From Leptolyngbya sp. 'hensonii' (GTDB lineage: Bacteria > Cyanobacteriota > Cyanobacteriia > GCF-001939115): DNA of 64,000 bases. The position numbers and the translations under genes are program-made. Below the pieces are notes generated by a model. That model was not told the origin of the DNA. It made no database searches and saw nothing but the letters and a program-made list of their open reading frames with translations. Below are positions 1-64,000 of the stretch, piece after piece; positions within the stretch are counted from its first letter, which is position 1; every line of letters starts with the position of its first letter. Location of the stretch: contig NZ_MQTZ01000054.1 in the NCBI RefSeq assembly GCF_001939115.1, positions 1 to 64,000 of the forward strand. Reading direction: 5' to 3'.

Positions 1-1113
1 CGCTTGCGGCAACAGGCCGAACGGTTGGGGGTGCAGATGAGCCTGTTGGAAGAACTCAATGGCATTGACCTGGCAAACCAGTCTCCCCGAGCTGCCCTGA
101 GTCGAGGTGGGTACGTGGAGCGATTGCAGGAGGCTCATCAGCAGGGATTACAGGGCATGGATGCGGTGATCTGGGCTCGGACCCGATCGTTCCTCAATCC
201 GGATACAGGGCAATGGAATGCTCCAGGGCTCGGAAATCGAGAGGATTCCATCAAGGCAGATCAGGGGCGGCGGTTTCGAGAAATTGCCCAGACCGTGGCC
301 AAACATCAGCAGCAGCAGGGGCTGATCGCAACCCAACCATCCATTTCACCCACTCAAATGCTGGCTGACGTTGCGCAGGCTCAGCCTCTTGCAATTCCCC
401 AATCGGAACTGATCACCCCTCAAAAACCACCCCCCCTACCTGGCCGCGAGACACCCGAGAGATTAGAGGGACTGCCGTCTGTCCATGCTTCCAGTCAAAC
501 GGCTGGGTTGGGAGCCCGGGAGGTACAATCCTCGATCGAGGCTGCTTCCCCCAAGGTCAGATCCTCGAAGAACCGGCTGGCCGAAAATTTACCGGCTGGG
601 AACGAAACTGCTGGGATGACCGTTGTTGGCCGGGGTTCGATTCCTACCTGGGGAGCCTTGCCTGGTAAGATTCCGATCGAAGCGATGACGGGTAAAGTCC
701 ATCGATTCATGCGCACTCTTGCCGTAGAGCAGTCACCGCCAGGATCAACTCGGAGGGAGCAGATTCTCAGGCTTCAGCGTCTCAGCTCAACGGTTCACCC
801 TACTTTGGAATCTGAGCCAGCCCAATCCGATCGTATCTCCCAGTCGATCTCCCCCCAGTCCATTTCCCCTTCGACTGTTCAACGGGACCAGATAGAAACA
901 GCCCCCGTTGCCCCTGAAACGGCTGAGGAGAATACCGGGTTACTGGTGGAGACTGCCTCATCAGGCCCCCCCAGATCAGGCCTTTCAGCAGCTACGATCG
1001 AGCACGAACCCAAACCATCTGCTGCCTCCGATCAGGCAACCCCTTCCCTACGGGAGGATGTTGCCGAACAAATTATTTTCCAGGATTTGCCGACGGTGGC
1101 CCCTGAAAACTGA
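1..1113 (+). CDS. Unrecognised protein, 5' end cut by window edge
   Basis: The reading frame is already open at base 1 and runs to TGA at 1111-1113, so the start probably lies outside the window; a TTG at base 4 is the first in-frame start-like codon but has no visible ribosome site. The first ~105 residues are charged and Gln-rich, with a motif around GNREDSIKADQGRR. The remaining ~260 residues are rich in Pro, Ser, Glu and Gln, with no hydrophobic core or membrane segment, which suggests an intrinsically disordered tail. I do not recognise the family. It ends directly against the stop of the convergent holB gene, with no base between them. Confidence 0.55.
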   Translation, partial: RLRQQAERLGVQMSLLEELNGIDLANQSPRAALSRGGYVERLQEAHQQGLQGMDAVIWARTRSFLNPDTGQWNAPGLGNREDSIKADQGRRFREIAQTVAKHQQQQGLIATQPSISPTQMLADVAQAQPLAIPQSELITPQKPPPLPGRETPERLEGLPSVHASSQTAGLGAREVQSSIEAASPKVRSSKNRLAENLPAGNETAGMTVVGRGSIPTWGALPGKIPIEAMTGKVHRFMRTLAVEQSPPGSTRREQILRLQRLSSTVHPTLESEPAQSDRISQSISPQSISPSTVQRDQIETAPVAPETAEENTGLLVETASSGPPRSGLSAATIEHEPKPSAASDQATPSLREDVAEQIIFQDLPTVAPEN

Positions 1114-2109
1114 TCAGCTTCTGCCCTCCGTCCCAATCAATCCCATTAACGTCACTTCCCATACCAGACGGGGCTGGGCAAATCCTGAAAGGCAGCGACG
1201 GGCTTTTTCCAATTCCTGTAAGGGATTAATTTGGGTTGGTCTGACCTGACAGAGCCATTGCCAATAACACTGTTGCAGATAATCTACTAGCCACAGTTGT
1301 GCCTCAACCTCAAGGGCTTTATCAATTTGTCGGGCCAGATCAAGGGCCGCCCGCACCGACTGGGGAAACTGCCGCAGGGTTGCGAGCAGATCAGGAGGAA
1401 TGGCCTGGAGTTGCTGCCAATGGCCGATCGCAGCACCGGGACTGCCCTGAGCCAGGGTCAGGACCTCTGGATGGGCAAGAATCTCGCTCTGATTGGCTTG
1501 AGTCAGCACCTCTGCCATGGCGGTCGCCGTTAACCGCCTAAAAGGAATGCGCTGGCAGCGGGAAACCAGCGTCGGCAACAGCGCCTCTGGGCCTGGCGCG
1601 ATCAAAATGAAAGTAGCCTGTCCAGGTTCTTCGAGGGTTTTGAGGAGAGCGTTAGCGGCTGGTTCTGCCATGGTCTCTGCCTCGTTCAGCACCACGATCG
1701 AACGAGTTGCTTCCAGAGGCGGGCGACCAAGAAACTGGACTACTTCCCGAATTTGCTCCAGTCGGATTTGAGGTGGTGTTTTGCGTTTAATGCCTGCCGC
1801 CGCCGCTTCAGCAGCGGAAAATCGATTGCCCTGATAGAGATAGGTAGGTTCTACCCACAGCAGGTCAGGGTGGTTGCCTTGCTGAAGACGAGTTCGCAAA
1901 CTGGTAGACGCCTTTCCTGTGCCTGGGGAACCTGGGCGCAGGCTCAAAAATAAGCGTTCAATAAAACATTGGGCAGCCAAACGACGCCCAACACCACTAG
2001 GTCCGGCAAACAGGTAGGCGGGGGCAACCCGATCACAGTCAACGGCCCGTTCCAATAATTCGATCGCCTGCTCCTGCTCTATGAGAGGGCTGAAACTGGA
2101 TAATTCCAT
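1114..2109 (-). CDS. holB: DNA polymerase III subunit delta' (clamp loader)
   Basis: Subunit of the clamp-loader complex that opens the beta sliding clamp at primer-template junctions. The 331-residue length is normal. A P-loop-like GPSGVGRR near residue 38 lacks the Walker lysine, as expected for delta', which does not hydrolyse ATP. The diagnostic block with NALLKTLEEP and the following SRCQRIPFR, which carries the SRC motif, is intact. It overlaps the upstream tmk gene by 31 bases, so the pair is probably co-transcribed and translationally coupled. The tmk-holB pairing is common in bacteria. Confidence 0.93.
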   Translation of the reverse strand: MELSSFSPLIEQEQAIELLERAVDCDRVAPAYLFAGPSGVGRRLAAQCFIERLFLSLRPGSPGTGKASTSLRTRLQQGNHPDLLWVEPTYLYQGNRFSAAEAAAAGIKRKTPPQIRLEQIREVVQFLGRPPLEATRSIVVLNEAETMAEPAANALLKTLEEPGQATFILIAPGPEALLPTLVSRCQRIPFRRLTATAMAEVLTQANQSEILAHPEVLTLAQGSPGAAIGHWQQLQAIPPDLLATLRQFPQSVRAALDLARQIDKALEVEAQLWLVDYLQQCYWQWLCQVRPTQINPLQELEKARRCLSGFAQPRLVWEVTLMGLIGTEGRS

Positions 2110-2744
2110 GCGGTTAGTCGTTGTTTCACAAGATTCCGAATCTGCTCTGTAACTTCCGCTGTACTCAAGCTGGCATCAATCCGCACAATCCTCTCAGGAT
2201 AGGTTGCGGCCAACTCTCGATACCCTTGTTGCACTCGCTGGTGGAAGGCCAAATCGGCCTGTTCAATCCGGTCAATAGCCCCTCGTTTTTGGGTCCGGGC
2301 CAGCCCCACTTCAACTGCCACATCCAGCCAGATTGTCAAATCACTTTCCAGACCATCTGTCGCGATCCGATTGAGTTGATGAATCAGATCCATCTTTAAG
2401 CCACGGCCATAGCCCTGATAGGCAATGGTGGAATCTGTGTAGCGATCGCAGAGCACAATCGCACCAGCCGCGAGTTTTGGCCTCAGAAAACCTGCCACAT
2501 GCTGGGCTCGATCGGCTGCATAAAGCATGAGTTCAGTCATATCCTGGACAGGTGCTTCTCCAGGAGGATTGAGCAGTAAGCGCCGAATTTCCCGACCCAG
2601 TTCTGTTCCCCCGGGCTGACAGGTTAACTGAATGTCAGGCAGCAGTCCTTCTATCTCCTGGGTTAACCAGGCATAAAGTTGCTGAATTTGAGTGGTCTTG
2701 CCTCCACCCTCTACACCCTCAAATACAATTAATTGACCTTGCAT
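2079..2744 (-). CDS. tmk: Thymidylate kinase
   Basis: Phosphorylates dTMP to dTDP in the cytoplasm for dTTP synthesis. The protein has 221 residues, slightly above the family norm of about 210. Residues 8-17 form the P-loop (FEGVEGGGKT). The DRYTDSTIAYQG block around residue 100 is the DR(Y/F) motif that binds dTMP. The lid region near residue 150 is Arg-rich (RTQKRGAIDRIE). It starts at ATG and overlaps holB at its 3' end; both encode nucleotide supply and replisome functions. Confidence 0.95.
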   Translation of the reverse strand: MQGQLIVFEGVEGGGKTTQIQQLYAWLTQEIEGLLPDIQLTCQPGGTELGREIRRLLLNPPGEAPVQDMTELMLYAADRAQHVAGFLRPKLAAGAIVLCDRYTDSTIAYQGYGRGLKMDLIHQLNRIATDGLESDLTIWLDVAVEVGLARTQKRGAIDRIEQADLAFHQRVQQGYRELAATYPERIVRIDASLSTAEVTEQIRNLVKQRLTAWNYPVSALS

Positions 2745-2945
2745 AGCTCCACATTTTAATTATTGGTTTTCCAGGCTTATTAGGATTTTCTATAAAAACC
2801 ATAGCTGAAGCCATCGGTAAAGCCGTGGGGATTCCCCTCAAAAGGCTCAATAAAACTGTTGCAATTGAGAGGGATCGCACCCTGATTTAGGATTTATTCA
2901 GATATGATGGGGAAGGTTTAATTGTTCGGAACGGCTATATCTGAT

Positions 2946-3293
2946 ATGGCTCGATACACCTGTCTATTTACAGTGGCGGCACCCGTAAAGAGCCTGCCAT
3001 CACTTCTGAGCAAGACTCTTGAGTCCTGCAATCTGGACGTGATTTATGATACCGGTGATTACATGATGGCACGGGAAATTCCGGGCCATGTTTCTTATGC
3101 AAAACTAGTCACCGTTGAGGTTTTAATCGATAAGACAACAGCCTCTGATGCGGGAATTCGAATGAATTTTGTGGTCAAAAATGAAGAACTACCTTTACAG
3201 GTAGAGAATCACTGCCGTAAGATTTTTGATCTTGTGAATCAGGCCGTGATTGAAAATGACCACTGGCAATTGATCGAAAGTGTTTCAGGTTGA
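2946..3293 (+). CDS. Conserved small cytoplasmic protein, function unknown
   Basis: I chose the ATG at 2946, giving 115 residues (MARYTCLFTV...). An in-frame TTG at 2922 would add eight residues but has nothing to recommend it. The protein is soluble, with alternating strands and helices and no signal or membrane segment. Its beginning (TCLFTVAAPVKSLPSLLSKTLESCNLDVIYDTGDYMMARE) reads like a compact alpha/beta fold of the kind seen in small conserved cyanobacterial proteins, but I cannot name it. It stands alone, divergent from tmk. Confidence 0.7.
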   Translation: MARYTCLFTVAAPVKSLPSLLSKTLESCNLDVIYDTGDYMMAREIPGHVSYAKLVTVEVLIDKTTASDAGIRMNFVVKNEELPLQVENHCRKIFDLVNQAVIENDHWQLIESVSG

Positions 3294-3496
3294 TAAGCCC
3301 GGAACAATATTCCTATCGGAATCAAAATCTTTACAGCCCTAAAGGTGGACCTCAAAAACATCTTTTCGCATTTCTATTGTCCCTTTCCACGGTTCCCTAA
3401 ACAGTCAAAAAGGAAATTAGAAGGTAGCCCCTTGCAGGGATCACGCTTTGCTAAATGGCTATTGACTCAAGAATCACAAATCTCATCTTCAATGAA

Positions 3497-3919
3497 CTAA
3501 TCTTCTGGGTCACCCACCATATTGGGGCTGATCAAAGTGATATCAAACTCATCGGGGGGGACCGTAGAGATGGACTGCTGATCCAGCAGGTAGTAAATGG
3601 CCCGAACTTGAGGCCCAAATACGATCTCATCTTCATCTTGAAGATTGTGAGCCTGTAGCTTACGCCCATTAATTAAAAGCCCATTTGCGCTGGGCTTGCC
3701 CTTGAGATTACCATCGACGATCCGGTAATAATAGGTGCCATCTTCGTGGGGCAATTGAACCAGGGTGGCATGGCGGCGCGAAACAAACTGCGAAACCAGA
3801 CGGATATCACACTTCGGATCTCTGCCGATCGAATAGACCGGACTATTGAGTATGAACTCCCGCCGTCCCTTATCATCTTCAAGGATCAGTAGGTGGTTTT
3901 GTTGCACTTCTGGAGCCAT
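3497..3919 (-). CDS. FHA domain protein
   Basis: Single forkhead-associated domain of 140 residues, a fold that binds phosphothreonine peptides. The conserved features are present: SIGRDPKCDIRL (the Gly-Arg pair of the phosphopeptide loop), the VSRRHA block (Ser-Arg and His contacts) and the NGLLING turn near residue 80. A short acidic tail (DPED) follows. There is no other domain, so it is probably an adaptor that reads Ser/Thr kinase signals. No kinase gene is in the window. It starts at ATG 3919, downstream of a gene-free gap after the P-ATPase. Confidence 0.88.
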   Translation of the reverse strand: MAPEVQQNHLLILEDDKGRREFILNSPVYSIGRDPKCDIRLVSQFVSRRHATLVQLPHEDGTYYYRIVDGNLKGKPSANGLLINGRKLQAHNLQDEDEIVFGPQVRAIYYLLDQQSISTVPPDEFDITLISPNMVGDPED

Positions 3920-4273
3920 TGAGTAGGAGATGGTAGGGTGTGTAGAACGTTTTGAAGAACCATTCAGAGATAAGGTCTAAAGGGGAATGCATCAAGAGAT
4001 AATGCATTGAAAAAATTCAAATTGGAAGTTTAAAGCAGGGAGCGATGAAGCATCTTTCAAAATAAATTCTAAACCAATGAGCTTTAGGCCCAGACGACTC
4101 TTCAATGTCAGTCGTCAGTTTACTTGAAACTCACTTGCAATCTACCTTGAATAGTCTACTTTTAACAGTCTACTGGCAGTAGCTTACTTACCATAGGTCG
4201 TTGAAACAAATAATCGCAGTAGATAGTTACATTGACTGGAAGCGAGTAGAAAGCAAGAGAGAATCACAACCGT
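3920..4273. other. Gene-free interval with a short hairpin
   Basis: About 350 bases between the end of the P-ATPase and the start of the FHA gene, both on the minus strand. The only structure I see is a 7-bp inverted repeat (GACGACT at 4093-4099 and AGTCGTC at 4110-4116, 10-base loop) without a T-run. It may end P-ATPase transcripts or be incidental. A short open frame around 4201-4392 is only the antisense of the P-ATPase end. Confidence 0.4.
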
Positions 4274-6862
4274 TTACATATCAATCGTTTTTAGACTTAG
4301 CATATCGCAACTACTATTTTGACATTCTGTTGCCTCTGATGCAAAGGCTGTACCGGATAGATGCCTGTGACCTTGCAGCAATAGGGAGTTGAGGACAACG
4401 CTAATAGAACTGCAAGCCATCATTGCCCCTGCCGCAGCTGGATTCAGGAACATGCCAAAGGCTGGCAGTAGAATACCCGCAGCAATAGGAATACCCAGTA
4501 GATTATAAACAAAAGCCCAGAAAAGATTCTGGCGAATTTTAGTAAACGTTGCCTGACTGAGGCGGATCGACTCTACAACATCCATCAGGCGATTGTGCAT
4601 CAAGACGACTGAGGCTGTCTCAATTGCAACTTCTGTGGCAGAGTGAAGGGCCATACTGATATCAGCCTGAGCCAATGCAGGGGCATCATTGATGCCATCT
4701 CCAACCATCCCCACCACACAGTTTGAATTTTGAAGTGTGAATTTTGATAACTCAGGAGCATGGCCCTGCTGCAAGGCAGCAATCACCGCTGCTTTCTCCT
4801 GGGGTTGTACTTCTGCCCGAATCTGATCTGGTCTCAAGCCCAGTTCTTTACCAATGCTCCGGGCTACCTCCCAGCGATCCCCGGTGAGCAGAATCGTTTG
4901 CAGCCCCATGGCCTGAAGCTGCTGAATCGTCATTTGAGCATCCGATCTCAGTCTATCCATCAGACCAATCAAGCCTACTATCTCCCGATCCAGAGCAATG
5001 TAGATAACGGTTTTGCCTGTTTGGGCTAATTCCAGCACTCGCTCCTGGACGGCAGTCGAAACTGGAATTTCCTGGCCTTGCATCCAGGCCAGATTACCCA
5101 ATGTGACGGAGTGGTAGTCTGGCTGAGACGACTCAGCATCGAGGGAGACCTCGGCTGAAACACCCAACCCGGCTGAGGTCTGGAAATTATGGGCTGGTAG
5201 TGGGGCCAGTTCCTGCTGTCGGGCCTGGTGCTGAATGGCTGTGGCCACAGGATGGTGGGTCCCCTGCTCGACGGTGGCAGCCAGTTGCAGCAGCAAATCG
5301 GGAGACAGAGAAGAGAGGCCAGAGGGTATATTCTCTGTCTCACAGCCCATGTTCTGGACAACAATACAATCCGTGACAGAAGGTTGACCAACAGTCAGAG
5401 TCCCTGTCTTATCAAAAACCACAATATCCAGATGATGCATTTGTTCCAGAATGTCCCCGCCCCGAATCAGAATACCCCGCTCAGCTCCCAAACTGGAGCC
5501 CACCAGAATAGCAGTGGGCGTGGCTAATCCCAGGGCACAGGGGCAGGCAATCACCAGCACTGCAATGGCCAGTTTCAGACTCAGAAGCAAGGGCGATGTG
5601 GGATGGAGAAGCATATGAGGATGCTCCATGGCTGCCCCAGCCTGGTGGAGAACCTGTGGCCAGAGCGTTGTCCCAACAAAATACCAGAACAAAAAGGTCA
5701 GCAGGGCGATCGTCAAGATGCCATAGGTGAAATACCCAGCAACTAAATCTGCCAGGTGCTGGATGGGCGCTTTGCGAGTTTGAGCCGCCTCTACCAGAGC
5801 CACAATTTGAGCCAGGGTTGTTTCTTTACCGGTACGAGTTGCCTGGAAAACGATCGCCCCTGACTGGTTCAACGTACCAGCACTGACGGAGTCCCCCGAT
5901 TGCTTCAAGACTGGCATATATTCCCCAGTCAGCATGGATTCGTCCACCAGACTTTGCCCCACCAGGATTTCCCCATCGACTGGGATCTTCTCCCCCGGTA
6001 GCACCTGCAACCATTGCCCGACCTGAACCTGCTCCGCCAGAATTTCAACGGTGGGGGGCATTGGCCCCGCCTGCTCTGGGGGAGGGGCACAGGCATGGTT
6101 CTGCAGCAAACGAGCCACCCTGGGCTGCAGAGCTACGAGGGCCTGAAAAGAAGCCGCTGCCCGATTCCGGGCTCGCTGTTCCAGCAACCGCCCCAGGAGG
6201 ATAAAGCCTACTAGCATCACTGGTTCGTCGAAAAAACATTCCCAACCCAACTGAGGAGCCAGCAGGGCAACTGTACTGGCTATGTAGGATGCCATGGTGC
6301 CCATACTGACCAGGGTATTCATATTGGGAGTCCCCTGGCGGAGACCTCGCCAGCCCTCTACCAGAAGCGATCGGCCCGGCCCAAACAACGCCACTGTTGC
6401 CAACCCAAAGTGAAACCAGATATTGCTGAGACCCGGAATGGGCAGCCATCCCCACTGGCCTAAATGTCCCAGGCCCGACAACAGCAACAGAATGCTGGCC
6501 GTGACCACTCTCCAGATTTGCTGCAGGGCTTCCTGCCGCCGCTGCTCAGACAAATCCTGTAACTTGGGAGAGAGGCCACCGCTCTCTTGCCACAGTTGGG
6601 GAGACAGGCGAGGTCGGGTGGGAAACCCTGACTCTGTTAAATGTTGGGCGAGACCGATGGGATCAACCTGTCCCGCTTCAATCTCAACAACAGCCACTTC
6701 TGTAACCAGGTTGACACAGGCTGAAGTGACACCAGGATAGTGGCGCAGGCGATTCTCGACCGACCGCAAACAACCGGCGCACTTCATCCCGGTAACATCC
6801 AGAATTAGAGTTTCGATCGCGCTGCCTGTTGTAGGCGCACCGGCCTCAGGGAGGAGTTGCAT
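4274..6862 (-). CDS. Copper-type P1B ATPase (CtaA-like)
   Basis: Membrane pump for monovalent copper, 862 residues from the ATG at 6862; in-frame GTG 6931 and ATG 6919 further upstream are alternatives. An N-terminal heavy-metal domain carries GMKCAGC. Next come the membrane helices, a TGE loop, the CPC metal-binding helix (IACPCALG), the phosphorylation site DKTGTLT, and the hinge GDGINDAP. The [10 protein letters not shown] segment and the Cys-Ala-Gly-Cys metal site resemble cyanobacterial CtaA, which supplies copper for plastocyanin and cytochrome oxidase, more than PacS; I infer this from memory. An insertion of about 15 residues ([12 protein letters not shown]) just before VVGMVGDG is encoded by an AT-rich repeat. 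No regulator or chaperone gene is adjacent. Confidence 0.9.
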
Positions 6863-7037
6863 GGGACTGGGTGAACTATAGAGGGTTAGCAAACAGACAA
6901 AATTGTTCCCTTTAAGCATAGCGGAGCACACTCTTAATACTGCAGGCGCAGCTACGCTTCTCCCTGGTTTCCATTAATTTTTCTTGAGAAAACCTGGAAA
7001 AACGTGGGGGAATGGGTAGACAGTTTATCGTTTCAAT

Positions 7038-7051
7038 GATACAAGTGTTCT
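7038..7051 (+). promoter_or_regulatory. Candidate LexA operator
   Basis: GATACAAGTGTTCT lies 32 bases before the lexA ATG at 7084. It matches the published cyanobacterial LexA box RGTACNNNDGTWCB at every defined position except the second (A for G). Position just upstream of lexA suggests autoregulation. It also argues for the 7084 start, because a start at 7012 would put the box inside the gene. Confidence 0.55.
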
Positions 7052-7083
7052 ATGGACTAAATTCAAAACCCCCTGCCCTGCTT

Positions 7084-7698
7084 ATGGAAGCTCTCACTGA
7101 AGCTCAACAAGAGTTATATGATTGGCTGGTGCAATATATCCGCGAACATCAGCACTCTCCTTCAATTCGACAAATGATGCATGCGATGAAGTTGAAGTCG
7201 CCTGCACCGGTTCAGAGTCGTCTGGAACATCTCCGAGATAAAGGATACATTGAATGGACAGAAGGCAGAGCCCGGACCATTCGGATTCTCCGTGGGGTGC
7301 CTCAGGGAGTCCCTATTAAGGGGGCCATCGCTGCCGGAGGGTTAATCGAACCCTTTACAGATGAAATGGAGCAGTTAGATCTGTCATCTCTCTTGATCCA
7401 TCCTCAGTACTATGCCCTGCGTGTCACTGGGGACAGCATGATCGAAGCTTTAATTGCAGATGGGGATGTGGTGATCATGAAACCCGTCCCGGATTCAAAG
7501 GCAGTTCGCAATGGGACGATCGTGGCTGCTCGGGTTGAGGGGCATGGCAATACCCTGAAGTACTTCCATCGGGAAGGCAGCAAAGTCAAATTAATCCCTG
7601 CGAACCAGAATTACACCCCGATCGAAGCCCATGCTGGCCAGGTTCAGGTTCAGGGTGCCTTAGTCGGGGTTTGGCGAGGGTATAACGCTACTCCTTAG
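7084..7698 (+). CDS. lexA: LexA repressor
   Basis: Transcriptional repressor with an N-terminal winged helix and a C-terminal S24 self-cleaving domain. The 204-residue length from ATG 7084 is close to E. coli LexA (202). The cleavage bond Ala84-Gly85 (AIAAGGL), nucleophile Ser118 (TGDSMIEA) and general base Lys159 (NTLKYF) are all present, so self-cleavage should be possible. This contrasts with Synechocystis 6803 LexA, reported to lack key residues and to act outside the SOS response. A matching operator lies 32 bases upstream. An in-frame extension to 7012 is unlikely. Confidence 0.93.
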   Translation: MEALTEAQQELYDWLVQYIREHQHSPSIRQMMHAMKLKSPAPVQSRLEHLRDKGYIEWTEGRARTIRILRGVPQGVPIKGAIAAGGLIEPFTDEMEQLDLSSLLIHPQYYALRVTGDSMIEALIADGDVVIMKPVPDSKAVRNGTIVAARVEGHGNTLKYFHREGSKVKLIPANQNYTPIEAHAGQVQVQGALVGVWRGYNATP

Positions 7699-7757
7699 AA
7701 TAGCCTTTCCTGAAATATCCTGGCTGATGCAGGCAGTCCTTCCATCTGTGGCAAGAT

Positions 7758-7809
7758 GGCTGAATGCTATGGCTGAATGCTATAGCTGAATGCTATGGCT
7801 GAATGCTAT
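7758..7809. repeat. 13-bp tandem repeat, four copies
   Basis: Four head-to-tail units of GGCTGAATGCTAT (third copy begins with A) fill most of the lexA-ampG gap. The unit is not a multiple of three and lies outside genes. A fifth partial unit may follow (AGAATGC). Copy number is likely to vary between strains. Confidence 0.85.
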
Positions 7810-7851
7810 AGAATGCCCCAGTCTTGATTTCAGGAAGGAGTTCTTTTCACT

Positions 7852-9357
7852 GTGGGTTCACGTCACTCCCTGCTGTATCTGTTTCAAAGCCGTAAAATGA
7901 TGCCCCTGCTGATGCTGGGCTTCTACTCTGGCTTACCTTTATTTCTTACCAGTCGAACGCTGCAACTGTGGATGCAGGATGCCAAGGTCGATTTGGGGGC
8001 AATTACCTTGTTTGGCTTAGTCAGCCTCCCCTATTCCCTCAAGTTCATCTGGTCTCCCCTCCTCGATCGATTTCATCCTCCCTTCCTGGGGCTACGGCGA
8101 GGCTGGTTGGCCTTAACCCAAATAGGTCTGGCGCTGGCGATCGGGGTCATGGCCCTACAACACCCCTCCCAAAACTCCCAGGTTTTGCAGGTGCTGGCTG
8201 TTAATACCCTGATCATTGCTTTCCTCAGTGCCACTCAAGATATCGCAGGAGATGCCTACCGAACAGAGATCCTGGAGCCCCAAGAACGGGAGATGGGGGC
8301 CTCTGTCTGGGTGTTCGGTTATCGGGTAGCTCTGTTTGCAACCAGTTCTATGGCCCTGGTATTGGCAGACTTTATTCCCTGGAACATTGTCTATGGACAA
8401 ATTGCCATCCTCATGGCTCTGGGAGTTGGGGCAACCCTCTGGGCCCCGAAACTCATCCAACCCCAGAATTCCCCCGCAACGGCTGCCCTATCAGTCAGAG
8501 ATATTCTGTTTATCCTTCTGATTGGTCTGGTCGTGACTGCTTTACTGGGCGGCGTCATTGCAGGCAGCATTCCATTGCCCATTTTTTATTGGGTCTTGGC
8601 CAGTTTACTAATAGGGTGGATTGCCATCGCGTTGCTCATCCCAGAGCATTGGCTCACCCAGGGAACCACGGAGCAATCGCCTCAATCGCTGCAAGATGCT
8701 GTAATCCTACCTTTGCGTGATTTTTTCCAGAATTTTGGTTTGCCTAAAGGTGGAACAATCCTGGTGTTTATTTTGCTTTATAAACTGGGGGATGCCCTGG
8801 TCGGCATCACGGGCAACCTGTTTCTGCGGGAATTGACCTTCAGTAAGGCGGAAATCGGTGCCATTCAGGGGGGGATGGGGTTTTTGGCCACAACGGTCGG
8901 CGTCCTACTGGGGGGCGTCATCCTGACAAAAATTGGGACCTATCGCGGACTCTGGGTCTTTGGTGCTCTGCAACTAGTCAGTAATCTGGGCTACTATGCT
9001 TTGGCCCTGACTGGGAAAGACTATTCCCTGCTTGTGCTTGCGATTAATATTGAAAACTTCTGTGCTGGTCTGGTGACAGTGGTAACGGTCGCTTTCTTAA
9101 TGAGCCTTTGCACACATCGCTTTACCACAACTCAGTTTGCCCTGTTTTCCAGCTTGATGGCGATCGGTCGGGATGTTTTATCCGCACCAGCAGGAGACAT
9201 CGCCAAGGCAACTGGCTGGCCAGTTTTCTTCCTGATTACCCTGGTAGCAGCAATACCAGGTTTGCTGCTGCTGCCCATCGTTGCCCCCTGGAACGCAAAA
9301 GTCAGCTCACAGGCTGCAAATTCTCTCCCATTAGATAGGAAGGATTCACACCCATAG
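7852..9357 (+). CDS. ampG: AmpG-family muropeptide permease (MFS)
   Basis: Inner-membrane permease predicted to import GlcNAc-anhydromuropeptides for cell-wall recycling. The 501 residues are mostly hydrophobic, with about 12-14 membrane spans. The N-terminus matches AmpG closely: LGFYSGLPLFLTSRTLQLWM, then SLKFIWSPLLDRF and LRRGWL, and SATQDIAGDAYRTE, which corresponds to the family's QDI.DA motif. It starts at GTG 7852, preceded by AAGGAG at 7835-7840. No beta-lactamase or AmpD gene is near. An AmpG-like transporter of another substrate cannot be excluded. Confidence 0.85.
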   Translation: MGSRHSLLYLFQSRKMMPLLMLGFYSGLPLFLTSRTLQLWMQDAKVDLGAITLFGLVSLPYSLKFIWSPLLDRFHPPFLGLRRGWLALTQIGLALAIGVMALQHPSQNSQVLQVLAVNTLIIAFLSATQDIAGDAYRTEILEPQEREMGASVWVFGYRVALFATSSMALVLADFIPWNIVYGQIAILMALGVGATLWAPKLIQPQNSPATAALSVRDILFILLIGLVVTALLGGVIAGSIPLPIFYWVLASLLIGWIAIALLIPEHWLTQGTTEQSPQSLQDAVILPLRDFFQNFGLPKGGTILVFILLYKLGDALVGITGNLFLRELTFSKAEIGAIQGGMGFLATTVGVLLGGVILTKIGTYRGLWVFGALQLVSNLGYYALALTGKDYSLLVLAINIENFCAGLVTVVTVAFLMSLCTHRFTTTQFALFSSLMAIGRDVLSAPAGDIAKATGWPVFFLITLVAAIPGLLLLPIVAPWNAKVSSQAANSLPLDRKDSHP

Positions 9358-9418
9358 TAGTAAACTATTTATGAGAAGTGTTACAAATTTTGATTAGTTT
9401 CTCATTTTTATACCTGCT

Positions 9419-9646
9419 ATGGCTTTATTTCGTCAGTACATCGCTCCCCTCCTGGTGGTGATCATCTTTGTGATCTCCCTGGTTGTGGTTAGTGCGCGGA
9501 TTTTTCTACCTGCAGATATGGCTGCCCCTGCGCCAACTGATCAGGTCAGCCAGTCTGCAGCGATTGGGGTGGCAGATCTGCCCCCGGCCCTCACCCATTT
9601 AATTAAGGGCCTACCCGATGACCCAGCCCTGGTTGAGCAATTCTAA
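9419..9646 (+). CDS. Small single-pass membrane protein
   Basis: A 75-residue protein starting at ATG 9419. Residues 9-32 form one strongly hydrophobic segment (YIAPLLVVIIFVISLVVVSA), followed by a short Pro/Ala-rich polar region. Its last 29 bases overlap the start of the acetyltransferase gene, which suggests translational coupling. I do not recognise a family; the overlap and clear membrane segment argue that it is real. Confidence 0.55.
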   Translation: MALFRQYIAPLLVVIIFVISLVVVSARIFLPADMAAPAPTDQVSQSAAIGVADLPPALTHLIKGLPDDPALVEQF

Positions 9647-10139
9647 ACTCCCCCCGCCTGTGTCCTCTGAAGTCCTGATTCCCGGTTACTGGCTTCGTTA
9701 CGGTTCAGTCATAGACCGGGCAGCACTCGTTAGGGTCGTTCAACGAACCTATCAGGAACTCTATCCCCATGAGGATTTTTCTCATTTAGCCACCACTGTA
9801 GACCAACACTTCTCGAAAGATACGCCCCTATGGTGGGTGCAAGACCAGCCAGCCAAGTCACAGCCCATGACTTTACCGGTAGGCTGTCTATGGCTAGGCA
9901 ATGCTATCGACCAAATTACGGGCGATCGCCACGCCCACATTCTGTTGTTGTATGTCATTCCGGAACGACGGCGGCAGGGAATTGGGACAGCCCTAGTGCA
10001 GCGAGCCGCAGCCTGGGCCAGGGCTCGCGGTGATCGTCAGCTTGGCTTACAGGTTTTTGCAACAAATCAGCCCGCAATCAACCTCTACAATGGCCTGGGC
10101 TTTCAGACCCAATCTTTCTGGATGCTCAAGCCCCTTTGA
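9618..10139 (+). CDS. GNAT-family N-acetyltransferase
   Basis: Acetyl-CoA-dependent acetyltransferase of 173 residues. The acetyl-CoA binding motif A is clear (LLYVIPERRRQGIGTALV, with the R/Q-x-x-G-x-G/A loop), followed by motif B (NQPAINLYNGLGFQ). The acceptor is unknown. The start at ATG 9618 overlaps the preceding small membrane protein by 29 bases. Its first ~20 residues look weakly conserved, so a later start is possible. Confidence 0.85.
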   Translation: MTQPWLSNSKLPPPVSSEVLIPGYWLRYGSVIDRAALVRVVQRTYQELYPHEDFSHLATTVDQHFSKDTPLWWVQDQPAKSQPMTLPVGCLWLGNAIDQITGDRHAHILLLYVIPERRRQGIGTALVQRAAAWARARGDRQLGLQVFATNQPAINLYNGLGFQTQSFWMLKPL

Positions 10140-10256
10140 TCAGGCTTTCCACTTCTACCCGCTTCAACCCCAAAGTTACGAGCCTTCTTTAATTCTGACT
10201 TCCGACTCCTCTACCTCGATTATCTTTTGCGCCCTCAAGTGCTGTAGAGTGACAGT

Positions 10257-11015
10257 ATGTATGATGAAGACGATTTCTCAGACCTGGATTTAGAAGCGGA
10301 ATTGGAGAGCCCGCTGGATAAGCTGGAGCCAATTGATGCTGAGTCGGAAACAGCGAAGCCTAATCCAGATGAAATGCTAGCGTTGCTGAGTGCCCCTGAA
10401 ACTCAGCAGCGGATGCTGGCTACCCGTGCATTTTGTGAGCTGGAAGATGAACGGGCTATTCCCCAGTTGATTCGGTTGCTGGCGGATGCCTGCCCATTGG
10501 TTCGAGTTAGTGCTGCCTATGCCCTGGGCCGTAATCCCAGTGTGGATGCTGTCGAGCCTCTGATTACCCAACTGCACCAGGACTGGAACGGTTACGTTCG
10601 CAAAGGGGTGGTCTGGGCCTTGGGCAATTGCCGTGATCGTCGCTCTCTGCCTCCTTTGACCGAGGCTCTCAAAACCGATATTTCGGCAGTCCGTCTCTGG
10701 GCAGCCAGTGCCCTGGCCCAGATGGTCAATGTCGGGTATGAAGCCATGATCGGGGCAATCCCTTCTCTGATTGAAGGGGCACGACGTGACCCAATTGCCG
10801 CTGTGCGCAGCAATTGCGCCTGGGCGATCGGCGAAATCTGCCGGGAGCTGCCCTCTAATGTGATTTATGCCTCCGCGATCGACGCCCTGCTGGAGGCCTT
10901 TGCCGAAGATGAAGAAATGGGGGTCCGGGAAGATGCCAGGGCCGCGTTACTTAAGGTCGGAGATCCCCGTGGGCTGCAGTTGATTGAGGAAATTGAGCGA
11001 GAATACTGGACGTAA
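10257..11015 (+). CDS. HEAT-repeat protein
   Basis: A 252-residue soluble protein with a very acidic N-terminus (residues 2-45) followed by about five helical HEAT/PBS-lyase-like repeats, seen in the recurring pattern AIPQLIRLL..D.CPLVRVSAAYALG, AVEPLITQL..D.NGYVRKGVVWALG and SLPPLTEAL..D.SAVRLWAASALA. Such repeats form protein-binding solenoids; in cyanobacteria related folds occur in phycobilin lyases (CpcE/F, NblB), but the Asp-rich leader and the absence of phycobilisome genes nearby make a lyase role uncertain. Its last 65 bases overlap the convergent response-regulator gene. Confidence 0.85.
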   Translation: MYDEDDFSDLDLEAELESPLDKLEPIDAESETAKPNPDEMLALLSAPETQQRMLATRAFCELEDERAIPQLIRLLADACPLVRVSAAYALGRNPSVDAVEPLITQLHQDWNGYVRKGVVWALGNCRDRRSLPPLTEALKTDISAVRLWAASALAQMVNVGYEAMIGAIPSLIEGARRDPIAAVRSNCAWAIGEICRELPSNVIYASAIDALLEAFAEDEEMGVREDARAALLKVGDPRGLQLIEEIEREYWT

Positions 11016-11391
11016 GTGGGCGTCCCTGGTGAGCCAATAATTGGCTCAATGTGTTCAACAAGACTTCTGGGTGGAAGGGCTTTCCCAGATAGGCATCCGC
11101 TCCCTGTTTCAGTCCCCAATAGCGATTGGCCTCTGTGCAGTTCCAGGACAGCATCACAATGGGAATCTGAGCCGTGGCTGTATCGGTTTTGAGATGGCGA
11201 CAGACCTCATACCCGTTCATCTGGGGCAAAACAATATCCAGAATCACTGAGTCTGGACAGTAGCGCTGCACCTGCTCCAGGGCTTCCAGGCCAGTCCGGG
11301 CTGTAATCACATGGTATCCCTGCTCTGTGAGCAAATCCGTCAACATCTGCCGTTGTACCCGGCTATCTTCTACAACTAGAATTGTGTTCAT
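10951..11391 (-). CDS. Single-domain response regulator (receiver only)
   Basis: CheY/PilH-like receiver of 146 residues with no output domain. The acidic pair (VVEDS), phospho-acceptor Asp in LDIVLPQMNG, and Lys of LGKPF are present; the position that is usually a Thr or Ser after strand 4 reads MLSWN. The WGLKQGADAYLGKPF block resembles cyanobacterial PilH-type and phytochrome-linked regulators. The ~20 residues after the receiver look unstructured. Its 3' end runs 65 bases into the oppositely oriented HEAT-repeat gene, so the transcripts overlap tail to tail. Confidence 0.88.
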   Translation of the reverse strand: MNTILVVEDSRVQRQMLTDLLTEQGYHVITARTGLEALEQVQRYCPDSVILDIVLPQMNGYEVCRHLKTDTATAQIPIVMLSWNCTEANRYWGLKQGADAYLGKPFHPEVLLNTLSQLLAHQGRPLTSSILAQFPQSTAAHGDLRP

Positions 11392-11584
11392 AGGGACATG
11401 GCTTGATTCAACAGCCCTATCCTAGAGTTACAGACCCAATGGCCACATGAGGCCGCAGTCCTGACTTAGACCAGGACCATAGTCCTGGTTAAGAATGGGA
11501 CACCAGATTCATGTCACTCCTGAGCTGTAACTGTTAGAGTTACGGAGAGAAACCAGTTTCCTAGAACACCAGGGCGGTTCCCCC

Positions 11585-12238
11585 ATGGCGATTCGTGTTT
11601 TGATAGTCGATGACCAGAACCTGATTCGGCGGGCGTTGCGGTTACTGCTGGCGGATGAGCGGTCCCTGGAAGTGGTGGGGGAAGCGGACACAGGAGAGGC
11701 TGCGATCGCCCAGGTGGAGGCCCTGCGTCCCGATGTCGTGCTCATGGACATTCTGATGCCAGGGATGGATGGGGTGGAAGCCACCCGGGAGATTGGTCAG
11801 CGGTTTCCAGAAACTCGCATCCTGGTTCTGAGTATTGACGATGATGATGAGTACATTGCCCAGGCTCTGAAATATGGTGCTGCTGGCTATCTATTGAAGA
11901 ACACCCCACCGGAGGAACTGGCCCTAGCGATTCAGACGGTCTACAAAGGCTACACCCAACTGGGACCCGGTCTGGGCAGAAAGCTGGTGGACCAGATCCC
12001 GGCTCCGACCCTGAACGCGGGCGATGCTTGGGACAGGCTAACCCCCAGAGAGCAGGAAATTGTGCGCCTGATTGCCAGGGGGGCCAATAATCGGGAAATT
12101 GCGGAGGCCCTCTATATTTCTGAGAAGACGGTGAAAAACCACATTACCAATATTTTAAGTCGATTGAACCTGCGCGATCGGTTGCATGTAGCCATCTTCG
12201 CCAATGCCAGTTCCACCCATCCGGCCCGTCCGGTCTAG
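11585..12238 (+). CDS. NarL/FixJ-type response regulator
   Basis: DNA-binding two-component regulator of 217 residues. The N-terminal receiver has VDDQN, phospho-acceptor Asp in LMDILMPGMDG, and Lys in LLKNTPPEEL. The C-terminal LuxR-type helix-turn-helix reads LTPREQEIVRLIARGANNREIA...SEKTVKNHITNILSRL. No histidine kinase is adjacent. Only 12 bases separate it from the ABC ATPase downstream, so it may be transcribed with that gene and possibly control it. Confidence 0.92.
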   Translation: MAIRVLIVDDQNLIRRALRLLLADERSLEVVGEADTGEAAIAQVEALRPDVVLMDILMPGMDGVEATREIGQRFPETRILVLSIDDDDEYIAQALKYGAAGYLLKNTPPEELALAIQTVYKGYTQLGPGLGRKLVDQIPAPTLNAGDAWDRLTPREQEIVRLIARGANNREIAEALYISEKTVKNHITNILSRLNLRDRLHVAIFANASSTHPARPV

Positions 12239-12250
12239 GGTCCTATAGGT

Positions 12251-13006
12251 ATGGCTGTTCCGATCACCGTTCAATTCTCTGAGGTCACCTTTCGCCTGCG
12301 TCACCGGACCCTGCTCTCCAAGCTCAGTTTGCAGATCCCCCAGGGCGAAACCCTGGTGCTCCTAGGTCGCAGTGGCTGTGGCAAAACCACCACCCTGAAG
12401 CTGATCAACCGACTCCTGTTGCCCACCCAGGGCGAGGTGCACGTAGAGGGACTACCCACCCTCCAGTGGAACCCCATTCAACTACGGCGCAAAATCGGCT
12501 ACGTGATCCAGGAGGTGGGCCTATTTCCCCACTTCACCGTCGCCCGCAACATCGGCCTGGTTCCGGCTCTGGAGGGCTGGGGCCGCGATCGGATTCGGCA
12601 GCGGGTGGCCGAACTCCTGGAGCGGGTGGGATTAGGGGCAGAGATGGCCGATCGGTATCCCCATCAGCTCTCTGGAGGGCAACGGCAGCGGGTAGGGGTA
12701 GCGCGGGCTCTGGCTGCCGATCCACCGATTCTGCTGATGGACGAGCCCTTTGGAGCCCTGGACCCGATTACCCGCCTGGAACTGCAGCGAGAATTCCGTA
12801 CCCTGCAGCGGCAACTGGGCAAGACCGTGGTTTTTGTCACCCACGATATCCAGGAGGCGTTGTTGCTGGCGTCCAAGGTGGGATTGATGCAGGCAGGCCG
12901 ACTGGTCTTTCACGGGACACCCCAGGATTTTCTGGCCTCTTCCGATCCGGAGGCCCGCGCTTTTGCGGAATGCTTGATGGTGCAGCCTACGGGAGTTGAG
13001 TCATAA
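12251..13006 (+). CDS. Osmoprotectant-type ABC transporter ATP-binding protein
   Basis: ATPase subunit of an ABC importer, 251 residues, closest in layout to the ProV/OpuCA quaternary-amine group. Walker A is GRSGCGKTT, the Q-loop VIQEVGLFPH, signature LSGGQRQRVGVARAL, Walker B ILLMDEPFGALD, and switch His THD. The C-terminal CBS pair of OpuCA is absent. No permease or binding protein is adjacent. A permease of the same transporter class begins at 63828, about 51 kb away, so the two could work together, although that is only an inference. Confidence 0.85.
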   Translation: MAVPITVQFSEVTFRLRHRTLLSKLSLQIPQGETLVLLGRSGCGKTTTLKLINRLLLPTQGEVHVEGLPTLQWNPIQLRRKIGYVIQEVGLFPHFTVARNIGLVPALEGWGRDRIRQRVAELLERVGLGAEMADRYPHQLSGGQRQRVGVARALAADPPILLMDEPFGALDPITRLELQREFRTLQRQLGKTVVFVTHDIQEALLLASKVGLMQAGRLVFHGTPQDFLASSDPEARAFAECLMVQPTGVES

Positions 13007-13020
13007 GGTTCAGATGCAAG

Positions 13021-13725
13021 CTAATCCACAACAGAATGCTGAAACCTGGCCCGACGAGCCTTGACAATTTTAGGCACATATTCATTTTTAGCCGCTTGCC
13101 CATCAAAGCCCAAACGATCGTAAATCATGCCTCCGATACCGGGAATGACTTCGCCTTCTGGGGTGCGATCGCTATCCTGAGCCAGGTAGAAAAACTGAAA
13201 CTTATCCGTAATTGCTGGCTCAAACTCTCGTCTCAGACTTGCTTCTGCTTTCTCGTACATCACGGGAGCCGCAATCAAAATCTTAGCTGGCTGAATTTTT
13301 TGAATCAGGTGCCGGAGATTAGTTTTAACAACACAGGCTCCTGAAATGATCGACTTCACAATGATCAGGACATCAATATCGTCCGCTGGCTCCTGATATT
13401 GTTTCAGAATCGGAGCAGTAGCCAAAGCATCCACCCCAAACGGAGTCGTGCGATGATTCGAGAAACAGGCAAAAGCCACCGATCCTAAACGAGCTTCTAA
13501 CCGCTCAAGAATGCCCTGCGCCAGGAAATCAGCATCTTCAACCGTAGTTGCTAAACAGACTTTGTCCGGGTTGGGTTCAATCTGAGTGAGGAGAGCATCT
13601 CCCAACACATAACCCAGGTTGAGCATGGCAGATTGGTAGGCAACTGGAGCAGTTGTCCGATCTGCAATTTGACGCAGCAGATTATCGGCAACCTGATTCA
13701 CTAACGGGGAGTATGTGCGGGTCAT
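13021..13725 (-). CDS. Phosphoribosyltransferase-like conserved protein
   Basis: A 234-residue soluble protein. The segment DDIDVLIIVKSIISGACVV followed by IQPAKILIAAPVMYEKA reads like the central strand and PRPP-loop region of the PRTase fold, but the usual acidic pair (DD/ED before T-G-G/T) is not conserved, so catalysis is doubtful. It ends with a basic tail (KIVKARRARFQ). The start ATG overlaps the stop of an upstream start-less reading frame in an ATGA arrangement, suggesting it was once the second gene of a coupled pair. The family assignment is tentative. Confidence 0.6.
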   Translation of the reverse strand: MTRTYSPLVNQVADNLLRQIADRTTAPVAYQSAMLNLGYVLGDALLTQIEPNPDKVCLATTVEDADFLAQGILERLEARLGSVAFACFSNHRTTPFGVDALATAPILKQYQEPADDIDVLIIVKSIISGACVVKTNLRHLIQKIQPAKILIAAPVMYEKAEASLRREFEPAITDKFQFFYLAQDSDRTPEGEVIPGIGGMIYDRLGFDGQAAKNEYVPKIVKARRARFQHSVVD

Positions 13726-13919
13726 AGCAAACTCTCCAGCTCATCAAAGGTTTGGGGCTGTAGCTTTTTAATCCGATCCTGAAAGCGCCGAAAGTCATCT
13801 GTTTCCAGGCTGTAAGGTAAAGTCCCCTGCTCTAATCCGTTCAGATACTCCCAATGTAGGAAACCTTGGGCAAGATTATAGGAGAAACCTGGGATACCCT
13901 GGAAAATGTTTACAGCTTC
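13722..13919 (-). pseudogene. Start-less 3' gene remnant, coupled to next gene
   Basis: Between an in-frame TAG at 13920-13922 and TGA at 13722-13724 there are 65 sense codons with protein-like composition (ending DDFRRFQDRIKKLQPQTFDELESLL) but no ATG, GTG or TTG. The stop overlaps the next start as ATGA, the classic mark of translational coupling. I read it as the surviving C-terminal part of a gene whose 5' end was lost, possibly when the binding-protein gene at 13974 came to lie next to it. A non-standard ATT start is the alternative. Confidence 0.45.
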
Positions 13920-13973
13920 CTAGTTGGCTCTGTCAACACTAGCCACAGGTCTATAACACAACTAATCAAGGGA

Positions 13974-15626
13974 TTAACCTTTACCCATAGTCCAAAAAGG
14001 CACTTTCTGGGTGGATTCCAGGCGGGCTCCAGTGATACCTTTCTGGGCAAACAGGTATTCCTTGTTCTGCCAGAGGGGAATGAACGGTACATCTTTGGCC
14101 AGGATGTCCTGGAGTTCCAGGAAGATGTTCTTCCGGGCTTCCGGGTTGGTTTCCTGACGCTGAGCATCGATGAGCTGGTTCACCCGATCGTTGTAATAGA
14201 ACGAACCCTGCAATTTGGACGAGCCTTCCTCACAGCCCCCGGCTGCTGATCCCTTCGAACAGGCCATAAACGGCTGGATGTAGTTATCCGGGTCAAAGAA
14301 ATCGGCGGTCCAATCCAGCATGAAAATCGGATAGGCTCCCTTGTCCAGGTTGTCGTAGGCGGTGGCCGATTCCACACTCTTCAGTTCCAGCTTCATCACC
14401 TCCCCCAGATTCTTCTGGACCGAGGCTTTCAGGGTGGTGGCAGCCAGTTCATTCGTGGTCAAATTGGAGCGGTACCATAACTCCACTACCAGGGGCTTGT
14501 CTTTGGAATACCCGGCCTGACTCAGGGCTGCCTGAGCCTTAGCCACATCCCCATCCCCATACTGATCCTTGAACACGGGCTTATAGACATCCAGGGTGTC
14601 AGGAATGAGACTGTACAACGGCTCTACCTGACCGCGAAAGACCCGGTCCTTGAGCAGGGGCCGATCGATGAGGGCAGCCACGGCCTGCCTCACCAGGACC
14701 TGATCCAGGGGCTTGCTCTTCACATTCACGGTCAGATAATAAATGCCGGTGCCTTTGCCTTCAATTACCTGCCAGCCACTCTGACCCATCTCTTTCTGCA
14801 AACTCTGGGTCTGGTCCGGGTCCAGGCTCTGGAAGGCCACATCGACTGATCCTGTCCGGAAAGCATTGTACAGGTTGGCCGAACTGGAGTACTTCTGGAT
14901 GTCAATGCCGGTGTTCGCCGGTTTTTCGCCCCAGTAACGATCGAAGGCCTCCAACCGAATGGCATCTGTAGCATACTGGGTCAGCTTGTAAGGCCCAGTA
15001 CCCACAAACTGGTCCGTCTTGAACTTGCCATTGCCAATTTCATAGGCTTGGGGAGAAACGGCACAGGCTCCAGAGAAAGCCAACAGGGAAGGAAAGGCCG
15101 CAAATGGTTTCTTGAGTTTGATCGTCAATTCCAACTCCCCCGTCGCCTTCACGAGATCGATCGCTTCAGAAAGTAGGAAGGATGGGGAACCGGCATTTTT
15201 GATGAACCGCTCCAGGGAAAATGCCATGGCGGCAGCATTGAATGGGGTTCCATCATGAAAGACTACCCCCTGGCGCAGGGGAATGATGTAGGTGAGGCCA
15301 TCGGCGCTCACCTTGGGCAGAGCGGTAGCCAACTGGGGAACCAGTTGGCCCTCAGGGTTGTAGGTATAGAGGCGATCGCCCAGGTTGTACAGTAAATTGC
15401 CCGCCCACAACTCATAGGCGTTGGCCGGGTCCAAGGTTCGGACTCCAGCAGTGGTGCCAATGACAATACGGTTAGTAGCAGTGGATGGAACAGTTCCCGG
15501 CCTATTCGGAGACTGGGAATCCTGGCGAATAGTGCAGCTCAGAACTAGAGCATAGCTGAGACAGAACAGGATGACTGAACGTCCGAGGCTCCGCCAGTTT
15601 CGCAGTGAAAATTGCAACCCTCTCAT
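13974..15626 (-). CDS. ABC transporter substrate-binding lipoprotein, family 5
   Basis: Periplasmic oligopeptide/nickel-type solute-binding protein of 550 residues. The N-terminal signal ends in a lipobox (LVLSC, Cys at about residue 31), so it is probably anchored to the membrane. The mature part follows the SBP_bac_5 pattern: RTLDPANAYE, the FHDGTPFNAAAMAFSLERF block, GTGPYKL, and ...VRQAVAALIDRPLL. No permease or ATPase subunits are adjacent, so the gene is an orphan component here. The ligand cannot be read from sequence; peptides are the family default. Confidence 0.9.
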   Translation of the reverse strand: MRGLQFSLRNWRSLGRSVILFCLSYALVLSCTIRQDSQSPNRPGTVPSTATNRIVIGTTAGVRTLDPANAYELWAGNLLYNLGDRLYTYNPEGQLVPQLATALPKVSADGLTYIIPLRQGVVFHDGTPFNAAAMAFSLERFIKNAGSPSFLLSEAIDLVKATGELELTIKLKKPFAAFPSLLAFSGACAVSPQAYEIGNGKFKTDQFVGTGPYKLTQYATDAIRLEAFDRYWGEKPANTGIDIQKYSSSANLYNAFRTGSVDVAFQSLDPDQTQSLQKEMGQSGWQVIEGKGTGIYYLTVNVKSKPLDQVLVRQAVAALIDRPLLKDRVFRGQVEPLYSLIPDTLDVYKPVFKDQYGDGDVAKAQAALSQAGYSKDKPLVVELWYRSNLTTNELAATTLKASVQKNLGEVMKLELKSVESATAYDNLDKGAYPIFMLDWTADFFDPDNYIQPFMACSKGSAAGGCEEGSSKLQGSFYYNDRVNQLIDAQRQETNPEARKNIFLELQDILAKDVPFIPLWQNKEYLFAQKGITGARLESTQKVPFWTMGKG

Positions 15627-15700
15627 AAAGTGTCAATCACCCTGTAACGTAAAATCAAGATTCGCCCATGCTCCTGGGTTAGTGTTCCCAGGCTTAATTC

Positions 15701-16999
15701 ATGAAATCTTTCCGTACCCAGATCTTGAACTGGTTACCCCGGTTGAGCTACCAGGTTTGGCTCCTTGCCTTCGGAAGGCTGCTTTCTCAAGTCGGCAGCG
15801 GTTTTACATTATTCTATGCTCCCATCTTTTTCGTCAATCAGGTGGGGTTGTCAGCCACTGCCGTTGGGATTGCCCTGGGGAGTAGTTCGATTTCCGGTGT
15901 GGTAGGGCGGTTTCTGGGCGGATCCCTGGCTGACTCTCCTCGCTGGGGGCGCAAGCCTGCGATTCTGCTATCCGCTGCTTTTTCCGCGATCGCCTCCTTT
16001 GTCCTGGCCACAACCCAGAATTTCTCAGTTTTGCTACTAGGAAATTTATTAATGGGGTTGGGTGTGGGGCTCTACTGGCCTGCGACAGAGGCGCTGGTTG
16101 CCGACATGACCACACCCGCCCAGCGGAATGAAGCCTTCGCCTTAAACCGGTTAGCGGATAGCCTGGGATTAGGCTTGGGGGTAGTTCTGGCCGGATTGCT
16201 GATCCAACTCACTGGAGCCTTTCGGGCCTTATTTGTGATTGATGGCCTGTCTTTTTTAGTATTTTTCGTCATTGTTTCCTGGGCGATCGCAGTGCCCCCT
16301 CCCACGGGCCATCCTCAGCCCCTTCTGGCAGGCTGGAGGAAGGCCCTGGCCGATCGCACCCTGCTGGTCTTCATCCCGGTGAATGTGCTGTTTACGATGT
16401 ACATAGTGCAGATTTACAGCACCATGCCTCTCTACTTCACCAATTTTGTGGCGATCAGCGAAACCGTCAAAGGCTTTTCTGCCTCTACCATTAGTGCCCT
16501 GTTTACCTGGCATCTGGTCCTGACTGTGTTGTTGCAGTTGCCTGCAGCCCGCTGGCTGAATCGCCTCCGACGGCCCCAGGCCCTGATCCTATCCGTGCTG
16601 TTGTGGGGAACAGGGTTTGCCCTGATTGGGATGGCAGGGGTGATGGGCAGTACTGCGATCGTCTGGGCCGTGATCGGATTGGCGGTACTCTCGATCGCGA
16701 CCGTTACCTACCTGCCCTCTGCCTCTGCCCTAGTGGTGGATCTGGCTCCTCCTTCCCAGCGAGGGGTATATCTATCCATTAATTCCCAGTGCTGGGCTTT
16801 AGGCTATTTCATCGGCCCTCCCCTGGGCGGACTGACTCTCGATCAGCCTGGAGCATTGCCCCATCTGTTCTGGCTAGGTCTAACCGGCAGCATTGGCATC
16901 GCGATCGTCATTCTGCGTCAGTTGGATCGGATCATGCTGATCCGGAAGCAGGCCAACCCTGAAATCAATAATACAGTAGACCTACCTCCTGATTCCTAA
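15701..16999 (+). CDS. MFS transporter, probable efflux
   Basis: Major facilitator of 432 residues with about 12 membrane spans. After TM2 there is the MFS loop motif (GGSLADSPRWGRKP), and TM5 has the GLGVGLYWPATEALVADMT block typical of drug/H+ antiporter-like members. It starts at ATG 15701 and is divergent from the family 5 binding protein. The substrate is unknown. Nothing adjacent suggests one. Confidence 0.85.
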   Translation: MKSFRTQILNWLPRLSYQVWLLAFGRLLSQVGSGFTLFYAPIFFVNQVGLSATAVGIALGSSSISGVVGRFLGGSLADSPRWGRKPAILLSAAFSAIASFVLATTQNFSVLLLGNLLMGLGVGLYWPATEALVADMTTPAQRNEAFALNRLADSLGLGLGVVLAGLLIQLTGAFRALFVIDGLSFLVFFVIVSWAIAVPPPTGHPQPLLAGWRKALADRTLLVFIPVNVLFTMYIVQIYSTMPLYFTNFVAISETVKGFSASTISALFTWHLVLTVLLQLPAARWLNRLRRPQALILSVLLWGTGFALIGMAGVMGSTAIVWAVIGLAVLSIATVTYLPSASALVVDLAPPSQRGVYLSINSQCWALGYFIGPPLGGLTLDQPGALPHLFWLGLTGSIGIAIVILRQLDRIMLIRKQANPEINNTVDLPPDS

Positions 17000-17132
17000 A
17001 GTCACATCCAGAGGCTCAGGATCCAAACTTCGACAAAAATGTTTCATCTCTGTTGAACCAGATTTTCTGCCAGCCAGTCTAAATCATCAAATTTGAGCTG
17101 CAGATGCTCTACAACAACAGGAGACCCCCAAA

Positions 17133-17693
17133 ATGCAAGTTCAGACCAGACGTTTTATCACAATGGCAAGCCTGGGATTGAGTCTGATGATCGCTGCTCC
17201 AGGGTTGGCCAGAGAAACCACCATTACCGGATCGGGCGGTAAACAGGCCACTGTTCAAACCACGGTGAATCGCGGCCAGAATAGTCGTACCGTTAATCGC
17301 ACCACCACTTACCCAAATGGGAAAACCAGCACCAGCACAGGCACTTTCACCGGGAATAATGGCACCTATTCCGGGACGGTGAACCGCACCAATCGGCAGG
17401 GGGAGTCTGCGACCTATCAGGTGCAGGGTCAGCGCAGCCTCAACAATGGGACGTACCAGAACAATGCCACCGTGACGGGGCCCCAGGGAAGACAGTCTAC
17501 AGTCAATACCACGGGTTCCTGTAGCCAGGGGCAATGCACGAGCGATCGCACCACCACCTTCTCCAATGGTAAAACTCGCCAGGTCAATACCACGGGGCAG
17601 CGGACAGGGCAGGGGACTGCGACCGGGACAGTTACGGTGACAGGCCGCAATGGTCGCATCCGGACAGGCACCTATAATACCAACTTCAAGTAG
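17133..17693 (+). CDS. Secreted Thr/Asn/Gly-rich repeat protein
   Basis: A 186-residue protein with a signal peptide (hydrophobic core SLGLSLMIAAPGLA, cleavage expected near ARE). The mature part is low complexity but patterned: the block NRTTTYPNGKT recurs as DRTTTFSNGKT, and turns such as GNNGTYSGTVNRT and NGRIRTGTYNT repeat, as expected for stacked beta strands. One pair of cysteines (CSQGQC) lies near residue 130. The start ATG 17133 has AGGAGA at 17119-17124. Probably an exported surface or matrix protein, family not recognised. It overlaps the convergent GGDEF gene by 8 bases. Confidence 0.75.
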   Translation: MQVQTRRFITMASLGLSLMIAAPGLARETTITGSGGKQATVQTTVNRGQNSRTVNRTTTYPNGKTSTSTGTFTGNNGTYSGTVNRTNRQGESATYQVQGQRSLNNGTYQNNATVTGPQGRQSTVNTTGSCSQGQCTSDRTTTFSNGKTRQVNTTGQRTGQGTATGTVTVTGRNGRIRTGTYNTNFK

Positions 17694-19341
17694 CAATCAC
17701 GGTTCGGTTACGGCCCTCAGCTTTTGCTCTCAGGAGGGCAATATTCGCAGCTCTTAGAACTTCCTCAGCAGTGGTACCGTTGGTTGGGTAAGTGGCAATT
17801 CCTAAAGAGAGCGTAATCGTTGCCCCTCCTGGAGCCGGGTATCTGGCAATCCCAGCCCGAATGATCTCGGCTTTCTCAAAGGTGGCTGCCTCATCGGCAC
17901 CAGACATAATCAAAACAAATTCCTCCCCCCCATAACGGCAGGCTACGTCCTCCCCGCCGCGCGTAATCTCAGTCAGGAAGTTGCCCAGGATGCGCAGAAC
18001 CTTGTCTCCGGCTTCATGGCCATGTTCACTGTTAAAGCGTTTGAAATGATCCACATCCATGAAAATGACGCCCACGGTGTGGACTGGCCCGCTATCACCC
18101 AGTTGATGATTCTTGCGTTGGGCCGCAGCGATCGCCCTCGTCATCATTTCATCTAAAAAGCGCCGGTTGTAAATGCCTGTATTGGCGTCATGAAAACTCA
18201 GATATTCCAATTGAGATTGGAGGCGGAGCACAGCCAGGGGGAGGGCAATCTGGGAGGCCAAGGTAGTCATCAGCGCATGCTGGGCTAGGGGCACCTCAGT
18301 CAGGTGAAGAACTCCCAGGGTTTGTTCATGGGCCTGGAGGGGCAGACATAGCATCTCGGTCGGAATGCCATGGGGATGGAGCTCCCGACAGAGTTGGCAG
18401 GGAAGTCTGAAAACCGTTTGCCCACCACTTTGGGCTTCCCCCCGACGTAAGGCCCAGCATTCTCTGGGAGAGCAAATACTGCCTGATTTCAGGTTACCAA
18501 AAGTGACCGTGGGAGTCATCTGATCCCGTGAGTTATTGATTTCATAAATCATGCCCGCACAATTGGGCAACAGATAGGTGAGAAAGGATTGCAGAATATC
18601 ATAGGCTTCTTTGGCTGTACGGCAAGTCAGGAGGTGATTGCTTAAATCCTGCTCCAATTCCGTGGCCTGCAACTTCTGGGTGAGGTCAGCCTCAGCTTGT
18701 TTCTGGCGCAACTGGTTGAACCCTATTCGCCAGGAAAGTAAGAGCACGCATACCAAGCTAATCAGAATGACCCCTGTTGCAATTTCCCCTTTTTGATCCG
18801 TTTCTTCTCGCCGTTGCTGCAGCAGAGTTTTCTCAACCTGTTGAATGGCAAGCAGCTGGTTCCATAAAGACTCGCTATAAAGGATAGCCCGATCAGGGCT
18901 GATTATTTTACGCGGGGAAACTTGTAGTTCCTGAATAACCCGCTGTTCCTGCTGTAATTGTTGCTTGAAGGAAGATTGGAAATCAGTCACTTTCCGGTGC
19001 TGACTAGGATTATCCTGGGTCAATTGCAGGAGCCGCTCTATAGAGCGCTGGACAATCCCCACACATTTTTGATATTCAATCAGGGTTTGTCCATTCTGAG
19101 TGTTCAGCCATTTCTGGAACTGAAATTTGGAACTGAGCAAGTTGAACTGCGTTTCCTCGATCTCATCCAACACTTCGAAGGTATGGCTAACCCATAACCG
19201 GGCCTGACGAACATTAATCTGGCTGGAAATAGACAGGAACAGGACGATCGCCAATCCAAACCAGATGCCATTCCGGGAAGTCATTAACTTTTTTGGAAAG
19301 CGTCCCAAAAATTGAGTTGCCAAAAACATTTCGACGCTCAC
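17686..19341 (-). CDS. Membrane-bound GAF-GGDEF diguanylate cyclase
   Basis: Predicted c-di-GMP synthase of 551 residues. One helix near residue 25-40 and a second near residue 195-210 bracket a helical extracytoplasmic sensor resembling CHASE3. A GAF-like domain follows, with a Cys-rich stretch (CSPRECWALRRG and CQLC). The C-terminal GGDEF domain has an intact active site (RYGGEEF) and the metal-binding DVDHFKRFN. No EAL domain is present. It starts at GTG 19341 or ATG 19329. It faces the secreted repeat protein tail to tail. Confidence 0.9.
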   Translation of the reverse strand: MSVEMFLATQFLGRFPKKLMTSRNGIWFGLAIVLFLSISSQINVRQARLWVSHTFEVLDEIEETQFNLLSSKFQFQKWLNTQNGQTLIEYQKCVGIVQRSIERLLQLTQDNPSQHRKVTDFQSSFKQQLQQEQRVIQELQVSPRKIISPDRAILYSESLWNQLLAIQQVEKTLLQQRREETDQKGEIATGVILISLVCVLLLSWRIGFNQLRQKQAEADLTQKLQATELEQDLSNHLLTCRTAKEAYDILQSFLTYLLPNCAGMIYEINNSRDQMTPTVTFGNLKSGSICSPRECWALRRGEAQSGGQTVFRLPCQLCRELHPHGIPTEMLCLPLQAHEQTLGVLHLTEVPLAQHALMTTLASQIALPLAVLRLQSQLEYLSFHDANTGIYNRRFLDEMMTRAIAAAQRKNHQLGDSGPVHTVGVIFMDVDHFKRFNSEHGHEAGDKVLRILGNFLTEITRGGEDVACRYGGEEFVLIMSGADEAATFEKAEIIRAGIARYPAPGGATITLSLGIATYPTNGTTAEEVLRAANIALLRAKAEGRNRTVIAT

Positions 19342-19376
19342 AATGCAGAGATTTAGTTCGAACAGCTTTAGGCAAC

Positions 19377-19519
19377 CTAAGGAATGAGAATTAAATAAAG
19401 TGTCAAACTCCTGATTGCCCCCACCCCCCTGCCCCCTCTCCCGCCGGGAGAGGGGGCAGGGGGAGGGGGTTGGGGGTGAGGGCTGAAGAAATCCAGGTTA
19501 TTTAATTCCCGTTCCTAAG
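19377..19519. mobile_element. MITE-like element with terminal inverted repeats, copy 1
   Basis: The 22 bases at 19377-19398 and the reverse complement of 19498-19519 agree at 19 positions (core GGAATGAGAATTAAAT). Between them lies a G/C-rich hairpin with perfect 13-bp arms (19431-19443 and 19445-19457). No reading frame is contained. The left ~45 bases recur at 56811-56855, so this is a dispersed non-autonomous element and not a local terminator alone. It separates the divergently placed 5' end of the GGDEF gene from the end of cobB. Confidence 0.6.
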
Positions 19520-19564
19520 ACATGATTCTATGCAGTTTCGAGCGCCCCTGATATCAGTATTTCC

Positions 19565-20911
19565 TCAGGGATTTGCACAAAATTGCACAAATCGACTGGG
19601 CAGTGCAAGCTTCGCTCCAAAATGCAGATGAATATAGGACGCATGAAGCTGGTAAAGGTTCCAGCCTTCTCCTTGCAGGGGCTGTTGAGACTGATATCCC
19701 TGGGTCTGATAGAGAGGGGCAATGGGGGCTATGGACAGACTGGAGCGATGGAATTCATGCCCCCAGACCTCTGTTCGGGAAGGTAGCAAGGGGCTATCTT
19801 GCAGGGTCACAGCCCGACGATACCCCAGAGTGAGGCGATCGCCCATCCTGGCTTCCGTGGGCAGAATTCCGACCATAGGCCAGGTCTGTCGATCAAAATC
19901 AACCACAGACTGGCACAGATACATCAATCCCCCACATTCGGCGTAGGTGGGGAGTCCAGCCTGAATCACCTGGCGCACGGCTTCTCGAACCGGGGCATTA
20001 TCTGCCAATGCTGACGCAAATACCTCCGGGAAGCCCCCGCCAAAGTAGAGTCCCTGCAGATTTGGGGGTAATTGCTGATCTTCTAGGGGACTCCAGAACA
20101 CTAGTTCTGCCCCCAACTGCTCCAGGCTATCCAAATTATCAGCGTAGTAGAAATTGAACGCCCGATCGCGGGCCACCCCAATCCGGACGCTGGATTGGGG
20201 ACTGGAGGTGGATTCTTCAGAATTGAGCAGGGGAGATACCTGCAGCAAGGGCAGTAGCCGTTCCCAGTTAAAGCACTGTTCTCCCAGATGGGCCAGTTGT
20301 TCCAGAATACCCCTCAGGTCTGTGAGCTCTTCGGTGGGAACCAGGCCCAGGTGCCGATCGGGAATCGTAATCCCATCCTGCCGCCGTAACACCCCCAGAA
20401 TTGGGATCTGCAGTGGTTCCAGGGCAGCCTCCAGTAGTTCCAGGTGGCGATCGCTCCCCACCCGGTTCAGCACCCATCCGGCCAGGCGGAGGCGAGGATC
20501 AAAGGTCTTGTAACCATGGGCGATCGCGGCGATCGACCTGGCCATACGGCTACAGTCCAAGACCAGCAGTACGGGCAAATCCAGGAGTCGGGCAATGTGT
20601 GCCGTACTGGCCCAATCAGTCACCCCCCCCGCCCCATCAAACAGCCCCATGACTCCCTCAACCAGGGCGTAGGTTGCAGCCTGGGTATGGCAGGCAAAGC
20701 ATTCTTGAACGTAGGCTTCTGAGGTCAAGACAGGGTCTAGATTGCGACAGGCTCGCCCCGTCACTGCCTGGTGAAACATGGGATCGATGTAATCTGGTCC
20801 CACCTTGAAGGACTGCACCTGGTTAGCACGACGACGCAGGGCAGCCAAGAGAGCCAGGGTGACGGTGGTTTTTCCCACCCCACTCCGCTCTCCGGCAATA
20901 ACCAGCGTCAT
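19565..20911 (-). CDS. cobB: Cobyrinate a,c-diamide synthase
   Basis: Glutamine-dependent, ATP-using amidation of corrin side chains a and c in cobamide (vitamin B12-type) synthesis. The 448 residues show an N-terminal P-loop (GERSGVGKTT), the FKVGPDYIDP block typical of CobB/CbiA, a Mg-binding VEGVMGLFDG, and a C-terminal glutaminase domain with catalytic Cys in YAECGGLMYL and a late His. It overlaps opcA by four bases (ATGA), so it is the last gene of the fbp-tal-zwf-opcA string. No other corrin gene is in the window. Confidence 0.93.
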   Translation of the reverse strand: MTLVIAGERSGVGKTTVTLALLAALRRRANQVQSFKVGPDYIDPMFHQAVTGRACRNLDPVLTSEAYVQECFACHTQAATYALVEGVMGLFDGAGGVTDWASTAHIARLLDLPVLLVLDCSRMARSIAAIAHGYKTFDPRLRLAGWVLNRVGSDRHLELLEAALEPLQIPILGVLRRQDGITIPDRHLGLVPTEELTDLRGILEQLAHLGEQCFNWERLLPLLQVSPLLNSEESTSSPQSSVRIGVARDRAFNFYYADNLDSLEQLGAELVFWSPLEDQQLPPNLQGLYFGGGFPEVFASALADNAPVREAVRQVIQAGLPTYAECGGLMYLCQSVVDFDRQTWPMVGILPTEARMGDRLTLGYRRAVTLQDSPLLPSRTEVWGHEFHRSSLSIAPIAPLYQTQGYQSQQPLQGEGWNLYQLHASYIHLHFGAKLALPSRFVQFCANP

Positions 20912-22284
20912 CCCTCAGCCTTTTTCCGGATAATCTGAGCGGTAACGGCCATGCTTTCTTCATAGAGCATATCCCGACCCCAGCGCTGCAGTTGCTGACT
21001 CAGCAGGGTTTCTGCTTTCTGGTCAAACAGAGGCGTCACCTGGTTAACTCGGCAGGACTGGGCATTCCCTCCCGCTTCCATGCGCATACAACCTGTGGTT
21101 TCGGAACAGAGGACCGTGCAGCAGTCTGCTTCCAGATTGGTAGAGGTAAGCCGTAATCCGACCAGATCTCCGGCGATCTCGCCCCAATCTCCCGTCGGGA
21201 TGGCAGCCAGCTCCACATCCACAGTGCGGTGATCGGGTGTCGTCAGTTGAATGCGCTTGATCGCGTAATCTCCCCCCTCTTCCTGATATGAGATCGGCTG
21301 CCATTGTAGACGACTGGCCAACCAACCCAGGAACATCATGGCCTGCGCAGAATTGCCCTTTTCATAGTCGATCGTCACTCGATCGACCTCCGTCAGGGCA
21401 GCCCGCCGCTCTGGGGGATCAAAAGCTTCCGCCGTCAATTCCTGCCATGCAGCTAACCGACGCCAGTTCAGGTCCGCAACATTTACATCCGCAGCTAGCA
21501 TGGACTGCAGTTTCACCAGTTCCTCTTCAGCTTCGTCTTGGAAGTGGCTGGAATCCACAATGACACAGCTACAGATTTCTGTGAGGAGCTCAAACATGTC
21601 ATTGCCTGGAATAGGGGTGCCTTTCCACCAGGCAAACTTGGGTAGATCGGCAATCAGGAGCGAGTTGACGATGGAACCTACCCGCGACAGGGCGGCTTCT
21701 GTACCCTTGAGCGTAATGTACTCACAACAAATCAGGACACTCCGGCTTTGCTTCTGGATGGGGCAATAGGCCGACACCTGAGCTGACACCCCTTCATCTT
21801 CCCCGGAGATCGGACAGAGGGCAATGATGCGGCAGGGATTCTGGCTGGCGATCGCATCCGCGATCCCTGAGCCCCGAGCATCCGGGATGTAAGCAGGGCT
21901 GGCAGTATCGGCGGCAGGCGTCTCAGCATTCAGCTTGAGTGTAAATTCCTCCTGCAACCGGGCTAACAGGGTCTGGGTCGCTCTGCCATCCACAGGCAGG
22001 CCATAAGCCTCCTGGGCAGCTTTAATGGCAGCTCGCAATCGGGGACCCATGATGCCATCGATCGGTCCTGTATAAAATCCTAGGGAGGCGAGTAATTGCT
22101 GCGTCTCTTCCGGTTCATAGACCACCAAGGTAAAGGTGGCGGCCCGGGTAGCGGCAGGTGCAGACCCGTCACCGCTGATCAAACCATAACTTTGCCAGAT
22201 CTTACTGAGTTCTGCTTCGATCTCACTCAGGGAAACATCCTTGGGAGCCTGCAGAGAAACAAGAGGAGCAGATTGAGTCGCCAT
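20908..22284 (-). CDS. opcA: OpcA, glucose-6-phosphate dehydrogenase assembly/activator protein
   Basis: Allosteric activator of cyanobacterial G6PDH, linked to thioredoxin control of the oxidative pentose phosphate pathway. I chose ATG 22284 (458 residues, MATQSAPLV...); a frame extension to 22359 is possible. Residues ~70-130 form a peptidoglycan-binding-like fold (LLASLGFYTGPIDGIMGPRLRAAI), as known in cyanobacterial OpcA, followed by the OpcA core with several cysteines near CCTVLCSETTGC. It lies 93 bases downstream of zwf, matching the conserved zwf-opcA order. Confidence 0.9.
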   Translation of the reverse strand: MATQSAPLVSLQAPKDVSLSEIEAELSKIWQSYGLISGDGSAPAATRAATFTLVVYEPEETQQLLASLGFYTGPIDGIMGPRLRAAIKAAQEAYGLPVDGRATQTLLARLQEEFTLKLNAETPAADTASPAYIPDARGSGIADAIASQNPCRIIALCPISGEDEGVSAQVSAYCPIQKQSRSVLICCEYITLKGTEAALSRVGSIVNSLLIADLPKFAWWKGTPIPGNDMFELLTEICSCVIVDSSHFQDEAEEELVKLQSMLAADVNVADLNWRRLAAWQELTAEAFDPPERRAALTEVDRVTIDYEKGNSAQAMMFLGWLASRLQWQPISYQEEGGDYAIKRIQLTTPDHRTVDVELAAIPTGDWGEIAGDLVGLRLTSTNLEADCCTVLCSETTGCMRMEAGGNAQSCRVNQVTPLFDQKAETLLSQQLQRWGRDMLYEESMAVTAQIIRKKAEG

Positions 22285-22377
22285 AGGGATATAAGGGGTA
22301 GGAAGTGATGGATAGGAGCGCAACACATCGCGCCTGTCTGAATTACCGTATCTGTCCAAACATGAAGCGGAGAGACC

Positions 22378-23910
22378 TTAAAGCCTGCGCCAGCGGCGAC
22401 CATCCCGGTTGATCAACAACTCAGCCTCTGCGGGCTCCCAGGTGCCAGCTTCATACTGGGGCACCGTGCTGGGATCAGAGGGAGCATCCCAGGCTGCCAG
22501 GGCAGGGGTCACCACTCGCCAGGCTGCTTCCACCTCATCGGCCCGGGTGAATAGGGTCTGATCTCCAATCATACAATCCAGCAACAGGCGACTGTAAGCA
22601 TCCGCCGTGGCCATCCCAAAAGACTGTCCGTAACGGAAATCCATATCAACGGAACGGGTTCTTAACTGAGCTCCTGGCATCTTGACATCAAAGCGCAGGG
22701 CGATGCCTTCATTGGGCTGAATCCGCAGGGTCAAAATATTGGGACTGGCCTGCTGGGCAGCGGATTGGAAGATCAGGAAGGGAACTTCCCGGAAATGGAT
22801 GGAGATCTCCGATACTTTCTTGGGTAAGCGCTTGCCCGTTCTCAGGTAAAAAGGAACCCCCTGCCAGCGCCAGTTATCCACCAGAAACTTCATTGCCACA
22901 TAGGTTGGAGTCGTTGAGTTAGGATCCACCCCCGGTTCTTGCCGGTAGCCTGGAACCTGTTTCCCTTTCATCCAACCGGCGGAATACTGGCCCCGCACCG
23001 CAGAATACTCCAGGTTGTTCTCCTCGGCCAGATGGGTAGCCTGAATCACCTTGACCTTTTCGGTTCGAATGCTATCTGCATCCAGGGAGTTGGGGGGTTC
23101 CATTGCCGTCAAACAGAACAGTTGCATCAGATGGTTCTGGACCATATCCCGCAGTGCCCCGGAGGTCTCATAGTAACCAGCCCGGTCTTCTACCCCCACC
23201 GTCTCTGCCACCGTGATTTGAACATGATCAACAAATTGGCGATTCCAGATCGGTTCAAAAATGGCATTGGCAAACCGGAAAACTAGTAGATTCTGAACCG
23301 TTTCCTTGCCCAGGTAGTGATCGATCCGATAGACCTGTTCTTCTTTACAAACCTGCTGCACTACCCGATTGAGAGCCTGGGCAGAACTCAAATCCCGGCC
23401 AAAGGGTTTTTCGATCACCAGCCGGGTTTTGATCGGGTCGGTCAGCATATCGGCCAACCCCAACTGTCGAATCGATTCCGGGAAAAACTTGGGCGATACA
23501 GCCAGATAAAAGACCCGATTTCCTCGCGTTCCTCGCTTTTCATCCAGTTCGCTGAGAAACTCTTTCAGCCGCTGATAGTCTTCCGGTTTGTCAATATCTC
23601 CTGGGCAATAGAACAGTCCCTGAGCGAAATCGTTCCACATTTCCTCAGGCCCAAGGCCATGTTCGGAAAACTGTTCGATGCCCTCTCGCATCTGCTCCCG
23701 GAAATAGTCGTGACTCCAGGGACGACGGGCGACACCGACGATCGTAATCTCTGGGGGAAGTTTGCGTTCTCGCTTGAACTGATAAATAGCCGGAATCAGC
23801 TTACGTTGGGTCAGATCTCCAGAAGCCCCAAAAATAACCATGATCAGGGGTTCGGGAATGCGTTCCTGTTGTAAACCAACGCGCAAAGGGTTTTCGAGCA
23901 AAGTGACCAT
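22378..23910 (-). CDS. zwf: Glucose-6-phosphate dehydrogenase
   Basis: Oxidises glucose 6-phosphate with NADP+ in the first step of the oxidative pentose phosphate pathway, the main dark source of NADPH in cyanobacteria. I use ATG 23910 (510 residues, [11 protein letters not shown]...), the normal family length; an upstream in-frame extension to 23967 is less likely. The Rossmann motif is [11 protein letters not shown], the substrate/catalytic block RIDHYLGKE, and the third conserved block starts at [10 protein letters not shown]. It lies between tal and opcA. Confidence 0.95.
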
Positions 23911-24005
23911 AGGGCAGTCTCGAGGATTTACAGCAATACTAGTGAATGAATCCGTGATACCCCTCAATAGGCACTGATTTTCTTAATACCTGGGCGTGAT
24001 TTTAA

Positions 24006-24070
24006 TTCAGATCTAAACACCTCAGCCAGCCTCTTCTCTGATCCGGAAAGGAGGCTGGCTGGGATCTGAA
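24006..24070 (-). terminator. Two-tier hairpin between tal and zwf
   Basis: An outer stem (TTCAGATC at 24006-24013 with GATCTGAA at 24063-24070) encloses a perfect 11-bp stem (24023-24033 with 24051-24061). It starts 17 bases after the tal stop. There is no T-run after it on the minus strand, so it may be an attenuator or RNA-processing element that lowers zwf relative to fbp-tal, not a simple terminator. Confidence 0.6.
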
Positions 24071-24086
24071 CCAATGCAGCAACTGC

Positions 24087-25232
24087 TTAAACGGTTGCCA
24101 TCCGCTGCACTTTGCCTTCGAGGGAATTCATCAGGGATTGGAAGGGCTTGATGAATTTATCGATGCCATCCATCAACAACTCCTGCATCACCTGATCCAG
24201 ATTGATATTCACATCCGGGTCACTCAGGGACTGGATCAGGCTATAGGCTGCATCAACTTCAGTGGTAATGCGATCGGCCACATCGCAATGATCGGCACAA
24301 GCTTCGATCGTGGCTGGAGGCAGGGTGTTGACAGTATCTGGCCCCACCAACTCATCCACATACATGACATCACTGTAGTTCGGATTTTTGGTCCCAGTAC
24401 TGGCCCACAGCAAACGCTGCACCTTAGCCCCCTGGGTGGTCAGGGCCTGCCAGCGATCACTCTGGGTCATTTCCAGGTACTTCTGATAGGCAATTTTAGC
24501 GTTGGCGATCGCCACTTTCCCCTGAATGGCCTTCAATTTAGCAACCACCTCCGGGCTGGCAGTGCCCTGCTCCAATTGAGCATCAATTTGATCGTCAATT
24601 TTAGAATCAATCCGGCTGAGGAAAAAGCTGGCCACCGAAGCAATGTTGCTAATGTCCTGACCAGCAGCCACCCGCTTTTCCAAGCCTCGGATGTAGGCCT
24701 TCATAGTCTCAATATAGCTTTCGACCGAGAAGAGCAGGGTCACATTCACATTCATACCTTCACTGATGGCCTCTTCTACCGCAGGTAAGCCCTCCGGGGT
24801 ACCCGGAATTTTGATCATCACGTTTTCCCGGCCAATCTCCTGAAAGTATCGGCGGGCTTCCCGAATGGTAGCCTCCGTATCCTGGGAAATGGTGGGTGGG
24901 ACTTCAATGCTGACGTAGCCATCTAACCCGCTGGATGACTCGTAAACTGGCCAGAAGATATCGCAGGCGTTCCGGATATCTTCAAAGACTAGGGATTCAT
25001 AAATATCTTGAATGGACTTTCCAGCCCGAATGCCCGCTTCGATATCGGCATCGTAGATCGCATTGCCCACGATCGCCTTCTCGAAAATGGTGGGGTTGGA
25101 CGTAATTCCCCGGATATCTCGACTATCGATCAACCGTTTTAGCTCACCAGATTGGATCAGGTCACGGCTCAGGTTGTCCATCCAGATACTCTGGCCATAC
25201 TGTCTGATTTCAGCGATCGGGGTACTGGTCAT
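24087..25232 (-). CDS. tal: Transaldolase
   Basis: Moves a three-carbon dihydroxyacetone unit between sugar phosphates, joining glycolysis to the pentose phosphate pathway. The 381 residues match the long (~360-390) transaldolase class. Schiff-base Lys sits in NVMIKIPGT, and the family blocks GITSNPTIFEKAI and NVTLLFSVE are present, as is SVASFFLSRID. It begins 31 bases after fbp, so the two are probably co-transcribed. A strong hairpin lies between it and zwf. Confidence 0.94.
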   Translation of the reverse strand: MTSTPIAEIRQYGQSIWMDNLSRDLIQSGELKRLIDSRDIRGITSNPTIFEKAIVGNAIYDADIEAGIRAGKSIQDIYESLVFEDIRNACDIFWPVYESSSGLDGYVSIEVPPTISQDTEATIREARRYFQEIGRENVMIKIPGTPEGLPAVEEAISEGMNVNVTLLFSVESYIETMKAYIRGLEKRVAAGQDISNIASVASFFLSRIDSKIDDQIDAQLEQGTASPEVVAKLKAIQGKVAIANAKIAYQKYLEMTQSDRWQALTTQGAKVQRLLWASTGTKNPNYSDVMYVDELVGPDTVNTLPPATIEACADHCDVADRITTEVDAAYSLIQSLSDPDVNINLDQVMQELLMDGIDKFIKPFQSLMNSLEGKVQRMATV

Positions 25233-25263
25233 GGGTGTTGGTGCTCCTCTGTAAACAATGCCA

Positions 25264-26334
25264 TCAACTTTGTTGTGCTGCGATCAGGCGTCGCTCTTCC
25301 TCTAGCCGTTCTTGCTCACCAATAAAGGATTCCACCAGCTCAACGTCTTCCTTGCTACCGATCACCAGTGGAGTCCGCATATGAAGTTCGGTAGGAACCA
25401 CATCCAGCAGATTGTGGGTTCCAGTGCTGGCTTTGCCCCCAGCCTGCTCAATTAAGAAAGCCAGTGGGGCCGTTTCATAAATCAGCCGTAACTTGCCTTC
25501 TGGCTTACGCACGCTCCCAGGATAGAGAAAGACGCCACCCTGCATCAGAATGCGGTGAACATCTCCAACCAGAGCCCCACTGTAGCGAGCCGTATAGCCT
25601 TCATGGCGATGGACGTAGCGAATATAGTCGCGAATGGATTCTTTACATTGCCAGAAGTTCCCTTCGTTGATGCTGTAAATCGGACCATGATCGGGCATCC
25701 GAATGTTTTCACTGGAGAGGATAAATTCTCCCAAACTGGGATCTAAGGTAAACGCATGCACCCCCTTACCAATGGAATACACCAGAACGGTACTGGGACC
25801 ATAGAGGACATAACCTGCCGCAATCTGTTTCCGCCCACTTTGGAGCAGATCAGAGGCATCCCCGTTGTCTACACCTTCCTGCTGCCGAATCGCAAAAATA
25901 GACCCCACATTCAAGTTAATGTCTACGTTTGAGGAACCGTCGATCGGGTCATAGAGCAGGGTATAGCGACCGATCGGACAATTTTCTGGAATATAGTAGG
26001 GCTTTTCCATCTCCTCAGAGGCCAGTCGGCACACCAGGCCACTCTGTTTGAAGACCGCAATGAACACATCATTGGCGTAAACATCCATTTTCTTGACTGA
26101 TTCCCCCTGGATGTTCATATCTCCCGTAAAGCCCAGGGCATTTTCCACCAGTCCAGCCCGACTCAGACGTCGGGCGATTAACTTGGCCGCCAAACCAATC
26201 CGATTCATCAAAGCACTCAAGTCTTGAGCCTCTGGTGAGAAGCTCTGGAGTTGCTGGAATACATGTCGAGACAGGGTTGTGCAGTCCCGATCTAGAGTAT
26301 GTTCCTCTACCAGAGGTTGCTGATCGTCAACCAT
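25264..26334 (-). CDS. fbp: Fructose-1,6-bisphosphatase, class I
   Basis: Removes the 1-phosphate from fructose 1,6-bisphosphate in gluconeogenesis and sugar-phosphate cycling. The 356 residues carry the metal-binding [10 protein letters not shown] block, [14 protein letters not shown] at the N-terminal substrate region, and the [16 protein letters not shown] active-site signature. The start ATG 26334 has GGATAAGG just upstream. It heads the fbp-tal-zwf-opcA-cobB string; a class I enzyme in this position is the usual oxidative-pentose-linked isoform in filamentous cyanobacteria. Confidence 0.95.
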
Positions 26335-26607
26335 CGCCTTATCCTCCCTGTTGTTGAGCCTTGGAGGTCCGAGGCAACCGCCTCAATCAACTCAAAGACC
26401 CCAGACACTTCCTATCTTAAGAAGGCATTTTCCAGAGGGTATCCAACCTTTAGGAGAACTTCAGAAGTCCTGCCAAAAGTTCAGTTTGCCGATGGCTTTC
26501 ATCTGCAAAAATCCTTCGCAAAAATTCTTCCAGATGGGACTTCAGGAGACACGGATAACCGTTGTCTCCTCCGATCAGGCTTTGGCTTAGATTCTGAATC
26601 CAATCCC

Positions 26608-27360
26608 TTAATCAAAATATCGATCGGGATGCAAAGCTGGAGGAGTACCCAACACAGGGCAGGGGAAATCAGCCCCCAGTTCCCGCACGATCCGGTGCTC
26701 AGGTGCATCACAGCCCAACCAGAGTAGGGTCGCATCCTCCATTTGCACAACCTGCTTCAACTCCTGAGCCACACGCCCAAAGCGCAGATGGGTTTTCAAA
26801 GAGCCTCGCCACTCATTGGCCAGACAGCGGGCCTGCCAGAGAATCCGATCGGCCTGTTCAAACTGATCGGACTCCAGCAAGTTGGCATGGAGGGAAGGTT
26901 CACGATGTTGAAACTGTAGATTCACGGACTCCAGCGTTTCGGGATCCTGAACAGAGGTTGACGTCTTTTGACTGCTCACCCTACTAAATTGGGGCTGCGC
27001 ATAGCCCGTAGTTGCAGATTCAGAGCAGTACAGCGGTATTCGGCGATCAAATAAAGGAGCTCTGACATCCCCAAACTCAAATCGATTGCTGGTTAAGGGG
27101 CTTCTGGTACAGTCAGCCGCATCAATCACATAGACAACCTGAACAGTGACCTGACGGCGAGTAGCCAGCCTTGTTTGATGGGCAATCCATAGGGTTAGGT
27201 CCAGGGCTGTCTGGCTTTTAGGAGAACTATTATAGCCGACTACTAGATTGATATCCTGTGTCGTCACACCAGCAGTCAATCGCTGCTTCGAGGACAGGAC
27301 AATTTGATCAATCAGGCCAGTAGAACCCAGAGCACCTTGCAGGCGCACGAGCATAGACAT
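26608..27360 (-). CDS. Universal stress protein (UspA)-like
   Basis: The frame is open to 27624, but I favour ATG 27360 (250 residues), where Usp-type sequence begins soon after. INLVVGYNSSPKSQTALDLTLWIA matches the first strand and helix of a Usp domain, and VQVVYVID the second strand. The middle is Ser/Thr/Gln-rich. The C-terminal half has ATLLWLGCDAPEHRIVRELGADFPCPVLG, which resembles the last Usp strand and nucleotide-loop region, with no clear G-x-x-G-x(9)-G-(S/T). ATP binding is therefore doubtful. Standalone gene; role inferred only from fold. Confidence 0.65.
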   Translation of the reverse strand: MSMLVRLQGALGSTGLIDQIVLSSKQRLTAGVTTQDINLVVGYNSSPKSQTALDLTLWIAHQTRLATRRQVTVQVVYVIDAADCTRSPLTSNRFEFGDVRAPLFDRRIPLYCSESATTGYAQPQFSRVSSQKTSTSVQDPETLESVNLQFQHREPSLHANLLESDQFEQADRILWQARCLANEWRGSLKTHLRFGRVAQELKQVVQMEDATLLWLGCDAPEHRIVRELGADFPCPVLGTPPALHPDRYFD

Positions 27361-27760
27361 AATGTTCACGGTTGAAACCTCTCTAGAAACCTGGCTGGTT
27401 GGCATAATTGAGAGGTGGGTCAGAATGCAGCTCAATCTCTGGTCAGACAACTCTGATGAAAAGTCTGGTCTATAAGATGAGCCTACGTTCTTTTCGGAGA
27501 CCCACAAGAACCGTTGCTTCGTAAAAGCTTGAGTCTTGAGTTCTCCTCCCAATGCCGACGGAGTTAGCTGACGGGCTGAGACTGGAAGGTGTCTCTCTCG
27601 CCAATCCAGCGAGATTAGCCCCAATAATTTGGTTCCTCCGCTTCAAGTCACAAAAGGCCGAATGGCCAAGCGGCTTAAATTAGGCTACCCACACACTTTT
27701 AGATACTTTATGATAGTCAATTTTGAGCTTGTTGGTTGTGATAGCCCCGGGGATTGCCTT

Positions 27761-27805
27761 GCTGATGAATTTGTTGCTGATGAATTTGTTGCTGATGAAT
27801 TTGTT
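27761..27805. repeat. 15-bp tandem repeat, three copies
   Basis: Three perfect head-to-tail copies of GCTGATGAATTTGTT. The unit is a multiple of three and would encode repeated LLMNL or ADEFV peptides, but no believable gene contains it. Confidence 0.9.
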
Positions 27806-28004
27806 GATCTACTGTCGATCTGGTCTGTACTCCTATCAGGCCGATATTTTTATCAAATCACCATCTGGATATTCAAACAGTGATTCTGGCTACTTGCTGC
27901 CCTATTGCCTTGAAATCCTGCTGCTCTTTGCCCCAACTTACGATCGGGTCACCGGGGGATCCCCGTTGAAGCTATGGCAGGAACATCAGTCACCCTCACA
28001 CCAA

Positions 28005-28060
28005 AACATTGGACCTGCAACATTGGACCTGCAACATTGAACCTGCAACATTGGACCTGC
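28005..28060. repeat. 14-bp tandem repeat, four copies
   Basis: Four head-to-tail copies of AACATTGGACCTGC; the third has A for G at position 8. Intergenic. The period is unrelated to the 15-bp repeat 200 bases away. Confidence 0.9.
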
Positions 28061-28244
28061 CAGCCACTCCTGAAACAAAAAGATTAATCTAGTACTAGTT
28101 TCAGCACCACGCTAATCTAGTACTAAGATACCAGAACCGATCACCAAAACGTTCGCATTCCCTTCATCAAACCCAATCAAACTTGGCTCTCCCCTATAAA
28201 AATCTTGACTCAAGGCAATAAATGCGGCAGAAATTCATAGGGTA

Positions 28245-28279
28245 TGGGTTTATCTGAGCTTTCCAGCTCATAAAACCCA
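28245..28279 (+). other. UUCC-capped hairpin flanked by direct repeats
   Basis: TGAGCT (28255-28260) and AGCTCA (28265-28270) enclose a four-base TTCC loop; after a small internal loop the stem continues with TGGGTTT (28245-28251) and AAACCCA (28273-28279). ATGCGGCAG flanks the structure at 28222-28230 and 28305-28313. It could be part of a 5' leader or small RNA; the strand is a guess based on the downstream gene. Confidence 0.35.
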
Positions 28280-28488
28280 GGGAGTAAATCTGATTTTTCA
28301 CCCCATGCGGCAGTCCTAAGGCAGTATAGCTTAACATTTGATTAAAGCGCTACTGTTTAGGGATCAGCTCACAGAACAGTTTACAATAAGCCACCTGAAT
28401 TAAAGATCGGGCAAAGTTAAACAAGGCTCCTTTTGTTTCACCTAAAATGCCTTGCTTGCAGCAGGTAGCCTTACAATCAAGTTGGATT

Positions 28489-28548
28489 ATGAAGACTTCT
28501 GTGGTTCAACGTTCGGTTGCCCTGAGTCGCAACCTTTGGGAGTTTTAG
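28489..28548 (+). CDS. Possible 19-residue upstream reading frame
   Basis: ATG 28489 opens a frame of 19 codons (MKTSVVQRSVALSRNLWEF) closed by TAG at 28546-28548, three bases before the helicase GTG and in the same phase. It could be a translated leader coupled to the helicase or a coincidence. There is no clear ribosome site. Confidence 0.2.
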   Translation: MKTSVVQRSVALSRNLWEF

Positions 28549-28551
28549 TTC

Positions 28552-31290
28552 GTGAGTGTTTCTCCCGCCTCTCCACAACTCAAATTAAAGGATCTCTTTC
28601 CTTTTGAGCTAGATGATTTTCAGCAACAGGCTGTCGCTGCTCTTAATGCGGGTCACTCAGTTGTTGTTTGTGCCCCCACAGGTTCGGGCAAAACTCTGGT
28701 GGGAGAGTATGCCATCCACCGTGCCCTGGCCTGTGGGAAACGGGTCTTCTATACAACTCCGTTGAAAGCTTTATCCAATCAGAAACTCCGAGACTTTCGA
28801 GAGTTGTTTGGGATGGATCAGGTAGGTTTACTGACTGGCGACATCTCCATCAATCGAGATGCCCCGATTCTGGTGATGACGACCGAGATCTTCCGGAATA
28901 TGCTGTACGGGACCCGCATCGGAGAAGTAGGGACTTCCCTGGTTGGGGTAGAGACGGTGGTGCTGGACGAGTGCCATTACATGAACGATCGTCAACGGGG
29001 CACGGTCTGGGAAGAATCGATTATTTACTGCCCAACAGAAATTCAACTGGTCGCACTGTCAGCCACGATCGCCAACAGTGAACAGCTAACCGACTGGATC
29101 AGCCAGGTCCATGGGCCCACCGATCTAATTTATTCAGACTTTCGACCTGTGCCGCTCCGGTTTTACTTTGGCAATCCCAAGGGGCTGTTCCCCTTGTTGA
29201 ATGACAATCAAACCAAGATCAATCCCAAGCTCAAGTCGAAAGGCCCTCCCAGACGCCAGGATAGCCCGCTCCAGGCTTTTGTCCTCAGCCAACTGCAGCA
29301 ACGGGACATGCTGCCAGCGATTTACTTTATTTTCAGTCGGCGGGGCTGTGATCAGGCCGTGGCAAGTCTATCAGGAATTTCCCTGCTGAATGAAGCGGAG
29401 ACAAGACATCTCAAGCAAGAAATTGATACCTTTCTGCTTCACTACCCAGAAGTAGCTCGATCGGGCCTGCTCGATGCCCTGTATCGGGGGATTGCCTCCC
29501 ACCATGCGGGCTTGTTGCCAGCCTGGAAGCGTCTGGTGGAAGAGCTGTTTCAGCAAGGGTTGATTAAGGTCGTGTTTGCCACTGAGACCCTGGCCGCAGG
29601 CATTAATATGCCTGCCCGCACAACCGTCGTCTCCAGCCTGTCTAAGCGGACTGATCGGGGGCATCGCTTGCTGAACCCCTCCGAGTTTCTCCAGATGGCC
29701 GGTCGAGCGGGGCGGCGGGGTATGGATCAATTGGGTCATGTGGTCACCCTGCAATCCCCTTTTGAAGGCTCGAAGGAGGCTGCTTATCTGGCCACTTCCA
29801 GCCCTGACCCCCTGGTGAGCCAGTTCGCGCCCAGTTACGGCATGGTCTTAAATCTGCTCCAGACCCATACCCTGGAAGAAGCTCGAGAACTGGTTGAGCG
29901 CAGCTTTGGCCAATATCTCTCCACCCTTTACTTGAAACCCCAGCAGCAGGCGATCGCAGACTTACAAGCAGAACTGGCACAACAGGAAGTCCTGCTGGGA
30001 GAGGCTGAGCCGAAATTGCTGGGGAATTATGAAAAGCTGCAAGAGCGGCTGAAGGAAGAGCGGCGTCTGCTGAAAACACTGCAGCAACAGGCGATGGGGG
30101 TGAGGGCCAGTGACATGGCGATCGCCCTGGCCTTTGCAGTGGCCGGTACGATTCTCAGCCTGAAAGGGGAGCATGTCCCAACGGCAGAGCCCCTTCCGGC
30201 AGTACTGGTGGCCAAAATTGCCGGTTCCGGGCAATTTCCCTATCTCATCTGTATCAGTCAGGAGAATCGCTGGCACGTGGTAACGGTAGGGGATGTCGTA
30301 GGCTTACACGGGGAGTTTCCCCGGATTGCAGCGGTAGACCATCTACCTGGGCCACCGGCTGAGATGCCGCTGAAACCAGGCCAGCAGCGGAGTGGCTCAG
30401 AATTAACGGCTGCGATCGCTCGTCAGATTCCGGCTATTCCTTCTCCCCTGGAAGATCCAGAGATTGTGGCCCAACTCCAGGTCGTTAACGCGGTGCAAGC
30501 CCAACTGGAAAACCATCCTGCCCGAAAATGGGGAGATCCAGTGACTTTGGTGAAGCGGCAACGCCGAATCACAGTCCTGAAGCAGGAAATTGAACAACGT
30601 CAGGCCAAATTGGGTAAAGAATCCCATCGCCACTGGGAAGAATTTCTGAACCTGATTGAGGTGCTCAAGGTTTTTGACTGCCTGGAGGAGATCACTGATG
30701 ATCATACTGCTGCCCCTGAGGCAGTCGTTGATCGTCAAGACTCGATCGATCGGGGCGTTGCTCAAGGTCTTCGTCCCACTCCCCTGGGTCAATCAGCTGC
30801 GACGATTCGGGGCGATAACGAACTCTGGCTGGGGTTAGCCCTGACTTTTGGCAGCTTTGAACGTCTGGAGCCCCATCATCTAGCGGGGGCCTGTGCAGCA
30901 CTGGTGACGGAATCTTCGCGTCCAGATACCTGGACCCGCTATGAACTCTCTGGGGCAGTAGAAGAAGCCCTGGAGGGGCTCTGGGAAACCCGTCGCCGCC
31001 TGATCAAGGTTCAGCATCACTATGGTGTGGATATCATGGTCCTGCCTGCTAAATGGCAGGACCAGCAACTGGCCGCCCTGGTAGAACAATGGGCTGCAGG
31101 AGTGGAGTGGAGCGAGTTGTGTAGCAACACGAGTCTGGACGAAGGAGATGTGGTCCGGATCTTGCGTCGCACCCTAGATCTGCTTTCCCAAATTCCTCAC
31201 GTCCCCCATCTTTCTAAATACCTGCAACGAAATGCCATTCGGGCAATGGAATTGATCGATCGCTTCCCAGTGAATGAAATTGCAGAGTAG
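28552..31290 (+). CDS. Ski2/Mtr4-like DExH-box RNA helicase
   Basis: ATP-dependent superfamily 2 helicase of 912 residues, related to Ski2/Mtr4 and plant ISE2. Q-like motif FELDDFQQQAV, motif I APTGSGKT, motif II DECH, motif III ALSATI, and motif VI QMAGRAGRRGMD are intact. The C-terminal ~150 residues match the DSHCT helical domain of this family. It starts at GTG 28552; the frame is closed by a TAG just upstream, so no longer start is possible. Likely role: RNA unwinding for turnover or processing, inferred from the family. Confidence 0.9.
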   Translation: MSVSPASPQLKLKDLFPFELDDFQQQAVAALNAGHSVVVCAPTGSGKTLVGEYAIHRALACGKRVFYTTPLKALSNQKLRDFRELFGMDQVGLLTGDISINRDAPILVMTTEIFRNMLYGTRIGEVGTSLVGVETVVLDECHYMNDRQRGTVWEESIIYCPTEIQLVALSATIANSEQLTDWISQVHGPTDLIYSDFRPVPLRFYFGNPKGLFPLLNDNQTKINPKLKSKGPPRRQDSPLQAFVLSQLQQRDMLPAIYFIFSRRGCDQAVASLSGISLLNEAETRHLKQEIDTFLLHYPEVARSGLLDALYRGIASHHAGLLPAWKRLVEELFQQGLIKVVFATETLAAGINMPARTTVVSSLSKRTDRGHRLLNPSEFLQMAGRAGRRGMDQLGHVVTLQSPFEGSKEAAYLATSSPDPLVSQFAPSYGMVLNLLQTHTLEEARELVERSFGQYLSTLYLKPQQQAIADLQAELAQQEVLLGEAEPKLLGNYEKLQERLKEERRLLKTLQQQAMGVRASDMAIALAFAVAGTILSLKGEHVPTAEPLPAVLVAKIAGSGQFPYLICISQENRWHVVTVGDVVGLHGEFPRIAAVDHLPGPPAEMPLKPGQQRSGSELTAAIARQIPAIPSPLEDPEIVAQLQVVNAVQAQLENHPARKWGDPVTLVKRQRRITVLKQEIEQRQAKLGKESHRHWEEFLNLIEVLKVFDCLEEITDDHTAAPEAVVDRQDSIDRGVAQGLRPTPLGQSAATIRGDNELWLGLALTFGSFERLEPHHLAGACAALVTESSRPDTWTRYELSGAVEEALEGLWETRRRLIKVQHHYGVDIMVLPAKWQDQQLAALVEQWAAGVEWSELCSNTSLDEGDVVRILRRTLDLLSQIPHVPHLSKYLQRNAIRAMELIDRFPVNEIAE

Positions 31291-31351
31291 AGGACAGGAT
31301 CACCGAAGCATCTCCTCCCCTCCTGATAGTCCCTGGCTTGGGATATCCCTT

Positions 31352-31873
31352 CTATCGCCGGATTAGCGCCTCATACTTGATATCGCTAGCATCAATACAG
31401 GCTTTCATCGCATTGGTGGCTGTCAGGTCAATTTTTGCGCTCAGGCCCACCACACATTCGGAGTAACGAGCCGGTAAAAGACTGCGCCGACAGTTGTCCA
31501 ACACTTCAGCAATCTCGGGATTTTTTGCCTTCTGATTAATATCAACCACGCAGGTTGCCAGTTCCAGGGGACGCCGAACGCGCAGACAATTGACCAGAGC
31601 ATCAGGAGCCTGGGCCATAGTTGCCTTTTTGATTTGGACGGCGCAGCTTGAAACATCCTGAGGTTTAAGGGCTTTAGAACAGGCAAAGGCACTGTCCCCC
31701 GGCGCTATGGTAATTCCCAATAAATCTGTGGCACAGACCTGGTAATCATTGGCTAGGGCAACCGAGGGGAATGTGATGGGGGTTGAGATCGCCACCAATC
31801 CGGCAATCCCCATTGGGAGGGTAAGTAACCGCTGCCACCGCACAACGCTGGAATGACTGACCATTTTTGCCAT
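31352..31873 (-). CDS. Exported Cys-containing repeat protein
   Basis: Signal peptide with hydrophobic core (LTLPMGIAGLVAIST) and likely cleavage at ALA-ND. The start is uncertain between ATG 31906, 31873 and 31864; I chose 31873 (173 residues). The mature part has four repeats of roughly 30 residues, each with a Cys-Ala/Val-x-x-(I/L) strand and a second Cys (VCATDL...ACSKAL, SCAVQI...NCLRV, TCVVDI...NCRRS, ECVVGL...ACIDA), so disulphides between repeats are likely in the periplasm. Family unnamed to me. Confidence 0.75.
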   Translation of the reverse strand: MAKMVSHSSVVRWQRLLTLPMGIAGLVAISTPITFPSVALANDYQVCATDLLGITIAPGDSAFACSKALKPQDVSSCAVQIKKATMAQAPDALVNCLRVRRPLELATCVVDINQKAKNPEIAEVLDNCRRSLLPARYSECVVGLSAKIDLTATNAMKACIDASDIKYEALIRR

Positions 31874-32118
31874 AGGAAAGACTTTGGAGAAAGCGATAGG
31901 ATGCATAGCTGCTTATCAGGTTCGGAAGAACTGCAAAAATTGTGCCACATTTCCACAAACTCTGTCTTCCGGCAAAGGGTCAATCCGTTCCTTAGCAGGT
32001 AAGGCACAAGGGTAGTAGGGCCAATTCCCTCACCCCAGTTCAATATCATTTGCCATAGAACAAATATACTGTCAATATAGGGCAGGTCTATAGCCCCATT
32101 TCGACCCGTTTTCTCTCT

Positions 32119-33294
32119 ATGCTTGACCTTACTCAAATTGCCCAGCAAATGCAGGGCATCAGCCAGCATCTCACCCAGGAAGCGACCGCAACCCGACAAC
32201 GCCTGGAGCTAGCCCAGCGCTTGTTGGCCCAGGTCGGTGAGCAACAGGCGCATCTGGTACAAATGCAAGAAACCTGGCGCGATCGTCTCGGCTTCTCTGC
32301 GGCCATCCCGATCGAACCTCTGGCAACTCGCATTGATCTCGATGCAGCGCCTGCCTGCCACACCGTAATCGCGACAGATGGATCCCAGATTGCCCCCAGT
32401 CATCATGAAATTGCCTATTGTTATCTGATTAATGTTGGCCGGGTGGTGCTGCACTATGGGCAGAATCGGTATCCCCTCATGGATAGTCGGCCTGAGGTGT
32501 TTTATCGCCCAGAAGACCTTTATACCTGTCGGCAGTGGGGCCTGCGAACGGAAGAATGGATGGGCTACCAGCGCACGGTGTCGGAGGCCGTTGCCCTGGC
32601 AGAGCTGGCCTCTTCCGCCTCTCCCCCCTCCCCAACCCTGGCCATGGTCGATGGCTCCCTGATTTACTGGTTTCTGGAATCCATCCCAGCAGAGGCGCGC
32701 GATCGTATTCTGCTCCCCATCCTGCAGGCCTGGGAGCAGTTGCAACAGGCCAACGTGCCGCTGGTGGGCTATCTGAGCGCGTCGCGCAGTGGGGAAAGTC
32801 TGAACTTTCTGCGGCTCAAGGCTTGTCCTTATGGGGAACCGGACTGTGCCACCCATTGTCCCGGTCAGACCGATCGGGCTCCCTGCCAGGTGCTGGACCC
32901 ACTCAAAGACACAGCCTTTTGGGCGACGTTGCTGAAGCCCGGTCAGCGCAGTCCGATCTGGAGTAGTGCAGCTCGGATTCTGGACCTGTACGGGCCACAT
33001 CGGGTGTACTTCTGCTACGTCCATGTGGGCCATGAAATTGCCCGCATCGAATTTCCAGCCTGGGTTGCTGCAGAGGCGACTCTCTTGCAGACGGCCCTCA
33101 GTTTGGCTTTAACGCAGGTGCAAAAGGGGTATGGTTATCCGGTGACTCTGGCTGAAGCCCATAACCAGGCTGTCGTGCGGGGCGGCGATCGGGCCCGTTT
33201 TTTTGCGCTCCTGGAACAACAAATGATTCGGACTGGCCTGAGAAATATTGGCCCTTCCTACAAAGAAACTCGGAAGCGAGGCAGTATTGCTTGA
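32119..33294 (+). CDS. nurA: NurA-family nuclease domain protein
   Basis: Predicted nuclease of 391 residues with the NurA pattern: catalytic Asp motif ATDGSQIAP near residue 90, a second one in LAMVDGSLIYW near 178, GYLSASRS near 222, and a late AHNQAVV. The N-terminal ~60 residues are a coiled helix. In archaea NurA works with the HerA translocase in DNA end resection; no HerA is within this window. The start ATG 32119 follows a long gap after the secreted protein, which is divergent. Confidence 0.85.
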   Translation: MLDLTQIAQQMQGISQHLTQEATATRQRLELAQRLLAQVGEQQAHLVQMQETWRDRLGFSAAIPIEPLATRIDLDAAPACHTVIATDGSQIAPSHHEIAYCYLINVGRVVLHYGQNRYPLMDSRPEVFYRPEDLYTCRQWGLRTEEWMGYQRTVSEAVALAELASSASPPSPTLAMVDGSLIYWFLESIPAEARDRILLPILQAWEQLQQANVPLVGYLSASRSGESLNFLRLKACPYGEPDCATHCPGQTDRAPCQVLDPLKDTAFWATLLKPGQRSPIWSSAARILDLYGPHRVYFCYVHVGHEIARIEFPAWVAAEATLLQTALSLALTQVQKGYGYPVTLAEAHNQAVVRGGDRARFFALLEQQMIRTGLRNIGPSYKETRKRGSIA

Positions 33295-33300
33295 ACAAAA

Positions 33301-33326
33301 AAGTCGGCTTGTTGAGGAGCCGACTT
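33301..33326 (-). terminator. Hairpin terminator at nurA 3' end
   Basis: AAGTCGGCT (33301-33309) and AGCCGACTT (33318-33326) form a perfect 9-bp stem with an 8-base loop. The A-run lies on the plus-strand left side (33295-33302), so a minus-strand transcript ends in stem plus U-run. It would therefore stop transcripts coming from folE and may act both ways. Confidence 0.65.
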
Positions 33327-33688
33327 GAATCAGTAACCACGTTGTCTTTCAATTGGAGGAAGCCAGACTGCGCGTTCCCATACTTGCAGCGGGCACAAGG
33401 TTATCATTCCCTTCTCCAGAAAAGATTGTAACAAGAAAGACAATCGTTTTTTTTATAAAAATTTACACCTTAGTACGATCTTTAAAGATTGATAACCTGA
33501 TATCGATTCTAAAAATAATGACTAGAAATCTGAAGGCCAGGGAATTTAGCCCTCCCTTTCACATCACAATGATGCAAGTCACGATGATGCAAGCTGATTT
33601 GATATGACTTGAGGGGTGTGTGAAAAGTGAACTGCGACCCTCTTTTCACACACCCGCTGACAGCGCCACGCTGTACAATACAAAGTCC
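33327..33688. other. Gene-free interval with a 14-bp inverted repeat
   Basis: Between the nurA terminator and the folE stop. The main structure is a perfect 14-bp inverted repeat (33614-33627 and 33642-33655, core GGGTGTGTGAAAAG) with a 14-base loop, about 35 bases after the folE stop on the minus strand. It has no T-run, so it may stabilise the folE 3' end. ATGATGCAAG occurs twice in tandem near 33570-33592. No gene is supported. Confidence 0.5.
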
Positions 33689-34417
33689 TTAGAAAAAGGC
33701 AGGTTGATGGCGAATCAGGTTGAGGAATTCTTCCCGGGTTCGGGAATCGGCTTGGAAAGCACCCAGCATAGCGCTGGTTACAGTCCAGGACCCTGGCTTT
33801 TGCACCCCTCGCATGACCATACACATGTGGGTAGCCTCCATTACCACCGCAACCCCCTGAGGCTCCAGAATGGTCTGGACCGCCTCAGCAATCTGGCGGG
33901 TCAGCCGCTCCTGAACCTGTAAGCGCCGGGAATACATTTCCACAATCCGAGCTAGCTTACTCAGGCCCACCACCTTTTGGTTGGGGATATAAGCCACATG
34001 AGCTTTACCCATAAAAGGCAGCATGTGGTGTTCGCAAAGGCTAAACACATTGATATCTCTCACCAGAACCATTTCATTATGGCCTTCATCAAAAATGGCT
34101 CCATTGACCAGTTCATCCAGAGATTGGTTGTACCCACTGGTCAGGAATCGCATAGCCTCAGCGACTCGCTTGGGTGTCTTCAACAACCCTTCCCGATCGG
34201 GGTCTTCACCAACTCCCAACAACATGGTCCGAACCGATGCCATCATCTCTTCATCGGAGACATCAGAAGGAGGGTGAATCTTGGGTTCCTGAACCCCATT
34301 AAGGGTATTGCGATCGGGCCGGACCTGGGGAATGGCCACGCTCTTAGTCAGTTTATTGCTGGAGGAGCCGTTCGAAGGACTGGATGAACCATTCGAGCCG
34401 TTATAAGCGATAGTCAT
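33689..34417 (-). CDS. folE: GTP cyclohydrolase I
   Basis: Converts GTP to dihydroneopterin triphosphate, the first step of folate and pterin synthesis. The 242 residues include an unusual Ser/Asn/Gly-rich N-terminal tail (about 30 residues) followed by the catalytic domain. Zinc ligands are in LCEHHMLPF and THMCMVMRG, and the substrate region is [13 protein letters not shown]. It lies between nurA and the SDR gene on the minus strand, separated from the SDR by about 60 bases. Confidence 0.94.
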
Positions 34418-34476
34418 AAGATGTGTGCGTTAGGTTGAAGTTTCTGTCAATGCAAGTCAACAGGGACACGGTTAAA

Positions 34477-35202
34477 CTAAAATGTGCCGCTATTCGGCAT
34501 GAGAATCAGCTCATCAACGACAGCCTGTTCAGGCATGAGAGCTACATGTAAAATCGATTGGGCAACAATTTCTGGCGTCAACATTAAAGAGCGATCGAAA
34601 TCTGCCTGCACAGTAGCGGTATCCCAGATGGGGGTATTCACTGAACCAGGACTGATGGTTACAACCCGAATCCCAAAGCTCCGTTCCTCAGCAGCCAGGG
34701 TTTTAGAAAGCGCTAACAGGCCAAACTTACTGACGCAATAAGCTCCCCACTGGGGAAAAACCTGATGGGCGGCAATCGATGCCACATTGATAATGGTTCC
34801 CCGGCGATGAGCTCGCATCTGGGGCAGAATTCCCTGGATACACTGGAAAACACTGGTCAAATTCAGGTCAATAACCCGCTGCCAGTCTGCCAGGGGCGTA
34901 TCCGCCAAGGCACCGGTATAACCCATGCCAGCATTGTTCACCAGAATCTCGATCGGTCCAAAATCGTCAGCGATCTTGCTGATCTGCTCAGAGACATGAG
35001 CGAGTACTGCTAGATCAAGGGAATAAGCTTTAGCCTGTACACCCACCTGAGTTGCCTCGGCGGCTACAGCCTCCAGCCTGGACTGAGAACGACCAACCAA
35101 AACCAGGTTAATTCCAGCTTGGGCAAATGCAAGAGCCGTAGCCCTGCCGATTCCGCTGCTTGCTCCCGTAATTAGAGCAAGACGTTCAGTCTGGGGAGTC
35201 AT
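34477..35202 (-). CDS. Short-chain dehydrogenase/reductase
   Basis: NAD(P)-dependent SDR of 241 residues. The cofactor motif TGASSGIG, NNAGMGY, the Ser near NVASIAA, and the catalytic YCVSK (Tyr-x-x-x-Lys) are all in place. The substrate is not predictable from sequence. It lies between accA and folE on the same strand, with 129 bases separating it from accA. A role with the nearby alkane/fatty-acid genes is possible but unsupported. Confidence 0.9.
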   Translation of the reverse strand: MTPQTERLALITGASSGIGRATALAFAQAGINLVLVGRSQSRLEAVAAEATQVGVQAKAYSLDLAVLAHVSEQISKIADDFGPIEILVNNAGMGYTGALADTPLADWQRVIDLNLTSVFQCIQGILPQMRAHRRGTIINVASIAAHQVFPQWGAYCVSKFGLLALSKTLAAEERSFGIRVVTISPGSVNTPIWDTATVQADFDRSLMLTPEIVAQSILHVALMPEQAVVDELILMPNSGTF

Positions 35203-35331
35203 GAAAGTGAATTAACCTCTCAGCCAGAGGGCGGGAAAAAATTAAGAGGATTGTAAAAATATGTAACGTATTAATTATATCACTTGGAGAAACTCAAATG
35301 TCCAGGTATGGTTGAGGATTACTCTTGCGAA

Positions 35332-36330
35332 CTATCTGGCCAGACTGACAGGTTGATTGGTTTCGATAAACAGGCCAATTTTGCGAAATTTCTGATAGCG
35401 CTGTTCCCTCAGCTCCTGTTTGCTTAAAACGGTGAGTTCTGCCAGATTTTGCAGCAATGCTTCCTTCAAGATAGCAGTTGCCTGAAGCGGATTCCCATGG
35501 GCTCCTCCGATCGGTTCTGGCAGAATACGATCCAGAATCCCCAATTGCTTCAGGTCTATCGCTGTGATTTTTAAGGCTTCTGCCGCCTGAGGCGCTCTGG
35601 CTGCGTCTTTCCAGAGGATAGAAGCACAGGCTTCAGGACTGGCCACAGTGTAAACAGAGTGTTCAAACATCAGCAAGCGATCGCCCACACCAATTCCCAG
35701 GGCTCCACCGGACCCGCCCTCGCCAATGACTGTACAGATAATTGGCACATCCAGGCGAAACATTTCCCGCAGGTTAAAGGCGATCGCTTCGCCCTGGCCC
35801 AACTGTTCAGCTTCCAGACCAGCCCAGGCGCCGGGTGTATCAATGAAGGTAAAAATGGGCATGTGAAAGCGATGGGCATGCTCCATCAACCGCATGGCCT
35901 TGCGGTAGCCTCCCGGCGAGGCCATGCCGAAGCGTCGTGTCACATTATCTTTCGTATCTCGACCTTTCTGATGGCCCAGCATAACCACGGGCTGACCAGC
36001 CAGACGGGCCACCCCCCCCACCAAAGCCGGATCATCTGCTCCCCCACGATCGCCATGCAGTTCCATCCACTCATCCGTGATGGCCTGAATATAATCCAGC
36101 GTGCTAGGCCGACGGGGATGCCGGGCCACCTGCAATCGCTGGGCAGGGGTCAGACTCCCAAAAATCTCCTGACGGAGCTGCATGGCTCTGGCCTCAAGCT
36201 GGCGAATCTGGTCAGAGACATCAACATCGTTTTCTTCAGCCAGTTCCCGAATTTGAGCGATCCGGTTTTCCAGCTCCGCCAAGGGCTTTTCAAAGTCAAG
36301 CAGGATGGGCTTACGTTCGGTGGTTGCCAT
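35332..36330 (-). CDS. accA: Acetyl-CoA carboxylase carboxyltransferase subunit alpha
   Basis: Alpha subunit of the carboxyltransferase that makes malonyl-CoA, the first committed step of fatty acid synthesis. The 332 residues are normal. Recognisable blocks are [41 protein letters not shown] and [15 protein letters not shown]. It lies downstream of ado and aar on the same strand, as in many cyanobacteria, and is separated from aar by a 111-base gap that contains a perfect palindrome. Confidence 0.95.
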
Positions 36331-36341
36331 TTCAGAAACTT

Positions 36342-36425
36342 TTGAATTTTGAATGTTGTAGGGCGTTGTCCTTATCTCCAGGACATTTTGAATTTTGAAT
36401 CAGGGACGGATTCAAAATTCAAAAT
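36342..36425. repeat. AT-rich repeat with 17-bp palindrome between aar and accA
   Basis: TTGAATTTTGAA occurs at 36342-36353 and 36388-36399, and inverted at 36411-36422. The latter two form a perfect 17-bp inverted repeat (36385-36401 with 36409-36425, 7-base loop). The same core recurs at 4723-4734 and 47292-47303. It resembles the short dispersed AT-rich repeats of filamentous cyanobacteria; as RNA it would fold strongly between aar and accA. Confidence 0.75.
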
Positions 36426-36441
36426 TCATGACGCAAAAGCC

Positions 36442-37461
36442 TCAGACTAGTAAAGGTCTGAAGCCATGTTTTACAGAAACCTGCCCAATTTGGTCCATTT
36501 TTTCCACAGTAATCTGGTTCCGCCCCCAGGAGAAGTTGGTGTACCACTTCTCAAACTCCAGCAACATGGATTCGGCAAAGCAAGCAAAAAGCTGACGAGC
36601 CGGTACCTCCATATTAACGATTTGCATGATCCGCCACTCAATATCCAGGGAGTGCTCAACAATGCCACCATTGAGAACCACAACACCAGGATGTTGAATT
36701 TTCATGCCCAGATTCTTGGGATAGCCCCCATCAATTAAAAGACAGGGCTGCTTCAGCGTTGTGGGGTCAATTTCAATACCTCTGGGCATACTGGCAACCC
36801 AGATCACAATATCGGCCTGGGGCAGGGCTTCTTCCAGGGCTAGAATTTTGCCCCGGCCCAGTTCATCCTGAAGATTTTGCAGCCGCTCCTGATTCCGGGC
36901 AATCAACAACAGTTCAGCCACATCCGTACGAGTATCCAACCAACGACAGATAGCACTCCCGATATCCCCGGTTGCTCCACAAACTGCCACTGTGGCTTTC
37001 GAGAGTTCAATCCCCAGAAGGGGCGCGGCCTGCTCCAACTGGCGACAGATGACATAGGCGGTATGGGTATTACCCGTTGTGAACCGCTCAAATTCCAGCA
37101 TGACATTCCGGACCTGCCGAATTTGCTGGAGGTTGAAGTTTTCGAAGATGATGGAGGAAAAGCCACCCAGAGCCGTGATATTAATTCCATGCTTCTGAGC
37201 ATGGGCCATGGCATTGATAATTTTACGAGTTGACGCCTTGATTCTCCGAGTTGCCAGCATTTCTGGCAAAAAACAAGACTCAACATATCGGCCCTCGATC
37301 GTTTGACCGGTGACACTGGTAACTTTGATGGTATCAACGATTTGGGGAGGGGCACTGCACCAGAAGTCCAGGCCCTGATCTGCATATTCCGGATAGCCCA
37401 GTTCTCTGGCAACAGACTGAGCATGTTGCAAACTGGTGAGATGACCAATTAAACCAAACAT
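36442..37461 (-). CDS. aar: Long-chain acyl-ACP reductase
   Basis: Reduces fatty acyl-ACP (or acyl-CoA) to the fatty aldehyde with NADPH, the first step of cyanobacterial alkane synthesis. The 339 residues fit the family. It has the NADPH-binding [14 protein letters not shown] motif and a cysteine at residue 294 ([10 protein letters not shown]), the position of the catalytic cysteine in the Synechococcus 7942 enzyme. It follows ado after 47 bases, so the two are probably one operon. Confidence 0.95.
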
Positions 37462-37508
37462 GAAGCTAGGTACGTTTGTAGGTTAAAACCAAAAGGCAAC
37501 GAAAATCA

Positions 37509-38204
37509 CTAAGCAGCGGCCAGACCGTGAGCTGACATTCTCATAATATCCCGGTTCGTAAAGCCAATATTACTCAATGCTTCGCCGTACTGGATCATAA
37601 AGTCTTCAACCAGGGCTTCTTTGTCCATCCCCAGGATAGACGCATCCGCTTCCACCTGATTCAACATCCGCCAAACCAGGGGAAGATTTTGACGATTGGC
37701 TTCTTCCAGTTCCGCTTTAGACACCTCGAAGTTTGCCTTCAACCATTCCTCACCAAAGTTCAGATGGCTATATTCATCCTTGACCACACCCTCCGTAATC
37801 TTACGGGCAAAGTCATCTGCGACAGGAATGTAAATGTTGTAGGCGGCAATCGCAAAACACTCAATAATCAGGGCCTGAATGAGTAGACAGGTGACAATCT
37901 TGTTTTCATCTGCAGCTTGCTGAAAGTTCTGATGCAGGTCAGCAAAGAATTGGCGCGCAAAGTCCAGATCAGGGGTAACCTTCAGATTCCGACCACAAGC
38001 CTCAAACCCTTTTTTGTGCCGGATCTCCATCTTAGACAGGCCAATCAACTGGTCTTTGGAATCCGGCAGCAGCTCTGCCAATTTGATGTAATTCTCGTTT
38101 GCTTCCTGTTCGCCCTCAATCACGATCGCATTAATACGACTGTAGGCATCTTTGTAACTGTCACTCTGGAAGTCAATTTCCGAAACGGCCTCAAGCTGCT
38201 GCAT
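37509..38204 (-). CDS. ado: Aldehyde-deformylating oxygenase
   Basis: Ferritin-like di-iron enzyme that turns fatty aldehydes into alkanes plus formate. The 231 residues keep all six metal ligands at the canonical numbers Glu32, Glu60, His63, Glu115, Glu144 and His147. It is upstream of aar, the usual order, and together they produce C15/C17 hydrocarbons. The leader upstream (38205-38396) has no gene. Confidence 0.96.
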
Positions 38205-38396
38205 AGGTCTCCTACTGAATTGAGTGTCTTGTTTAGGTGGACGTGAACCAGGATGAAAACAGGAATGACTTATTCCTGAAAGAAAAGAAAAGTTAGAGTC
38301 GTTATAGAGAGCTTAATATTTCATAATCTAAAGATACTCTACCTGGTTTCAAGTAACGAATTTACTAAAAAACCCATAGATTCTACAACGATCGTG

Positions 38397-39470
38397 CTAT
38401 TTAAGTTCGCTATACCCGTCATCAAGAACCTGGAGCCGAATTTCACGGGCTGTCTCCAGGTTACCGAACCGAACCTGAATCGTGTCCCCTGAGAGGGGGC
38501 CTAAAGCCTCCAGGAGCGATCGTAGATGGGGAGTGCTGGCTCCACTATCCAGATAGAGGCGATCGGCCAGAGCAATCAGACGCTTCCACAGGGTATAGAG
38601 GCGAGTGGTGGTCTGCTCCAGTTGGGAGGCATGGTTGACCAAATCCGCGACCCCATTCAGGCAACCCAGTCGCAGGGCTTCTTCCAAGGCCGCCTCCAGA
38701 TTCAGGCCAGCTTGGTCAAGGGTCTGAACCTGGACAGCAGCGGCCAGATAGCGGGCCAGGTAGCGGGCTTCAGCAGTGACCTGTTTTAGATTATCGACAG
38801 ACGGGTCAGCCGCAACGGCTCGCCGCAGTTCTACCTGATGGGGTTCCGGTAATTTCTCCATCTCCCGGACGAAAGGGGCCACATAGCGCGTTGGAATGAC
38901 ATTGGTGGCCGCTTTCTCTCGAATTTCTTCGGGGAGCAGGTCAGAGGCCAGGGCCGTCCACTCATCGGCCAACTGTCGCACTTCTCTTCGAGTAATCCGT
39001 CGTGGGCTGGCAGAGTCCTCCTGTTCCTGGGCTAGGTCACAGATCATCTGCTGGACTTCAGGGGGAGCCTGGGCTGTCTCCACGAAGGCCCGCTTGCTGA
39101 AGCGATTAATGGCACTGGATTCCAGAAATCCATTCTCCAGCAACGTATCCGCACTGTTGGCCAGCTCAATCCAGGAATAAGCCTGACTTTTGGTAATTTC
39201 CCGATCGCGCAACCAGTTCAAAAAACCGGTGCCCCGTCCCTCTCCCTGTTGCTTTTCCCGATCGCGCACAGCCCGCAAAATCCGTCCTCGCCAGATATCC
39301 GTTTGCAGATCAAAGCGATCGCAGACCTGCCAGGCTGTTTCCACCTGCTGTTGAAATTCGGGCTCCGAAATCCGGTCATCCTCTGGATCGGGCAGGCTGA
39401 CACTCAGGTCTACCTCTTCCCCATCTGCCGCAGCAGCAATATCCGAAAAAAACTCTGGTGCCTGAAGCAT
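38397..39470 (-). CDS. Conserved cyanobacterial protein, function unknown
   Basis: A 357-residue soluble, mostly helical, acidic protein. ATG 39470 is preferred over the TTG one codon earlier. The first half has a helix-turn-like region (NWLRDREITKSQAYSWIELANSADTLL) that could bind DNA in the style of small plasmid or phage repressors, and a second region RRITRREVRQLADEW that looks similar. A C-terminal segment (SLLEALGPLSGDTIQVRFGNLETAREIRLQVLDDGY) is more strand-rich. I do not recognise the family. Confidence 0.75.
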   Translation of the reverse strand: MLQAPEFFSDIAAAADGEEVDLSVSLPDPEDDRISEPEFQQQVETAWQVCDRFDLQTDIWRGRILRAVRDREKQQGEGRGTGFLNWLRDREITKSQAYSWIELANSADTLLENGFLESSAINRFSKRAFVETAQAPPEVQQMICDLAQEQEDSASPRRITRREVRQLADEWTALASDLLPEEIREKAATNVIPTRYVAPFVREMEKLPEPHQVELRRAVAADPSVDNLKQVTAEARYLARYLAAAVQVQTLDQAGLNLEAALEEALRLGCLNGVADLVNHASQLEQTTTRLYTLWKRLIALADRLYLDSGASTPHLRSLLEALGPLSGDTIQVRFGNLETAREIRLQVLDDGYSELK

Positions 39471-39495
39471 CAAAAACCTTTTACAGTGGTAGCGG

Positions 39496-39596
39496 ATACC
39501 GATTTGAATCCTGTTCTCACCGCATCCTTCCCCTGCAGACGTTGCAGGCAGGGCCGCGTAGGCAGCAAACGATGAAGCCTGATTTTGAATCGGTAT
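39496..39596. repeat. Short element bounded by 9-bp inverted repeats
   Basis: ATACCGATT (39496-39504) and AATCGGTAT (39588-39596) bound 101 bases upstream of the glycosyltransferase, with weaker pairing extending inward (12 of 16). The interior has a CCTGCA/TGCAGG pair. It may be a decayed insertion element or promoter architecture. Confidence 0.35.
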
Positions 39597-39636
39597 GGAT
39601 TATCATGCCATGCTTTTCCCTATCTCTGCAGGACCC

Positions 39637-40773
39637 ATGTCAACCCGTCCCCATGTCGCGATCGTCCATGACTGTTTGTGTGAGTACGGCGATGCAGAGC
39701 AGGTTTTGGAAGCATTGCACCGACTCTATCCGGAGGCCCCTGTCTATACTGCTTTTGTGGATAAACGAAGCCTGGGAACGGCAGCAGACCGGTTTGCCGA
39801 TTGGGATCTCCGACCCCTCACCGGCAGCAAAAGTTTGCTGGCCCTGGTCCGCTATCGGTCTGTCTATAAAGCCTGCCTGCCCTACCTCTGGGAACGATTG
39901 GATTTATCTGCCTTCGATCTGGTGATTTCTTCTTCTGGGAACTTCCTCGGGAAATCGGTCCTGACTCGCACGGAAACCCTCCACATCAGCTATTGCCACA
40001 CCCCGCCCCGGTATCTCTGGGAAGCCTCCCAACACCATCTGGCCCATCCGGCCCAACATTGGTGCCGCCACGGGTTACAGACCGCTTTACGCCAGTACGA
40101 CTTTTATGCCGCCCAGCGGGTGGATCGGTTTGTCACAAATTCCCAGGCGGTGGCCCGTCGGATTGGCAAGTACTACCGCCGCACCGCCGAAGTCATTCCA
40201 CCGCCCGTGGCGATTCGGGGTCGGGGAGAGGCGGGCGATCGCTACTATCTGTACATGGGGCCTTTAGTTCCGGAACAGCGGGTAGACCTGGCCATCCTGG
40301 CCTGCAACCAGCTCAACCTCCCCCTCTGGGTGATTGGCGAGGGGCGTGAGGCTGATCGGCTGCGGGCGATCGCAGGACCAACCATTCAGATTCTGTCTCC
40401 CCAAGCCATCCAAGATCGGGTCGAAGTCTATGCCAATGCCAAGGCATTTCTCTACCCCTGCCCCGACGCAGACTTTGGCATTGCCCCTGTCGAAGCGATG
40501 GGGCATGGGATACCGGTGATTGCCTGTGGCCGCTGTGGTATGCGAGAAGTAGTGCTGGACTTCCGCACCGGTCTGTTGTTTCAACAGCCCACTGTAGAAT
40601 CCTTGTGCCAAAAAATTGAAGCATTTGAGCGTCTTCGTTTCTCCGCCCTAGCCTGCATTGAACGGGCGGAAGAATTTGCCGATACCGGGTTCATCTCTAA
40701 GCTGGAATGGTTTATCGCCCAGGCTCTAGATGACCATCGGGTGAAATGGACTCACCCCACCGGAGATGTTTAA
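39637..40773 (+). CDS. Glycosyltransferase, family 4 (GT-B)
   Basis: Predicted sugar-nucleotide-dependent glycosyltransferase of 378 residues from ATG 39637 (MSTRPHVAIVHD...); an in-frame upstream ATG at 39595 is less likely. The N-terminal half is Rossmann-like with ISYCHTPPRYLWE; the C-terminal half has the nucleotide-binding block YPCPDADFGIAPVEAMGHGIPVIACGRCGMREVV, including the E-x7-E pattern. The acceptor is unknown. It is followed after 60 bases by the deaminase on the same strand. Confidence 0.88.
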   Translation: MSTRPHVAIVHDCLCEYGDAEQVLEALHRLYPEAPVYTAFVDKRSLGTAADRFADWDLRPLTGSKSLLALVRYRSVYKACLPYLWERLDLSAFDLVISSSGNFLGKSVLTRTETLHISYCHTPPRYLWEASQHHLAHPAQHWCRHGLQTALRQYDFYAAQRVDRFVTNSQAVARRIGKYYRRTAEVIPPPVAIRGRGEAGDRYYLYMGPLVPEQRVDLAILACNQLNLPLWVIGEGREADRLRAIAGPTIQILSPQAIQDRVEVYANAKAFLYPCPDADFGIAPVEAMGHGIPVIACGRCGMREVVLDFRTGLLFQQPTVESLCQKIEAFERLRFSALACIERAEEFADTGFISKLEWFIAQALDDHRVKWTHPTGDV

Positions 40774-40833
40774 ATCGGAGTGTTAGGGTAGAGGAGGGAA
40801 TGATGTTCACCCTAAAACTACCTCCTGATCCTT

Positions 40834-41901
40834 ATGGCATTACACGCTGAATTACACCGTCATTTAGGGGGATCGGTTGTTCCCCGCATTCTCTGGAGAT
40901 ACTTCCATCGGAATGATACCATTCTGGCGGAACGGTTTCCCAACTATCCTGACTTTGAATCCTTTTACACCCGATCGCGCAACACCTTAGACGAATACCT
41001 GGAGTTACATACTCTGGTTGAGCGGGTGCAAACAGCAGGGGCACTCCCCTACTTCATTTATCGGTTAATTCGAGGGGCCTGTGTGTTTGAGAACCTGGCC
41101 TACCTGGAACTCCGCTATACCCCCTATCTCCGGACCCCCGAACACCTGGACCAATCAGAGCGGATTGATCGGATGGTCCAAATCGTGAATGTGGTGGGCA
41201 AAGCCAGTCAGTCCCATGAGTATCCGATCGTCACCAGCCAGATCCTGTGTATGCATTCCCGGCTCCCCTACGAGGTCAACCGGGCGATCGTTGATCTGGC
41301 CGCCCAATCCCGCCAATATGTCTGTGCTGTCGATCTGGCAGGTGGAGATGCCCACTATGCGGAGCGATTGGACGAATTTGTCGAGCTGTATGCCTACGCC
41401 CGATCGCTGGGCCTGAATACCACTGGCCACCTCTATGAAACGAAGGAAGGGTGCTATCCCGAGCTCTTACCCCATCTGATGCGAATTGGTCATGGCATCC
41501 AGATTCCGTTGCAATACCCAGAGCTACTCCCACAATTGGCGCGCCAGGGGCAATGCCTGGAAGTCTGCCCAACCACCTATATCAAAACGGGCACTTTGGA
41601 GGATATTCGCCAACTCAAGATCGTCTTCGATCGCTGTTTTGAGGCCGGGGTGGATGTGGCCATTTGCACCGACAATGCAGGGCTCCACAATGTCCGTCTT
41701 CCATTCGAATATGAGAACCTGCTGACCTACGACATCATCGACTTTAAGCAGCTCCAGAGCTGCCAGGATGCGGCTTTTCGCCATGCTTTTGCCTGGCCCT
41801 ACAGCCAACGTCCGGCCTCATTGCTGGCTGGCTTGCTGAAGTCCGAGGAGGTCGAGCATCCTGAAAATGAACCCTTGAGGGCAGCTAGTTCCAGAGCTTA
41901 A
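40834..41901 (+). CDS. Adenosine deaminase-like metalloenzyme
   Basis: Amidohydrolase-superfamily purine deaminase of 355 residues. Zinc-ligand motif HAELHRHLGGS opens the protein, a second region DLAGGDAHYAERLDEF has the expected Gly/Glu pattern, and TGHLYE and RIGHGIQIPLQYPELL carry further ligands. Near the C-terminus CTDNAGLH aligns with the TDDP motif of true adenosine deaminases, but Asn-Ala replace Asp-Pro, so substrate range may differ. It lacks a signal peptide. Confidence 0.82.
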   Translation: MALHAELHRHLGGSVVPRILWRYFHRNDTILAERFPNYPDFESFYTRSRNTLDEYLELHTLVERVQTAGALPYFIYRLIRGACVFENLAYLELRYTPYLRTPEHLDQSERIDRMVQIVNVVGKASQSHEYPIVTSQILCMHSRLPYEVNRAIVDLAAQSRQYVCAVDLAGGDAHYAERLDEFVELYAYARSLGLNTTGHLYETKEGCYPELLPHLMRIGHGIQIPLQYPELLPQLARQGQCLEVCPTTYIKTGTLEDIRQLKIVFDRCFEAGVDVAICTDNAGLHNVRLPFEYENLLTYDIIDFKQLQSCQDAAFRHAFAWPYSQRPASLLAGLLKSEEVEHPENEPLRAASSRA

Positions 41902-41921
41902 GGTCACAAGACCTATGACTT

Positions 41922-41944
41922 CAGGGGGAGGCGCTTTCCCCCTG
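41922..41944 (+). terminator. Hairpin after the deaminase gene
   Basis: CAGGGGGA (41922-41929) and TCCCCCTG (41937-41944) form an 8-bp stem with a 7-base loop, followed by ATTTTG. It lies 21 bases past the stop and before tRNA-Leu, consistent with a rho-independent terminator. Confidence 0.65.
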
Positions 41945-41994
41945 ATTTTGCCCACTCTCTTGAGGGCTTTGCTATCATAGTTCAGTTAGAGCAA

Positions 41995-42076
41995 GCGGAT
42001 GTGGCGGAATTGGCAGACGCGCCAGATTTAGGTTCTGGTTCCTCACGGAGTGAAGGTTCAAGTCCTTTCATCCGCA
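41995..42076 (+). tRNA. tRNA-Leu (UAG)
   Basis: The acceptor stem GCGGATG (41995-42001) pairs with CATCCGC (42069-42075), with discriminator A at 42076. The anticodon loop TTTAGGT (42027-42033) gives anticodon TAG, reading CUA/CUG-type leucine codons. A long variable arm (CCTCACGGAG) marks a class II tRNA. The T-arm holds GTTCAAGTC. CCA is not encoded. Confidence 0.96.
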
Positions 42077-42259
42077 TTACTGACATAGCCCAATAGGAGC
42101 ATGCTTGAGCCATCAGAATGCCCTAGGATCACGGTGAAAAAAGTTACATGGAATGAATTTACAGTTCATCCCAGTCCCCCTTAAGATTTTCTTGGCTGGA
42201 TTGAATGTGTTCCTGATGAACAGTTTGCGGTTTGCAGTAGCTATCCAGGAGGAGCAGCG

Positions 42260-42772
42260 ATGAATTCTCGTGCGATCGTCAGGGGCTTTTTTGCCTTGGG
42301 CATGGCCCTGCTTCTATTCGTGACCGGTTGTGCTGAGCAGGCTCCCAGTCGCTGGGACCAGGCACAGCAACAGAGTACTCAACAGAAAAGTGGTCAGGCC
42401 GTCAGCAAGAAAGCAGAAGCAGGTGGCAGCTTCAACAAGTTTTTCCCAAAACCCAGCGAAGGGTTTGAGCGGGTCTACACCCAGGAAAAGAAAGGCTTTG
42501 CCGAAGCAAAGTTGAAGAAAGGAGGAAAGGATGTGGCAATGTTATCCATCTCGGATACCATCAGCGTCCCCGCTTCCGCTGAGAAGTATAAGCAGAGCAC
42601 CCGCACCATTTCCGGGTATCCCGCTGTGGATCAAGGGCAGACCGCGACTGGTGTGCTGGTGGCTGAGCGGTATCAGGTGAAGGTCTTATCCCGAGATCCC
42701 TCTTTTACCAAGAGCGATCGGGAAACCTGGATCTCGAAGTTTGATTTGAATGGGTTATCGCGGCTCAAGTAA
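42260..42772 (+). CDS. Lipoprotein of unknown function
   Basis: A 170-residue protein with a lipoprotein signal (FFALGMALLLFVTGC, lipobox VTGC with Cys at residue 24). The following ~30 residues are Gln/Ser-rich, a flexible tether. The globular part starts at FNKFFPKPSEGFERVYTQEKKGFAEAKLKK and ends in a Lys/Arg-rich segment. AGGAGGAG at 42247-42254 sets the start. Some of its features, such as FNKFFPKPSEGFERV, look like a conserved cyanobacterial lipoprotein family that I cannot name. It is 30 bases upstream of the next gene on the same strand. Confidence 0.7.
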   Translation: MNSRAIVRGFFALGMALLLFVTGCAEQAPSRWDQAQQQSTQQKSGQAVSKKAEAGGSFNKFFPKPSEGFERVYTQEKKGFAEAKLKKGGKDVAMLSISDTISVPASAEKYKQSTRTISGYPAVDQGQTATGVLVAERYQVKVLSRDPSFTKSDRETWISKFDLNGLSRLK

Positions 42773-42802
42773 GTATCACTGCAATCACCTGAGGAACTTC
42801 AA

Positions 42803-43690
42803 ATGAGTAAATCTATTTTCGAACTGGTGGATGAACTGCCAACCAGTGGCCTAACTGTGTTTGCCCTGCAATCCCTGGACTTTGTGATTCCAGGTCAGTG
42901 GCAGAATGTGGTGGGCTTCACGAACACCATTCGGACGGTGACGGCGGAAACGGATGAAGGGTTGATCCAACAAATTGGAGAGCGCGCTATCTATCTGTTT
43001 AACGATAAATCCCAGGGCTATCAGAATGCGTTGTGGATTTATCAGACGATCGACTTTACCGACAAGGCTCTGGGTGCTGCCGCAATGGCCAATAAAGTTG
43101 GCGAAGCGGTTTCCCTACTGGGCTTCTTGGACAAAGTGACCCCGAAAGCTGAAAAAGCACAGACGATCGACTTTTGCATGAAGCTGGTGGGAGAACTGGT
43201 TGCCTTCTGCCAGATTAATGGCATTCCTGGCGATAGCATTGGTGATTTCGTCGGCTCCCTGGCGGATTACAGTGGGGAATCCCTGATGCGGATTGTGGCC
43301 CTGCTCTGCTTCGATGGTCTGGTTCCCCTGGGGCCGGATTTTCTGCTCCAGATTCAGTCCCACTTCTCGAACCTGACTCCCGATGACCTACAGCACAATC
43401 CAACCTTCCAGCGCATTAATGCCCTAATTCCTGGTGGAGGTCCGGCTGGCCAGCTCAGTTTCATTGGTGATAGCTTTAATGCTGTGCAGGGTTGGATGAC
43501 GGACTTTGTCAGCTCCAAGGGGCTGACACCAGAGAACGTGGTCGGTAATTTACGGAACTTCATTGAAGTCACGGACGATAAGCTGGATTACCTGGGAGCC
43601 TTCCTGGATGTCAGTACCAATTACTACGAACACACTGGTATCCAGACCCTGGCCCGCCGTCTGGTGGAACGGGCGGTTGCGGAGATCTAA
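42803..43690 (+). CDS. Conserved soluble helical protein, function unknown
   Basis: A 295-residue soluble protein, mostly alpha-helical with no signal peptide or membrane segment; the N-terminus MSKSIFELVDELPTSG and repeated helical blocks such as QNALWIYQTIDFTDKALGAAAMANKVGEAVSLL and DVSTNYYEHTGIQTLARRLVERA suggest a helical-bundle scaffold. It follows the lipoprotein by 30 bases and ends before a strong terminator, so the two form a likely transcription unit. I do not recognise it. Confidence 0.75.
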   Translation: MSKSIFELVDELPTSGLTVFALQSLDFVIPGQWQNVVGFTNTIRTVTAETDEGLIQQIGERAIYLFNDKSQGYQNALWIYQTIDFTDKALGAAAMANKVGEAVSLLGFLDKVTPKAEKAQTIDFCMKLVGELVAFCQINGIPGDSIGDFVGSLADYSGESLMRIVALLCFDGLVPLGPDFLLQIQSHFSNLTPDDLQHNPTFQRINALIPGGGPAGQLSFIGDSFNAVQGWMTDFVSSKGLTPENVVGNLRNFIEVTDDKLDYLGAFLDVSTNYYEHTGIQTLARRLVERAVAEI

Positions 43691-43705
43691 CCCCAGATAA
43701 TCCCT

Positions 43706-43751
43706 CACTTGTTAGAGACGTTCTATGGAATGTCTCTAACAAGTGGTTTTT
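43706..43751 (+). terminator. Rho-independent terminator of the lipoprotein unit
   Basis: Perfect 14-bp stem (43706-43719 with 43732-43745, core CTTGTTAGAGAC), 12-base loop, followed by GTTTTTCCC. It lies between convergent genes and may also act on the minus-strand unit that ends at 43756. Confidence 0.85.
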
Positions 43752-43755
43752 CCCA

Positions 43756-45165
43756 TCACGTTCCGGGCAATCGTTGTAATCGTCGGGTTTCCTCAGCAAT
43801 CTTTTGCAGGTCAGTTGCCGACAGATGTTTTACATAGTTGAGCTTCAGTTCCTCCAGTAGATCGGAGAGCAGGATCTGCAACTGTTGAATATTCTCGGGA
43901 TCCCGCAATTGCACCTCCAGAGTCGTGGAAAACTTCTGCACCAGTTGGTTGGTCAGATCCAGACCCGTTTTATCTTCAAGAGACGCAATCAGGGCCTGAT
44001 AAGCTACCTGGGTCGCTTCGGTTACGGCCCGATCCACCAGTTGGGCAGGAATTTGACCCAATCCTGGCACCTGCTCCAATCCCTGATAGCCTGGCACCTG
44101 TTTCATAGCACTGAGAATGGCATATCTTAAAATAGCCTCTAGTTCAGGCTTGATCTTGGGGAGAACCCCGTAGACCGTCATATTGACCAGTTGACGGGCG
44201 ATCGCCTCCACTTCATTAACGTTATTGATATCCACATAGGAGCGGCGTGTCTGGGGTCGGAACAGGAGATTGGTGATATCGCCGCGCTGGATAGCAGATT
44301 GTACCTGGCCGATCGTCTGCACCACGATCATCTCACTCAACTCCCCGGCCAGGTTTGAAGCAAGGCCGTGGTAGAACTCATCCCGGACTCGGTTCATATT
44401 GACGATTTCTGCCTGGTGCAGGCGCACGGTAACTGGAATCACCCTGACCCAGCGCCAGAAAGGAACCAGCAACAGCAAATCATACCAGCGCCAGATGATG
44501 GCATCCAGCCAACTAGCTCCCCGGTGACGGCGACTCAAAATATAGGTGCGGGCGAGAAATTCCAGCCCAAACAGGACGGTAAAGGGTAGGTCAATCAGAA
44601 AGAAATAGTCTACAAAATCTCCACTTTCCCCAATCGGTCGATAGTAATTGGTGGCCATTAAGGGACGAATCTGGCTATTGAAAAAGCCAATCTCCGCCTG
44701 CCAATTCTCCTGGGTCAAATGCTCCTGGCTCCAGAACCGCAGAAAGGAATCGGTGGCTGACTCCAGTTTCATGTGCTCTCGAATACGCTTTTTGATTTTT
44801 GCTAGTGTCCCGGATTTGTTGGCCACCTGAAAGGGATTCTCTGAAATCATTCGTCGGCTCAACGTCCCTAAGCGATTGAGATCACGCTTTACTTCAGAAG
44901 ATTGCAAGCCAGTGGCCGTCACCTGCTTTTCAAGTTCAGCAACCGTTTCAAGATACTTTTGAGTTTCCCGTTCCGGCTCAATGCCTTTCACTGGATCGTA
45001 GACCGTCGTGACGATCGGGAAATAACGCAGGTAGAGATCCCGCCAGGGAATATAGCTGACATCAAACAGGACCATTCCCAAATTGGCCACAGCAAAGAGG
45101 GCCAGAATTCGCTCAAACCAGAGTGCCTGCCGCCGGCTCAGGCTAGAAGAAGTTTGGGGTTGCAC
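43756..45165 (-). CDS. Channel-like membrane protein with helical tail
   Basis: A 469-residue protein. Two hydrophobic segments lie at about residues 20-40 (ILALFAVANLGMVLF) and 195-215 (FLIDLPFTVLFGLEFLA). A short Trp/Arg-rich stretch (WYDLLLLVPFWRWVRVIPVTVRLH) is reminiscent of the S3-S4 part of voltage-gated ion channels. No selectivity filter is visible. The C-terminal 200 residues are helical and cytoplasmic-looking, with YVDINNVNEVEAIARQLVN. It follows the HetZ homologue by 42 bases, so the two are probably co-transcribed. Function unknown. Confidence 0.75.
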   Translation of the reverse strand: MQPQTSSSLSRRQALWFERILALFAVANLGMVLFDVSYIPWRDLYLRYFPIVTTVYDPVKGIEPERETQKYLETVAELEKQVTATGLQSSEVKRDLNRLGTLSRRMISENPFQVANKSGTLAKIKKRIREHMKLESATDSFLRFWSQEHLTQENWQAEIGFFNSQIRPLMATNYYRPIGESGDFVDYFFLIDLPFTVLFGLEFLARTYILSRRHRGASWLDAIIWRWYDLLLLVPFWRWVRVIPVTVRLHQAEIVNMNRVRDEFYHGLASNLAGELSEMIVVQTIGQVQSAIQRGDITNLLFRPQTRRSYVDINNVNEVEAIARQLVNMTVYGVLPKIKPELEAILRYAILSAMKQVPGYQGLEQVPGLGQIPAQLVDRAVTEATQVAYQALIASLEDKTGLDLTNQLVQKFSTTLEVQLRDPENIQQLQILLSDLLEELKLNYVKHLSATDLQKIAEETRRLQRLPGT

Positions 45166-45207
45166 AAAAAACTCGCCCCACCAGTGATGAAAGTCAAAAT
45201 CAGCTTA

Positions 45208-46470
45208 TCAGGCTTTCTGACTTTCAGGACTTTGATTCCGAACCTGCCAGGCCGACTCCAGCAATTGCTGCCAGCGCTTTTGCATTTGTTTGGGCGTACA
45301 TTTTAGCGCCCGAATAATTTCCTCGTCGCTGGCCTGGTTGCGCTTGAGCTGGAGGAGTTGTTGCTGTTCCGGCGTCAGCTGGTGTAAAAAGATCTCCCAC
45401 TGCCGGGGAGAAAGACCCAGATTCTGGTCCACATCCGCACCTAACCACTGGTGCACCAGTTTCCATTGCTGGGTACGGGCAAATTTCTCAACGTGATATT
45501 TGAAGCGTTGCTGCAGATAGTCTCGCTGGCGAGGAGTCAGGCCAAGAATGTGGTCAATCTCCGGAGCCGAGAGATCTTGCAGTTTCAGGGTGAGGTAGTC
45601 CACACATTCCGGCTGACCCTGTTCTTCCAGATACTGGACTAACTCGGAAATTACCCGATCGCGCAAAACCGACTCTGTGGGATCGGGAGCATCGGCTGCC
45701 AATTGTTCCCGGAGTTGTTGCATTACTGGCGATCGACTGTGAAGTTCGGCATCTTCCCCTCTGGGGGTCTGGGTTGCCAGTTCAATATCCAGGGTGGTTT
45801 CCTGGGGCTGACGATTGGCAAACCCCTGTACCCGCAACACAATCAGTTGTTGACTGCGTCGGCCCGGTATGGTGATGCGTCGCTTCGCGTATTGCTCACT
45901 AAAGGCCATGTATTCCGCCAGTTCCAGCCGGGTTCTTGGGGTGTAGGTTTCCGGTAATTGATTCTCCCGCCGAAAAGCTTTGAGGGATTCGGCATAAAAC
46001 CCCTGCAGAAAATCCTCAATCAGGGTGTAGCGAGCCTGAAAGCCCAACTGAGCCCGACTGGGGGCAACATAGCGATAGACGATCGCGCTGAGCATACTGT
46101 GCAGCTCAACCCGACCCTGACGGGACCCCAGCTTGTAATAAACAATGCATTTTTGTAGCCGATGACGAGCTAAGGCCAGTTGCCAGGTCTGGATCTGTCC
46201 AGAAGTCTGGATGCGATCGCTTTTGTTACAAATCCGCTCTACTTCCAGAGCAATGCGCCCGATGACCGCTTGACTACTCTGCAGGGAAGTATTCAGCTCT
46301 GTCTGCAGATCCTCCGTCAGCACCCTGACCAGAACCTGGCTCTCCATCGCAAAATCGCCCGATCGTCCAGCTGCTTCTGACCGTTCTGGGTCGGAATTCT
46401 GCGGGGATTCAGCCGAACTGGGCGATGCCTGACTGGTGGAGCCTGGGAAACGCTCTGGTTGGGGATTCAT
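45208..46470 (-). CDS. HetZ homologue
   Basis: A 420-residue protein from ATG 46470 (MNPQPERFPG...); the frame extends to 46509. The central part (ICNKSDRIQTSGQIQTWQLALARHRLQKC and QARYTLIEDFLQGFYAESLKAFRRENQLP) and the C-terminal TPRQRDYLQQRFKYHVEKFA strongly recall HetZ, a DNA-binding regulator of early heterocyst differentiation, and its relatives in non-heterocystous filaments. The C-terminus also resembles sigma-70 region 4. No PatU/PatU3 gene is adjacent; a channel-like gene follows. I make the call from memory of the family, so the exact subgroup is uncertain. Confidence 0.7.
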   Translation of the reverse strand: MNPQPERFPGSTSQASPSSAESPQNSDPERSEAAGRSGDFAMESQVLVRVLTEDLQTELNTSLQSSQAVIGRIALEVERICNKSDRIQTSGQIQTWQLALARHRLQKCIVYYKLGSRQGRVELHSMLSAIVYRYVAPSRAQLGFQARYTLIEDFLQGFYAESLKAFRRENQLPETYTPRTRLELAEYMAFSEQYAKRRITIPGRRSQQLIVLRVQGFANRQPQETTLDIELATQTPRGEDAELHSRSPVMQQLREQLAADAPDPTESVLRDRVISELVQYLEEQGQPECVDYLTLKLQDLSAPEIDHILGLTPRQRDYLQQRFKYHVEKFARTQQWKLVHQWLGADVDQNLGLSPRQWEIFLHQLTPEQQQLLQLKRNQASDEEIIRALKCTPKQMQKRWQQLLESAWQVRNQSPESQKA

Positions 46471-46591
46471 GGGGTAGTGCACGCGGTAGATGGGACAAAA
46501 GCAAGACAATCACCCTGATTGGTTGAAGGGAATAAGTTCCCATTGCTCCTATCTTGCATCTCAGTTGGGCTGACAGGCAAGAGACATCTTT

Positions 46592-47257
46592 TTAATTTAT
46601 ATAGCGTTCCGTCAGGGCTTCCCAACCCTGACCTCGACGCACAACCACCGGTTCATCCCCAGTCATATCCAGGATCGTTGAAACTTGAAAAGTCGGCTCA
46701 GAACCATCATCCACCATAATGTCAACCAGTTTTTCCAGGCGATCAAACAGTTCGGCTCGATCCACCACGATCGGTACAGCGAGATCCAGGTCATCCATTT
46801 CATCCTCTTCGGGAACTGGACGGGCCGAGGTCGAAATGATGGGATTTTCCAGGGCTTGCAGCAGGGCCAGACAGACGGGATGATCGGGGACTCGGATCCC
46901 GGTGGTCCGCCGCTTCGGACTCATGACTAGCTTCGGAACCAGCTTGGTGGCGGGCAACAGAAAGGTGTAAGGCCCCGGAATCAGCCGTTTCATCAGGCGG
47001 TAAGCCGGGTCCGTGACCTGGGCATAGTGGGCAATGTTCGACAGCGAGGGGCACAAAAAGGTCAGCGGCTTATCATTAGAAAGTTGTTTAATCTGGCGGA
47101 CCCGTTCGATCGCCGATTTGGAGGTGAGGCTACAGCCGATCGCGTAGACTGTATCAGTGGGATAGAGCATCACCGCCCCATCTTGCAGGGCATCCCGAAT
47201 TTGCTCTACAGTGCGCCTCTGAGGTGTCTCGGGATGAAGAGTGTAAGTAATCGCCAT
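46592..47257 (-). CDS. Sua5/YciO/YrdC-family protein (threonylcarbamoyl-AMP synthase-like)
   Basis: Predicted to make threonylcarbamoyl-AMP for the t6A37 modification of ANN-decoding tRNAs, or a YciO paralogue of uncertain activity. The 221 residues start at ATG 47257 (MAITYTLHPETP); a frame open to 47368 would overlap larC. Features are VMLYPTDTVYAIGCSL, KQLSNDKPLTFLC, PGPYTFLLPATK and RTTGIRVPDHPVCLALL. The length and the lack of a C-terminal Sua5 domain fit the YciO/YrdC group. It is divergent from larC with 50 bases between starts. Confidence 0.85.
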   Translation of the reverse strand: MAITYTLHPETPQRRTVEQIRDALQDGAVMLYPTDTVYAIGCSLTSKSAIERVRQIKQLSNDKPLTFLCPSLSNIAHYAQVTDPAYRLMKRLIPGPYTFLLPATKLVPKLVMSPKRRTTGIRVPDHPVCLALLQALENPIISTSARPVPEEDEMDDLDLAVPIVVDRAELFDRLEKLVDIMVDDGSEPTFQVSTILDMTGDEPVVVRRGQGWEALTERYIN

Positions 47258-47307
47258 GGATAATTGACTTTTGAGTGAATATTTTTGAACGTTGAATTTT
47301 GAAGTGA

Positions 47308-48804
47308 ATGAAACTTGCGTATTTGGACTGTCCGACCGGCATTGCTGGTGATATGTGTTTGGGGGCACTGGTCCATGCAGGGGTTCCCCTGGACTATCTG
47401 CAGGAAAAACTCAGCCTCCTCGGGATTGGTGACGAATTTCAGCTCCGGGCTGAATTAAAGCATCACAACGGCCAACAGGCCACCAAAGTTCATGTTGACC
47501 TGCTGTTGAGTCATGCTGAACACCAGCCTACCGAAGAAGGCGTCGATACTCATCCCACGTTTCATCATTATCAGGCTGCGACTGTCACCCTGACTACTAC
47601 GCAGAGCACACCTGGCCAGAAACATCCGCCGCATTCCCATCACGAGCACGCTCACCAGCACCGTGAGGCTTATGCCAGCAGCCACAGTCACAGTCACAGT
47701 CACAGTCACAGTCCTGCCGATCCACCGATCGAACCCCTGAGCCATAGGGATCAGGCCCACCCCCGTCACCTGCCAGAAATTGAGCAGATGATCCGGGCGG
47801 CAGGTTTGCCTACCCAGGCCGAAGCCTGGAGCCTGGCCGTGTTCCAGAATCTAGCCCGGGCCGAGGGATCTGTACATGGGCTGGCATCGGATCAGGTGCA
47901 CTTCCATGAGGTCGGTGCCACCGATGCCATCGTGGATATTGTCGGCACCTGTCTGGGATTGGATTGGCTGGGCATCGATCGCCTCTACTGCGCCCCACTC
48001 CCCACTGGGGGCGGCACTATTCGGGCAGCCCACGGTCGTCTACCAGTTCCCACACCTGCCGTCCTGAAACTACTGGAACTGTTCCAGGTTCCCGTTTACA
48101 GTAACGGAATCGAGCGGGAACTGGTGACCCCCACGGGAGCCGCGATCGCCACCACCCTGGCCACGGCCTTTGGGCCACCCCCCCCCATGACCCTGCAACG
48201 GGTGGGTCTGGGGGCAGGCAATCGGCAATTGGAGATGCCCAATATTTTGCGCCTGTGGCTGGGAGAAGAGTATGTCGGAACCGTTAGACCATCTGCTCTC
48301 CAGGCTGACCTCAATCCTCCGCCCCAATCAGAACAGGCAGGGGCCATGCAAGAGACCGTGGCTGTTCTGGAGACTCAAATTGACGACCTCAATCCCCAGG
48401 CGATCGGCTATGTCTTTGAAGCCCTCCGGACAGCCGGGGCTCTGGATGTGTTCACCCAGGCGATCGGCATGAAGAAATCCCGCCCAGGGATTTTGCTGAC
48501 CGTCATTTGTCATCCGGCCAAAGTAGGCGCTTGCGAGGCCATCCTGTTCAGGGAAACCAGTACCCTGGGAATTCGCCAGTCCCTCCAGACCCGCAGGATT
48601 TTGGAGCGGGAACTGCAATCGGTGCCAACGGCCTACGGTTCCGTGCGGGTAAAAGTGGCCTGGAGCGGTCCTGACCGCACAATCCTCTGTAATGTCCAGC
48701 CAGAGTATGAAGACTGTGCCCAGATTGCCATGGCCCATAACCTGCCCTGGCGCGAGGTGCACCGACAGGCCCTGGCTGCCTGGTATGGGCAGCATTCAGT
48801 GTGA
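47308..48804 (+). CDS. larC: LarC-type nickel insertion protein
   Basis: CTP-dependent nickel chelatase homologue that completes the nickel-pincer cofactor of lactate racemase. The 498 residues form one uninterrupted frame, unlike Lactobacillus larC1/larC2, which needs a programmed frameshift. The N-terminus MKLAYLDCPTGIAGDMCLGALV and the blocks HFHEVGATDAIVDI, CAPLPTGGG and IDDLNPQAIGYVFE are diagnostic. A His-rich linker near residues 108-135, with five CACAGT units coding Ser-His repeats, may bind metal. LarA, LarB and LarE are not in the window. Confidence 0.88.
   Translation: MKLAYLDCPTGIAGDMCLGALVHAGVPLDYLQEKLSLLGIGDEFQLRAELKHHNGQQATKVHVDLLLSHAEHQPTEEGVDTHPTFHHYQAATVTLTTTQSTPGQKHPPHSHHEHAHQHREAYASSHSHSHSHSHSPADPPIEPLSHRDQAHPRHLPEIEQMIRAAGLPTQAEAWSLAVFQNLARAEGSVHGLASDQVHFHEVGATDAIVDIVGTCLGLDWLGIDRLYCAPLPTGGGTIRAAHGRLPVPTPAVLKLLELFQVPVYSNGIERELVTPTGAAIATTLATAFGPPPPMTLQRVGLGAGNRQLEMPNILRLWLGEEYVGTVRPSALQADLNPPPQSEQAGAMQETVAVLETQIDDLNPQAIGYVFEALRTAGALDVFTQAIGMKKSRPGILLTVICHPAKVGACEAILFRETSTLGIRQSLQTRRILERELQSVPTAYGSVRVKVAWSGPDRTILCNVQPEYEDCAQIAMAHNLPWREVHRQALAAWYGQHSV
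47683..47712 (+). repeat. CACAGT hexanucleotide repeat in larC
   Basis: Five perfect CACAGT units within the coding frame, giving alternating His-Ser residues in the His-rich linker. The six-base unit keeps the frame when copy number changes. Confidence 0.9.
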
Positions 48805-48837
48805 ACGATGTCCCCCTGGCTGCCCTGAAACCGGCCC

Positions 48838-49248
48838 TTAGGAAATAGAGTCCTGGGAACGATGGCATGGCCCCATAAACTCTCGGCCCAAATAAACGCT
48901 GGAGGCATGGAAGCCCAATCCCAGTCCCCAGCCCAGTAGCGGGTAAATGGCCCAGAAGTATCTGGGTGTCGTCACTAGATTCAGCAAGATCAGAAAGGTA
49001 TTAACCAGGACGTAACTAGCCAGGTGAGACTGGAACTTGCGTTGCCGTTCTGTCCTGACATCCTGCCGCTGGTATACAATCTTCCTTTCCTGAAGCCATT
49101 CCTGCCGTGCTGCTTCCAGAGCAGTGGCCGAGATGCCCAGCTCCGATGCCATATCTTGCAACTGCTGCTCCGAAAACTCCGTATCTTGCTGGCGAGCCAT
49201 GGCCCGCTCCAGAATTTGCTGAATCTCTTCCGATCTAAAAGTAGCCAT
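48838..49248 (-). CDS. 2TM domain membrane protein
   Basis: A 136-residue protein from ATG 49248 (MATFRSEEIQQIL); an earlier GTG-type start at 49272 is unlikely. The N-terminal 60 residues contain helices and a short SHOCT-like pattern (FSEQQLQDMASELGISATALEAA) that may bind a partner. The C-terminus has two hydrophobic spans (ASYVLVNTFLILLNLV and FWAIYPLLGWGLGLGF) of the 2TM family. It is divergent from proS; a palindromic operator-like site lies in between. Confidence 0.8.
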   Translation of the reverse strand: MATFRSEEIQQILERAMARQQDTEFSEQQLQDMASELGISATALEAARQEWLQERKIVYQRQDVRTERQRKFQSHLASYVLVNTFLILLNLVTTPRYFWAIYPLLGWGLGLGFHASSVYLGREFMGPCHRSQDSIS

Positions 49249-49298
49249 TGGGGGTCCTCCTGAAATTGACACCGCTTACGCCTGGGACTGGGATAAAA

Positions 49299-49353
49299 CA
49301 TATTCAACTAAGTGAATATGTCTTTAGTTTATATGCAACTAAGTGAATATGTC
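49299..49353. promoter_or_regulatory. Operator-like palindrome with a direct-repeat copy
   Basis: CATATTCA (49299-49306), a 6-base spacer, and TGAATATG (49313-49320) form a perfect palindrome. The sequence CAACTAAGTGAATATGTC is repeated exactly at 49305-49322 and 49336-49353, 31 bases apart, about three helical turns. This suggests two protein-binding sites on one face of the DNA between the divergent 2TM gene and proS. Confidence 0.55.
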
Positions 49354-49439
49354 AACGGAATACCTCTCTCCTGGCCCCCTGGGCAACGGGATGCTCTAGA
49401 CTGGGATAGCAATTCTTCCATCGGAAAAGGAAATGAGCC

Positions 49440-51248
49440 ATGCGGCTGTCTCAGATGCTGTTTGTCACCCTGCGGGAAGTTCCGGCAGAAGCGGAAATTC
49501 CCAGCCATAAATTACTGCTGCGGGCCGGGTACATTCGGCGCATTGCCAGTGGGGTCTATGCCTATCTGCCGCTGATGTGGCGGGTGCTGCAAAAGGTATC
49601 CCAGATTGTGCGGCAGGAAATGAACGCAGCCGGGGCCCAGGAATGTCTCCTGCCCCAACTCCAGCCCGCAGAACTGTGGCAGGAGTCGGGCCGCTGGGAT
49701 ACCTACACCAAGGCTGAGGGGATTATGTTCGCCCTGAAGGACCGGCAGGAGCGGGAGATGGGACTCGGCCCCACCCATGAAGAGGTGATTACCACGATCG
49801 CCCGGGACATGGTGCGCTCCTATCGCCAGCTTCCGATTAACCTGTACCAGATTCAGACCAAGTTTCGGGATGAGATCCGGCCCCGGTTTGGGCTGATGCG
49901 GGGGCGGGAGTTCATTATGAAGGATGCCTACTCCTTTGATATGGATGAGGCCGGGATGAAACAGAACTACGAGAAAATGAACCGGGCCTACCACAACATT
50001 TTTCGGCGTTCGGGTCTGGCTTTTCGAGCTGTGGAAGCAGATTCGGGGGCGATCGGGGGTTCTGGCTCTCAGGAGTTCATGGTCCTGGCTGATGCGGGTG
50101 AGGATGAGGTGCTGTACACCGAAGACGGCCAGTACTCGGCCAATGTGGAGAAGGCCATTTCCCTCGCTCCCGATGCCACTCCTTCTCCTTTCACTACTTA
50201 CGAGAAGCGGGAGACACCGGGGACAGACACGATCGATAAGATGTGCCAGTTTCTCCAATGCTCCCCCACCCATGTGGTTAAGAATGTCCTCTACCAGGCG
50301 GTGTATGACAACGGCATGGCTGTGCTAGTTCTGATCTGTATTCGGGGCGATCAGGAGGTCAACGAGGTCAAACTGCAAAATGAACTGGTCAAACTAGCCG
50401 GACAGTACCAGGGAAAAACCGTTCTGTCGCTGAAGGTGGCGGATGCAGAATCCCAGAAGCAATGGGCCGCGAAACCCCTGCCTCTGGGCTATATTGCCCC
50501 AGACCTGAGTGACAAGTACATCCAGGCAGGTAAAAACCTAGCCGCAAAGTTCCTGCGGTTAGTGGATAAAACCGCAGTGGACCTGCAGAATTTTGCTACG
50601 GGAGCCGATGAGGCTGGATATCACGTCGTCGGGGCCAACTGGGGTCAGGCGTTCAAACTACCCTCCCTGGTGGTGGATGTACGGAAAGCAAGACCGGGCG
50701 ATCGGGCCATCCACAATCCCACTCAAACCTTGCAGAGTGCGAGGGGGATTGAGGTGGGCCACATCTTCCAGTTAGGCACCAAATATTCCAGGGCGCTGAA
50801 CGCTACCTACACCAGTGAACAAGGGGAAGAATTGCCCCTGGTAATGGGCTGCTATGGAATTGGGGTGTCCCGCTTGGCCCAGTCGGCAGTGGAACAGTCC
50901 TACGACAAGGACGGGATTATCTGGCCGGTGGCGATCGCGCCTTACCAGGTGATTGTTGTCATCCCCAACATTACGGATGCGGCCCAAGTGAAAGCCGCTG
51001 AGCAGATCTATACGGACCTGAATCAGGCTGGAATTGAAACCCTGTTGGACGATCGGGATGAGCGTCCGGGGGTCAAATTTAAAGATGCCGACCTGATCGG
51101 GATTCCTTTCCGGGTGGTGACGGGCCGATCGCTCCAGGCTGGGAAGGTCGAGGTGGTGCGTCGAGCCACCCGGGAAGCCCAGGAAATTCCCTTGACGGAG
51201 TTGACCGCCATCCTGCAACAGTGGATCATTGATGCCGCAACCCTTTAA
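49440..51248 (+). CDS. proS: Prolyl-tRNA synthetase
   Basis: Charges tRNA-Pro. The 602 residues correspond to the bacterial type with an editing insertion between motifs 2 and 3. Motif 1 region [19 protein letters not shown], motif 2 region [19 protein letters not shown] and motif 3 region [13 protein letters not shown] are intact, with GPTHEEVIT at the ATP site. The C-terminal anticodon domain has [28 protein letters not shown] 49440 has a GGAAATGAG-type site before it. It stands alone on the plus strand. Confidence 0.95.
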
Positions 51249-51351
51249 CTGATGCCGAAGCATGACAGGCCCTTGTCAGGTCCGATCGTCTCAGAATAGA
51301 ATTTTGGATCAAGTAGAATAGATCCAGGCAAGTTTTGGAGACTGTATAGGA

Positions 51352-51756
51352 ATGAACGGTAGATTGGCATCCCATTCAATGAAAATGCTCCAGGGCATCA
51401 CCGTCAGTCTCATCATGGGGACTGGCCTAATTCTGCCCTTTTCGAGTTCTCTTCTGGCCCAATCCACACCGGGCTCCCAACCCCTGCAAGACTTTAAACC
51501 CCAGGAGGAGAATCGGGACATTTTCTCCGGTAAGGGAGCCGGTCAGAATTCTGGCCTGTTTGACTTTATTCACCGGGCAAATATGGGCAATATCCGATCG
51601 AATACGGAATTTCAGGCAGACACCACCCAGAACCTGAACGATGCTGCCGCCCAATTCCGAGCCCAACAACTGCGTCTGCTGCAGCAACAACAAAATAATG
51701 GCCAGCAACCTGGCCTTCAAATCGTTCCAGCAACACCATCATCCGGTTCCAAATAG
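51352..51756 (+). CDS. Exported Gln-rich protein
   Basis: A 134-residue protein with a signal peptide (hydrophobic GITVSLIMGTGLILPFSSSLLA, cleavage near AQS). The mature part has LFDFIHRANMGNIRSNTEFQADTTQNLNDAAAQFRAQQLRLLQQQQ, a helical, Gln-rich stretch that could be a coiled coil, and ends in a Pro/Ser tail. Family unknown. It starts at ATG 51352 and ends before a strong terminator. Confidence 0.7.
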   Translation: MNGRLASHSMKMLQGITVSLIMGTGLILPFSSSLLAQSTPGSQPLQDFKPQEENRDIFSGKGAGQNSGLFDFIHRANMGNIRSNTEFQADTTQNLNDAAAQFRAQQLRLLQQQQNNGQQPGLQIVPATPSSGSK

Positions 51757-51798
51757 TTCCAGACCACTTATTTGTTGGAATGTCAATGAATCAGGGTA

Positions 51799-51829
51799 CG
51801 AGGCTAGACAATTGACCTAGCCTCGTTTT
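51799..51829 (+). terminator. Rho-independent terminator
   Basis: CGAGGCTAG (51799-51807) and CTAGCCTCG (51817-51825) form a perfect 9-bp stem with a 9-base loop, followed by TTTT. It lies about 40 bases after the exported protein stop and just before the ArsA-type gene. Confidence 0.85.
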
Positions 51830-51857
51830 CTGTTCGGTATCCCTCGAAAACGCCCAT

Positions 51858-53762
51858 ATGGATTGCTTTGCCCCCCTGCATCTGGCTATGTTTAGCGGCA
51901 AAGGTGGGGTTGGAAAAACCACCCTCTCCTGTGGCTTGGCTCGTTCCTGGGCCAGACAGTTCCCGGAGCAGAAGATTCTACTGCTTTCCACTGATCCAGC
52001 CCATTCTCTGGGCGATGTACTTCAGCAAGGAGTGACGGATACAGCCAGCCCCCTGGCCGATCTGCCGAACCTGGAGGTCAGGGCTCTGGATGCCAGTAAA
52101 TTGCTGAGTGCTTTCAAGCAGCGCTATGGAGCGGTGTTAGAGTGCCTGGTCGAACGGGGTAGCTTCGTCCAGGGGGAAGATCTAACTCAGGTCTGGGATC
52201 TGGACTGGCCCGGTTTAGATGAATTGATGGGCATTCTGGAGATTCAACGCCTGTTGCTGGAGCAGATGGCCGATCGGATTGTGGTGGATATGGCTCCCAG
52301 TGGCCATACCCTGAATCTATTCGGCCTGATGGACTTTCTGGAAGGGTTCCTGGGAGCCCTCGATTTATTCCAGGAAAAGCATCGCTCCCTCAGTCTGACT
52401 TTTTCTGGCCAGTACAACCCTGATGCCGCCGATGCCTTTCTGGCCCAGATGCGATCGGAATTAACCATGGGCCGTCAGTTGTTGCAGGATAAGGCCCACA
52501 CCGCCTGTCTGGTGGTGGCGATCGCCGAGCCCATGAGTCTGCTGGAAAGCGAACGCTTTTTGACCGCCCTTGAACAACTCCAGATTCCAGTTGGGGGGCT
52601 CTTCATCAATCGGATTCTGCAGCCAGAATCCCTGGAACGGCTTTCGACTTCTGATCTCGATCGGTACAGTGAACAGCAGGACCTTCTAGAAAAATTTCTG
52701 CACCTGACCCCCTATCCAGTCTTTGTCATCCCGCAGCAGGCACAGGAACCTGTTGGACCTGTCGCCCTGGATGAAACATTTAACGAAATTCAGAGATTAA
52801 CGGAAGCTGAAGCAGTTCTCTCACCCCCTGTGGTCTGGCCTCAGCGGGTGCCACCGGGTCTGACTGATTTGATTGAGGCCGGTCGCCGCCTGGTGCTAGT
52901 CGGTGGCAAGGGTGGGGTCGGCAAAACAACTGTCGCCGCTGCCATCGCCTGGGAAATGGCGACCCGCCACCCTGATCGTCAGGTCCGGGTGATCTCGATC
53001 GACCCAGCCCATTCCCTGGGAGATGCTTTCGGACACCCCCTGGGACATGACCCGGTGGCCCTCACCCCTAATCTCACTGGACAGGAAATTGATGCGAACA
53101 CCGTTCTGGACCAGTTTCGGCAGGATTATCTGTGGGAACTGGCCGATATGATGAGCGGGGAATCCTCCGAGCAGACGGGCCCGATCCAGCTCGCCTATGG
53201 CCCTGCTGCCTGGCGGCAGATCATTGCCCAGGCCCTGCCCGGTGTGGATGAAATGTTATCTCTGCTGACGGTGATGGATTTATTGGACTGTCAGGACCAG
53301 GATCTGATCATCCTGGACACCGCGCCCACAGGTCATCTCTTACGGTTCCTGGAGATGCCAACCGCAATCAGTGACTGGCTGGCTTGGATTTTCAAACTCT
53401 GGCTCAAATATCGGGACGTTTTAGGAAATACAGATTTGATGGGCCGCCTGCGCACTCTGCGGCAGGGAGTTCTGCAAGCCCAGAAACAACTACAAAATCC
53501 CCAATGCACCGAGTTTATCCTGGTGGTACAGGCCCAGTCTCCCATTATTGCCGAGGGCCAACGCCTCTCAGCCGCCCTTCAAACCATGGGCATGGCCCAA
53601 CAGGTCTTGATTCATAATTACTTTCAGCCCGATCGGCCCATTGGGCCAGATGCCTTTCCAGGTATAGTTCGGGTCCATCTCCCTCCCTTGCCGCGATCGG
53701 TGGCTCCCCTGGCCCGGATCCAGGGAGCAGGTCCCCTCCTGTTTGAAACGTTCCATCCCTGA
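51858..53762 (+). CDS. Tandem ArsA/Get3-type ATPase
   Basis: A 634-residue protein with two complete SIMIBI-class ATPase domains in tandem. The first P-loop (FSGKGGVGKTT) is near residue 14 and the second (VGGKGGVGKTT) near 350. Each has the intradimer or DTAP-like block (LSTDPAHSLGD and ISIDPAHSLGD) and switch motifs (VDMAPSGHT and LDTAPTGHL). This layout matches ArsA, the ATPase of arsenite pumps, yet no arsB, arsC or arsR is near. It may serve tail-anchored membrane proteins like Get3 or another metalloid role; both are inference. Confidence 0.85.
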   Translation: MDCFAPLHLAMFSGKGGVGKTTLSCGLARSWARQFPEQKILLLSTDPAHSLGDVLQQGVTDTASPLADLPNLEVRALDASKLLSAFKQRYGAVLECLVERGSFVQGEDLTQVWDLDWPGLDELMGILEIQRLLLEQMADRIVVDMAPSGHTLNLFGLMDFLEGFLGALDLFQEKHRSLSLTFSGQYNPDAADAFLAQMRSELTMGRQLLQDKAHTACLVVAIAEPMSLLESERFLTALEQLQIPVGGLFINRILQPESLERLSTSDLDRYSEQQDLLEKFLHLTPYPVFVIPQQAQEPVGPVALDETFNEIQRLTEAEAVLSPPVVWPQRVPPGLTDLIEAGRRLVLVGGKGGVGKTTVAAAIAWEMATRHPDRQVRVISIDPAHSLGDAFGHPLGHDPVALTPNLTGQEIDANTVLDQFRQDYLWELADMMSGESSEQTGPIQLAYGPAAWRQIIAQALPGVDEMLSLLTVMDLLDCQDQDLIILDTAPTGHLLRFLEMPTAISDWLAWIFKLWLKYRDVLGNTDLMGRLRTLRQGVLQAQKQLQNPQCTEFILVVQAQSPIIAEGQRLSAALQTMGMAQQVLIHNYFQPDRPIGPDAFPGIVRVHLPPLPRSVAPLARIQGAGPLLFETFHP

Positions 53763-53995
53763 GAGCTGTGGCAACCGGCGTAATCTGCTTGCAATGGGCT
53801 CTAACAATGATTACACTTCTTTATAATTTGGGCTTTTTCGACACGCACCTTAAACTACTGTCATATTGATTCAGGGTACGCCTTTGAATAAATATGGCGA
53901 GTAGTGAGGCTGTAGTTGTCCCGGATCTGGTAGGGTTATCAGTATCTGGTCCTTAATAAATTGCTTAGAAAAGCGTTGCACAAGTAAAAGTACTT

Positions 53996-54005
53996 AGAGG
54001 AGGAG
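53996..54005 (+). promoter_or_regulatory. psbB ribosome binding site
   Basis: AGAGGAGGAG lies 8 bases before the psbB ATG, a strong Shine-Dalgarno sequence that fixes the start. A possible -10 element TATAAT is at 53822-53827, without a convincing -35. Confidence 0.75.
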
Positions 54006-54013
54006 CGTAGTCA

Positions 54014-55543
54014 ATGGGACTACCCTGGTATCGCGTACATACTGTCGTCCTGAATGACCCGGGTCGGCTGATTGCTGTACACCTGATGCATACTGCCCTG
54101 GTGGCAGGTTGGGCCGGTTCGATGGCTCTCTACGAACTGGCAATTTTTGACCCCAGTGATCCGGTTCTGAACCCGATGTGGCGCCAGGGCATGTTCGTTC
54201 TGCCCTTCATGGCTCGCCTCGGCGTAACCGAATCCTGGGGTGGTTGGAGCATTACAGGTGAGACTGCTAGCAACCCTGGCCTCTGGTCATTTGAGGGTGT
54301 GGCTGCTACTCACATCATCCTGTCCGGCTTACTCTTCCTGGCCGCTGTCTGGCACTGGGTCTTCTGGGATCTGGAACTATTCCGCGATCCCCGGACCGGT
54401 GAACCAGCCCTCGACTTGCCGAAGATGTTCGGTATTCATCTGTTCCTGTCTGGGTTACTCTGCTTCGGCTTTGGTGCTTTCCACCTGACGGGTCTATTTG
54501 GCCCCGGCATGTGGGTGTCTGATCCCTATGGTCTGACCGGCAGTATCCAGCCTGTCGCACCAGAGTGGGGTCCTGCCGGATTTAATCCCTTTAATCCAGG
54601 CGGCATTGTTGCCCACCACATCGCTGCTGGGGTTGTTGGGATTATTGCGGGTCTCTTCCATCTGTCAGTTCGTCCTCCGGAGCGTCTCTATCGAGCGCTG
54701 CGGATGGGGAATATTGAAACGGTTCTGTCCAGCAGTATTGCAGCCGTCTTTTTCGCAGCCTTCGTTGTGGCCGGTACCATGTGGTACGGCAACGCAGCTA
54801 CCCCGATCGAACTGTTTGGCCCCACCCGCTATCAGTGGGATAAGGGATACTTCCAGCAGGAGATCGATCGTCGTGTTCAAACCAGTCTGGCGGATGGCGC
54901 ATCTCTGGCAGAAGCCTATTCGGCAATTCCTGAAAAGCTTGCCTTCTATGACTACGTTGGGAATAGCCCTGCCAAGGGGGGTCTGTTCCGGACTGGTGCG
55001 ATGAATAATGGTGACGGTATTGCTCAGACATGGCTGGGCCATCCTGTTTTCAAAGATAGTGAGGGCCGTGAACTCTTTGTTCGCCGCTTACCTAACTTCT
55101 TCGAGAACTTCCCCGTTGTTCTGACTGACAAAGATGGTATCGTCCGAGCTGACATTCCCTTCCGTCGGGCTGAGTCCAAATATAGCTTTGAGCAGCAGGG
55201 TGTAACGGTCAGTTTCTACGGTGGGGAGTTGAACGGTAAAGCGTTCGATGACCCAGCGACTGTGAAACAGTACGCCCGTAAAGCGTTGTTAGGCGAGCCC
55301 TTCGAATTCGATACAGAAACCCTTGGCTCTGACGGGGTATTCCGTACCAGTCCAAGAGGTTGGTTCACTTTCGGACACGCCTGCTTCGCCCTTCTGTTCT
55401 TTTTCGGCCATATCTGGCACGGTTCTCGGACCATCTTCCGGGATGTGTTTGCCGGGATTGATCCGGATCTGAGTGAAGAGCAAGTCGAGTTTGGTGTCTT
55501 CCAGAAACTGGGTGACAAGACCACTCGTAAAGAGGCTGTTTAA
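54014..55543 (+). CDS. psbB: Photosystem II CP47 chlorophyll-binding protein
   Basis: Core antenna protein that passes excitation energy to the photosystem II reaction centre. The 509 residues start [23 protein letters not shown]; six membrane helices carry chlorophyll-ligand histidines ([72 protein letters not shown]). The large lumenal loop between the fifth and sixth helices is complete. A strong ribosome site precedes it. psbT lies 144 bases downstream. Confidence 0.98.
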
Positions 55544-55565
55544 CGCCAGCTAATCCGACTAAAAC

Positions 55566-55628
55566 AGAAATGGTCTGGTGGTGATTTGAGTCTCCTCAGC
55601 AAACCGCTGGACCATTTCTAAGGTTTTT
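55566..55628 (+). terminator. Hairpin with T-run between psbB and psbT
   Basis: AGAAATGGTC (55566-55575) pairs with GACCATTTCT (55610-55619), enclosing 34 bases, followed by AAGG and seven T. It looks like a terminator or attenuator, so psbT may be transcribed by read-through or from its own promoter. Confidence 0.65.
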
Positions 55629-55687
55629 TTGACAGCTCTCTGTTTACAGATAGACTGGAACCAACTGAATCATCAGGAACTCTTGAC

Positions 55688-55783
55688 ATGGAAAGTGTTG
55701 CTTATATCTTGATTCTGACTCTGGCTCTGGGCGTTCTCTTCTTCGCGATCGCCTTCCGTGAGCCCCCTCGCATTGGCAAGTAA
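55688..55783 (+). CDS. psbT: Photosystem II protein T
   Basis: A 31-residue single-span subunit at the photosystem II dimer interface, starting [18 protein letters not shown] and ending [11 protein letters not shown] 55688 to TAA 55783. The short size and the position after psbB match cyanobacterial PsbT. Confidence 0.97.
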
Positions 55784-56256
55784 AACCTTGCTCGCTTCTT
55801 ATTGTTTTTCGCTTTTTGGGTTTCCAGGGTCTGGTGCCTGCAGTGACCTCGCTCACTTTAACCCCCAGCCAGGTAAACCATTTTACTTAAAAAATTGATT
55901 GACATCCTCAAAGCCTGCTTCATGCAGGCTTTTCAGTTTTCATAAGAATTGTAAACATAGATCCCGTTTTCAGGATTGTCTGTTAGGTTTTTATCTCCTG
56001 ATTGACAATCAATCAGCAACAAAACCCTCAAAACGATTACTTTTTGGGCGATCGTCGTGGGAGTCAAGACAAGGTTGTAGGATTTTCACCCCGCTCAGGG
56101 AGCTTTTCCCGTCCCTCTTGTTCCCGTTCAACACGACCGATTACGAAGTAGTCAGGTTTTTGCTGCCATTTTGCAACCAGGTAATAAGCCAGTAATATAG
56201 GTTTCAGAGGTGAAACCTATCGTTGTTTTACCGACTTCGCCTGAAGGGCTGCCGCT
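55784..56256. other. Gene-free interval after psbT, with a terminator
   Basis: About 470 bases before nrdR. A perfect 9-bp hairpin (55910-55918 with 55924-55932, 5-base loop) followed by TCAGTTTT is a likely end for psbT transcripts. The rest shows no gene; a frame near 55899-56195 lacks start signals and coding character. Confidence 0.6.
55910..55940 (+). terminator. Terminator after psbT
   Basis: AAAGCCTGC (55910-55918), loop TTCAT, GCAGGCTTT (55924-55932), then TCAGTTTT. Perfect 9-bp stem with a short loop and downstream T-rich bases. Confidence 0.8.
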
Positions 56257-56805
56257 ATGCTTTGTCCGTTCTGTCAACATTCAGAAAATCGTGTGCTGGA
56301 ATCACGCTCAGCGGAAGCAGGGCAGAGCGTGCGACGACGACGAGAGTGTTTAAAGTGCAGTCGGAGATTCACCACCTATGAACGCATAGAGTTTGTACCG
56401 ATCACGGTGATTAAGCGAGATGGGAAGCGGGAATCATTCGATATCTCTAAACTGCTGCGAGGCATGGTGCGGGCCTGCGAAAAAACGGGCATCTCCGCCC
56501 CTCAGCTCGAAAACATTGTCGATGAAATTGAAGCAGAATTGCAACAACGGGCTGTTCGAGAAGTTCTAAGTACGGAAATTGGGGAGTTAGTCCTACGCCA
56601 TTTACAATCTCTGAATGAAGTCGCCTACGTCAGGTTTGCCTCCGTTTATCGCCAATTTCGGGGAATTCGGGACTTTGCAGAAGCGCTGAGCCACCTGCAA
56701 AATCAGGGCAGTCGGTTATCGCCAGAGGAGCACGAGCCGATTGGCGATCCAGAATCATTCCTTTCAGAACCCTTGACCCGCGATCCTTCTGTCACCAAAG
56801 CCTAA
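56257..56805 (+). CDS. nrdR: NrdR transcriptional repressor
   Basis: Represses ribonucleotide reductase genes according to the nucleotide bound by its ATP-cone. Zinc ribbon cysteines are at 3, 6, 31 and 34 (MLCPFC and CLKC), followed by [10 protein letters not shown] and the ATP-cone (about residues 49-139) with [19 protein letters not shown]. The 182 residues include an extra acidic C-terminal tail beyond the usual ~150. It lies upstream of rpsA. Confidence 0.95.
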
Positions 56806-56807
56806 GT

Positions 56808-56897
56808 CTGCTAAGGAATGAGAATTAAATCTAGTGTCAAACGCCTGATTGCCCTCACCCCAACGATTAACTTGATTTAATCCGTGATCCTTAGCAG
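56808..56897. mobile_element. MITE-like element, copy 2
   Basis: Terminal inverted repeats at 56808-56830 and 56875-56897 (18 of 23 matching, outer CTGCTAAGGA perfect). The left ~45 bases closely match 19377-19421 (shared GGAATGAGAATTAAAT, AGTGTCAAAC and CCTGATTGCC). It begins 3 bases after the nrdR stop. At 90 bp it is shorter than the 143-bp copy and lacks its G/C-rich hairpin. Confidence 0.6.
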
Positions 56898-57286
56898 CCT
56901 ATTTCATACTACTGATAATTTTCATAGAGCCAGAAAAGATGGCTAGCCGCCCGATCCCACCTTTCTGACCCAATCAGGAATTCGACTTCAGCCTAATCTA
57001 TCCTCAATTTTTGGCTGAATCTATTGTCTATTAAGGTATGATAGTTCTTCTGGACTTACTGACTCCATCACTCCCGGTAGATCTCCTAGAATAAAACCTG
57101 AGGGGAAACTTAGGGATGTAGGCGTGTGCTGGACATTCTGTAGGCAGAGCCTCCTTTCCAGGAGGCAGGATTGCTATCGTGAAATGTTTACACACTGACG
57201 GATCTACGGGGAGACAGACCCAATTGCGACGCCAGTCAACCACTTTAACTACTAGAGATAGAGAAACTGTCCGGGAAACAACTAGC
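56898..57286. other. Gene-free leader of rpsA
   Basis: About 390 bases between the repeat and rpsA. An in-frame extension of rpsA to GTG 57179 would add 36 basic, unconserved residues and is unlikely. No convincing promoter or structured leader seen. Confidence 0.5.
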
Positions 57287-58264
57287 ATGGTCAATCAGGA
57301 ATTAATCGATATCGGCTTTACCCACGAAGATTTTGCGGCCCTACTGGATAAGTATGACTACCACTTTAGTCCTGGCGATATTGTTGCCGGTACAGTGTTC
57401 AGCCTCGAGCCGAGAGGTGCTCTGATTGACATTGGTGCTAAAACGGCAGCCTATATTCCCATCCAGGAAATGTCCATCAACCGGATCGACAATCCGGAGG
57501 AAGTGCTGCAATCCAACGAAACCCGCGAATTCTTTATCCTGACCGATGAGAATGAAGACGGCCAATTGACCCTTTCTATCCGGCGCATTGAGTACATGAG
57601 GGCCTGGGAAAGGGTACGGCAGTTGCAGGCCGAAGATGCAACGGTCCGTTCCAGTGTTTTTGCCACCAATCGAGGCGGAGCTTTGGTCAGAATCGAAGGG
57701 CTGCGTGGGTTTATTCCTGGCTCCCACATTAGTACCCGCAAACCCAAAGAAGATCTCGTTGGGGAAGAACTGCCCCTCAAGTTCCTTGAGGTCGATGAAG
57801 ATCGGAACCGGCTGGTTCTGAGTCACCGTCGGGCCCTCGTTGAACGCAAGATGAATCGACTGGAAGTTGGAGAAGTCGTTATCGGTACGGTACGGGGCAT
57901 TAAACCTTATGGTGCCTTCATCGATATCGGCGGTGTCAGCGGCTTGCTTCACATTTCCGAAATTTCCCACGATCATATCGACACCCCTCACAGTGTGTTC
58001 AATGTCAATGATGAAGTCAAAGTCATGATTATTGATCTGGATGCTGAGCGGGGCCGAATTTCCCTTTCCACCAAGCAGTTGGAACCGGAACCGGGCGATA
58101 TGGTCAAGAATCCCCAGGTGGTCTACGACAAAGCAGAAGAGATGGCGGCCCGCTATCGCGATCAGGTGCTGTCCAAACAGCAACAGCCTGTCGCTGAAGA
58201 AAGTCCGGTGGGAGAGGATGTTGAAATCCTGGAAGAGGCTCCTTCTGCGATCGATGAAGAATAA
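57287..58264 (+). CDS. rpsA: 30S ribosomal protein S1
   Basis: mRNA-binding ribosomal protein of 325 residues from ATG 57287 (MVNQELIDIGFTHEDFAALL), the normal length for cyanobacterial S1, which has three S1 domains instead of six. The domains lie around residues 28-100 (GDIVAGTVFSLEPRGALIDIG), 115-185 and 195-270 (GEVVIGTVRGIKPYGAFIDIGGVSGLLHISEIS). The C-terminal tail is Glu-rich. The nrdR-rpsA order is common in cyanobacteria. Confidence 0.95.
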   Translation: MVNQELIDIGFTHEDFAALLDKYDYHFSPGDIVAGTVFSLEPRGALIDIGAKTAAYIPIQEMSINRIDNPEEVLQSNETREFFILTDENEDGQLTLSIRRIEYMRAWERVRQLQAEDATVRSSVFATNRGGALVRIEGLRGFIPGSHISTRKPKEDLVGEELPLKFLEVDEDRNRLVLSHRRALVERKMNRLEVGEVVIGTVRGIKPYGAFIDIGGVSGLLHISEISHDHIDTPHSVFNVNDEVKVMIIDLDAERGRISLSTKQLEPEPGDMVKNPQVVYDKAEEMAARYRDQVLSKQQQPVAEESPVGEDVEILEEAPSAIDEE

Positions 58265-58288
58265 GTTCTCTAGGATTGTCTGACTCGA

Positions 58289-59044
58289 TTGGCTACTGTT
58301 TCCTGCGATCATCAGATTTTCCAGAATATCCAGGCGGTTGTCTTTGATAAAGACGGCACTCTGGCTCGTTCTGAATCCTACCTATACCAGGTGGGTTCTC
58401 TCAGGGTAGAACTCCTGGACACCCAAGTTCCAGGAGTTGGCAAACGTCTGGCCCAGGCTTTGGGATTACGTCAGCCTAATTCTCACCCGCCCACTGTTCA
58501 TCCAGCGGGCATTCTGGCGGTTGCCAGTCGTCAGGTAACTGAATTTGCTGCGGCGGCCTATGTCACAGAAACAGGTTGGACCTGGCCAGAGGCCCTAGAT
58601 CTGGTCCAAGCAGCTTTTTCCGAGGCAGAGCTGGTTTTGCAGCCTAAGTCAGCCTATACCCCTTTGATTGAAGGGGTGTTCCAGTTGGTACAACGCTTAT
58701 TCCAGGCTGATATCAGGATGGCGATCGTCTCAGCTGACACCACCGATAATATCTGGGATTTCATCCGGCGTTATGAACTGGATGCCTATGTGCAATTCGC
58801 CGCAGGGGCTGATCAGGAGTTCCAGAAACCTGACCCCCGCCTCCTTTATCAGACCTGCCAAGCCTTAGCCGTTGCTCCAGAACAGACCCTGGTGATTGGA
58901 GATGCCGATACAGACATGAGGATGGCCCGATCGGCCCATGCCGCTGGCGCGATTGGGGTAACCTGGGGTTGGATTGACCCTCCCCAACTTCAGCAGGCCA
59001 CGATCGTCATTCACCACCCCACATCGATGCAGGTGAGGGGGTGA
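58289..59044 (+). CDS. HAD-superfamily phosphatase
   Basis: Phosphatase of 251 residues. Nucleophile motif FDKDGTLARSES near residue 20, motif II IVSADT near residue 145, Lys in KPDPRL and motif IV VIGDADTDMRMA are complete. The cap region is helical, as in PGP/GPH-like members; the substrate is unknown. The start is TTG 58289, since no ATG or GTG fits. It follows rpsA by 24 bases, so the two are probably co-transcribed. The stop overlaps a small hairpin (59041-59058). Confidence 0.85.
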   Translation: MATVSCDHQIFQNIQAVVFDKDGTLARSESYLYQVGSLRVELLDTQVPGVGKRLAQALGLRQPNSHPPTVHPAGILAVASRQVTEFAAAAYVTETGWTWPEALDLVQAAFSEAELVLQPKSAYTPLIEGVFQLVQRLFQADIRMAIVSADTTDNIWDFIRRYELDAYVQFAAGADQEFQKPDPRLLYQTCQALAVAPEQTLVIGDADTDMRMARSAHAAGAIGVTWGWIDPPQLQQATIVIHHPTSMQVRG

Positions 59045-59182
59045 GTTATTTTACTCACTTCCCTTTAGTGCTATGATGTCCTGACTATATAGGAATGCGT
59101 GAGATAATATTTTCTGTTCTGACTCCCGAGCCAGGACAAAAAATGCGTTCTTTAGCCGTCTAGCCAAGAAGGGGTTGAATCC

Positions 59183-60442
59183 TTGTCCCGCCACTATTTT
59201 TTTACTTCCGAGTCTGTTACAGAAGGTCACCCCGATAAAATCTGTGACCAGATTTCCGACACCATATTAGACGCTCTCCTGGCTCAGGATCCCCTCAGTC
59301 GAGTCGCTGCTGAAGTCGTCGTCAACACGGGTCTGGTTCTGATTACTGGCGAGATCACCTCTCAGGCCCACATTAATTATATTGAGCTAGCTCGCCAGAA
59401 AATCGCTGAGATCGGCTATCTTGGGGCTGATAGCGGTTTTTCTGCCCACAGTTGCTCTATTCTGATTGCCCTGGATCGTCAATCTCCTGACATTGCCCAG
59501 GGTGTCGATGCTGCCCACGAAACTCGGGAGCAATCCAGTGAGGAGCGATGGGATGCCATTGGGGCGGGTGACCAGGGTATCATGTTCGGTTTTGCCTGTA
59601 ATGAAACCCCTGAATTGATGCCCCTGCCGATCAGCCTGGCCCATCGCATTTCTCGCCGGTTGTCCGTCGCTCGTAAGACCAACCAGCTTCCCTATCTGCG
59701 TCCAGATGGCAAAACCCAGGTCACCATCCTTTACGAAGATGGTCGTCCCATTGGCATTGATACCATCCTGGTCTCGACCCAGCATGCACCCACGATCGGG
59801 GAGATTACCGATGAAGCTGCGGTTCAGGCCAAGATTAAAGCGGATCTCTGGGAAGTTGTCGTCCTACCCGTCTTTTCTGATCTAGCCATCCAACCCGATG
59901 CCAAAACGCGCTTCCTGGTTAACCCAACTGGTAAGTTCGTTGTGGGCGGTCCCCAGGGCGATGCGGGTCTTACCGGTCGGAAGATTATTGTGGATACCTA
60001 CGGCGGCTATTCCCGCCATGGCGGTGGAGCCTTCTCCGGTAAAGACCCCACCAAGGTAGACCGGAGTGCGGCCTATGCTGCCCGGTATGTGGCCAAGAAT
60101 ATTGTGGCTGCAGGTCTAGCCGAAAAATGTGAGGTTCAGTTCAGCTATGCCATTGGTGTCGCTCGCCCCGTCAGCATCATGGTAGAGACCTTTGGCACTG
60201 GAACCATCGATGACGATCGCCTGCTGGAACTGGTTGTTCAGAACTTTGAACTCCGACCGGCTGGCATTATCGAAACCTTCAACTTACAGAAACTGGTAGC
60301 AGAACGGGGAGGCCGCTTCTATCAGGATGTCGCTGCCTATGGCCACTTTGGTCGCTCTGATCTGGACTTACCCTGGGAGCAAACCGATAAGGCAGAAATT
60401 CTGAAGCAGGCTGCCAGTAAGGTATTGTCCAGCGCGGTTTAA
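59183..60442 (+). CDS. metK: S-adenosylmethionine synthetase
   Basis: Makes S-adenosylmethionine from methionine and ATP. The 419 residues include [14 protein letters not shown], the signature [10 protein letters not shown], and the ATP loop [19 protein letters not shown]. The start is TTG 59183, with AAGAAGGGG 8-10 bases before it, and a TAG at 59153 closes the frame upstream. I saw no SAM riboswitch in the short leader (59045-59182). Confidence 0.95.
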
Positions 60443-60460
60443 TTAAGTTCAAGCTATTTT

Positions 60461-60491
60461 GCACCGTACCTTCATTCGGGAGGTATGGTGC
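60461..60491. terminator. Bidirectional hairpin between convergent genes
   Basis: GCACCGTACCT (60461-60471) pairs with AGGTATGGTGC (60481-60491) over 11 bp with one G-U pair and a 9-base loop, between the metK stop and the convergent gene stop. No strong T-run follows on either strand. Confidence 0.5.
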
Positions 60492-60889
60492 TAGGCGTCC
60501 TGCATGATTTCTGGTAACAAGGTTATGGCTTGACGATCCCCAGGCATTTGGGGCCAGGGCCTGTGCATTTCCCCGGCTGCCATATTCCCGCCATCGGCAT
60601 GCTCCCAATTCAGCGTTCCATCTTTCCCGATCGGGATGGGATGGTTGGCCCGAACATAATGATAGAGCATCGGCCAGAATTCTACGGTCCGGCCATCCTG
60701 ATGGCGAACGATCACCGCCCCATCATTGGTTCTGGCCTGACAGATCGGACACACAGCAAAAGAGCGAATGATGCAAGGCTCCACGACCACTTTGCCGGAT
60801 GGACTGGTGATGCGATCGGCAAAAGGAAGATCAGGGTTTTGATAGGGATCCAGTTGTGCAACCTGGAGGACCGCTGCTGCTAACGTCAT
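60491..60889 (-). CDS. Conserved small cyanobacterial protein
   Basis: A 132-residue soluble protein from ATG 60889 (MTLAAAVLQVAQLDPYQ). A single CPICQA motif (two Cys) lies mid-protein and RTNDGAVIVRHQDGRTVEFWPMLYHYVRANHPI follows; no second Cys pair is present, so a full zinc finger is unlikely. The frame continues to 61042 upstream, overlapping the acetyltransferase, but the upstream part looks non-coding. Family not recognised. Confidence 0.7.
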   Translation of the reverse strand: MTLAAAVLQVAQLDPYQNPDLPFADRITSPSGKVVVEPCIIRSFAVCPICQARTNDGAVIVRHQDGRTVEFWPMLYHYVRANHPIPIGKDGTLNWEHADGGNMAAGEMHRPWPQMPGDRQAITLLPEIMQDA

Positions 60890-60917
60890 CGTTTTCCCTC
60901 GAACTCGGAGAGAGGAC

Positions 60918-61433
60918 TCAGGGGCATTGAACACTCGGTAACTGATAGAAGATGAGGGATAAGGAATACCCAAAAATGGAAAACTCACTTTCAGAATGCT
61001 CGACAAACCCCCGGCGTTCATAGAAGCTCCGCGCTTTGGCATTCATGGCTTCTACTGCAACCATGACCGTTCGCAACCCCATCTTCTGCACCGCATGCAA
61101 ACCCAGGTCAACGAGGGCCGTTCCAATACCAACCCCTTGATTCTCGGGCATGATGTGGATGCGAGACAATTCAGCGACCCCATTTAATCGGCAGACAAAC
61201 TGAGCAAATCCGATAATCTGCTCCTCGGCCTCGGCGACGAGAAATACGGATTGGCCAGAGGTAATCGCAACCTGGAGGGCCGGGGTAGAGTACCAGGTCG
61301 CGATCGCCTGGGCCTGCACCTCATCCGGGATAATGCCCTCATAGGTATGGACCCAGCTTTGATGCGCAATCTTCTGGATTGCGGCAATATCTGTAAGCGT
61401 AGCAGGCCGGATCCGACTCAGGACTGAACTCAT
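60918..61433 (-). CDS. GNAT-family N-acetyltransferase
   Basis: Acetyltransferase of 171 residues from ATG 61433 (MSSVLSRIRPATLTD), set by GGAGGA upstream; an in-frame extension to 61559 is unlikely. Motif A region LSRIHIMPENQGVGIGTALVDLGLHA (with Q-G-x-G-x-G/A) and motif B VEAMNAKARSFYERRGF are clear. The first residues (IRPATLTDIAAIQKIAHQSW) are typical of GNAT proteins. Acceptor unknown. It is 28 bases upstream of the preceding-numbered minus-strand gene. Confidence 0.9.
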   Translation of the reverse strand: MSSVLSRIRPATLTDIAAIQKIAHQSWVHTYEGIIPDEVQAQAIATWYSTPALQVAITSGQSVFLVAEAEEQIIGFAQFVCRLNGVAELSRIHIMPENQGVGIGTALVDLGLHAVQKMGLRTVMVAVEAMNAKARSFYERRGFVEHSESEFSIFGYSLSLIFYQLPSVQCP

Positions 61434-61652
61434 GGTTGAACGTCCTCCTGCTTCCAACATACAGACAATTTCAGCGAGATAGAAGGGGGCAGGGACGTGC
61501 CCCCTAGGGTCTATGCCGCTGAAAACTGCTGTCATTGATCGGAGGTTGGGTTGGTTCAACCCTGGTTATCCACAATCTCAGGCCCTCTTCCCGGCAGTTA
61601 TGGTCACACCATTCATAATGGGAGTAGTTGAGTATTCTCTTCTAGCTTGTTT

Positions 61653-63752
61653 ATGACAGTGACTGCAGAACGTATCGATAATCCCCTTCTGATCGGTAAA
61701 GGCTTACCCCCCTTCGATCGCATCCTCCCTGAACACATTGTCCCAGCGATCACCCAATTGCTGACTGAGATGGACGAGGACCTGGCCCATTTGGAGGCAG
61801 ATATGACCCCCACCTGGGCAGGGTTGATGGAACCCTTGCAACATTTGGAGGAACGGCTGAGCTGGAGTTGGGGCGTGGTCAGCCACCTGATGGGGGTGAA
61901 GAACAGCCCCGAACTGCGGCAAGCTTATGAAACCATGCAGCCGGAGGTGGTCAAATTCTGGACCCGTCTAAGCCAGAGTCCAGTGCTGTACCAGGGCTAT
62001 AAAGCCTTGCGAGACGGAGATAACTGGAACTCCCTGGATGAGAGCCAGCAACGGATTATTCGATCGGCCATTCGGGATGCAGAACTCTCCGGAGTGGGGC
62101 TGGAAGGAGAAACACGAGAACAATTCAATGCCATTCAACTGGAACTGGCCGAATTATCCACTCGCTTTTCCAACCATGTGTTGGACGCCACCAAGGCCTT
62201 CAGCCTCACCCTGACCCAACGGGAAGAGGTAGAAGGTCTACCTCCCAGCCTGCTAGCTCTGGCAGCTCAGGCCGCCCGAGCTGCTGGTCAGGAGTCCGCA
62301 ACTCCAGAATCTGGTCCCTGGCGAATCACGCTGGATTTCCCCAGCTATGGGCCATTGATGCAGCACAGCCGCCGCCGAGAATTACGGGAACAGGTCTATC
62401 GGGCTTTCATCAGCCGCGCTGCCAGTGGGGATCTGGATAACAAGCCCCTGATCGATCGCATCCTGATTTTGCGTCAACAAATGGCTGCCCTACTGGGTTA
62501 TGCCAGTTATGCTGATCTGCGCCTAACTGAACGGATGGCCCCCAATGTGGCTGCGGTGGAAACCCTGCTGGAGCAACTGCGGCAGGCCAGCTACAATGCA
62601 GCTCTGGGTGAACTGGAAGACTTGCAGGCTTTCGTTCGAGAGCAGGATCCGGAAGCAGCTCAGGCCCTCTGCCACTGGGATCTGGCCTTCTGGTCTGAAC
62701 GGCAGCGGGAAGAAAGATTTGCCTTCAATGCCGAAGAATTACGCCCCTATTTCCCCCTGGAACAGGTCCTGTCCGGGCTATTTAACCTGGCCCAGCAGTT
62801 GTTTGGCGTCACGATCACGCCAGCCGACGGGCTGGCATCCGTCTGGCATCCTGAGGTGCGCTACTTTCGTGTTGCGGATGAAACTGGTGCCGCGATCGCC
62901 TACTTCTACTTGGACCCTTACAGCCGTCCAGCGGAAAAACGGGGAGGAGCGTGGATGGATGTCTGTTTGAATCGGGGTCAGGTTGGCACAGGTGATCAGA
63001 TCGCCATCCGGTTGCCAGTTGCCTACCTGGTCTGCAATCAGACCCCCCCTATAGACGACAAGCCCAGCCTGATGACCTTCACAGAAGTCGAAACCCTATT
63101 CCACGAATTCGGCCACGGGCTCCAGCACATGCTGACGCGAGTCAACTACTCCAGGGCAGCAGGTATCTCGAATATTGAGTGGGATGCCGTCGAGTTGCCC
63201 AGCCAATTTATGGAGAACTGGTGCTATCACCGGTCCACCCTCTTCCGCCTCGGTCGCCATTATGAAACAGGTGAACCCCTGCCCGAGCATTACTATCAGA
63301 AACTCCTGGCCGCCCGAACCTACATGAGTGGGACTGCCATGTTGCGACAGATCCACTTCAGTCTGGTCGATCTGGAACTGCACCACCGCTACCAGCCCGG
63401 TGGGTCGGAGACCCCCTTTCAGGTGCGCGATCGGCTGGCCCAAACCACCACTGTTTTGCCCCCTCTGCCAGAAGATGCCTTCCTCTGTGGCTTCGGCCAC
63501 ATCTTTGCGGGGGGATATGCCGCAGGCTACTACAGCTACAAATGGGCGGAAGTTCTGAGTGCTGATGCTTTCTCCGCCTTTGAGGAGGCCGGTTTAGAGG
63601 ACGAGGCCGCCCTCTCCCAGGTAGGGCACCGTTTCCGGGAGACGGTCCTAGCGCTGGGGGGCGGTCAGCACCCGATGGAGGTCTTCAAAGCCTTCCGAGG
63701 ACGGGAACCCGATACAACCGCTCTGTTACGTCATTACGGTCTGGCAGCCTAA
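61653..63752 (+). CDS. prlC: M3-family oligopeptidase A
   Basis: Zinc metallopeptidase that degrades short peptides, including cleaved signal peptides, in the cytoplasm. The 699 residues start at ATG 61653; a TTG two codons earlier is possible. The zinc motif HEFGH (in ETLFHEFGHGLQHM) is near residue 484 and the third ligand is expected in the following NIEWDAVELPSQFMENW block. PDGLASVWHPEV-like and GYYSYKWAEVLSADAF blocks also fit the family. Confidence 0.92.
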   Translation: MTVTAERIDNPLLIGKGLPPFDRILPEHIVPAITQLLTEMDEDLAHLEADMTPTWAGLMEPLQHLEERLSWSWGVVSHLMGVKNSPELRQAYETMQPEVVKFWTRLSQSPVLYQGYKALRDGDNWNSLDESQQRIIRSAIRDAELSGVGLEGETREQFNAIQLELAELSTRFSNHVLDATKAFSLTLTQREEVEGLPPSLLALAAQAARAAGQESATPESGPWRITLDFPSYGPLMQHSRRRELREQVYRAFISRAASGDLDNKPLIDRILILRQQMAALLGYASYADLRLTERMAPNVAAVETLLEQLRQASYNAALGELEDLQAFVREQDPEAAQALCHWDLAFWSERQREERFAFNAEELRPYFPLEQVLSGLFNLAQQLFGVTITPADGLASVWHPEVRYFRVADETGAAIAYFYLDPYSRPAEKRGGAWMDVCLNRGQVGTGDQIAIRLPVAYLVCNQTPPIDDKPSLMTFTEVETLFHEFGHGLQHMLTRVNYSRAAGISNIEWDAVELPSQFMENWCYHRSTLFRLGRHYETGEPLPEHYYQKLLAARTYMSGTAMLRQIHFSLVDLELHHRYQPGGSETPFQVRDRLAQTTTVLPPLPEDAFLCGFGHIFAGGYAAGYYSYKWAEVLSADAFSAFEEAGLEDEAALSQVGHRFRETVLALGGGQHPMEVFKAFRGREPDTTALLRHYGLAA

Positions 63753-63827
63753 GCTACGGCACAAAGTCAGGGAGATAGCCCCCTGTACTCTATCTTCCTG
63801 ACTGATTGATGTCGATCGTCCCCTACT

Positions 63828-64000
63828 ATGGTTGTGAACAATTTTCTCAGTCGGTTTGGGCCTGAAATTCTCCAGCGATCCTCAGAGCACTTGTTTCTGG
63901 TCGGCACTTCTCTGGGTATCGCCATTTTGATCGGGATTCCTCTGGGTATTCTGGTGACTCGCCAGCCCCTCCTGAGTAAACCTGTGATTGGGCTGGCCAA
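63828..64000 (+). CDS. Osmoprotectant-type ABC permease, 3' end outside window
   Basis: ATG 63828 opens 57 codons that run off the window. The residues (FGPEILQRSSEHLFLVGTSL, then IGIPLGILVTRQP) match the start of ProW/OpuCB permeases, in which a Glu-His motif precedes the first membrane helix and PLGILVTR follows it. Many cyanobacterial members are fused to a substrate-binding domain at the C-terminus, which is not visible here. It may partner the ATPase at 12251. Confidence 0.75.
   Translation, partial: MVVNNFLSRFGPEILQRSSEHLFLVGTSLGIAILIGIPLGILVTRQPLLSKPVIGLA

Follow-up and report, generated by a model that had tools for sequence, protein, structure and literature searches.

The region between a gene for a 2TM-domain protein and the divergently oriented proS of Leptolyngbya sp. 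‘hensonii’ contains two operator-like sequences, and the question that they raise is which regulator might bind there, and with what effect on which of the two genes. The window (the whole stretch of DNA analysed, 64,000 nucleotides in length) belongs to a genome of 5.94 Mb in 77 contigs, identified as cyanobacterial by a photosystem II protein encoded at 54014-55543 (PF00421, E 5.8e-278). The 2TM gene occupies 48838-49248 on the minus strand and encodes a protein of 136 amino acids (PF13239, E 2.6e-22), with its ATG at 49248 and a likely ribosome-binding site, AGGAGG, read from the sequence at 49256-49261 on the same strand; proS, which encodes a prolyl-tRNA synthetase-like protein with tRNA-synt_2b, HGTP_anticodon and tRNA_edit domains, runs along the plus strand from 49440 to 51248. 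A 634-amino acid protein with two ArsA_ATPase stretches in a single chain is encoded at 51858-53762, in the interval separating proS from the photosystem II gene.

Both candidate operators are intergenic. The proximal one, TATTCAACTAAGTGAATA (TATTCA-ACTAAG-TGAATA; 49301-49318), is a perfect palindrome, as a preliminary description of the locus had recorded, and its symmetry reaches 3 bases beyond each end (49298-49321). The same description reported an 18-bp repeat of half of this palindrome, 31 bases away; the direct repeat, CAACTAAGTGAATATGTC, is indeed exact (copies at 49305-49322 and 49336-49353, 31 bp apart) and common to both palindromes, but the second copy marks a whole site with one change, rather than a half. 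This distal site, TATGCAACTAAGTGAATA (TATGCA-ACTAAG-TGAATA; 49332-49349), is a near-palindrome whose T-to-G change agrees with a wider consensus, TATKCA-N6-TGMATA, derived from the window promoter and a promoter on contig C12 taken together. A search of the whole genome with that consensus, of the kind proposed at the outset, yielded five exact matches, two in the window and three on C12, all of which fall in two promoter regions; searching genome-wide with the window repeat itself (up to 3 mismatches) recovered the window pair and a single site on C12, against 0 in the control.

Comparison with other genomes of the same class ties the sites to a particular family of regulators. Tandem exact pairs beginning TATTCA were found in 13/388 genomes and those beginning TATGCA in 17/376, with 0 for the reversed-pattern control in each case; the union amounts to 21 genomes, cyanobacterial and with our own included. 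Leaving that one aside, 17 of the 20 tandem genomes have a PadR-family gene whose start is 21-159 bp away from a site (measured to the centre of the latter), whilst in the three exceptions the sites stand upstream of a coq4-like gene (G282), a 2TM gene (G346) and a gene for a FAD/NAD-binding-domain protein (G008) that we take to be phytoene-desaturase-like. The expectation of a linked regulator gene is thus borne out in relatives but not in the genome under study, where the matching gene is unlinked (see below). A PadR profile matched in 21/21 tandem genomes versus 218/388 overall.

The association is also evident when approached from the regulator. The 300 bp upstream of the 30 best PadR matches contain a site with no more than one mismatch in 28 cases and an exact site in 24 (shuffles, 0.25/30 and 0.0/30 respectively; far flank, 0/30), the two loci that lack one being L115 and L116; at L121, another of the 30, the sites precede the PadR frame by 20 and 52 bp. 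Excluding the ten TATTCA-pair genomes that are among these 30 leaves 18/20 with a site, 14/20 exact. Among 20 lower-ranked PadR genes, picked by hand, ten have a site, divided by score into 7/8 at 236-260 and 3/12 at 222-230; as site frequency falls with PadR score, the operator is most characteristic of one branch of the family. At position 4 of the symmetrised half-sites, G (101) and T (47) account for the 148 examples.

In the genome of the window the PadR profile has a single match (G000:C20:73739-74269), on a contig linked neither to the window nor to the coq4-like locus on C12. The encoded protein, at 176 amino acids (about 180 is usual for the type), combines an N-terminal winged helix (PF03551, E 1.5e-15) with a C-terminal Vir_act_alpha_C domain (PF10400, E 4.5e-26), and both domains were present in 2/2 regulators tested, this one included. 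The profile was built from nine proteins, eight of which are 44-76% identical to the first seed, and matches Vibrio cholerae AphA (1YG2) over its whole length with an E-value of 5.9e-48; with the profile, rather than our own protein alone, as the query, 1YG2 ranks second of 21 PDB matches (E <=0.001), after 8IOI. The C20 PadR gene is preceded by a one-mismatch site, TATTCAACTAGTTTAATA, whose end lies about 20 bp from it, so that its promoter carries a single mismatched site and not an exact pair; this and the unlinked position of the gene speak against its assignment to the window sites. The rarity of the sites, their recurrence beside PadR genes, the likeness of the regulator to AphA and the match of the consensus to the AphA box nevertheless uphold the operator reading first put forward for the locus, and, as far as sequence comparison can tell, it is very likely that the window sites serve an AphA-type PadR regulator as operators.

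What such a regulator might do here is suggested by the arrangement of the putative 2TM promoter. Reading along the minus strand, a predicted -35 hexamer, TTGACA (49355-49350), is followed by the distal operator, which fills the 18-bp spacer exactly, and then by a predicted -10 hexamer, TAAACT (49331-49326); the proximal operator would accordingly extend over roughly the first 18 nucleotides (+1 to +18) of the 2TM transcript. Within 49200-49450 the promoter scan gave this one promoter-like site versus 0.4 in shuffles, which is weak when taken alone, and none on the plus strand; of the ‘divergent promoter region’ originally described, the divergent genes stand, but the single promoter-like site points toward 2TM. 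The same layout recurs at the coq4-like promoter on C12 (TTGACT-operator-TATATT), and of 74 distinct exact sites, 24 have a TTGACA-like hexamer (>=5/6) directly adjoining the operator (offset 0), perfect in 19, as against 10 with the hexamer at offset -1 and 0-2 for each other offset tried; these 74 sites come from the loci examined, many of which are related, and the counts are not independent. Upstream of 2TM in G346, the sites have no abutting TTGACA. Neighbouring sites are most commonly separated by 16 bp (26 pairs), or else by 26-37 bp with a peak at 32 (17 pairs). On the predicted geometry, repression of the 2TM gene is the most likely outcome.

Synthesising these observations, we propose that the window sites are tandem operators of the AphA-type PadR protein encoded on C20, and that this acts as a repressor of the 2TM gene, its likely target; we would give this reading a probability of roughly 80%. 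One dimer would occupy each 18-bp palindrome, and two dimers 31 bp apart, or about three helical turns, would face the same side of the helix and might aid each other. Cooperativity of this sort, already supposed in the preliminary description, is suggested here by the tandem spacing and by the published behaviour of AphA (PMC6855506). With the distal operator serving as the promoter spacer, and the expected start lying under the proximal one, bound repressor would keep RNA polymerase out until released by an inducer. We also envisage autoregulation by the C20 protein, and control of the coq4-like/cytochrome b561 pair.

The sign of regulation is something that we infer, given that AphA can activate as well as repress, and it is here that the first alternative arises: the same PadR protein might bind but activate 2TM, or might also control proS. 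The sites do lie in a shared, divergent intergenic region, and AphA activates some genes and represses others (PMC3440409, PMC6855506); against this, the geometry is a blocking one, with the distal site in the promoter spacer and the proximal site over the expected start, and we consider the alternative unlikely. As for proS, the missing plus-strand promoter-like site in 49200-49450 does not favour it as the main target, nor does the gene order in G346, where the neighbour of 2TM is a transaldolase gene; proS is probably a bystander.

A second possibility is that some other, non-PadR regulator uses the sites, their neighbourhood with PadR genes being coincidental or reflecting a shared motif. 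The unlinked position of our own PadR gene, the sites away from PadR in 3/20 other tandem genomes, and the existence of a second, shorter PadR-family protein in the genome (C42:307841) might all be cited in its favour; set against the 17/20 tandem loci beside AphA-type PadR genes, and a consensus that equals the AphA box, it appears to us distinctly improbable.

It remains to ask how readily such sites arise by accident. With one mismatch allowed, the window contains two instances of the TATTCA form where 0.13 would be expected. Across the genome, the full consensus with one mismatch gives 52 matches versus 13 for the reversed control, and among those listed at least nine are copies of a dispersed repeat, TATTCATCTGGGTGAAGA; the one-mismatch sites inspected on C5, C42, C43, C44, C46 and C53 are isolated, with none paired. 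The repeat itself, possibly a mobile element, is found on contigs C6, C7, C38, C42, C43, C44, C59, C65 and C66, with several copies near contig starts. That the window repeat is mere chance in an AT-rich region, or a functionless dispersed repeat of the kind that inflates the one-mismatch count, can be rejected with near certainty, in that 0/100 shuffles reached two sites, the tandem controls were 0 in 388 and 376 genomes, and the sites keep a steady place beside PadR genes from genome to genome.

Returning to the proposed repressor and its 2TM target, we asked how widely the two are associated. Homologues of 2TM are found in 236/372 genomes, and in the part of these represented by 59 other loci an exact site lies <=400 bp upstream in two (two sites in G346, one in G112; shuffles, 0.0). 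To judge from the loci read, 2TM homologues in general do not preserve the site in their upstream regions; what survives of the idea are these two loci and three more genomes in which PadR, sites and 2TM lie close together, so that the refuting condition named in the preliminary description, a lack of conservation upstream of orthologues, receives a mixed answer. Nor did inspection bring to light an alternative shared operator upstream of 2TM homologues, in the form of perfect inverted repeats with arms of 6-8 or >=7 bases. The closest homologue found (56%) is that of a Richelia MAG, where PadR comes first, followed by two exact sites, then a Monooxy_af470-like gene and finally 2TM; a syntenic Rivularia MAG lacks the PadR gene, the sites and the front of the monooxygenase-like gene. 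G042 and G067 each have, near an opposite-strand 2TM gene, a PadR gene accompanied by two sites, one exact and the other with one mismatch. One member of the G346 pair overlaps what may be a very short open frame immediately before the 2TM start (L067, 860-960). These comparisons suggest a tie between 2TM and the regulator that extends to several lineages, in a patchy manner, whilst conservation of the site is mainly at the regulator’s own promoter and at coq4.

The coq4-like locus on C12 consists of a coq4-like gene (PF05019) and then a cytochrome b561 gene (PF01292), with three exact sites upstream. A site is present within 400 bp in 23 of 24 near-full-length coq4-like orthologues (50-100% identity, our own included), and PadR adjoins the gene in 21/24; sites between PadR and coq4 enter both tallies. 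Partial orthologues (1/2) and distant homologues (0/4) carry the site less often. Near the coq4-like gene on C12 there are also two long, similar and adjoining proteins (L051, 10575-18154), each presumably with a haemagglutinin-like secretion region at the start and a CHAT-like part at the end.

Other genes found beside PadR and sites encode RPE65-type carotenoid oxygenases (L066, L126), Monooxy_af470-like and ABM-type proteins (L035, L060, L120, L122), an HlyD-type protein (L063), a MAPEG protein (L112) and a DprA-like match that falls below the family cut-off. These PadR-linked neighbours point to chemistry of a lipophilic or redox nature. In four loci (L112 2122-3565, L126 2077-3545, L124 2131-3535 and L035 2493-4441), the genes that come after that of the regulator form one and the same series: DprA-like, MAPEG and a third that we take to be YajQ-like, the first two being assigned by Pfam in L112.

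We speculate, tentatively and with more doubt than conviction, that a widespread cyanobacterial AphA-type PadR regulon guards the redox and lipid chemistry of membranes. It might take in coq4-like, cytochrome b561, carotenoid oxygenase, MAPEG and monooxygenase-like proteins, HlyD-type efflux and 2TM, and might respond to a small lipophilic inducer such as an apocarotenoid, a quinone or a phenolic compound; its 18-bp operator would double as the promoter spacer, one sequence then serving both RNA polymerase spacing and repression. More immediately, a palindrome can be treated as an operator, for which there is a named candidate regulator and a small regulon open to direct testing, and poorly understood cyanobacterial genes (2TM, coq4-like, monooxygenase-like) acquire a regulatory context. 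The findings suggest that a recognition sequence associated with quorum sensing and virulence in Vibrio is common to free-living phototrophs, where it appears tied to membrane and redox genes. The fit of operator to spacer could also serve in building repressible cyanobacterial promoters.

Control by an AphA-type PadR protein is a known kind of system, whilst in the open-access literature searched we found no description of this cyanobacterial regulon. Elsewhere, PadR is listed among transcription-factor families (PMC10775510), other pairings of PadR with small membrane domains are described (PMC11237479), and a PadR-like gene of Nostoc punctiforme, Npun_R1304, is lower in an alkane-overproducing strain (PMC7660261). 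With canonical PadR/LmrR regulators (PMC3506622) the candidate shares the PadR winged helix, and like them it may regulate its own gene, but their operator, ATGT-N8-10-ACAT, is absent from both window sites. Pex, the circadian regulator of Synechococcus elongatus (PMC3506622), is likewise a cyanobacterial PadR-like protein; its structure, 2E1N, is not among the 21 PDB matches of our regulator profile (E <=0.001).

The closest likeness is to AphA. The cyanobacterial consensus agrees with the AphA box, ATATGCA-N6-TGCATAT, whose spacing is the same, and with the ChIP-seq motif ATGCAA-N4-TTGCAT (PMC3440409 and PMC6855506 respectively); the two-domain PadR architecture is also the same, and matched by our profile throughout the 1YG2 structure. 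AphA itself is active at the promoter of its own gene as well as at paired sites (PMC3440409, PMC6855506), and binds cooperatively to adjacent sites at tfoX and cqsS (PMC6855506). It differs in belonging to Vibrio, another phylum, and in its targets, which are those of quorum sensing, virulence and competence; the putative cyanobacterial targets are instead 2TM and coq4-like and, in relatives, genes such as that for carotenoid oxygenase.
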